Shown piece after piece: positions 1 to 35,049 of a stretch of DNA of 35,049 bases. A program made the position numbers and the translations under genes. The stretch lies in assembly GCA_012270795.1 (NCBI GenBank), contig JAAXHO010000042.1, forward strand, positions 1-35,049, in the 5' to 3' direction. How positions within the stretch are numbered: position 1 is the first letter of the stretch; each line of letters opens with the position of its first letter. Source of the stretch: Candidatus Poribacteria bacterium (GTDB lineage Bacteria; Poribacteria; WGA-4E; WGA-3G). The notes under the pieces were generated by a model that was not told the DNA's origin, made no database searches, and was given only the letters and a program-made list of their open reading frames with translations.

Positions 1-957
1 TACATTGTGAAATCGGAGTTGTAAGAGTTTGAGAATATTTTCGCGTTTGTTCCGCGTTTCGCCTTGTTCAATGCCTTGTTCAATGCCTTGTTGTATGTAA
101 TATTCTGCCGAGCTTTGCATGAGTTGTTTCTCCTTTTCTGAGATGTCCAAAAACGGATGGTTTTCAGAAACTATTTGGTCTAAAACCGATCTTTCATCAG
201 TCGGACACCGGTAAAAAATAAGCAGGTGTAGATAATATATAACCTGTTGCCACGCCGAACTCTCTGTTTCGGGGAGACCACGCAGATACTCACCGAGACG
301 CAGCAATGCCGCAATAAAAGTTTCTATGTCAGCAGTTTCCTGTTTCAGCACTGTCAATAACCATCCGAATGGGTGATTGGACTGTAGCAGTGTTTCATCA
401 GCCTCGCGCTTGACATCAAGCAAAAGTGCATCAAATTTTGGGACAAATCGGTTGAGTGCTTCCGGCAAGTCCATCAACGTCTCCAGCGAAGGCAATGTCT
501 CCCATTTTTGGTCACCGGTATAAAAGATGATCGGGATGATCGGTTGAAATCGCCACTCACGCTTCGGTAAGTTTTTCGCCATGAACTCCCGGCGTTGGCT
601 GTCCCATATCTGACACATATAAAACAGCAGACGGAACCCCATCGTCCGATCCACTGTGGATTGATGCTCCAACAGGATATAGACCAGCACCTCCGATGCC
701 GTCCCGGTGTTATCCTTGTCGCGGAAGGGTAAAAGATAAACAAGGTCAGACTCTTGTTCCCGCAGGTTGTCGGGGATAAAAGTAGTCCTCTTGATTTTGA
801 CCTTACTAAAATCAAGGTACTCCACGATGTCGCTGGCGATGATTTCGAGTAACCCGCGGAGGTTCTCTGTGTTTTCTAATAACCATTTCGCGCTTCGGTC
901 CGGAAACTGTTCGACACGTGTTTTTAAAGCCTCAAGTAGGTCGTTGATGTCTAACAT
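1..957 (-). CDS. Rpn/YhgA-like PD-(D/E)XK nuclease family protein, cut by window edge
   Basis: An open frame of 319 codons runs from an ATG at 957 to the left edge with no stop, so the C-terminus is missing. The family (recombination-promoting nuclease, formerly 'transposase 31') is annotated as a PD-(D/E)XK DNA endonuclease often found near mobile DNA. The likely active-site residues are visible: Asp71 in ESDLVYLL and Glu97-x-Gln99 in YILLEHQS, the E-x-Q variant typical of this family. The tail has the usual QGIEQGIEQGE run, encoded by a 12-base tandem repeat near 64-90. The start is preceded by an AAAGAAG ribosome site about 9 bases upstream. It has its own promoter at 1006-1034, so it is separate from the operon to its right. 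Family confidence is high; the biological role is unsettled for the whole family. Confidence 0.88.
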   Translation of the reverse strand, partial: MLDINDLLEALKTRVEQFPDRSAKWLLENTENLRGLLEIIASDIVEYLDFSKVKIKRTTFIPDNLREQESDLVYLLPFRDKDNTGTASEVLVYILLEHQSTVDRTMGFRLLFYMCQIWDSQRREFMAKNLPKREWRFQPIIPIIFYTGDQKWETLPSLETLMDLPEALNRFVPKFDALLLDVKREADETLLQSNHPFGWLLTVLKQETADIETFIAALLRLGEYLRGLPETESSAWQQVIYYLHLLIFYRCPTDERSVLDQIVSENHPFLDISEKEKQLMQSSAEYYIQQGIEQGIEQGETRNKRENILKLLQLRFHNV

Positions 958-1005
958 AATGGCATCTTCTTTGTGTCCGGTCCGTGCTGGCGTATCCTCT
1001 ATTAT

Positions 1006-1034
1006 ATTATACGACTTCTCGCCTGTTTTCTCAA
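1006..1034 (-). promoter_or_regulatory. sigma-70-type promoter of the Rpn-like gene
   Basis: On the minus strand TTGAGA (1034-1029) is followed after 17 bases by a perfect TATAAT (1011-1006). It lies about 50 bases before the start at 957. The match is good, but start of transcription has not been measured. Confidence 0.65.
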
Positions 1035-1146
1035 GTTTTTCGTTAAGATCGCAGGTTATTTTTTGGTAGATTTTACAATTAACTCTACATTAAACATCTA
1101 TTGCAAAACATCTATTGTACGTCCGTGGGTGCTATGACTGAACTTA

Positions 1147-2598
1147 TTATTTTTCGGCTAAGGGTAAAAACTTAATTTTTGGTCGGTTTTCCATTGTTGT
1201 TGTCATAAGTTGGAGTTGTTGCATGAACGCTGATTCAGTCTGCACGCCGTTGATACCCCCTTCCCATAGAGTTAATGCGCGATAAGTGATATGTCCTTTG
1301 TCATTAGGGGTGAAGATCATAGACATCAGAGCAGCATCCGTGTCAATCATAACACCCTCCTGAGTTTTCGGATAAAGCAATGCGACACCAAGGGGATGAG
1401 TCCCCTTTGGGTCTGTCCCCCAGCTCCAAAACATATTCTGTTTATCATCATACCCATTTGTACCGTCTAACTTTGGTATACCAACAACGATTGCATAATC
1501 TTCGGGTGATGTTTTATTGATATGGATATTTTGTTCCATCCAAGGATTTCTTCCGTAAACATAAGTCGTTAATGTCAGTTGGAATGTTTCACCGTTTATA
1601 TCCCAAGATGGCAAAATTCGTTGTATCACAGAACGCATTGCACCGTTTGCGAGTATTCTGACATAATCCCCTTCTTTTGGAATTGGGATCAATTTCTGTT
1701 GCTTCTTATTCCATAATGCAAATCCACCACAACCTATGAGGCTTTCTTGCGGTGAAAGTGCGACCGTCATTGTATCTTCTGGATCAAGGAGGGAATTTAA
1801 TGACAAACCGATTGACTTTGATAGATTGAGTTGATCATTTTCTTTCCGGATGTAATAGTCCTCCTGATTTTCAAGGTCACGTATTACCCACCGGTTTTCA
1901 GGTTCTATAACTTCAACAATTAATGCTTGTGGCGTTTGTGTCAAAGTGATCATGTTACTTTGAAAATGGTTTCTAAATTCTGGTGTGAGTTGTCCATTGC
2001 CAAAATCCAATTCACTTTGAAACAGTGTGTCTACACTGAATAGTTCTTGCCGTTTTTTACCGTAAGCAATAACAGCACCATCTGGTTTTAGCAAATATGC
2101 TATCAGGTCTGATTCCAGTGCTGCTGTAACATTGAGTTCAGGGAAAATTCCAGCGCGTGTCTGTTTGTTGACATCAATTGTCAATGTTGCCTTCACATTT
2201 GGGTCATAAAGTATTGAAAACTCTTTAGTCTCTTCCGCATCAAGGTCAATCAGAAAAATCAGCTGATCTCGTTCTCCATCGTAATCTAAGTCATCTGCTT
2301 GGGTTAGTATCGCTGTTTCTCGTGGTGCTTTACCCGTAACAACTGAATACGCATTTAGAGAAAAATCAGGACTAACTTTTTGGAGTTGTTCTAAAGTCAG
2401 CACTATTGGTACGTTTTTTCTTTCAATGGAGAGTGTATTTTGTATTGAAAAGCGGATACGACTCGCTTCCTGTTTGCTACCTGGAAACGTGCACCCTACA
2501 ATACATATAAGAAAACTGAAAACTAACCGTAGATGAAATTGGAGAAGATGCTTATGCATTTTTCCTGATATGTCTTTTTTTATTAGATCTCTATACAT
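1147..2598 (-). CDS. DUF4861-like secreted lipoprotein
   Basis: Protein of 483 residues, last gene of the 6647-1147 operon. The N-terminus holds a hydrophobic segment ending in a lipobox-like LICIVGC, so it is probably a lipoprotein. The following beta-rich region (FSIQNTLSIERKNVPIVL, later ESDLIAYLLKPDGAVIAYGK) resembles DUF4861 proteins found beside carbohydrate catabolic genes; this is a recollection of family style, not a search. The function is unknown. The ATG at 2598 overlaps the stop of the upstream aminotransferase by 8 bases and is preceded by GGAGGT about 9 bases away, pointing to translational coupling. An internal ATG at 2559, with AGGA just ahead, would place the signal peptide directly at the N-terminus and is a real alternative start. 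Confidence 0.7.
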   Translation of the reverse strand: MYRDLIKKDISGKMHKHLLQFHLRLVFSFLICIVGCTFPGSKQEASRIRFSIQNTLSIERKNVPIVLTLEQLQKVSPDFSLNAYSVVTGKAPRETAILTQADDLDYDGERDQLIFLIDLDAEETKEFSILYDPNVKATLTIDVNKQTRAGIFPELNVTAALESDLIAYLLKPDGAVIAYGKKRQELFSVDTLFQSELDFGNGQLTPEFRNHFQSNMITLTQTPQALIVEVIEPENRWVIRDLENQEDYYIRKENDQLNLSKSIGLSLNSLLDPEDTMTVALSPQESLIGCGGFALWNKKQQKLIPIPKEGDYVRILANGAMRSVIQRILPSWDINGETFQLTLTTYVYGRNPWMEQNIHINKTSPEDYAIVVGIPKLDGTNGYDDKQNMFWSWGTDPKGTHPLGVALLYPKTQEGVMIDTDAALMSMIFTPNDKGHITYRALTLWEGGINGVQTESAFMQQLQLMTTTMENRPKIKFLPLAEK

Positions 2599-3751
2599 CA
2601 GGCAGCACCTCCAGCAATAGTGCTATTTCTGATTCAGTGTTATAGAAATGCGGTGACACTCTAACCCCCCTTCCACGTTCTGCAGTAATGATGTTATGAT
2701 TGTTTAGCAACTCAAAGAGTTCTGTTGGTGTGTGTTGGTTATTTTCAAAAACCACAATTCCGGCTCGTTCTGTCTCTTCTCTTGGTGTTATCACACGATA
2801 ACCTTTTGCTATCAATCCATTAATTAATTGTGTCGTAAGATGAAGGAGTCGTGTCTCAATTTGTGAGATACCGACTTCAATCAACAAGGCTATAGCAGCA
2901 TTAAGTCCGTATAAACCTACACTATTGTATGACCCTTCTTCAAAACGCGTTGCATCCGGTTTTTGCGTGAGATCGTAGTTGAGAAAATCGCGTGGGTTCA
3001 CAACACTTGCCCAACCGACATTTGTATTAATGATGCGTTCCAGTTTATCTTTAGTGCAGTAGAAGATCGCTGCCCCTTCTGGTGCCAACAACCATTTGTG
3101 ACCGTCTGCTGCAAGTATATCCACATGACATGCCTTCACATCTACCTCAATAGCCCCAAGGCTCTGTATGGCATCAACGACGAACCAGATATCCTGCTCA
3201 CTGCATATCTTACCTAATGCCTTGATGTCGTTTCTAAAACCGGATGCGAATTCCACATGACTGATTGTAACAACTCGCGTTTTTTCATCAACAGCAGCAA
3301 TAATGTCTTCCAGAAGTATTCGTCCTTCTCGTTCAGGCACCATTCGTGTTTCAACGCCATATCGCTCCTTCAAACTCCACCATGGATATACATTTGCTGG
3401 AAATTCCACCGAGGTTGTTACAACGTTATCACCATCATTCCAATCTATTCCATTGGCAGCGATGAGAATCCCTTGTGTGGTGTTTTTCATAAATGCAACC
3501 TCTGTCGCATCTGCGTTGATAAGTTGGGCAGCATTTGAACGACACAACTCAGCTGTCTCACCCCAAGTTTCTACATTAACTGCTCCGTTGACGGTAGCAT
3601 CATTTACAAATGCCACCATTGCCTTCTGAACTCTACTGGATATTGGGGCAACACCTGCGTGGTTCATATATACATAAGATTTTGTTACTGGAAATTCAGT
3701 ACGCCAATCTTCAATAAAGGTTTTCAGTTCGCTTGACATCTTTTTTTCCAT
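2591..3751 (-). CDS. class V PLP-dependent aminotransferase (cysteine desulfurase/isopenicillin epimerase-like)
   Basis: Protein of 386 residues with the fold-type I class V signature. Lys219 in ADGHKWLL should form the Schiff base with PLP, Asp193 in VDAIQS should contact the pyridine nitrogen, and NHAGVAP near residue 30 is the usual N-terminal substrate loop. No conserved active Cys loop for sulfur transfer is obvious, so a transaminase or epimerase-type reaction is more likely than a true NifS/SufS role; the substrate is unknown. Its start overlaps the end of the glycosyltransferase gene by about 40 bases (29 if the Met at 3739 is used), and its stop overlaps the next gene by 8. This is compatible with tight co-translation in an operon devoted to a sugar or lipid modification. 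Confidence 0.85.
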   Translation of the reverse strand: MEKKMSSELKTFIEDWRTEFPVTKSYVYMNHAGVAPISSRVQKAMVAFVNDATVNGAVNVETWGETAELCRSNAAQLINADATEVAFMKNTTQGILIAANGIDWNDGDNVVTTSVEFPANVYPWWSLKERYGVETRMVPEREGRILLEDIIAAVDEKTRVVTISHVEFASGFRNDIKALGKICSEQDIWFVVDAIQSLGAIEVDVKACHVDILAADGHKWLLAPEGAAIFYCTKDKLERIINTNVGWASVVNPRDFLNYDLTQKPDATRFEEGSYNSVGLYGLNAAIALLIEVGISQIETRLLHLTTQLINGLIAKGYRVITPREETERAGIVVFENNQHTPTELFELLNNHNIITAERGRGVRVSPHFYNTESEIALLLEVLPDV

Positions 3752-4934
3752 CCAAAAAAATCTCTACTTTATAGTCTATAACCCTCTTGGCATTAGCATA
3801 GACAATTGTTTCCCCAAACAACCCACAACCGAATATCAGAATACCACCACACATGAGTAATATACAAAGATCTAAAAAACCAAATATAAGGATGAGTCCC
3901 AATATAAACAGGAAGGCTCCAAAAGGACCAAAGTAACGTATGGGTCTTTTGTCACAACGAAAAACAAAAAATCGTGCAAGGGCACTCAATTCTACAGTAT
4001 CTCGCTGTGCTAAAGATATTGCAAATCCAGTTAACAATCCAATGATAATAAACGAAATACCTAAACCGATACAACTAAGAGCTGCAATGTTTGTAGCATT
4101 AATCAATAGTGAACCTATAATGAAAAAAGTTAGACTTGAGAAAGCAGTAATGCGGTAGACATTTAGCTTAGGATTCAATTGGTTACGATATGTCTGATGC
4201 GTTGAAGTTGTATTATCGGAATTAGATTTGCTTGCAAAAACTGAGAGTATCAGTTTAAAGGCAAGGATGTCAAGGATGACACGCCATATTCTACCGAGGC
4301 CGTATTTGCTTGTGCCAAATCGTCTTGGGTGATGTTTGACGACGATTTCTGCGATACGTGCACCTATCACTGTTGTCATTGCGGGTATGAATCGATGCAT
4401 TTCACCATAGAGTGGCACCTGTTTGATAACCTCAGCACGGTATGCTTTCAGTGAGCATCCGTTATCATGGATTGTTACCCCTGTAACCTTACCAATAATC
4501 CAATTTGCTACGACAGAAGGAACACGGCGCGACCAAAACTTATCCTGTCGTTCTTTCCGCCATCCGCATACCAAATCGTAATCTTCTTCAAGTTTGTCAA
4601 GTAAATGCGGAATATCAGCCGGGTCGTTTTGTAAGTCGCCATCCATACTGATAATCCGTTCACCCCGCGCATACTTGAACCCGGCAGCCATGGCAGCAGT
4701 CTGTCCAGCGTTCTCTTGAAAACGTATTACGGACAGATTGGGGGAGGTATCTCGCATTTCTGAGAGTACGTCAAAAGTTTTGTCTTGGCTTCCATCGTCA
4801 ACAAACAAGACTTCGTAAGTACTTCCAATCGTATCACACACCTTCCGTATTTTCTCATAGAGTGGCCGGACATTCTCCTCCTCGTTGTATACAGGGACAA
4901 CTATAGACAAATAGGTTTTCTGTGTAGCGTTCAA
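3711..4934 (-). CDS. membrane-associated family 2 glycosyltransferase (DPM1/GtrB/ArnC-like)
   Basis: Protein of 407 residues. Residues 8-230 form a GT-A domain: YLSIVVPVYNEEENVRPL at the start, VDDGSQD near 45-51, and metal-binding Asp98-Gly-Asp100 followed by QNDP. The HDNGCSLKAYR segment resembles polyprenyl-phosphate sugar transferases of the DPM1/GtrB group. The C-terminal half has about four hydrophobic membrane segments, with no separate flippase gene beside it. It probably moves a sugar from a nucleotide donor onto a lipid carrier at the inner membrane. The start is TTG at 4934 with a strong AAGGAG five bases upstream; there is no ATG near the conserved N-terminus. The gap to the upstream nucleotidylyltransferase stop is only 2 bases, so donor synthesis and transfer are probably coupled. 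Confidence 0.88.
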   Translation of the reverse strand: MNATQKTYLSIVVPVYNEEENVRPLYEKIRKVCDTIGSTYEVLFVDDGSQDKTFDVLSEMRDTSPNLSVIRFQENAGQTAAMAAGFKYARGERIISMDGDLQNDPADIPHLLDKLEEDYDLVCGWRKERQDKFWSRRVPSVVANWIIGKVTGVTIHDNGCSLKAYRAEVIKQVPLYGEMHRFIPAMTTVIGARIAEIVVKHHPRRFGTSKYGLGRIWRVILDILAFKLILSVFASKSNSDNTTSTHQTYRNQLNPKLNVYRITAFSSLTFFIIGSLLINATNIAALSCIGLGISFIIIGLLTGFAISLAQRDTVELSALARFFVFRCDKRPIRYFGPFGAFLFILGLILIFGFLDLCILLMCGGILIFGCGLFGETIVYANAKRVIDYKVEIFLDGKKDVKRTENLY

Positions 4935-4936
4935 TG

Positions 4937-5680
4937 CTACTCCTTCCGATTTAGTATAATTTGATGTGCTTTAGCGAATGATTCAAAAGTGCCAGCATCA
5001 ACCCAATCACCTTGTAAGATGCTGTATTCAAGTTGTCCACGTTCAAGATAGACATTGTTGACAGCAGTAATTTCATATTCTCCACGGGGTGAGGGTTGGA
5101 TAGTTTTTATAATATCATAAACGGATGAGTCGTATAGATAAACACCTACGACAGCATAATTACTCTTAGGAATTTGTGGTTTTTCTTCAATAGAAACAAT
5201 TCTGTTTTCCTTTAAAGTTGCGACTCCGAATCGTTCTGGGTCATCAACATGTTTTAGGAGGACGCGCGCGCCTTTCTGTTGTCTTTGAAAGTCCGATACA
5301 ACCTGCTTGATAGAATCCTGAAAAATATTGTCTCCCAACAAGACTGCGGTGCGTCCCCCTGCAGCGAATCCTTCAGCTAACGCCAGGGCGTGTGCGATAC
5401 CTTTGGCTTCTTCTTGTATCCGATATGTAAATTCACAGTTAAAATCATTTCCACTGCCAAGTGCTTTTACAAAGCCTGCTACGTATTCGGGGTTTGTTAC
5501 AATTAGAATATCTGTGATTCCAGTGTCTACAAGCAGCCTGATGGTGTGGTAAACCATCGGTTCATTGCCCACAGGCAGAAGGTGTTTGCTTGTTACCTTT
5601 GTGAGTGGGTATAAACGGGTACCCAATCCGCCTGCAAGAATTACACCCTTGATTGACGCATTATTTGTACTTTTTGACAT
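4937..5680 (-). CDS. sugar-1-phosphate nucleotidylyltransferase (RmlA-like, short form)
   Basis: Protein of 247 residues of the NTP_transferase family, which makes NDP-sugars from a sugar 1-phosphate and an NTP. The nucleotide-binding loop ILAGGLGTRLYPLT is at residues 14-27 and Lys32 follows in the TSKHLLPVG signature. FGVATL, EEKP and YLYD match glucose-1-phosphate thymidylyltransferases, and VLLGDNIF carries the metal-binding Asp. At 247 residues it is shorter than classical RmlA (about 290), lacking the C-terminal allosteric extension. No rmlB, C or D gene is nearby, so the exact sugar and nucleotide are uncertain. It lies 64 bases after the dehydrogenase and 2 bases before the glycosyltransferase that may use its product. 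Confidence 0.87.
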   Translation of the reverse strand: MSKSTNNASIKGVILAGGLGTRLYPLTKVTSKHLLPVGNEPMVYHTIRLLVDTGITDILIVTNPEYVAGFVKALGSGNDFNCEFTYRIQEEAKGIAHALALAEGFAAGGRTAVLLGDNIFQDSIKQVVSDFQRQQKGARVLLKHVDDPERFGVATLKENRIVSIEEKPQIPKSNYAVVGVYLYDSSVYDIIKTIQPSPRGEYEITAVNNVYLERGQLEYSILQGDWVDAGTFESFAKAHQIILNRKE

Positions 5681-5744
5681 TCATCATTTTCTTTCGCGAT
5701 TCTGCAATCTAATAATCGCATTAGGTCTTATTACAAAACGAGTG

Positions 5745-6647
5745 TTAATTGTCTTTTCCGCGTCCTGGGAAAGTTAATTCTGCAACACCAGATTTGTCTA
5801 AATCTCCTAAACCGAATTCAATCATACGGTCATATTGGTCTTTTGTTGCTTGAGCAAGTGGTAGGTTAATTCCAGCATCTTCTGCAAGGTCAAGTGCGAT
5901 TCCAGAATCTTTAGATGCATGTGCAGCGGAAAAGTAGCATTCGTGATCTCGTAGTTGCATATCTTCACCATCAGTTTCTAAAACGCGAGAATTTGCTCCA
6001 GTTTGTGCGAAAACTTCTTGCAGCATCTCCAGGTCCAATCCTAAAGCAGCTCCCAAACCGAGACCTTCCGCCAATCCGGCAGTGTTAATATTCATGACCA
6101 TATTCACCAGTGCTTTTACTTGGGCTGCCTTGCCTGCCTCGCCAATATAACGCAAAGAGACACTCATAGCGTCCAAAATGTTGTGAACTTTGTCAAAGGT
6201 TTCTTTTTTGCCACCGCACATTAGGTAAAGTGTCCCTTCTCGGGCTTGCGTGATACTACTTGCCATACATCCTTCAAGACTTTCTGCCCCGTGTTTTGCA
6301 GCAAGTCTTTCTATATCAATATGTACTTGTGGACTAATTGTTGCACAGTTGATAAACACTTTACCGGATGCGCTTTTGAGTAGACTGTCGTCAGTATTTT
6401 CCGAAAAAATATGACGCATTGCATTGTCATCCGTTACAACAGTGATGATGTAGTCTGCAAGTTTAGTTACTTGTGCTAATTTATCTACTGCAGTTGCACC
6501 AATTTCTGTTGCCAATTCCTTTGCCCTTTCACCTGCTACATCATAAACAGCGACAACTTTAAAACCTTCGTCATTTAGGTGTAGAGAGATGTTTGCTCCC
6601 ATCCTGCCTACACCCACAACCCCTATTTTATAGTCTGAGTTTGGCAT
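5745..6647 (-). CDS. beta-hydroxyacid dehydrogenase family NAD(P)-dependent oxidoreductase (HIBADH-like)
   Basis: Protein of 300 residues, first gene of the minus-strand operon. The Rossmann loop GVVGVGRMG is at residues 9-17, followed by VYDV; the C-terminal helical domain holds the catalytic-type Lys178 and Asn182 (K-A-L-V-N) and a second Lys246 (ASKDSG). Relatives oxidise short beta-hydroxyacids (3-hydroxyisobutyrate, tartronate semialdehyde reductase) or act on larger substrates. The usual substrate loop DAPVSGG is replaced by EGCMASS at about 125-131, so the substrate is probably different from the classical ones. The start is the ATG at 6647 because GGAGGAG sits just ahead of it; an upstream ATG at 6659 has no ribosome site. 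Confidence 0.86.
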   Translation of the reverse strand: MPNSDYKIGVVGVGRMGANISLHLNDEGFKVVAVYDVAGERAKELATEIGATAVDKLAQVTKLADYIITVVTDDNAMRHIFSENTDDSLLKSASGKVFINCATISPQVHIDIERLAAKHGAESLEGCMASSITQAREGTLYLMCGGKKETFDKVHNILDAMSVSLRYIGEAGKAAQVKALVNMVMNINTAGLAEGLGLGAALGLDLEMLQEVFAQTGANSRVLETDGEDMQLRDHECYFSAAHASKDSGIALDLAEDAGINLPLAQATKDQYDRMIEFGLGDLDKSGVAELTFPGRGKDN

Positions 6648-6705
6648 TTTCTCCTCCATTCTATCTGCTTAAAGAATTCTATAAAATCCTATTTGTTATT
6701 AGATT

Positions 6706-6734
6706 ATTCTACAAATATTGATTGATTTTGTCAA
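6706..6734 (-). promoter_or_regulatory. sigma-70-type promoter of the 6647-1147 operon
   Basis: Minus strand TTGACA (6734-6729), 17-base spacer, TAGAAT (6711-6706). It lies about 60 bases before the dehydrogenase start and is back to back with the promoter of the TPR lipoprotein gene. Confidence 0.6.
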
Positions 6735-6761
6735 CATGTTTTAAGACTACTGAAAAATTTC

Positions 6762-6789
6762 TTGACAAATTTTGTGTTTTTGATATACT
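6762..6789 (+). promoter_or_regulatory. sigma-70-type promoter of the TPR lipoprotein gene
   Basis: TTGACA (6762-6767), 16-base spacer, TATACT (6784-6789). The predicted transcript starts about 75 bases before the chosen ATG. It is divergent from the 6706-6734 promoter. Confidence 0.65.
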
Positions 6790-6867
6790 TTAATACATGA
6801 TAAAATACAAGTTATCTTTTCAACTTACTGACAGAAAATGATTACATTCCTGAGGAGGATAAGAACA

Positions 6868-8271
6868 ATGATCCGTTTAACAGCTGGTTTGGTTCTAAGA
6901 ATGGACCGAAGTTATCTCATTATACTCATACTTGGTTTTTTTATGTTAACAACTGTTGGATGTATCGGTGGCGTTAATATTGTTCCATTGAGTGCCAAAA
7001 TACAAAATGCAGATGATACTTTTGACAAAGCGGAAGCTGTATCCACACAATCAGATGATCCAGAAAAAAAAGCCAAAGCAAAGTCTAAACAACAGCAATT
7101 GTATGATAAAGCCATAATGCAGTATCTGGAAATTATCGCCCGCGACGTGGATGGCAAATATGCACAACGTTCTCATTACCAGATAGCAATGATATATAAG
7201 AGATTTTATGAGTGGGACAAGGCTAATGATCATTATCAAGCAATTATTGAGCTTGATCCGACTGGATACTATGCAAATGAGGCCAAAAGTGGTATTGCAA
7301 AAATTCATAATAACCGTGAACTCATTCAGCAACAACGTGCTAAATATCAGAATTTTAAAGCACTGTATGAAGCCGTTGGGACAGATGAAAGTTACAATAC
7401 TGCTGCAGAATCTTTGTATACGATGGCACAAGCTTTTGAAACATTAGAGAATTATACAGAAGCAATTGCCACATTTGAGAAAATGGCGAAAGAATTTCAG
7501 AAGCACCCCAAAGCTGTTCAAGCACAATTTCAGGTTGGCAACATTTATTTTTACAAGCTGTATGACTACACCAATTCAGGTGGTTGGGGGGCCTTTGTTA
7601 AAGTTGCCCAAGATTTTCCAGATACTTTTGAAGCAGAAAAGGTCAAGTCTTTGTTAATTAAGACACAAGAACGTTTGGTTGAAATCAAACAACTTCAAGA
7701 TGAGATTCAGCGTAACAAAAGCAAAAAAGCGATTGAATTTGAAAAACTTGACAGATATGTCTTACCGTCAGATAGATGGATTCAAGGTAAGACCGATTTA
7801 ATTGTGCAGAACTTTGAGCGAATTGCACAAAACTGGGAAGCCTTAAGGAATTTCCCTAACGCTATTGAAACTTATAAAGTGTTGGCCCGTGATATTTCAC
7901 ATAAAAAGTTCGCCGTAGCTAATGCCCTTTACAAGATTGGTTCGCTTTACCAGCAAAGCGGTCAATACGAACGGGCAATTAAAGCATATCAAGACCTTTT
8001 TGACAATGCTGCTGAATCCTCGTGGCGGAACGAAGCTGTATATCAACAAGCGATTTGCTATCGAGCGATACGTGAATTTGGTAAGGCTTATCAAGGATTC
8101 AAGGACTATGTCAGTCTAACAAAAGGTGACAGATCCTATTTACGAGAAGCTGAGCAGATTGTACGCCAATATGAACTTGATCTTGATGAGGATGGTTATT
8201 TGTTTTATGTGGAACTTGAAAGTGGCACATCTGACCAAGATCCTAATTCATATCCAGGGGCTACACAATAG
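6868..8271 (+). CDS. TPR-repeat envelope lipoprotein
   Basis: Protein of 467 residues. A hydrophobic segment (YLIILILGFFMLTTVGC) ends in a lipobox-like TVGC, so it is probably lipid-anchored on the periplasmic side. At least four TPR-like helix pairs can be seen: around HYQIAMIYKRFYEWDKANDH, LYTMAQAFETLENYTEAIAT, ALYKIGSLYQQSGQYERAIK and AVYQQAICYRAIREFGKAYQ. The architecture recalls BamD/YbgF-like scaffold lipoproteins that organise outer-membrane complexes, but no partner gene is adjacent and the exact role is unknown. The start at 6868 is chosen because AGGAGG lies 9 bases ahead; an in-frame ATG at 6838 has no ribosome site. It has its own promoter and is convergent with the next gene. Confidence 0.82.
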   Translation: MIRLTAGLVLRMDRSYLIILILGFFMLTTVGCIGGVNIVPLSAKIQNADDTFDKAEAVSTQSDDPEKKAKAKSKQQQLYDKAIMQYLEIIARDVDGKYAQRSHYQIAMIYKRFYEWDKANDHYQAIIELDPTGYYANEAKSGIAKIHNNRELIQQQRAKYQNFKALYEAVGTDESYNTAAESLYTMAQAFETLENYTEAIATFEKMAKEFQKHPKAVQAQFQVGNIYFYKLYDYTNSGGWGAFVKVAQDFPDTFEAEKVKSLLIKTQERLVEIKQLQDEIQRNKSKKAIEFEKLDRYVLPSDRWIQGKTDLIVQNFERIAQNWEALRNFPNAIETYKVLARDISHKKFAVANALYKIGSLYQQSGQYERAIKAYQDLFDNAAESSWRNEAVYQQAICYRAIREFGKAYQGFKDYVSLTKGDRSYLREAEQIVRQYELDLDEDGYLFYVELESGTSDQDPNSYPGATQ

Positions 8272-8348
8272 AAACATTTCTGATTTTGTCCAACTCGATG
8301 AACAGTTGTCAGTAAGTTGGAAAGAAAACATTGATTTACATAACATAT

Positions 8349-8381
8349 CCGTTTGTATGAATATGTTTTTGTATGAATATG
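8349..8381. repeat. 16-base direct tandem repeat between convergent genes
   Basis: Two adjacent copies of TTGTATGAATATGTT lie just beyond the stop of the RNase Z-like gene. No transcription terminator hairpin is evident in this 110-base convergent gap. Confidence 0.7.
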
Positions 8382-9203
8382 TTAAAGAAAGAGTTGGACC
8401 CGTGAATGTTCAGATTTTGGTAGTCTTTTATAGACCTCGTGTTGGATATACTCAGGTGTGTAGCGACGGGAAAAGTGATTTAGTATAATATGTTCACTTT
8501 CAAAATGTTTGAATAGACCAGGTAACATGTCAAGGTGTAAGTGTTGTGTCTTTTTAGCACGATCAAGGTGTTCAGGCGCAATAAAGGTACACTCACAGAT
8601 CAGAAGTTTGCACTGTTTGAGCAAAGGATGCGAGTCAATTGAAATGCCATGAGTATCTCCAAAATATGCAACTAAGGGTAATTGCACTTCATAAGTTATC
8701 TCAACACCTGACCGTTTTAGTTGTATAATTTCGGTTTCAGATAAATTGTGGTATTCGGATTTCAGTTTTTTCCGTTTTTCACAAATAAGATAGGAAACTG
8801 CTGGAACGCTGTGGTTTCCTGGTAGTACATGCGCAATCAAATTTTTTCTGAAGGGAATTGAATCACCGGTTTCTACTGGAGTTAGTTGGTACCGCCAATT
8901 TTTCCCTCCATCTAACGAAGAGATCCTGTTAAGAATGTTCCGTAATTGTTTGTATCCTGGTAACGGAACATATATATTTCCCGCTGGTATTCCGACAAGC
9001 CAACGTTGGCTGATATAGATTGGTATCCCAAAATAGTGGTCAAGGTGGAAGTGTGAAATAAAGACATGGTTAGTGCCGATAAAACGCATTGGACACCTAC
9101 CTAAATCAAAAATTAGGTCTAATTCCTTTATCCGAATATAAGTTGCAACAGCAGAACTGGACTTTCCTTCAATTACCCAATTTCCACATCGTAGTACTGG
9201 CAT
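8382..9203 (-). CDS. RNase Z-like metallo-beta-lactamase-fold hydrolase
   Basis: Protein of 273 residues with a complete set of metal ligands. The HxHxDH motif is SHFHLDHYFG, a His is in LPGNHS, the bridging Asp is in YFGDTHG, and the last His is in LNHFSRRY, which matches the THFSxRY motif of ribonuclease Z. ELAC-type enzymes cut the 3' trailer of tRNA precursors. The N-terminus lacks the usual LGTGxG start of RNase Z, so this may be a paralogue acting on another substrate; 273 residues is somewhat short. It is divergent from mtnP, with 51 bases between start codons. No other tRNA processing gene is nearby. Confidence 0.8.
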   Translation of the reverse strand: MPVLRCGNWVIEGKSSSAVATYIRIKELDLIFDLGRCPMRFIGTNHVFISHFHLDHYFGIPIYISQRWLVGIPAGNIYVPLPGYKQLRNILNRISSLDGGKNWRYQLTPVETGDSIPFRKNLIAHVLPGNHSVPAVSYLICEKRKKLKSEYHNLSETEIIQLKRSGVEITYEVQLPLVAYFGDTHGISIDSHPLLKQCKLLICECTFIAPEHLDRAKKTQHLHLDMLPGLFKHFESEHIILNHFSRRYTPEYIQHEVYKRLPKSEHSRVQLFL

Positions 9204-9254
9204 AGTTGTTTATAATTGCAATTCTAATTGCTTTCCTTTGGAGTCATGATATAT

Positions 9255-10118
9255 ATGCATGTCAAAATTGGCATATTAGGTGGTAGTGGATTTTATCAAA
9301 TTGACGGCTTAACTGAGATAGAAACAATTGAAATTGAAACCCCTTTTGGTAAACCGAGTGATAAGTTTGTCAAAGGCAAACTTGATGGAAACTTGGTAGT
9401 TTTTCTACCACGACATGCGGTAGGACATCCTTTGCTTCCAGTTGATATTAATGTCCGTGCCAACATATATGCCATGAAATCCCTTGGTGTAGAATGGCTT
9501 ATATCTGTAAGTGCCGTTGGCAGTTTAAAACAGGACATTGAACCTCGACATTTCGTTGTACCAGATCAACTTTACGATCACACAAAGAGTAGAAAGTCTA
9601 CATTCTTTGGCGAAGGAATTGCTGCACATATTAGTCTGGCACACCCCTTTTGTGCAGGTCTCAGCTCGCTTTTACATGATGCTACTACCGAAGTTGGAGC
9701 AACTGTACATAATGGCGGTACTTATATCTGCATGGAAGGACCAGCATTTTCTACACAAGCAGAATCTAATGTTTATAGACAACTCGGTTTTGACATCATT
9801 GGTATGACCGCAGCCCCTGAGGCAAAACTCGCGCGCGAAGCAGAAATATGTTATGCAGTACTTGCGTGTTCAACAGATTATGATTGCTGGCATCCTGACC
9901 ACGACAATGTTACTACGGAGATGATACTAAACAATCTTCGATCTAACGTTGAGATTTCCAAACAGATAGTGAAAAGGTTAGTCTCCAAAATACCTGAAGG
10001 TAAACGCAATTGTGCTTGTGCAAGTGCTCTTCAATATGCCATCGCGACGGCACCGGACAAAATACCGATTGCTAAACGTCACGAATTAAAACTCCTGTTG
10101 GATAAGTACCTCCCGTAA
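9255..10118 (+). CDS. mtnP: S-methyl-5'-thioadenosine phosphorylase
   Basis: Protein of 287 residues of the PNP/MTAP family, which phosphorolyses methylthioadenosine to adenine and 5-methylthioribose 1-phosphate in methionine salvage. Hallmarks are KIGILGGSGFY at the N-terminus, PRHAVGH (phosphate/ribose site), the GGTYICMEGPAFST loop and STDYDCW, whose two Asp residues favour an adenine base over guanine or hypoxanthine. The start is the ATG at 9255, giving the usual MxVKIGILGGSG opening; an in-frame ATG at 9246 is too close to the GGAG at 9239-9242. The 3' end overlaps the convergent class III aminotransferase by 33 bases. No other methionine salvage gene is adjacent. Confidence 0.92.
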   Translation: MHVKIGILGGSGFYQIDGLTEIETIEIETPFGKPSDKFVKGKLDGNLVVFLPRHAVGHPLLPVDINVRANIYAMKSLGVEWLISVSAVGSLKQDIEPRHFVVPDQLYDHTKSRKSTFFGEGIAAHISLAHPFCAGLSSLLHDATTEVGATVHNGGTYICMEGPAFSTQAESNVYRQLGFDIIGMTAAPEAKLAREAEICYAVLACSTDYDCWHPDHDNVTTEMILNNLRSNVEISKQIVKRLVSKIPEGKRNCACASALQYAIATAPDKIPIAKRHELKLLLDKYLP

Positions 10119-11438
10119 GGTATCGAATATTCTGTCGGCTTCTGTTTCTGTAAGAATCAGAGGTGGTGCGATAAAAATAATGTTTTCAGGTTCAAATAAC
10201 GCGTGTCCGATTTTACCAACAATTACCCCCTTTTCTCTTAATTCTGCAAGAATTCTATTAGTTTTTACAGTTTCAAGCCGCGCCCCATCTGATTGGACAA
10301 GTTCCACTGCAAGCATTAGCCCTTTTCCACGCACGTCCCCTACGATTGGTAAATCAAGCAATGGCTTGAGTTTATCAAGTAGATATTTACCGATTTTTTC
10401 AGCGTTTTCACAAAGATGTTCATTTTGCAGTATATTCAGATTTTCTATACCTGCGGCGCATGCAACTGGATGTCCACCATACGTGCAAACTTGTGAAAAC
10501 TCCCGATTTTCTTCCGGATTACCCAAAAATGTGTTAAATACTGAAGTTGAGGTTACACATGCACCAAGTGGTATATATCCACTTGTTAATCCCTTAGCAA
10601 GCGTGATAATATCTGGTTGCAAACCCCAATGTTCACATGCAAACATCTTCCCTGTACGTCCGAATCCTGTGATTACCTCATCCAGTATAAGTAACAATCC
10701 ATAGTCATCACATATTTTTCGCAATTTTGGAAAATACTCATCTGAAGGTACAATCACACCGCCTCCACCGATAATCGGTTCTGCTATCACAGCAATCACT
10801 GTTTCAGGCCCTTCTGAATGTATGATTCGTTCTATATCATTGACACATGCATCATTACAGGCAGCAACATCTAAACCGAGTGGACACCGATAGCAGTATG
10901 GCGGTTGGGCATGGTAGAACCCGGAGACTAAAGGTTCAAATTTAGCCCGTCTCCGGGCTTGTCCAGTGGCGGACATTGCACCATAGGTAAATCCGTGATA
11001 CCCACGATAACGACTAATGATTTTGTAGCGGTTTTCTCCTGGATATGTTAGTTTTCCATACTGTCTGGCGATTTTTATCGCAGTTTCATTCGCTTCAGAC
11101 CCACTGTTACAGAAATAGACATGGTTCAGATCACCGGGTAGACATGCTGCTAATTTCTCTGCTAATTCAGTGGCTGGAACATTGATTTGCGAATGTGGAT
11201 AGTAGCATAATTCCTGTATTTGTGCATATACTGCATCTGCGATTTCCTGCCTTCCATAACCGACATTTACATTCCAGAGGGCAGAGTATGCATCTAAATA
11301 TTCGCGTCCGTCTGCATCAACAAGAGTGGTGCCATTTGCAGTTTTAATCACCAATAGGTCTGTTTCATCAAGTTGTTGGTGCTGAAACAGGGGATGCCAT
11401 ACATGGGACTTATCTATTTCTCTATAGTTTGCTTCCAT
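10086..11438 (-). CDS. class III PLP-dependent aminotransferase
   Basis: Protein of 450 residues of the omega-aminotransferase group (relatives include taurine:pyruvate, beta-alanine:pyruvate and ornithine/acetylornithine enzymes). SGSEANETAIK is the phosphate loop, DEVITGFGRTG carries the PLP-binding Asp, and Lys282 in TLAKGLTSGYIPLG forms the Schiff base. A Cys-rich stretch (CYRCPLGL...ACNDAC, about residues 182-198) resembles inserts in some uncharacterised members; the amine donor cannot be told from sequence. ATG at 11438 is the start, with GGAG 9 bases upstream. It follows argS by 22 bases and is probably co-transcribed with it. Its 3' end overlaps the mtnP 3' end by 33 bases. Confidence 0.88.
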   Translation of the reverse strand: MEANYREIDKSHVWHPLFQHQQLDETDLLVIKTANGTTLVDADGREYLDAYSALWNVNVGYGRQEIADAVYAQIQELCYYPHSQINVPATELAEKLAACLPGDLNHVYFCNSGSEANETAIKIARQYGKLTYPGENRYKIISRYRGYHGFTYGAMSATGQARRRAKFEPLVSGFYHAQPPYCYRCPLGLDVAACNDACVNDIERIIHSEGPETVIAVIAEPIIGGGGVIVPSDEYFPKLRKICDDYGLLLILDEVITGFGRTGKMFACEHWGLQPDIITLAKGLTSGYIPLGACVTSTSVFNTFLGNPEENREFSQVCTYGGHPVACAAGIENLNILQNEHLCENAEKIGKYLLDKLKPLLDLPIVGDVRGKGLMLAVELVQSDGARLETVKTNRILAELREKGVIVGKIGHALFEPENIIFIAPPLILTETEADRIFDTLREVLIQQEF

Positions 11439-11460
11439 TACGGAATACTCCAATTAGGTG

Positions 11461-13170
11461 TTACATAGATTCAGGAGCGGATATACCTAACAGTTTCAGA
11501 CCGTTAGCTAATACAGTTTGCACGCTCTTCACAAGTATGAGTCTTGAATAAGTCCTTTGTATATGCTCTTTGTCTAAGACTCTATGCTGGTTATAGTATG
11601 GATGAAACAGACCTGCCAACTCGTGTAGATAATGTGGAATCCGATGTGCTTCACGTTCTGCAGCACTGGAAAGGACAATTGATGGGAAATCTGCTAATTT
11701 CCGTATAAGTTCATGTTCAGATGGTTCCGTTAGTTCTTCCAATGAGATGTCATTGAGAGGCTTTAAGTGGATTTGTTGTTCAATTGCCTGATGAAAAATG
11801 CTGCAGCACCGTGCATGCGCATATTGAATGTAAAAAACAGGATTTTCGTTTGCTTGTGTTATTGCCAATTCAATGTTGAAATCAAGGTGTGTATTGTTAG
11901 CACGCATCAGAAAAAAGTAACGAGCGACATCAACAGCAAACTGCTCACCGACAGTTTCTGCCAATTCGTCTATGAGTGCGTCAAGTGTATAGAACTGTCC
12001 TTGTCGTTTAGACATATCCAACCGAGTGCCATCAGCATCCACCAGATTAACCTGTTGAATAATATCAATATCCAACCAGTCATCTACTAAACCGAGTGCT
12101 TTTACAAAGTTTTTTAGCCGTGTGATATGCCCTTGATGATCCGGTCCAAATAGGTTAATTACTTTATCAAATCCTCTTTCATATTTGTCATAATGATATG
12201 CAGCATCTGGCACGAAATAGGTATATTCACCGTTTGTACGGATGACGACACAATCCTTGTCATCACCAAAATCTGTCATCCGAAACCATGTCGCACCTTC
12301 AGCCTCATATAGGTATTTTTTTTCACGGAATTTATCTATTATCTGGTCAGGTTTTCCACTGTCTCGGATAGCTTTCTCACTTGTCCATACATCAAAGTGG
12401 ACACCAAATCTTTCAAGAGAAGTTTTTTGCAGTTTAAGCAGATGGACTATGCCTTTATCCCGAAATTCTGAAATCCGTTCATCTTGATTGAGTTTTAAAT
12501 ATGTACCTCCTTCCTCTGCTACGATGGATTTAGCAAACTCTCGTAAGTAATCTCCTTGATAGCCACCTTCTGGTATTTCTAAATCCGCTTCACCAAATAG
12601 TTGCCGATAGCGGACATCAATGGATTCACCCAGCCGTTCAACTTGTCCGCCAGCATCGTTGACGTAATATTCTCGGATTGCTTCATATCCTACAGCGTTT
12701 AACAGGTTGACAAGTGTGTCCCCGACTGCTGCAGCGCGCCCACTCACAATGTTTAGTGGGCCTGTAGGATTTGCACTTACAAATTCTATCAGAACTCGTT
12801 TCCCGCAGCCAATTTTGCTTCTTCCGTAAGTATCCCCTGAATCTATAATTGTCCGAAGGGTGTGGTATAACCATGTATTAGATAGGTAGACATTAATAAA
12901 ACCCGGTCCCGCAATTTCAAGATTTCGGATACTCGGGTGTTCATCTTGATTGACATATTTTACGATGGTTTCTGCGATCTTGGTTGGAGCCAATTTGGCA
13001 CTTTTTGCTAATCCCAAAGCAATTGGCGTTGCTATATCGCCATGTTCGGGGGTTTTCGTGGGGGAAAACGGTATAATGGGAACTTCATTTATTGGAAGTT
13101 CCCCTGTTTCAATTGCTGTGCGGATCGCGCCCTTTAATATGCTGCTTACTTCGTTTTTGATTTCATCCAT
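11461..13170 (-). CDS. argS: arginyl-tRNA synthetase
   Basis: Protein of 569 residues, normal length for bacterial ArgRS, which charges tRNA-Arg. An N-terminal recognition domain (about 1-110) ends in GPGFINVYLS, followed by the class I catalytic core with EFVSANPTGPL, FGPDHQGHI and a KMSKS-like DMSKRQGQ at 385-392. A C-terminal DALR anticodon domain starts near YIQYAHARCCSI. The HIGH signature, normally H-x-G-H after NPTGPL, reads N-I-V-S at residues 140-143 (bases 12742-12753), while the surrounding residues are well conserved. It is preceded by an AAGG ribosome site and a strong promoter at 13227-13255. It is first in a pair with the class III aminotransferase. Confidence 0.93.
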   Translation of the reverse strand: MDEIKNEVSSILKGAIRTAIETGELPINEVPIIPFSPTKTPEHGDIATPIALGLAKSAKLAPTKIAETIVKYVNQDEHPSIRNLEIAGPGFINVYLSNTWLYHTLRTIIDSGDTYGRSKIGCGKRVLIEFVSANPTGPLNIVSGRAAAVGDTLVNLLNAVGYEAIREYYVNDAGGQVERLGESIDVRYRQLFGEADLEIPEGGYQGDYLREFAKSIVAEEGGTYLKLNQDERISEFRDKGIVHLLKLQKTSLERFGVHFDVWTSEKAIRDSGKPDQIIDKFREKKYLYEAEGATWFRMTDFGDDKDCVVIRTNGEYTYFVPDAAYHYDKYERGFDKVINLFGPDHQGHITRLKNFVKALGLVDDWLDIDIIQQVNLVDADGTRLDMSKRQGQFYTLDALIDELAETVGEQFAVDVARYFFLMRANNTHLDFNIELAITQANENPVFYIQYAHARCCSIFHQAIEQQIHLKPLNDISLEELTEPSEHELIRKLADFPSIVLSSAAEREAHRIPHYLHELAGLFHPYYNQHRVLDKEHIQRTYSRLILVKSVQTVLANGLKLLGISAPESM

Positions 13171-13226
13171 ATTAACCTTACCACATTTTTTGTTTATTAC
13201 AGATAGTCATATATTTAAGTCACCGA

Positions 13227-13255
13227 ATTATATCACAACTAACTTCCAAAGTCAA
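13227..13255 (-). promoter_or_regulatory. sigma-70-type promoter of argS
   Basis: Minus strand TTGACT (13255-13250), 17-base spacer, perfect TATAAT (13232-13227). The predicted leader is about 50 bases. It is just left of the nested palindrome 13335-13506. Confidence 0.7.
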
Positions 13256-13334
13256 TTTTCTTTCGGAAAATACATCCGATTTTCATTGACGCATTTTGTC
13301 AAAAATGATATTTTGATTACCAGTAAATTAACTC

Positions 13335-13506
13335 AAGTTGCTACCGATTGTTTGTTGGAGGGGTTTCTAACCCTGATTATTTGTTGGAGGGGTTTCTAAC
13401 CCCGATTGATAACAGAAACAGAAAAACAACGAATGCTGATGCGAATTGTCATAAATCAGGGTTAGAAACCCCTCCAACAAAAGTATTCTAAAGTAGATGG
13501 CAACTT
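13335..13506. repeat. nested palindromic element, family A (copy A1)
   Basis: Outer arms AAGTTGCTACC and (inverted) GATGGCAACTT enclose a long hairpin at 13352-13480 built from TTGTTGGAGGGGTTTC arms. The left arm is present twice in tandem with a 29-base period (13352 and 13381). The right arm matches the first left copy exactly, including its CCCTGATT variant. The loop and outer arms are nearly identical to copy A2 at 33057-33200, so this is a dispersed MITE-like unit. It fills most of the 399-base gap 13171-13569, whose only other content is the argS promoter; no coding sequence was seen. Confidence 0.88.
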
Positions 13507-13569
13507 AGATTAAATTAGAATAAACATATTGACTATCAGTTTTGGAATGTAACTTTAAGGAGACATTTA

Positions 13570-14760
13570 ATGTCAAAACTCAATATTGCATTAATCGGTG
13601 CTGGCAGGCGCGGCGGTGGTACACATCTATCGGCCATCGCAAAACTCAAAGATGTCTACAATCTTGTTGCAATTTGCGATATGGAAGAGGAAACCGCAAC
13701 GCGTTTCGCAGAAAAATACGGTGCAAACGCATATACTAACGTACGTGATCTCGTAAAACATGAAAAACTTGATGTCGTTGATATAACAGTACCCGGCATC
13801 GCGCATCAAGCAATAGCATGCTTTATGGCAGATGCAGGTGTCCATATAATCTGTGAAACACCAATCGCTCTAACGCTTCCCACCGCAGATATGATGATTC
13901 AAAGTGCCAAAGCAAATAACGTCAAGCTTGAAGTTGCTGAAAACTACTATCGCGCACCACGGGAACGATTTCTCACAGAAGTCATTAACGCAGGTGTCAT
14001 CGGGGATGTCGCCCGTATCTACCGAATATTCCATGAAGGCGGCTACCACGGCATGAGTATGCTACGTCTTCGGGCAGGGGGTGAACCAAAATCGGCACTC
14101 GGAATTACACAATCAACCCCTATTATTCCCATTATTGATGGAATGAAACGTAACCATACAAATGAAAGGTGGAGCCTCGGTTTTATTGAATTTGACAACA
14201 ATGCAACTGCACTGATGGTATACTCTAACGTCATTCATGCACGTTCCCTTGGACGCGGACAAAACGGTATATCACAAATTGATGGCAGTAAAGGCACAAT
14301 TGTCGGTGAAGATATATACGTTACACCCGCTGCTGACCTGCAATCTGGGGCAAAAGGCATCCCTCACCGCGCTAAACGCACAACTGTTGATGTCAACGGT
14401 GTTGATGTCATTGATAAGATTGAACTTGAACTTCCTGAACAGACGGTGACATGGGAAAACCCACTAAAAAATTACCCCGTTGCTGAAAGGCAAATCGCAA
14501 TAGCAGATGAACTTCTAAGTATTGCCAATGCTGTCCTAAACGACACTGAACCAGAATACGGAGCAGCACGCGCAAGACAAGACCAGGAAATGAACATCGC
14601 TATGAGCGAATCGGGTAAACGCAGCAGAGAAACCCTCTTGTTCCCAATAACAGAACTTACAGACACCGAACGCGGCACACACGAAAAATATGAAAAACAG
14701 TATGGACATCCAATTGAAGATGTAGAAGCAGGAATAGATACCTTCTTCCCACGACACTGA
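13570..14760 (+). CDS. Gfo/Idh/MocA family protein with ETP instead of EKP
   Basis: Protein of 396 residues. An N-terminal Rossmann domain (NIALIGAGRRGGGTH, residues 5-19; then VAICDMEEE) binds NAD(P), and a C-terminal alpha/beta domain follows from about residue 125. Family members oxidise or reduce sugars, inositols and related compounds. The conserved Glu-Lys-Pro, whose Lys helps bind cofactor and substrate, is Glu96-Thr97-Pro98 here, so catalysis may be altered or lost. AAGGAGA lies 7 bases before the ATG. The gene stands alone between two nested palindromes, so context does not reveal the substrate. Confidence 0.87.
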   Translation: MSKLNIALIGAGRRGGGTHLSAIAKLKDVYNLVAICDMEEETATRFAEKYGANAYTNVRDLVKHEKLDVVDITVPGIAHQAIACFMADAGVHIICETPIALTLPTADMMIQSAKANNVKLEVAENYYRAPRERFLTEVINAGVIGDVARIYRIFHEGGYHGMSMLRLRAGGEPKSALGITQSTPIIPIIDGMKRNHTNERWSLGFIEFDNNATALMVYSNVIHARSLGRGQNGISQIDGSKGTIVGEDIYVTPAADLQSGAKGIPHRAKRTTVDVNGVDVIDKIELELPEQTVTWENPLKNYPVAERQIAIADELLSIANAVLNDTEPEYGAARARQDQEMNIAMSESGKRSRETLLFPITELTDTERGTHEKYEKQYGHPIEDVEAGIDTFFPRH

Positions 14761-14794
14761 TATGTTAGCACTTTTTGCCTGCAAATTCAACATA

Positions 14795-15082
14795 TTATAA
14801 CAGAACTTATGCATTCCCCTTGATAAGGGGTTGGGGGGTTTAAAAGTCGTTATTTTAGTTATACCGTTTCTAATTGATAATGTCTCATTAGTTGCAGAAA
14901 TACGGTAGGAGCGACCTCCAGGTCGCGACCGGGAGGTCGCTCCTACCGAAGAGATGCCCCCAAACCAACAATAACAGTGGAATTCCTTAATGAGACATTA
15001 TTTTTTAGAATTGGTATTATTTAACCCTAAAGTACCCTTATCAAGGGGACTTTAAGAGGAAATGCGTAAGTCTTGTTATAAT
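14795..15082. repeat. triple nested palindromic element: family C around D around B
   Basis: The outermost arms (C) run from 14795 (ATAACAGAACTTATGCATT) to 15082 (inverted AATGCGTAAGTCTTGTTAT). Inside, arms of family D span 14861-15017, with a perfect 13-base TAATGTCTCATTA inverted at 14988-15000. Innermost is hairpin B, 14903-14948, with GGTAGGAGCGACC arms. No coding potential was seen. With the terminator at 15162-15202 it accounts for the 464-base gap 14761-15224. Confidence 0.87.
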
Positions 15083-15161
15083 ACAAGTTGTGTCTTATAG
15101 GACTGATACCAGATTAACGCGATTTATTTTTTTGGCAGTGTCTCTCCCCCCCATTACAAAA

Positions 15162-15202
15162 CATTCAAGGCAGATAACGATAAACGTTATCTGCCTTGAA
15201 TG
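15162..15202 (-). terminator. perfect 18-bp hairpin after the three-gene unknown cassette
   Basis: CATTCAAGGCAGATAACG pairs perfectly with 15185-15202 across a 5-base loop. It starts 22 bases after the stop of the 15225-16337 gene. On the minus strand it is followed by TTTTG, a weak U-tract. It probably ends the cassette transcript and may also act on the other strand. Confidence 0.65.
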
Positions 15203-15224
15203 AAGGATTACTAAATCTGCTTTG

Positions 15225-16337
15225 TTAGTCCGTTTCTGCCTCTAACGCCTTCAGCACCGACTCCGCAAAGTCTTTCTCAAAGTTTTGCGTGACCAACTCA
15301 CGTGCAAAGGCACGCTTTTGTTCAGCAGACGCATTCGGTAAATCAGACACAACTTTTCGGATTTTAGAAACGACCGTCTTTTGCAGCTGCATTGTCCGCA
15401 ATTTCAACATCTGCCGATCTGTCTCCATCGGAAAATACTCTTTAACTTCTTTAGGTGTCATATACTGAGATACAATCACATCAAAATACTTATCTTCTAT
15501 ATCCTTACGCCACGGTGTTAAAGTTCGCTGCACTGTAGACAAGGATTTGACTGCATCAAAAGTAGATGATGGAGAAGCAGGTTCATCAGATGAAACAGAG
15601 ATTTCATTAGGTGCATCACTTGACGGCTCCAAAACTGCAGAAGCAGATGGAGACTCCGATTCGGAAGCAGCGGCATCAGATGGAGACTCCAATTCGGGGA
15701 CAGCGGTAATCACACCTGAATCCCTCATACGCATCCAGATTTCCATTTGCTTGAGTTTCTCTAATCCTTCGCGATTACCACGCACCCAGATTTCCATTTC
15801 CCTCTCAAATGCTTCTGTTTCCAGACGACGCTGTTCCCTTGCCGCTTCTCGCTGAGGACGACCCGCTTCCCATTCCTGATTTTCTTTGAGATCAGATATA
15901 ATACCATGATAATAATCTGCCGACTCCCAATCTTGTTCTTTCTTTGCCTTATGCATCAATGCCTCAAATCCTTTTATTGACTCTTTTACTGACTCTTCAT
16001 AAGTCATTTGGGACACAGCTGCCTCTATTTTTTTTCGTTCTGTTTCCAGTTCAAGAGACAATTTTTTTGCCATGTCCTCACTGAGCCCCGCCCAAAACTC
16101 GCGGAGATCCGCCTCAAATTTTTCAATGGGAGTAGACTTTAAATCTACCATATTCTCTTTTTTCAAAACGTCCAACTTGTCAAATGATGACTGTGTTGAA
16201 AGATTAGAGGGCACAGGTTCAACAACTTCAAATTGCGAAAGAACAGATTCATTTTTTGGTTTTTTCAAAGCAAAAACAATTAATAAAACAAAGAATAACA
16301 CCAAAAGACTTGAAAAGACGTAAAGTTTGATCTTCAT
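15225..16337 (-). CDS. unrecognised membrane-anchored coiled-coil protein
   Basis: Protein of 370 residues; no family recognised. It begins MKIKLYVFSSLLVLFFVLLI, one N-terminal membrane segment with a basic start, so the rest should face the periplasm. Residues from about 70 to 205 are long charged helices rich in Glu, Lys and Arg, likely coiled coil. About 210-260 is a Ser/Ala/Pro/Glu-rich linker encoded partly by a direct repeat near 15630-15700. The last 110 residues form another charged helical region (VQRTLTPWRKDIEDKYFD onward). The start at 16337 has GAGGAGG upstream and lies 4 bases after the stop of the preceding gene; an upstream extension would overlap that gene and has no ribosome site. 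Third gene of an apparent operon. Confidence 0.72.
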   Translation of the reverse strand: MKIKLYVFSSLLVLFFVLLIVFALKKPKNESVLSQFEVVEPVPSNLSTQSSFDKLDVLKKENMVDLKSTPIEKFEADLREFWAGLSEDMAKKLSLELETERKKIEAAVSQMTYEESVKESIKGFEALMHKAKKEQDWESADYYHGIISDLKENQEWEAGRPQREAAREQRRLETEAFEREMEIWVRGNREGLEKLKQMEIWMRMRDSGVITAVPELESPSDAAASESESPSASAVLEPSSDAPNEISVSSDEPASPSSTFDAVKSLSTVQRTLTPWRKDIEDKYFDVIVSQYMTPKEVKEYFPMETDRQMLKLRTMQLQKTVVSKIRKVVSDLPNASAEQKRAFARELVTQNFEKDFAESVLKALEAETD

Positions 16338-16341
16338 CTCA

Positions 16342-16713
16342 TTATTCCTCCTCAAAAATAATGGGTGGTGGTGGATTTTCCATGATATATGCTTGGAAGT
16401 CAAAATCAGGGTATTCCCAAGCATATAATAAATCATCCATATATGCTTGCACAATAGGCTTTTGCTCCTCTAATTCTATTTTTCTTTGTTGTTTTAAGAA
16501 AAGTTCTGCATTTTCAGCAATGAGAAGAAAACCATTAGTTAATTGATCTGCTTCTATTACTTTAAGTGCCATTTCCTTAGCCTGAACCTCTAACTCAAAT
16601 AAACTCACTTGAGTGGACACAAATTCCACTTCTTTTCTTGCTTTCTTTTCTGCCTTTTTACATTCTTTGACCTTCTTTTTAGCAGTTTTTAAATCTTCCC
16701 TGTCCTGTGCCAC
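16342..16713 (-). CDS. unrecognised small coiled-coil protein
   Basis: Protein of 123 residues; no family recognised. The first 45 residues are very rich in Lys, Ala and Glu (DLKTAKKKVKECKKAEKKAR) and look like a coiled coil. The tail is acidic with a PPPP stretch near the end (ENPPPPIIFEEE). There is no signal peptide, so it is probably cytoplasmic or pairs with the membrane anchors of its neighbours. The start overlaps the end of the upstream gene by 25 bases, and its stop is 4 bases from the next start, so it is the middle gene of a compact operon. Confidence 0.62.
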   Translation of the reverse strand: MAQDREDLKTAKKKVKECKKAEKKARKEVEFVSTQVSLFELEVQAKEMALKVIEADQLTNGFLLIAENAELFLKQQRKIELEEQKPIVQAYMDDLLYAWEYPDFDFQAYIMENPPPPIIFEEE

Positions 16714-17225
16714 AATTCACTTACATAGTGTTGCCATACATTATATAAACGATCACATTCACTACATGGACGGCAATTGATACAAGGCGAATAGTGGTTG
16801 AAATAAGCTTCATAGGAATTGTATTCATAATATACACTGATTTCAATAACATTCTCCGCAGCTGTTTTATTGACTTCAGCATAATACGTTGCCCTCTCGG
16901 TATCTGATAAAGTTTTTTCTGCTGCTTTCAAGTTTGTTTTTGCTGCATCATGACTTGCTATCCAATAAATTGTTTCCAGAGATGCTTTGACCTGCATCTC
17001 ATTTAATTCATCACGGACTTCTTCAAGTGATTTTATTTTTTCTTCAAGGGTTTTTATCTGACCTGCGACTGTTTCCCAAATACCTAAACCATTTAAAAAC
17101 ATGTCCAAAGCTTCGTAAAGTTGCTTATAGGTTAAGGCGTAGGCAATGGTAGTTATACATAACAACGCAATAAGCATCATCATGAAGATGCTACGTTTGT
17201 CTATTTGTTGTCTCAATGCTGACAT
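16689..17225 (-). CDS. unrecognised secreted coiled-coil protein with four-cysteine cluster
   Basis: Protein of 178 residues; no family recognised. The N-terminus has a basic stretch and a hydrophobic segment (IFMMMLIALLCITTIAYA) that could be a cleaved signal peptide or an anchor. A helical region with a likely coiled coil follows (KTLEEKIKSLEEVRDELNEM). Near the C-terminus CINCRPCSEC places four Cys at three-residue spacing, which could bind metal or form disulfides. AAAGGAGA lies 7-8 bases before the ATG and is inside an inverted repeat (17230-17306). First gene of the cassette continuing to 15225. Confidence 0.7.
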   Translation of the reverse strand: MSALRQQIDKRSIFMMMLIALLCITTIAYALTYKQLYEALDMFLNGLGIWETVAGQIKTLEEKIKSLEEVRDELNEMQVKASLETIYWIASHDAAKTNLKAAEKTLSDTERATYYAEVNKTAAENVIEISVYYEYNSYEAYFNHYSPCINCRPCSECDRLYNVWQHYVSELWHRTGKI

Positions 17226-17229
17226 TATA

Positions 17230-17306
17230 TAATCTCCTTTTTGATTGGATCTGATCTTTTCAGATCGTTGTCTTTATGATATTGACAGATCCCAAAGGAG
17301 AAATTA
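17230..17306 (-). promoter_or_regulatory. inverted repeat enclosing the ribosome site of the unknown cassette
   Basis: TCTCCTTT in the leader (minus strand 17301-17294) is fully complementary to the ribosome site AAAGGAGA (17240-17233), and GGATCTG (17247-17253) pairs with 17286-17292 to extend the stem. GATCTG (17248-17253) can instead pair with CAGATC at 17261-17266, giving a competing small hairpin. Such alternative pairing around a ribosome site resembles a translational switch, but a MITE-like palindrome would look similar. Confidence 0.45.
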
Positions 17307-17753
17307 CAATGTGTCCTTTGAGCGCGCTGGTTTTTATAAAGCAACAGATGGGCATCTGTGTTATAATAAAAACCAGCCCTGTCATAGTCTAGTTATGGCA
17401 TGGCTACGCGCTGATCGTGGCTTCAACACTTTCGGCGCGCCCCCACTTGGGGGTGAGCGTGCCCCGGTGTTGTAAATACAAAACTTGCATTTACAACACC
17501 TTTAAGGATATTCTACCAATTTTTTATTTTTGTGCAACAATATTTTCAAATTAAATTCAAAATATTTATGGATAGGGAAAATAAGTGGGTATTCTGATGG
17601 ACAGTACCGATTCTGGCAACTTTGAAATTAATAGGAGGGAACTCCGCTTCCCGACTATGATTGAGTTAAGTCACAATTCGAAGGTCGCTCCTACAGAAAA
17701 GGTGGGCAATTATTTCTATATATCACTATATCATGCATAATTGAAAGGAACGT
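17307..17753. other. non-coding gap with several hairpins
   Basis: Inverted pairs include GCTGGTTTTTAT with ATAAAAACCAGC (about 17327-17376), AGCGCG with CGCGCT enclosing it, CAACAC with GTGTTG (about 17430-17471), and a perfect GGTGTTGTAAAT stem (17467-17501). A minus-strand promoter candidate, TTGCAC (17537-17532), 16 bases, TAGAAT (17515-17510), would make all of this a leader of about 280 bases for the cassette at 17225. A single half of the family B arm (GGTCGCTCCTAC) remains near 17682. On the plus strand a 27-codon frame at 17309-17392 has a good ribosome site but no other support. Confidence 0.4.
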
Positions 17754-19154
17754 ATGTCAGGTACACCCTTACACTACAAATCTATCACAGAATTAGCTGA
17801 ACTTCTATTGTCAAAGCAGTTGTCACCTGTTGAACTTACGACAGCATTGCTGGAACGAATTGACCAGCTTGATGACCAACTGAAAAGTTATGCAACCCTA
17901 ATGTCAGACAGTGCACTGACCGCAGCGCAGCAAGCAGAAAAAGAAATATCTTCTGGCGTATACCGAGGCCCTCTGCATGGAATTCCTATTGCTGTGAAAG
18001 ACCTCTGTTTTACAAAAGGAATCCGCACAATGGGAGGTGCAAAAGTCTTAGCAGACCACATCCCTGATTACGACAGTACCGTCGGAAAAAAACTGAATGA
18101 TGCTGGTGCAGTACTCCTTGGCAAACTCAACCTGACCGAAGGAGCAATGGGGGGCTACCATCCAGAGTTTGATATACCTATCAATCCGTGGAAAGAAAAC
18201 CGATGGACAGGTTCTTCATCAAGCGGTTCCGGGGTTGCAACCGCAGCAGGATTATGTGCTGGTTCAATCGGTAGCGATACAGGGGGATCAATTCGATTCC
18301 CAGCAGCTGCATGTGGTATCGTTGGATTGAAACCAACATGGGGCAGAGTGAGTCGATACGGTGTCCTCCCACTTGCTGAGTCACTGGATCACGTCGGGCC
18401 GATGACACGTACTGTGAAGGACGCAGCAGCCATGCTTCAAGCAATTGCCGGTTATGACACCAATGATCCGACCTCTTTACCCGAGCCAGTAACCGCAATA
18501 GTTGATGGAATTGAAAACGGAATCAAGGGTATTAAAATTGGGTTTGATGAGCACTACACAACAAAAGATGTTGATGATGAATTAGCAAAAGCAGTGCAAG
18601 CAGGTGTCATATTACTGCAGGAGTTAGGTGCAGAGATTATTGAAGTGCATTTACCTGATATGGATGAATTTGTATTAGCATGGCCTACCCTCTGCTCAGC
18701 TGAAGCGGTTGCTGCACATGCCAGAACATATCCTTCACGACGAGATGAATACGGACCTTGGTTTCAAGGATGGCTTGATATGGGAGCAAGGGTGACAGGG
18801 GCAGACTATGCTGAAGCCAATAAGCTAAGAAACGAATGCACAGGACATCTCAGAAACATTTTCCAAAATATTGATGTGTTGGTCTGTCCATCAATGGCTG
18901 CACCACCGCACGAAGTTACACCAGAACAGTTATACGGACCAAAAGAGACAAGACCTGCTTGGTTTCAACGATTTACTGTTCCGTTTGACTACAACGGAGC
19001 CCCAACGCTATCTGTACCATGTGGCATGAAAAGTGATGAATTACCACTGAGCATTCAGTTCGTTGGTAAACATTTTGAAGAACACGTGTTGTGCCAAATC
19101 GGGAACGCATATCAGTCTGCAACACAATGGCATCACATCCATCCAGAACTTTGA
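17754..19154 (+). CDS. amidase signature family hydrolase
   Basis: Protein of 466 residues. The Ser-cisSer-Lys triad is visible: Lys82 in IAVKDL, a cis-Ser near 155 in TGSSSSGSG, and the nucleophile Ser179 in GSDTGGSIRFPAA. The family hydrolyses amides; the GatA subunit of glutamyl-tRNA amidotransferase belongs to it, but no gatB or gatC is nearby, so a free-standing amidase is more likely. The substrate cannot be told. The start has AAAGGAAC a few bases ahead. Convergent with the SMP-30 gene, with 13 bases between stops. Confidence 0.87.
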   Translation: MSGTPLHYKSITELAELLLSKQLSPVELTTALLERIDQLDDQLKSYATLMSDSALTAAQQAEKEISSGVYRGPLHGIPIAVKDLCFTKGIRTMGGAKVLADHIPDYDSTVGKKLNDAGAVLLGKLNLTEGAMGGYHPEFDIPINPWKENRWTGSSSSGSGVATAAGLCAGSIGSDTGGSIRFPAAACGIVGLKPTWGRVSRYGVLPLAESLDHVGPMTRTVKDAAAMLQAIAGYDTNDPTSLPEPVTAIVDGIENGIKGIKIGFDEHYTTKDVDDELAKAVQAGVILLQELGAEIIEVHLPDMDEFVLAWPTLCSAEAVAAHARTYPSRRDEYGPWFQGWLDMGARVTGADYAEANKLRNECTGHLRNIFQNIDVLVCPSMAAPPHEVTPEQLYGPKETRPAWFQRFTVPFDYNGAPTLSVPCGMKSDELPLSIQFVGKHFEEHVLCQIGNAYQSATQWHHIHPEL

Positions 19155-19167
19155 TATCCCTGATATG

Positions 19168-20130
19168 CTATTTCCGCGGAAGATGATAACCGTCTATTGA
19201 TACACGAATTCTATAGAGACCCCCACCTGCAGTGATATACAGTATTTTACTTGAATCTCCACGTCCAAAGGCAACGTTGGTCGGTAGATCCGGTGTCTTA
19301 ATATACGCCAATTCCTTCCCATCTGAAGCATAAACACATACACCAAACCGTGTTTTATCCCGAACAGCAACATATAGATTGCCTTCAACATCAACTTCAA
19401 ACCCGTCCGGTCCGTGTTCTGGGGCATAGTCAACAAGTGTTTCACGGTAAGTTAGAGTACCTTCCGCTGAAAGATCGTAAGCACGCAGTGCCATTCTACC
19501 CGTGTACGTCGGCATATCCTCAGGCAACTCACGGAACGAACCGCTATCGTTGCTGCCGACATAAAGCGTTTTCTGGTCAGGTGAGACAGCTATGCCGTTG
19601 GGTTTTCCAGAATCTGCAATGACAAGATGCACGGAACCATCCATGTCAATCCGATATACACCCATAACCGGTTGCTCTATCGGTTCATGTCCAATATAAC
19701 GCGGGTCGGTAAAATAGATGCGTCCCTGTTCATCTATCGTAAGATCGTTAGGTGAATTAAACGGTCTCCCTTGATAAAGTGCAGCAATGATTTCACTTTT
19801 GCCTGTTTTCATGTCAGTACGTGTAATCCGTCGTCCACCAAAATCTGCTCCTTCTGCAATAACTAAACGACCCTGTGTATCAAACTTCATGCCGTTTGAC
19901 ATCCCACTCGGAGACCGGAATACAGTCGTTTCATCTGACTTTGGATCGTAGTTCATGATATGTCCTGCTTGCATATCAGTTTGATGCGTGAACGTGATGT
20001 CACTGAAATAGACCGTGTTATCTGGTGCGACCGTGGGGCCCTCTGTAAAATGCGCATTGTCATATATCACTTCTAACTCTGATTCTTTCGGAATGATTGC
20101 TGCTGCATAACTATCAATTGTTTCTGACAT
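19168..20130 (-). CDS. SMP-30/gluconolactonase family protein
   Basis: Protein of 320 residues with a six-bladed beta-propeller pattern. Metal-site residues of the family are recognisable: Glu in HFTEGPTV near the N-terminus, Asn in FNSPNDLTID and Asp in HGPDGFEVD. Relatives are calcium- or zinc-dependent lactonases such as gluconolactonase and regucalcin. No signal peptide is seen, so it is probably cytoplasmic. The ATG at 20130 has GAGGG six bases upstream; the frame also extends to a TTG at 20142, which is less likely. Gene order with the amidase is tail to tail, so they are not one transcript. Confidence 0.88.
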   Translation of the reverse strand: MSETIDSYAAAIIPKESELEVIYDNAHFTEGPTVAPDNTVYFSDITFTHQTDMQAGHIMNYDPKSDETTVFRSPSGMSNGMKFDTQGRLVIAEGADFGGRRITRTDMKTGKSEIIAALYQGRPFNSPNDLTIDEQGRIYFTDPRYIGHEPIEQPVMGVYRIDMDGSVHLVIADSGKPNGIAVSPDQKTLYVGSNDSGSFRELPEDMPTYTGRMALRAYDLSAEGTLTYRETLVDYAPEHGPDGFEVDVEGNLYVAVRDKTRFGVCVYASDGKELAYIKTPDLPTNVAFGRGDSSKILYITAGGGLYRIRVSIDGYHLPRK

Positions 20131-20175
20131 AACTTCCCTCAAATATATTCAAAATTGATTAAACACATACAATTT

Positions 20176-20356
20176 ATACCATTTCTATATGATAATCTTA
20201 CATTATTTCGTAGGTCGGGTAGAGCGGAGCGAAACCCGACACGTTTCGTGCCTGTCGGGTTTCGCTCCGCTCTACCCGGGGAATGCCAATAAGGCATTCA
20301 TACCGTTGATTTGGACCTACGAAATGTTATGACAATTTGTCAATTAGAAATGGTAT
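20176..20356. repeat. nested palindromic element: family D arms around hairpin E (copy E1)
   Basis: Outermost is ATACCATTTCTA (20176-20187), inverted at 20345-20356. Next is ATTTCGTAGGTC (20205-20216), inverted at 20314-20325. Innermost is a perfect 26-bp stem at 20216-20241 and 20253-20278 with an 11-base loop. The outer arms resemble those of the D element at 14861-15017, which carries a different inner hairpin. A short GAATGCC..GGCATTC palindrome lies between hairpin E and the right arms. Confidence 0.88.
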
Positions 20357-20432
20357 TACTTTCATTTTAAGTTCATACTGATGAAATTCTATAGAATAAC
20401 TTGTTTGAATTCAAGCGGAATTCATCAGATGC

Positions 20433-20639
20433 CAGGGTTATTCAGTTTTAGGTATTTTGGCAGATATTTATTACATTCGTGAATTAGATACGTAGGTCGG
20501 GTAGAGCGTATGCGAAACCCGACATGATAACCGCAAACAATACATGTCGGGTGTCGCATACGCTCTACCCGACCTACGATATAAACTTTAATTTAAGTAA
20601 CACACACCAACTGATAATTCTTAAAACTGAATAACCCTG
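20433..20639. repeat. nested palindromic element: family G arms around hairpin E (copy E2)
   Basis: CAGGGTTATTCAGTTTTA (20433-20450) is perfectly inverted at 20622-20639. Inside is a 36-base hairpin arm (20491-20526) paired with 20543-20578 with one mismatch; it begins CGTAGGTCGGGTAGAGCG like E1. Together with the element at 20176-20356 it fills most of the 725-base gap 20131-20855; the rest is the promoter and leader of the next gene. Confidence 0.88.
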
Positions 20640-20657
20640 ATAATAAAACTTAATATG

Positions 20658-20686
20658 TTGACATAAATTTACTTTTTTACTAAAAT
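20658..20686 (+). promoter_or_regulatory. sigma-70-type promoter of the 20856-22469 pair
   Basis: TTGACA (20658-20663), 17-base spacer, TAAAAT (20681-20686). It leaves a leader of about 160 bases with no clear hairpin or riboswitch that I recognise. Confidence 0.65.
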
Positions 20687-20855
20687 CATCACAGATGTAC
20701 TCAGTGTCATGTTATTGTCAGGTGCTTTAAATGCACACTTACATTACGTTCTAATCAAAATATCGTCCAAAATGTTGATTTTGAAAAATTGTAATGAATG
20801 AAATAAATCACATGTAAATGAATCTCAAAAACCCCTTCAGGGAAGGAGAAGCCCC

Positions 20856-21293
20856 ATGACATCCCTTTTGAAGATAATAGGTATTTTTCTAATTCTCGTT
20901 GCGGCAATAGTCGCAATACATACAGTTATTGAACCTTTGTATTATACTTCAACCGATGACAATCCTTACAATGCTTCAGTATGGACATATATTAACGTAC
21001 TCTCAGCTATTTCTATCGTGTTGGGGATAATATTGAGTTATAGCCGCATGAGTAAAGTCAATGAGAATTCAAGTGTCCAAGAGTTTATAGCTGCAAATAC
21101 GCTATTTTATGGCTTTATGTTTGTTGCGATATTTTTCTTCTGGAATTGGTTCGGAATCCAAAAATTCGCAGAAGATTTTACCGCTGGCGGACCAGAAACC
21201 CGGTCAATCGTATGGATTATTGTTGATGCTCTATCCCCATTATTGAACGGAGCTTTAGGTGCACACTTGTTGAGAAAAAGTGATAGCAGTTAG
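20856..21293 (+). CDS. unrecognised four-TM membrane protein
   Basis: Protein of 145 residues; no family recognised. Four hydrophobic segments are visible: about 4-24 (LKIIGIFLILVAAIVAIHTV), 43-63, 80-103 (FYGFMFVAIFFFWNWFGI) and 118-140. A small extracytoplasmic loop between the first two carries TSTDDNPYN. AAGGAG lies about 7 bases ahead of the ATG. It is 51 bases before the binding lipoprotein and has a promoter in front, so the two are likely co-transcribed, but it does not resemble a transporter permease. Confidence 0.7.
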   Translation: MTSLLKIIGIFLILVAAIVAIHTVIEPLYYTSTDDNPYNASVWTYINVLSAISIVLGIILSYSRMSKVNENSSVQEFIAANTLFYGFMFVAIFFFWNWFGIQKFAEDFTAGGPETRSIVWIIVDALSPLLNGALGAHLLRKSDSS

Positions 21294-21344
21294 GTTGTCT
21301 AATCTGTGATTTATCATAAAAAATTGATTCTTTAGGAGTATCTA

Positions 21345-22469
21345 ATGAATAGCAAGTTTATTGGAACAATCCTCTGCGTAATGTTGTTATGTTCAATAGC
21401 AATGTTAACTGGTTGTGAAAAGATAATTGATACAGGAATGACCAATGGAGTGGTCACTCCACCAGATACAATGCCTACGCTAAAAGTAGGTTTGATTCAT
21501 CCCCAACCAAATTACATTAGTTTCGGCAATGGTGCACAACTCGCAAAAGCCGAGATTAACGCAGCTGGAGGTGTACTTGGCATGCAGGTTGAGTTAGTCT
21601 TTAGACAGGAATTAACTGAAATGGAAAATGTGATCGCTATTTTAGGTCCGTTATTTTCAAGCCATGCAGTAAAAGTCGGTCCAGTGGCTACTGTTCCTGT
21701 GCTTTTAGGGGCAACAAGAGCAGAGGTGACAGCAGAAAACACAGACCCTAACGACCTTATGTTTCTCATTGCCGGTTCCAATGTCCTACAAGCAGAACTT
21801 CTTGCAAAAGTAGTTGTAGAGCAGTTAGGAGCAGAAACAGCAGGAATGTTGTGGTTAGACGGTGATGTATATTCAATAGGTTTTGTTGAATCTTTTAAAT
21901 CCAGCTTTGAAGCACGCGGTGGTAGTGTCGTCGTTGAGCATACATATCAAGGGAGCGATACTACTTATGATATGCAGTTAAGTGCAGTTAAAGCAGCTGC
22001 CCCAGATGTGCTGCTCCTCGCCAGTTTTCCGCCAGCAAACCCACACATAATGAAACAAGCACGAGACATGGAAATTGCATCTACCTTCATTGGCAGCGAT
22101 GGTTGGGACGATCCGCTAATGTCTACAACTTTGGAGGATAATGAACCTGTTGATGGTTACTATTGCACCAACTTAGATCCTGGTGCCGTAGGTTTTAACT
22201 CTGCTTATGAAATGGAATATGGCTCTGTTGATGGCATTGCCGCAGCAGGTTATGATGCTATGTATATTTTGGGAGCTGCAATTGAAACTTTGGGAGCAGC
22301 CGACGATCCGATTGCTTTACGGGACACAATCGCTGCAATTACTGATTACCAGGGAGCAACCCATATTACTCGTTTTGATGAAAACCGAAATCCTGTCAAG
22401 AGTGTCGGTGTACGGCAAATACTTAATGGAATGCCACAACCAGACATAATTGTTGCAGTACCAGAATAG
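21345..22469 (+). CDS. type 1 periplasmic-binding lipoprotein (LivK/Peripla_BP_6-like)
   Basis: Protein of 374 residues. The signal peptide ends in the lipobox MLTGC with Cys24, so it is probably lipid-anchored. The mature part starts LKVGLIHPQPNYISFGNGAQ and includes AEINAAGGVLG, GPLFSSHAV and AGYDAMYILGAAIE, patterns of branched-chain amino acid and related ABC substrate-binding proteins. It should hold a small solute in the periplasm. No permease or ATPase genes lie beside it, so it either serves a transporter encoded elsewhere or acts as a sensor. The start has TAGGAG seven bases upstream. Confidence 0.85.
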   Translation: MNSKFIGTILCVMLLCSIAMLTGCEKIIDTGMTNGVVTPPDTMPTLKVGLIHPQPNYISFGNGAQLAKAEINAAGGVLGMQVELVFRQELTEMENVIAILGPLFSSHAVKVGPVATVPVLLGATRAEVTAENTDPNDLMFLIAGSNVLQAELLAKVVVEQLGAETAGMLWLDGDVYSIGFVESFKSSFEARGGSVVVEHTYQGSDTTYDMQLSAVKAAAPDVLLLASFPPANPHIMKQARDMEIASTFIGSDGWDDPLMSTTLEDNEPVDGYYCTNLDPGAVGFNSAYEMEYGSVDGIAAAGYDAMYILGAAIETLGAADDPIALRDTIAAITDYQGATHITRFDENRNPVKSVGVRQILNGMPQPDIIVAVPE

Positions 22470-22602
22470 TAATACTCCCTTTTCAAATATGGTGAAATCT
22501 AAAATTACTATTACATTGCGGTAGGTGGGGAATGCAATATAGCATTCATACCCGCCAAATGCCTAAATGGCATTTGTAGTGTTGATTTGGGGGAATGGCA
22601 AA
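22470..22602. repeat. palindrome-rich gap after the binding protein gene
   Basis: Short palindromes such as GAATGC..GCATTC and AAATGCC..GGCATTT lie between 22528 and 22575. The sequence GGGGAATG...CATTCATACC with GTTGATTTGG also occurs at 20279-20313 inside another element, so this is probably the same family of repeat, in degraded or differently nested form. Confidence 0.55.
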
Positions 22603-22756
22603 AGGCATTCAATTGTCTCAAAGCATCATTGTTGGAGGGGTTTCTAACCCCGATTATTTGTTGGAGGGGTTTCCAACCCCGATTTTCCATGTTGTGTATC
22701 AGAAATCGGGGTTAGAAACCCCTCCAACAAGAGTACATTTTGACAATTGAATGCCT
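22603..22756. repeat. nested palindromic element: arms H around hairpin A (copy A3)
   Basis: AGGCATTCAATTGTC (22603-22617) is perfectly inverted at 22742-22756. Inside is hairpin A at 22629-22730 with GTTGGAGGGGTTTC arms; the left arm is again doubled with a 29-base period. The loop and outer arms differ from A1 and A2. Confidence 0.87.
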
Positions 22757-22764
22757 CTGATAAC

Positions 22765-22905
22765 GGGTGTGTAAAGTTTTTGGCATGAATTGTGAGTAAA
22801 GTTGTTTTCACTTGTTTGAACCAGGATTTTCAGGATTTCTTGATTTGAAAATCTGGAAATCCTGAAAATCCTGGTTCAAACAAGTGACAAAAACTTTACA
22901 CACCC
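22765..22905. repeat. nested palindromic element: 18-bp outer arms around a perfect 32-bp hairpin
   Basis: GGGTGTGTAAAGTTTTTG (22765-22782) is perfectly inverted at 22888-22905. Inside, 22808-22839 pairs perfectly over 32 bases with 22856-22887; the arms contain CAGGATTTTCAGGATTTC. It directly precedes the pyr promoter. Confidence 0.9.
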
Positions 22906-22923
22906 CTCGTTTAAATAAAACAT

Positions 22924-22952
22924 TTGCATTTATTTCTTGAGCATGATATAAT
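22924..22952 (+). promoter_or_regulatory. sigma-70-type promoter of the pyr operon
   Basis: TTGCAT (22924-22929), 17-base spacer, perfect TATAAT (22947-22952). Transcription would start near 22959, giving a leader of about 240 bases before pyrR. Confidence 0.72.
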
Positions 22953-22999
22953 ATTCTCATTGAGATTAATGAATTATGTTCAGAAAGCCTTTTTAATCC

Positions 23000-23024
23000 C
23001 ATCCGGAGAGGTGGAAAAAGGATG
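23000..23024 (+). promoter_or_regulatory. PyrR-binding-loop-like sequence in the pyr leader
   Basis: The RNA would read CAUCCGGAGAGGUGG, then AAAAAGGAUG. CAUCC (23000-23004) pairs with GGAUG (23020-23024). UCCGGAGAGGU fits the core of the PyrR loop consensus as I recall it (UCC-N-G-N-GAGG-Y). It lies in the leader of an operon that itself encodes PyrR. It overlaps the ribosome site and start codon of the 37-codon frame at 23022. Confidence 0.65.
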
Positions 23025-23135
23025 TTACACTTCACCAAATTAGAATGTCTACAGAAAAAACTTATTAATCAATTACTATCAACGCCTGAAATTTCAGGAG
23101 TTATAGTAAAACCGCCCCTTCTCACGAATAGGTGA
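23022..23135 (+). CDS. putative 37-residue leader peptide of the pyr operon
   Basis: An ATG at 23022 with GGAGAGG 10 bases upstream opens 37 codons beginning MLHFTKLECLQKK. The stop at 23133-23135 is inside the right arm of the terminator hairpin. The layout recalls the leader peptide of enteric pyrBI, whose translation through the attenuator prevents termination. No homologue was recognised and chance is possible in a frame of this length. Confidence 0.35.
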   Translation: MLHFTKLECLQKKLINQLLSTPEISGVIVKPPLLTNR

Positions 23136-23147
23136 GGAGGTTTTTTT
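23117..23147 (+). terminator. intrinsic terminator (attenuator) in front of pyrR
   Basis: CCTTCTCAC (23117-23125) pairs with GTGAGGAGG (23132-23140) with one G-U pair, followed at once by seven T (23141-23147). A 14-base palindrome CCTGAAATTTCAGG just upstream (about 23087-23100) could form part of a competing structure. Its position between the promoter and pyrR marks it as an attenuator. Confidence 0.78.
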
Positions 23148-23160
23148 ATGGTGTCCATAG

Positions 23161-23757
<597 letters not shown>

Positions 23758-23782
23758 AAGTCTATAGGAAAGTACCAATAAA

Positions 23783-25105
23783 ATGCAAAGTCTGTTAATC
23801 CAAAATGGACATATCATTGATCCAGCAAACAGTGTTGACGAATTAGGTGACCTGCTTATCATTGATGGCAAAATCGCTAAAATTGGTACGAACTTGATTG
23901 CTGATGTCAGCAAAAAGATCGATGCTACGGGATTGACAATTACACCCGGGCTAATAGACATGCATGTCCATCTACGGGAACCCGGATTTGAACATAAGGA
24001 GACGATTGCAACAGGAACTGCTGCCGCCGCTGCTGGCGGTTTCACCTCGGTAGCCTGTATGGCAAATACATCACCAGTAACAGACTCACCAGAGAAAGTC
24101 AAAAACTTATGTGACATAGCAAAACGTAATTCCGAAAAGCATACTGCACCTAAAACGAATGTCTACCCAGTAGGCAGTATTACAAAAAACCTCGCTGGTG
24201 AAGAACTAACCGATATTCAAGGAATGCTCTCTGCAGGTGCTGTTGGGGTAAGTGATGATGGTGTCACCGTGATGAATTCAGCACTCATGCGGGATGCACT
24301 CACGCTAAGCGCAGAACTCAATTTTCCCGTAATGGTGCATTGTGAAGAACACAACCTAAACGCTGGGGCAGTGATGAATCTCGGGGAAACATCAAGGAAA
24401 CTAAATCTCATCGGCAGCCCAAATGCTGCTGAGGACATCATTGTCGCACGCGACATCATGCTCGCTGAAATGACCGGAGGACATATACATATCCTGCATG
24501 TGAGTACAGCAGGGGCAGTTGATTTAGTGCGATCCGGCAAACAACGAGGAGTCAACCTCACCGCAGAAGTCTGTCCACATCATTGGATTCTGACAGACAA
24601 TGAGGTTGAAAAACAGGGAACAAATGCAAAAATGCATCCACCTTTGCGTACTCAACGAGACATTGATGCAATCTTAGAGGGACTAAAAGACGGTACAATT
24701 GACGCTATCGCAACAGACCATGCACCGCATACCCCATCCGAAAAAGCACTCGGTTTGAAAGATGCACCAAATGGGATTCTCGGACTTGAGACATGTTTGC
24801 CCCTCGTCCTCACATATCTGGTTGATGCAGGACATCTAACGTTGAATGATGCTATCGCAAAGTTGACATGCATTCCAGCGGAAATACTCGGTATTGATCG
24901 CGGCACACTCTCTATCGGCGCAGTAGCAGACGTTACATTGATTGATACCCAAAAGACTGCAAAATATGATGTAGAAAAATCGTTTTCAAAAAGTAGAAAC
25001 ACTCCTTTTGCTGAATGGCAGTTGAAAGGTTGGCCTGTAATGACTATAACAGGACTTATGCATTCCCCCCTTGCTAAGGGGGTTAGGGGGGTTAAACAGT
25101 CGTAA
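23783..25105 (+). CDS. pyrC: dihydroorotase, type I
   Basis: Protein of 440 residues that closes carbamoyl aspartate to dihydroorotate in UMP synthesis. Metal ligands are seen in DMHVHLREPG, the bridging Asp in GVSDDG, His in VHCEEHN and LHVSTAG, and the catalytic Asp in ATDHAPHT. The SRNTPFAEWQLKGWPV segment is the normal C-terminal region. From about residue 421 the frame runs into a dispersed palindromic element (25045-25190) that encodes the last roughly 19 residues (ITGLMHSPLAKGVRGVKQS) and the stop, replacing the usual family tail. The catalytic core is intact, so activity is likely kept. pyrB is not adjacent. Confidence 0.94.
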   Translation: MQSLLIQNGHIIDPANSVDELGDLLIIDGKIAKIGTNLIADVSKKIDATGLTITPGLIDMHVHLREPGFEHKETIATGTAAAAAGGFTSVACMANTSPVTDSPEKVKNLCDIAKRNSEKHTAPKTNVYPVGSITKNLAGEELTDIQGMLSAGAVGVSDDGVTVMNSALMRDALTLSAELNFPVMVHCEEHNLNAGAVMNLGETSRKLNLIGSPNAAEDIIVARDIMLAEMTGGHIHILHVSTAGAVDLVRSGKQRGVNLTAEVCPHHWILTDNEVEKQGTNAKMHPPLRTQRDIDAILEGLKDGTIDAIATDHAPHTPSEKALGLKDAPNGILGLETCLPLVLTYLVDAGHLTLNDAIAKLTCIPAEILGIDRGTLSIGAVADVTLIDTQKTAKYDVEKSFSKSRNTPFAEWQLKGWPVMTITGLMHSPLAKGVRGVKQS

Positions 25106-25190
25106 ATCAACAATATTTCAGTGAATTAACCCCCTAAATCCCCCTTGTCAGTGGGACTTTAAGAGAAAATTACGTAAGTCCTGTATAATA
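25045..25190. repeat. palindromic element, family C (copy C2), overlapping the pyrC 3' end
   Basis: TATAACAGGACTTATGCATT at 25045 is matched in inverted form by ACGTAAGTCCTGTATAATA ending at 25190. Inner arms CCCCTTGCTAAGGGGGTTAGG and their inverted partner near 25126-25155 extend the stem. The arms match the outer arms of the element 14795-15082. The element carries the pyrC stop codon and lies in the transcribed pyrC-carA spacer. Confidence 0.88.
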
Positions 25191-25232
25191 GAGGGAATTC
25201 AATGTTAGATTATCCCCCACTCAAAGGAAGAT

Positions 25233-26372
25233 ATGAAAGCAATTCTTGCATTATCTGACGGAACCGTTTTTGAAGGACAACAATTCGGCGCGACTGGTGA
25301 AACTATCGGTGAAGTCATCTTTAATACCAGTATGACAGGGTATCAAGAGGTCCTCACAGACCCATCCTATAAAGGTCAGATTGTAACTATGACCTACCCA
25401 CTTATAGGCAATTACGGCTGCAACGAAATTGACATTGAATCCATCGGTCCTCAGGTCGAGGGTTTTGTCGTCCGTGAATACAGCGCATTTCATAGCAATT
25501 GGCGATCAAAATGGAGTTTGGACACCTATTTAACTGAAAACAACATCATCGGCATTCAGAACATTGATACCCGCGCCCTAACACGCCGCCTCCGCGTTCA
25601 CGGGGTGATGAACGGATGCCTTGCAACAGAAGGCACTGACGGCAACCTTGATGCTGCAACTCTCGTTGAAAAAGCAAAATCATGGCACGGTTTAGTCGGT
25701 TGGGATTTGGTACAACGGGTTACATGTCCTAACCCCTATGCTTGGAATCAACACCCATCAAGTTCCGCTACACTAGAGACAGACAAACCGATTCAACCAG
25801 AAAATGGGAAATACCGTGTAGTTGCAATGGATTTCGGTATGAAATATAACATCTTGCGTCAACTCACAAAACACGGTTGTGATGTCCAAGTTGTTCCAGC
25901 AACAACCACTGCTGAAGAAATACTCGCTGCAGAACCCGATGGTGTCTTCCTATCTAACGGACCAGGCGATCCTGAACCGCTTGATTATGCAATTACTACA
26001 ATACAAAAACTGTTGGGAAAAAAACCCATATTTGGAATCTGTTTGGGACATCAACTCTTAGGACTCGCACTCGGAGGAAAAACATACAAACTGAAGTTTG
26101 GGCATCGTGGGGCAAATCAACCTGTAAAACACCTGGAAAACGATCAAGTCGAAATTACCTCTCAAAACCACGGTTTCTGCGTTAATATCGATTCACTTCC
26201 GAACTCCGTTAACATCACACATATCAACTTGAACGATGACACGCTTGAAGGAATACAGCACCGAGAGTGTCCCGCTTTTTCGGTCCAGTATCATCCAGAA
26301 GCATCACCCGGTCCGCACGATGCAAGTTACCTGTTTTCGCGATTTACAAAACTTATAGACGAACACCAATAA
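25233..26372 (+). CDS. carA: carbamoyl-phosphate synthase small (glutaminase) subunit
   Basis: Protein of 379 residues. The N-terminal domain (AILALSDGTVFEGQQFG; IDTRALTRRLR) pairs with CarB, and the class I glutamine amidotransferase domain has Cys270 in FGICLGHQLLGLALGG with His and Glu in VQYHPEASPGPHD. It releases ammonia from glutamine for carbamoyl phosphate synthesis. AAAGGAAG lies just before the ATG. It follows pyrC after a 127-base spacer mostly made of a palindromic element and precedes carB by 49 bases. Confidence 0.95.
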   Translation: MKAILALSDGTVFEGQQFGATGETIGEVIFNTSMTGYQEVLTDPSYKGQIVTMTYPLIGNYGCNEIDIESIGPQVEGFVVREYSAFHSNWRSKWSLDTYLTENNIIGIQNIDTRALTRRLRVHGVMNGCLATEGTDGNLDAATLVEKAKSWHGLVGWDLVQRVTCPNPYAWNQHPSSSATLETDKPIQPENGKYRVVAMDFGMKYNILRQLTKHGCDVQVVPATTTAEEILAAEPDGVFLSNGPGDPEPLDYAITTIQKLLGKKPIFGICLGHQLLGLALGGKTYKLKFGHRGANQPVKHLENDQVEITSQNHGFCVNIDSLPNSVNITHINLNDDTLEGIQHRECPAFSVQYHPEASPGPHDASYLFSRFTKLIDEHQ

Positions 26373-26421
26373 ATAAATGACAAAAAACACCAGAACAATT
26401 TATTAAAATAGAACAAGTAAG

Positions 26422-29655
<3,234 letters not shown>

Positions 29656-29666
29656 AGGGAATAGCC

Positions 29667-30470
29667 ATGTCCAATGATACAATACAAAGAAACACACGTT
29701 GGGTGCAAGCTCTTGATAGAATACTCCAAGTCATAAATCTTGATGAGGATCATCCTGTTCGCATATTGACGATTGAAGACGGCAGAGAGGTCGTTGTTGT
29801 GCAACCGAATGCCTTTACTGTCTCGCGTATTTATGCTTCGGGTCGTCCGGATGGTGCGCGTCCACACGGCATGGATTCCTACTACGATTATATTCGGGGA
29901 AAGTTGGAAGTACATGCAAAAGACAACGGTTCTCTTGATGGTTTTGAATTGACCGAAGAAGAGTGGGACACCTTATTTGAGGAGTCTTTCCATCGTTATA
30001 CGCGATACCTCCTTTTTGCTGGTATTAAGCGATGGGAAGACGTGCGGCGTGATACGGATATCAACCTGACGGTTACCAATATGGCACGCGAATACGCGCC
30101 GTCCGAAATCGCTTGGAGAAGTTATCAATATAAAGGTTATATGTTGATGATGAACACTATTGCAAAAGCGGAGTTATGTCTACAGGAGGACGATCCTGAT
30201 GCAGCTTTACAGCATGTTGACAAAGGCATTCAAAACATCGGAGAATTCTGTGGCGAGTGCTTACGCGAAGAACACGGTGAAGCAGAAAACATCACACGCG
30301 AACGATACCTAAGCAACCTGATTGAATTTCGGTCAGATTTACAAGCACTCGGAACAGAAGGCAACAACAACGAAGATGAGATAGATGACGAACAGGAAGA
30401 CACTGATCTCTTAGAAGAGTTAGAACGACTTTTGAACGAGGTTGACACGCCAGAAACTGATAGAGAATAG
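29667..30470 (+). CDS. unrecognised acidic protein at the end of the pyr operon
   Basis: Protein of 267 residues; no family recognised. There is no signal peptide or membrane segment, so it is probably cytoplasmic. The first 90 residues are mixed alpha/beta (RILTIEDGREVVVVQPNAF, then DGARPHGMDSYYDYIRGKLE). Residues about 140-205 look like TPR-like helix pairs (AKAELCLQEDDPDAALQHVD). The last 40 are strongly acidic (Glu/Asp-rich, EDEIDDEQEDTDLLEELE). AAAGGGAA lies before the ATG, 11 bases after carB. The tight spacing implies co-expression with carbamoyl phosphate synthesis, but a functional link is inference only. Confidence 0.75.
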   Translation: MSNDTIQRNTRWVQALDRILQVINLDEDHPVRILTIEDGREVVVVQPNAFTVSRIYASGRPDGARPHGMDSYYDYIRGKLEVHAKDNGSLDGFELTEEEWDTLFEESFHRYTRYLLFAGIKRWEDVRRDTDINLTVTNMAREYAPSEIAWRSYQYKGYMLMMNTIAKAELCLQEDDPDAALQHVDKGIQNIGEFCGECLREEHGEAENITRERYLSNLIEFRSDLQALGTEGNNNEDEIDDEQEDTDLLEELERLLNEVDTPETDRE

Positions 30471-30507
30471 TGCATGTTTTTCTAATAGAAAGCCGTTAGT
30501 CTATTGC

Positions 30508-30542
30508 TTTAGCAAGCGCGGTTAATAATCGCGCCTGCTAAA
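30508..30542. terminator. hairpin between convergent genes
   Basis: TTTAGCAAGCGCG (30508-30520) pairs with 30530-30542 with one A-C mismatch and a 9-base loop. It lies between the stops at 30470 and 30547 and probably ends transcripts from both sides. A clear U-tract is missing on both strands. Confidence 0.5.
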
Positions 30543-30546
30543 AAGG

Positions 30547-31158
30547 TTAAGCTTCCCATTCTTCTGACACAGTACCGCTGGGGGCATTCAATAGCACACC
30601 ACCTAAGAAAAGGATAGCAATTCCACGGACTAAAATGTGCCAATTGAAGTCTACATAAGGTATAAATGTTAGTGCGAAAACGATACCTGCAAATATGAGA
30701 AGATAAGATGAAGCCGAATTACCCCATTTGCGTAAAGCAATCGCATAACATAGGGCGGATATAGAAAATAAAAACGCTCCCAGAAGTCTAAAGGCTGTTA
30801 TCCATTCTTGCCAAACCTTTTCAAAATCCGATGGTGTTTCACCTTCTGTAACTGGAAATATCTCTTTGATAGTTTTCAATGGTGCAGTTTGAGACACATG
30901 AGCGATGAGTTCCATCACGATCCAAAGTGTTGCAAAACTGATTCCTAAAAGCGCGCCAATTCTCTGATCTTTATTCAAAAGGACAGTCGTTGCAACAACC
31001 GTCGGTACTAATAGAATAAGCATAACGACACTGAGGCCATGAACAACAGTATGATCATCTTGAAAAGCAAACCAATAACTTGAAAAGACTATTAGGAGGC
31101 CGCTGAGGATTGCGGTTGCCCCACCAATAGAATACAAGCTTTTTGAATCATCATTCAT
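30547..31158 (-). CDS. unrecognised six-TM membrane protein
   Basis: Protein of 203 residues; no family recognised. Six hydrophobic segments can be counted: near 10-30, 38-58 (LSVVMLILLVPTVVATTVLL), 68-88, 122-142, 150-168 and 175-192. The third and fourth are separated by a polar loop (EIFPVTEGETPSDFEKVWQE). The start at 31158 is chosen because AAGGGGG lies about 8 bases upstream; an ATG two codons earlier is too close to it. A TTGACA (minus strand 31215-31210) lies ahead but its -10 is weak. It seems monocistronic. Confidence 0.72.
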   Translation of the reverse strand: MNDDSKSLYSIGGATAILSGLLIVFSSYWFAFQDDHTVVHGLSVVMLILLVPTVVATTVLLNKDQRIGALLGISFATLWIVMELIAHVSQTAPLKTIKEIFPVTEGETPSDFEKVWQEWITAFRLLGAFLFSISALCYAIALRKWGNSASSYLLIFAGIVFALTFIPYVDFNWHILVRGIAILFLGGVLLNAPSGTVSEEWEA

Positions 31159-31336
31159 ATACATTCCCCCTTTGGTATACTCTCTTAAGTAGTGTGATGA
31201 ATTTGAAAATGTCAATGGTGTGATTAATATTATTCAAATAAAATTCCTAAAAATAAATGTAAAGATGGTAATAAACAAAACAACTATAACATAAATATAA
31301 TATGACGTTGTAGTATCTATGGTGAATTATTGAAAT

Positions 31337-31463
31337 AATTATACACCTCTTCTGTAGGAGCGACCTTTGGGTCGCGACCGTGCAGTCTCTTCTTTAGGAG
31401 CGACCCCCGGTCGCGACCAAAGGTCGTTCCTACAACTCAAAATGCAGAATTAATTGTATAATT
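31337..31463. repeat. nested palindromic element with hairpin B (copy B2)
   Basis: Short outer arms AATTATACA (31337-31345) are inverted at 31455-31463. Inside, TGTAGGAGCGACCTTTGG (31353-31370) pairs with 31417-31434 with one G-T pair. A second copy of the left arm (CTCTTC-T-TTAGGAGCGACC) follows with a 40-base period. The rest of the gap 31159-31614 is AT-rich with only the promoters noted. Confidence 0.83.
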
Positions 31464-31551
31464 TACTATAAATATAAATCTTCTATAAGTATACTCAACG
31501 AGAGGTTCTGAGTCAATAAAAAAACTGGGAGTAAATCAGCTAAGTTTTTTG

Positions 31552-31581
31552 TTGACGATTGATGGTTGCATTAGGTATAAT
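31552..31581 (+). promoter_or_regulatory. sigma-70-type promoter of the NtrC-like regulator
   Basis: TTGACG (31552-31557), 18-base spacer, perfect TATAAT (31576-31581), about 33 bases ahead of the start codon. Confidence 0.62.
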
Positions 31582-31614
31582 CGTATTAGTAAATTTAGAA
31601 AAAACGAGTAGCAA

Positions 31615-33042
31615 ATGAATATCCAGAAAAATGTTCTTATAGTAGATACAGATTCGCGTCAGCGTGAAGTTATTTGTCAAGCTCTTGATGGTAGTGGGCT
31701 TAATCTTATTGTTACAGAGAATATGTATCAGGCATTTCATCGGATAGAGCATCTCTCAATGGATATATTAATTGTGCCGTTAAAGGCGGAACGTATAGAT
31801 GGTTTAGCCCTGTTAGAGGCTGCGAGTCGTCAAAACCCGGATGTTGGCGTTATCTTTATCACTGCTCCGAATGTCTTAGAGACCGATATTGGCATCAAGG
31901 CGATGTTGGCTCATGAAGGTACATATTTTCTCTACAGACCTGTCAATCCTGTGCATCTGAAGGCACTCTTACAAAAGACGCTTCAGAATCAACAACTTAC
32001 TTATGAGAACAAGCAGCTGAGATCGCAAATAGATGAGAAAGAGGGTCTCTGCAGATTGACAGGTAAATCCCCCCAGTTTATTCAGATTCGTGAGATGATC
32101 ATTCAAGTTGCTCCGACTAAGGCGACGGTGATGATCTATGGTGCGCGTGGTACGGGTAAGGAGCTTGTTGCGCGTGCGATTCATCATAGGAGTTTGCGTC
32201 AAGGCAATCTGATTGCTTTCAATTGTGCGGCGATCAACGAGAATTTGGCAGAATCCGAGCTGTTTGGTCATGAACGCGGTGCTTTCAGCGGTGCATATAT
32301 TCAGCGTAAAGGCAGATTTGAGCTTGCCCACGGTGGCACGTTGTTTCTTGATGAAGTATCTCAATTGAGTCTTTCCAACCAAGCACGTTTATTACGAGTT
32401 CTTGAAGAACGAGAATTTGAGCGTGTGGGTGGTGACAAGACAATTCAGGTGAATGTTAGGATTATCTGTGCAACCAACCATGATTTAGAATCTGCGTGCA
32501 GTAGAGGCGAGTTCCTTCCTGATTTATACGACAGGCTTAACGTTGTTTCTATCAATCTACCAACCCTCAAAGAGCGTGTTGAGGATATTCCACTGCTTGT
32601 AAAAGATTTTCTTGAAGAATTCAGCAGAGAAAACGGTAAAACTTTGAGAGTACTGACACCTGAAACAGTTCGCGTTTTGATGAAATACGACTGGCCAGGT
32701 AATGTGCGTGAGTTGAAGAACTGCATTGAAGGTCTTGTTGTTATGTCAACACAAGAGACGGTGCAGCTCAATGACCTTCCCGAACGCATTCTAAAGAACA
32801 CCGAGGGTATGGATAGTATCATATCTTCAGTGCCAACCCTCCACAACCCTGCTTCTGGTTATAGTTTGGGAACCCATCTCAATATAGAGGTCGGTATGAC
32901 GTTTGACGAGATTACCCGCGAAGTTTTGCGTGCTACGTTGGAATATACGGAGAATAACAAAGCAAAGGCTGCGAAAATCCTTGATATTAGTCGACGGACA
33001 ATTCAGCGTAAAGCCAAAGAATACGGGTTGTGTGATGATTAA
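31615..33042 (+). CDS. sigma-54 interacting NtrC-family regulator with degenerate receiver
   Basis: Protein of 475 residues in three parts. Residues 5-120 look like a response-regulator receiver, but the phosphoacceptor Asp is Pro55 (ILIVPLKAERIDG), and the Lys near the end is Arg108 (LYRPV); only Asp11, Asp13 and Thr83 remain. Residues about 147-385 form the AAA+ domain with Walker A GARGTGKE (176-183), GAFSGA (222-227, a T-to-S variant of the GAFTGA loop that touches sigma-54) and Walker B GGTLFLDEV (240-248). The C-terminus is a Fis-type helix-turn-helix (NKAKAAKILDISRRTIQRKA). It should activate sigma-54 promoters without normal phosphorylation control. No sensor kinase is adjacent; the targets are unknown. 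Confidence 0.92.
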   Translation: MNIQKNVLIVDTDSRQREVICQALDGSGLNLIVTENMYQAFHRIEHLSMDILIVPLKAERIDGLALLEAASRQNPDVGVIFITAPNVLETDIGIKAMLAHEGTYFLYRPVNPVHLKALLQKTLQNQQLTYENKQLRSQIDEKEGLCRLTGKSPQFIQIREMIIQVAPTKATVMIYGARGTGKELVARAIHHRSLRQGNLIAFNCAAINENLAESELFGHERGAFSGAYIQRKGRFELAHGGTLFLDEVSQLSLSNQARLLRVLEEREFERVGGDKTIQVNVRIICATNHDLESACSRGEFLPDLYDRLNVVSINLPTLKERVEDIPLLVKDFLEEFSRENGKTLRVLTPETVRVLMKYDWPGNVRELKNCIEGLVVMSTQETVQLNDLPERILKNTEGMDSIISSVPTLHNPASGYSLGTHLNIEVGMTFDEITREVLRATLEYTENNKAKAAKILDISRRTIQRKAKEYGLCDD

Positions 33043-33056
33043 GGTATCTATACCCC

Positions 33057-33200
33057 AAGTTGCTACCTATTATTTGTAGGAGGGTTTTCTAACCCCGATT
33101 GACAACAGAAAATAGAAAAACAACGAATGCTGATGCGGCTTGTCATAAATCGGGGTTAGAAAACCCTCCTACAAGAGTATTCTAAAGTAGGTGACAACTT
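33057..33200. repeat. nested palindromic element, family A (copy A2)
   Basis: AAGTTGCTACCTA (33057-33069) is inverted at 33188-33200 with two mismatches. The inner hairpin runs from about 33073 to 33175 with arms GTAGGAGGGTTTTC. The loop (near GAAAAACAACGAATGCTGAT) is nearly identical to copy A1, but the left arm is single. It lies between convergent genes and may also stop transcription. Confidence 0.88.
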
Positions 33201-33207
33201 AGGTTAT

Positions 33208-33990
33208 CTATAGAGATTTTAGTTTCTGCGTGTTTGTATAGGAACGTTTGTAGTATTCGATCTCCTTTAGTTTTGAAGCTGCGGTATCATCAATTAGGTA
33301 TGTCGTATTAGGGTGCATCTGTAATATTGATGCTGGTACTGATGCCGAGATAGGGCCCTCAACGGCTTTTGCGATTGCCTTAGCCTTTGCTTCACCGTTT
33401 GCTAATAGGAGGCACTGTTTTGCCTCCATGATAGTTCCTATTCCCATTGTAATTGCCATTTCAGGGACGGCGTTTGGATCTCCACCGAAATAGATAGCAT
33501 TTGCGTCAAGCGTGCTTTCAGAAAGTGTGACGATTCGTGTTCTTGAAGCGAGAGATGATCCTGCTTCATTAAAGGCGATATGTCCGTCTGTTCCGATTCC
33601 AAGCACCTGTATATCAATCCCTCCTGTCCGTTTGATCTCTTCCTCATATACTGTACAGAACGATTCATGATTGAAGATAGTATTTTGTGGGATATGTTGA
33701 TTTTCCTTTGGGATGTTGACATGATTGAAAAAGTGTTTCGCCATGAATGTGTGATAGCTCTGTGGATGATCGCACGGGATCTCTACGTATTCATCTAAAT
33801 TGAAGGTTTTAACTTTTGAAAAATCCAGTCCTTCAGTATTATGCATACGGACAAGGTGTTTATATAATCCTATTGAAGAGCTTCCAGTAGCTAATCCTAA
33901 GACGAGATTGGGTTTTTGAATTAATGCATCTCGGATTATTCCAGCTGCAATTATAGTAATTTGATGTGTAGGTTGGATAATTATTGCCAT
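33208..33990 (-). CDS. nagB: glucosamine-6-phosphate deaminase
   Basis: Protein of 260 residues, usual length, which converts glucosamine 6-phosphate to fructose 6-phosphate and ammonia. Signatures are LGLATGSSSIGLY (phosphate loop), FNLDEYV with the catalytic Asp, HPQSYHTFM, and GIGTDGHIAFNEAGSS with the ring-opening His and general-base residues; the usual FNEPGSS has Ala for Pro. SASILQMHPN near the C-terminus also fits. It follows the isomerase gene by 14 bases and is probably co-transcribed, suggesting use of amino sugars. No nagA is within the window. Confidence 0.93.
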   Translation of the reverse strand: MAIIIQPTHQITIIAAGIIRDALIQKPNLVLGLATGSSSIGLYKHLVRMHNTEGLDFSKVKTFNLDEYVEIPCDHPQSYHTFMAKHFFNHVNIPKENQHIPQNTIFNHESFCTVYEEEIKRTGGIDIQVLGIGTDGHIAFNEAGSSLASRTRIVTLSESTLDANAIYFGGDPNAVPEMAITMGIGTIMEAKQCLLLANGEAKAKAIAKAVEGPISASVPASILQMHPNTTYLIDDTAASKLKEIEYYKRSYTNTQKLKSL

Positions 33991-34004
33991 TGATATATAG
34001 AATT

Positions 34005-34793
34005 CTAAACATTTCCAGCGATAATATTGCTCATATCTTCGCTAATTTGATGTAATGTGCCTTCAGGGTCATCTTTTCCGACAGGGAGTTCAGCGGTCAT
34101 ATAGTCGTCATACCCGACATCTGTAAGGGCAGCCATGACTTCGTTCCAATCTATTGTGCAATCTTCAATGAGATAGGTAAAGCGATGTTCGTTTGCGTTG
34201 AAGCCTTTGACGTGTACCTTTGCGATTCGGTGGCCGAGGGATCGTATCCAATGTTGTGGAAATCCGTAAGCGACGATATTTCCGACATCAAAGTATGCGG
34301 TTACAGCATCACTTTGAAATTCATCAATGTATTGTACAAACTCTATTGGACTTAATAAGAACTTATTCCAGACGTTTTCTATTGCTATGGTAAGATTTTT
34401 CTGTTTTGCAGTTGGAATTAGTTTTTTTATTTCATCTTGGGAGCGTTGATATGCTTCTTCATAGGTTGTTTTTTCATTGACAACAGCAGCGACGAGCAGT
34501 ACGGTGTCAGCCCCGATAGCATCTGCAGTAGCCAGGGAATTGAGCATTGCGTGATGTGAGACTTCTCGGACAGCGGGGTCTGCGTCTGAAAGTGGATGTG
34601 ACCAGTGTTTTCCGTTCATGACGCTGCAGAGTTCAATGCCGTTGTCAGTCGCGAGGTTTTTTATATCAATGCGTTCTTGTTCAGTGCTTATTGGACCGAT
34701 TTCGACTCCATCAAACCCGGCTTTTTTTGCGTTTTTGAAGCGTGTTTCAGTTGAGTCGCCGGGAATGGACCCGATACATATTCCTTTTTTCAT
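34005..34793 (-). CDS. sugar phosphate isomerase/epimerase family protein (xylose-isomerase-like TIM barrel)
   Basis: Protein of 262 residues. AGFDGVEIG near residue 26, IAIENVWNKFLLSP with a metal-binding Glu, AYFDVGNIVAYGFPQHWI with Asp, and KVHVKGFN with His follow the pattern of AP_endonuc_2 family isomerases such as hexulose-6-phosphate isomerase. The final metal Glu is likely in MTAELPVG. It should interconvert a keto sugar or its phosphate; substrate unknown. GAGGA is 9 bases before the ATG. First gene of a pair with nagB. Confidence 0.87.
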   Translation of the reverse strand: MKKGICIGSIPGDSTETRFKNAKKAGFDGVEIGPISTEQERIDIKNLATDNGIELCSVMNGKHWSHPLSDADPAVREVSHHAMLNSLATADAIGADTVLLVAAVVNEKTTYEEAYQRSQDEIKKLIPTAKQKNLTIAIENVWNKFLLSPIEFVQYIDEFQSDAVTAYFDVGNIVAYGFPQHWIRSLGHRIAKVHVKGFNANEHRFTYLIEDCTIDWNEVMAALTDVGYDDYMTAELPVGKDDPEGTLHQISEDMSNIIAGNV

Positions 34794-34912
34794 TCAGTTT
34801 TTTCCTCTTTGTGGTGGACAGCGGGACACAGAGCCCCGCCCTACAATGATTTAAAAATAGGTTAGCAATTAAGTTTTTCATACCGACACATGCTTTTCAT
34901 TTTTCTCAAAGG

Positions 34913-34941
34913 ATTTTATACTAAATGTCATAATTAATCAA
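34913..34941 (-). promoter_or_regulatory. possible promoter of the isomerase-nagB pair
   Basis: Minus strand TTGATT (34941-34936), 17-base spacer, TAAAAT (34918-34913), about 120 bases before the start. The leader contains a GCGGG..CCCGC hairpin near 34820-34840, of the short GTAGGGCGGG type. Confidence 0.45.
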
Positions 34942-34985
34942 GAAATTCTGTGGTATGTTCAGAGACGTTCAATTTTTGGATTTCG

Positions 34986-35049
34986 TTGTTGGAGGGGTTT
35001 CTCATCCCGATTGGAGATACACAGCAGCAGAAATCGGGGTTAGAAACCC
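34986..35049. repeat. palindromic hairpin, family A (copy A4), cut by window edge
   Basis: TTGTTGGAGGGGTTTC at 34986 faces AAATCGGGGTTAGAAACCC at the very end. The left arm here is single, and its middle reads CTCATCCC rather than CTAACCCC, so it is slightly mismatched. Outer arms would lie partly outside the window. Confidence 0.8.

Follow-up and report, generated by a model that had tools for sequence, protein, structure and literature searches.

The minus-strand genes between positions 15,225 and 17,225 of the window (the whole stretch of 35,049 nucleotides of Candidatus Poribacteria DNA analysed here) probably form a two-gene envelope operon, AB and C, whose first gene is frameshifted and which is controlled by a new cis-regulatory RNA with a switch built from a helix, P6, and an anti-Shine-Dalgarno (anti-SD) strand. 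The features on which this explanation rests are the following, all on the minus strand.

15162..15202, minus strand: predicted intrinsic terminator of the AB-C operon, an 18-bp stem and then TTTTG.
15225..16337, minus strand: C, 370 aa; predicted N-terminal TM helix, coiled coil, Ser/Pro/Glu linker (about residues 201-257) and conserved C-terminal helical domain (about residues 262-369).
16342..16713, minus strand: gene B, read as the 3' part of AB, 123 aa, Lys/Glu-rich; predicted second hairpin helix, +2 nt out of frame.
16689..17225, minus strand: gene A, read as the 5' part of AB, 178 aa; predicted signal/TM segment, first hairpin helix and Cys tip CINCRPCSEC.
17233..17241, minus strand: putative Shine-Dalgarno sequence (SD) of AB, AAAAGGAGA, complementary to the anti-SD.
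17293..17303, minus strand: putative P6 3' strand and anti-SD, TTTCTCCTTTG, followed by a conserved TCTGTCA.
17314..17320, minus strand: putative P6 5' strand CAAAGGA (anti-anti-SD), directly after P1, complementary group by group to the P6 3' strand.
17315..17500, minus strand: leader RNA core, from covariance-model matches, covariation and a fold z of -9.2.
17387..17393, minus strand: P4 loop ACTAGAC, 7 nt, between the conserved arms TGCCATA and TATGACA.
17466-17500, minus strand: P0 hairpin, followed by P1, which closes the junction of P2, P3, P4 and P5.

A preliminary description of this DNA had proposed three genes for three envelope proteins, and the three minus-strand reading frames, the overlap included, are present, as are the CINCRPCSEC cluster in A and the Lys/Glu-rich composition of B. 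The division into three separate genes and proteins did not survive comparison with relatives. In a search of 98 related genomes, A homologues were single frames of ~280-309 codons, and at four loci (L045, L046, L048, and L052) A and B both matched one frame of a single ORF of 280-310 aa. At the A/B join the window reads GAATTGTGGCACAG and the intact L045 reads GAACTTGCACAG, a net +2 nt in the window, which implies an operon of two genes with the first one frameshifted: judged by the intact homologues, A and B together make up a single ~300-aa gene, AB, which in the window is frameshifted by 2 nt. A frameshifted copy in one genome can in this way yield a false 'gene cassette' reading.

The six AB copies of the window's own genome (G000; contigs C143, C39, C225, and C172, which hold L039-L042, together with C289 and the window) were compared, and five were frameshifted or truncated with their leaders intact, leaving only that on C289 whole; nearly all AB copies read in relatives are open frames. 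Because the conserved genes around the broken copies are intact, decay of the AB family in this one lineage is a likelier cause of the breaks than an error of assembly. Pairwise dN/dS values of AB and C of 0.25-0.57 show that purifying selection acts on both, or did so until recently.

The frame of C as listed starts with TTG at 16454 (15225-16454, 409 aa), but homology and a SD place the true start at the ATG at 16337, near which relatives also begin. This SD, GAGGAGG, lies just 5' of the ATG and within the last part of B, an arrangement that makes translational coupling of AB and C probable. That the genes form one transcription unit, as had been proposed, agrees with their abutting arrangement, the position of C's SD within the last part of B, the structured leader and the terminator, which is as clear as described. 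AB-C pairs are multicopy and patchily spread in Candidatus Poribacteria. The expected co-conservation with a shared Cys spacing was borne out in part: AB and C occur together in ~20 loci, while the Cys residues keep their spacing only roughly, a HxxxCxxC...C-like motif being found in ~9 of 13 AB proteins, and the supposed three genes are two. At L060, L061, L063, and L064, AB-C-like pairs lie in a conserved neighbourhood and adjoin a likely ECF sigma factor and an ABC transporter gene, as read from the starts of the sequences. Apparently identical C ORFs at L046 and L050 (G003:C49 and C50) sit on two contigs of one genome and would reflect a segmental or an assembly duplication.

Intact AB was modelled with AlphaFold2 at pLDDT 84 (7 sequences), with helices at residues 14-147 (134 residues) and 159-277 (119 residues) and a Cys-rich tip between them. 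AB is accordingly predicted to be exported and to form an alpha-helical hairpin tipped by the Cys cluster; A would supply the first arm and the tip of this hairpin and B the second arm. The model of C (pLDDT 69) begins with a hydrophobic helix at the N terminus and continues through a coiled coil and a disordered Ser/Pro/Glu linker to a C-terminal helical domain that is both the better-predicted and the conserved part. None of the three ORFs had a significant Pfam match, and searches of AB and C against Pfam, NCBIfam, PDB sequences and Foldseek returned coiled-coil background alone and no known family by profile or fold, as the preliminary description had anticipated. Weak Foldseek matches of C to NusB-like folds (E 3-9) and a match to the Gfh1 coiled coil (E 1e-4) were judged to be chance or coiled-coil composition. 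Like the RipA N-terminal domain and EnvC, to which there are weak Foldseek matches, AB would form a hairpin of long antiparallel helices that lies outside the cytoplasm; it differs from them in having a Cys-rich tip and no catalytic domain, and the matches are generic for coiled coils, none reaching E 0.001. Predictions support the coiled coils and the export or TM segments already suggested for these genes, and AB and C are best described as predicted exported or membrane-anchored coiled-coil proteins of the poribacterial cell envelope, where their most likely role would be that of a stalk or tether.

The structured leader is real. Its predicted folding energy in the window is -109 kcal/mol (z = -9.2 relative to 200 dinucleotide shuffles), and its architecture, a 64-pair structure, consists of a 5' hairpin and one helix enclosing four more hairpins; the unconstrained MFE fold lacks the full junction, and P1 and P4 rest on comparative evidence. 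The 305 bases 5' of AB match six other sites in the same genome, and all but one of these precede other AB-C operons. In a plain MAFFT alignment of 18 copies, 95% of cells were paired, against 28-47% in slid controls, and 15 pairs changed on both sides, a level reached by none of 500 shuffles. Among 58 more diverse copies, 40 of the 64 pairs change on both sides and again 0/500 shuffles reach the observed covariation; the alignment of these 58 was fitted to the model and so leans towards it, with 322 compensatory cells compared to 100 in shuffles and 91.8% paired compared to 32-44% in slid controls. One hallmark of riboswitches, a conserved 5'-leader structure with compensatory changes, is thus present, and on this comparative evidence the leader is almost certainly a conserved RNA structure class.

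Rfam 15 contained no family that matched the window at the gathering threshold, relaxed thresholds gave sub-threshold chance matches only, and six diverse members had no match in Rfam at E values up to 1. A literature search on riboswitches, RNA motifs or structured RNA in Poribacteria found nothing relevant. The leader therefore appears to belong to a new class of structured cis-regulatory RNA.

Covariance models (R1/R2) detected the RNA in 55 of the 59 genomes of the family, with up to 16 copies per genome and ~287 copies in the family when per-genome counts are summed, and, in the phylum's other families, found no copy in any of the genomes searched. An exact-pattern scan across GTDB (84,980 species) returned 47 loci, all titled Poribacteria, and none in viral contigs. 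Downstream genes were read after 87 copies: AB-C pairs follow ~22, an exported protein with a TolB-like PD40 propeller ~16, another coiled-coil family ~12, and DNA methylases and other restriction-modification (R-M) genes ~15, mainly in genus g2, the remainder being others. Since the RNA precedes so many operon types, it is a shared regulatory element and not a private part of the AB-C operon. In the PD40 operons the propeller is the second gene under the same RNA (PD40 E = 7e-21); against the TolB model it scores E = 3.5e-34, which is below TolB's curated cut-off, and whereas TolB of Tol-Pal is larger, the propellers of the regulon are partial-length relatives beside an exported protein of no assigned family. 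Genes for N6/N4 DNA methylases and type I-like R-M genes follow the RNA in genus g2 and in some genomes of g1 (for example L133:334-2092, L143, L148, L142, L104, and others).

Downstream of the core, the two strands of P6 covary by group (CAAAGG/CCTTTG, CTATAGG/CCTATAG, CTACAGG/CTGTAG, and CTACAAGG/CCTTGTAG), and the mean duplex energy was -12.8 kcal/mol for a leader's own strands against -9.7 (sd 0.31) for permuted ones. The anti-SD also matches the SD of its own group, at -10.0 for CCCTATAG and -10.1 for CTGTAG, while the anti-SDs of these two groups pair more weakly with the SDs of the main CTCCTTT group (-3.9 and -4.7), although this match rests on about three sequence groups, hence on a small number of independent events, and every CTCC tract can pair with every SD. 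In the main g2 (R-M) group the P6 3' strand is complementary to the SD plus the start codon. In predicted folds of 53 leaders, P6 formed in 83% when the SD was kept free, the SD was sequestered in 70% when P6 was blocked, and the two states were near-equal with a median energy gap of -1.1 kcal/mol. L042, L124, L156, and L135 are among the leaders without SD sequestration in the model, and no start was found in 9 of 62 leaders analysed. A second hallmark of riboswitches, mutually exclusive helices that control the SD, is therefore present in computed folds.

The mechanism proposed from these folds would place a short strand, CAAAGGA in the window, after the conserved core (P0, then P1 closing P2-P5), and this strand and the ribosome-binding site would compete for a single anti-SD strand. 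With core and P6 formed, the anti-SD would be occupied and the SD free; with P6 absent, the anti-SD would cover the SD and translation would be off. A ligand or factor may set the switch, and the 7-nt P4 loop may take part in its specificity; the regulon of coiled coils, propellers and R-M genes suggests no obvious ligand. It is likely that the leader acts in cells as such a riboswitch-like translational switch. It shares with translation-controlling riboswitches a folded 5'-leader core, a P1-closed helix junction, a downstream strand set against an anti-SD, and many copies over a regulon, but differs from them in matching nothing in Rfam, in its fixed-length hypervariable loop and in being known so far from a single family of Poribacteria. 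In one RNA subtype (L062:3448-3634 and L046:5663-5850) the element ends right at the SD, and the P2 5' strand TCTCCTAT could be the anti-SD, which would constitute an alternative expression platform.

The P4 loop stands apart from the rest of the RNA. Its length is 7 nt in 68 of 76 copies, with a purine at positions 1 and 6, G or C at the last position and the other positions nearly free, and it holds all four of the most variable columns in the whole RNA. In 13 pairs of copies that are at least 95% identical elsewhere, the loops are 41% identical, compared to 96% on the remainder of these pairs, and no more alike than in distant pairs. Metabolite aptamers do not usually carry a hypervariable loop, and a loop at saturation between near-identical copies yet common to most adjacent ones is not known from metabolite riboswitches. 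Among four close copy pairs, each within a single locus, three (L046, L062, and L155) have identical loops with cores that align at only 54-79% identity; the fourth, L251, joins two different subtypes, and the loops differ. The short variable loop could serve as a specifier as in T-box leaders, but the leader has no match to the Rfam T-box models, and reading loop positions 3-5 (the only register tried) as codons gives some stops, UAG in the window, and this interpretation was rejected.

These properties of the loop bear on what sets the switch. It is possible, if rather unlikely, that the leader is bound by a trans-acting protein or small RNA and not by a small molecule, with the P4 loop as an operon address that guards paralogues against cross-regulation. 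A loop of fixed length yet saturated sequence, and its exact sharing by three of the four close pairs despite their diverged cores, speak for this; on the other hand, no candidate factor was found, the close pairs may be mere duplicates, and the loop showed no complement or repeat beyond permutation within the element, 150 nt upstream or 500 nt downstream, nor any excess over permuted loops within 5 kb, where most sites are counted on both strands. That the loop is an operon-specific address can accordingly be put forward with low confidence, gene conversion or recent duplication being alternatives. The broader proposal, that a fixed-length and fast-diversifying loop read by a cognate trans-acting factor would let one RNA architecture run up to 16 paralogous envelope and R-M operons per genome without cross-talk, in a family of RNAs restricted to the phylum, is doubtful.

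The P4 arms are also inverted repeats around a variable 7-bp centre, and the element precedes many unrelated cassettes, R-M genes included, as might be expected of a mobile or recombination DNA structure (attC-like, or a tyrosine-recombinase core with a 7-bp overlap) whose position before genes is incidental. This is very improbable: of the 46 exact arm-N7-arm sites counted over 18 genomes, 45 fall within copies of the RNA (one such copy is weak and degraded), covariation spans P0-P5 and P6, a SD and start follow most copies on the same strand, and the pattern is absent from viral contigs. P4 as a stand-alone recombinase core site was rejected, as only 1 of 46 exact sites lacks the RNA; this site (G000:C196:304-324) probably arose by chance. 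Least probable of all is the original idea of an envelope complex of three coiled-coil proteins behind an ordinary structured leader. The predicted TM or signal segments, the coiled coils, the shared operon and the repeated, though patchy, AB-C pairing fit it, and a complex of AB with C is possible, but A and B are one gene, and the leader, which had been cited in support of a single functional unit, is far better conserved than the proteins (75-85% identity against 20-45%) and serves unrelated operons. The frameshifted AB-C operon under a switching leader RNA remains the preferred explanation.

An inverted GGAGCGACCTCC...GGTCGCGACC repeat at 14890-14961 of the window and a similar motif, GGAGCGACCTTCG, near 17677-17690 are possibly a dispersed genomic repeat.

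If correct, this explanation would establish a bacterial regulatory RNA of a new class, with ~287 copies available for comparison, in a sponge-symbiont phylum that is uncultured; the regulon of this RNA would link surface proteins with DNA restriction-modification. Regulatory RNAs of this kind hint at what the cell senses.
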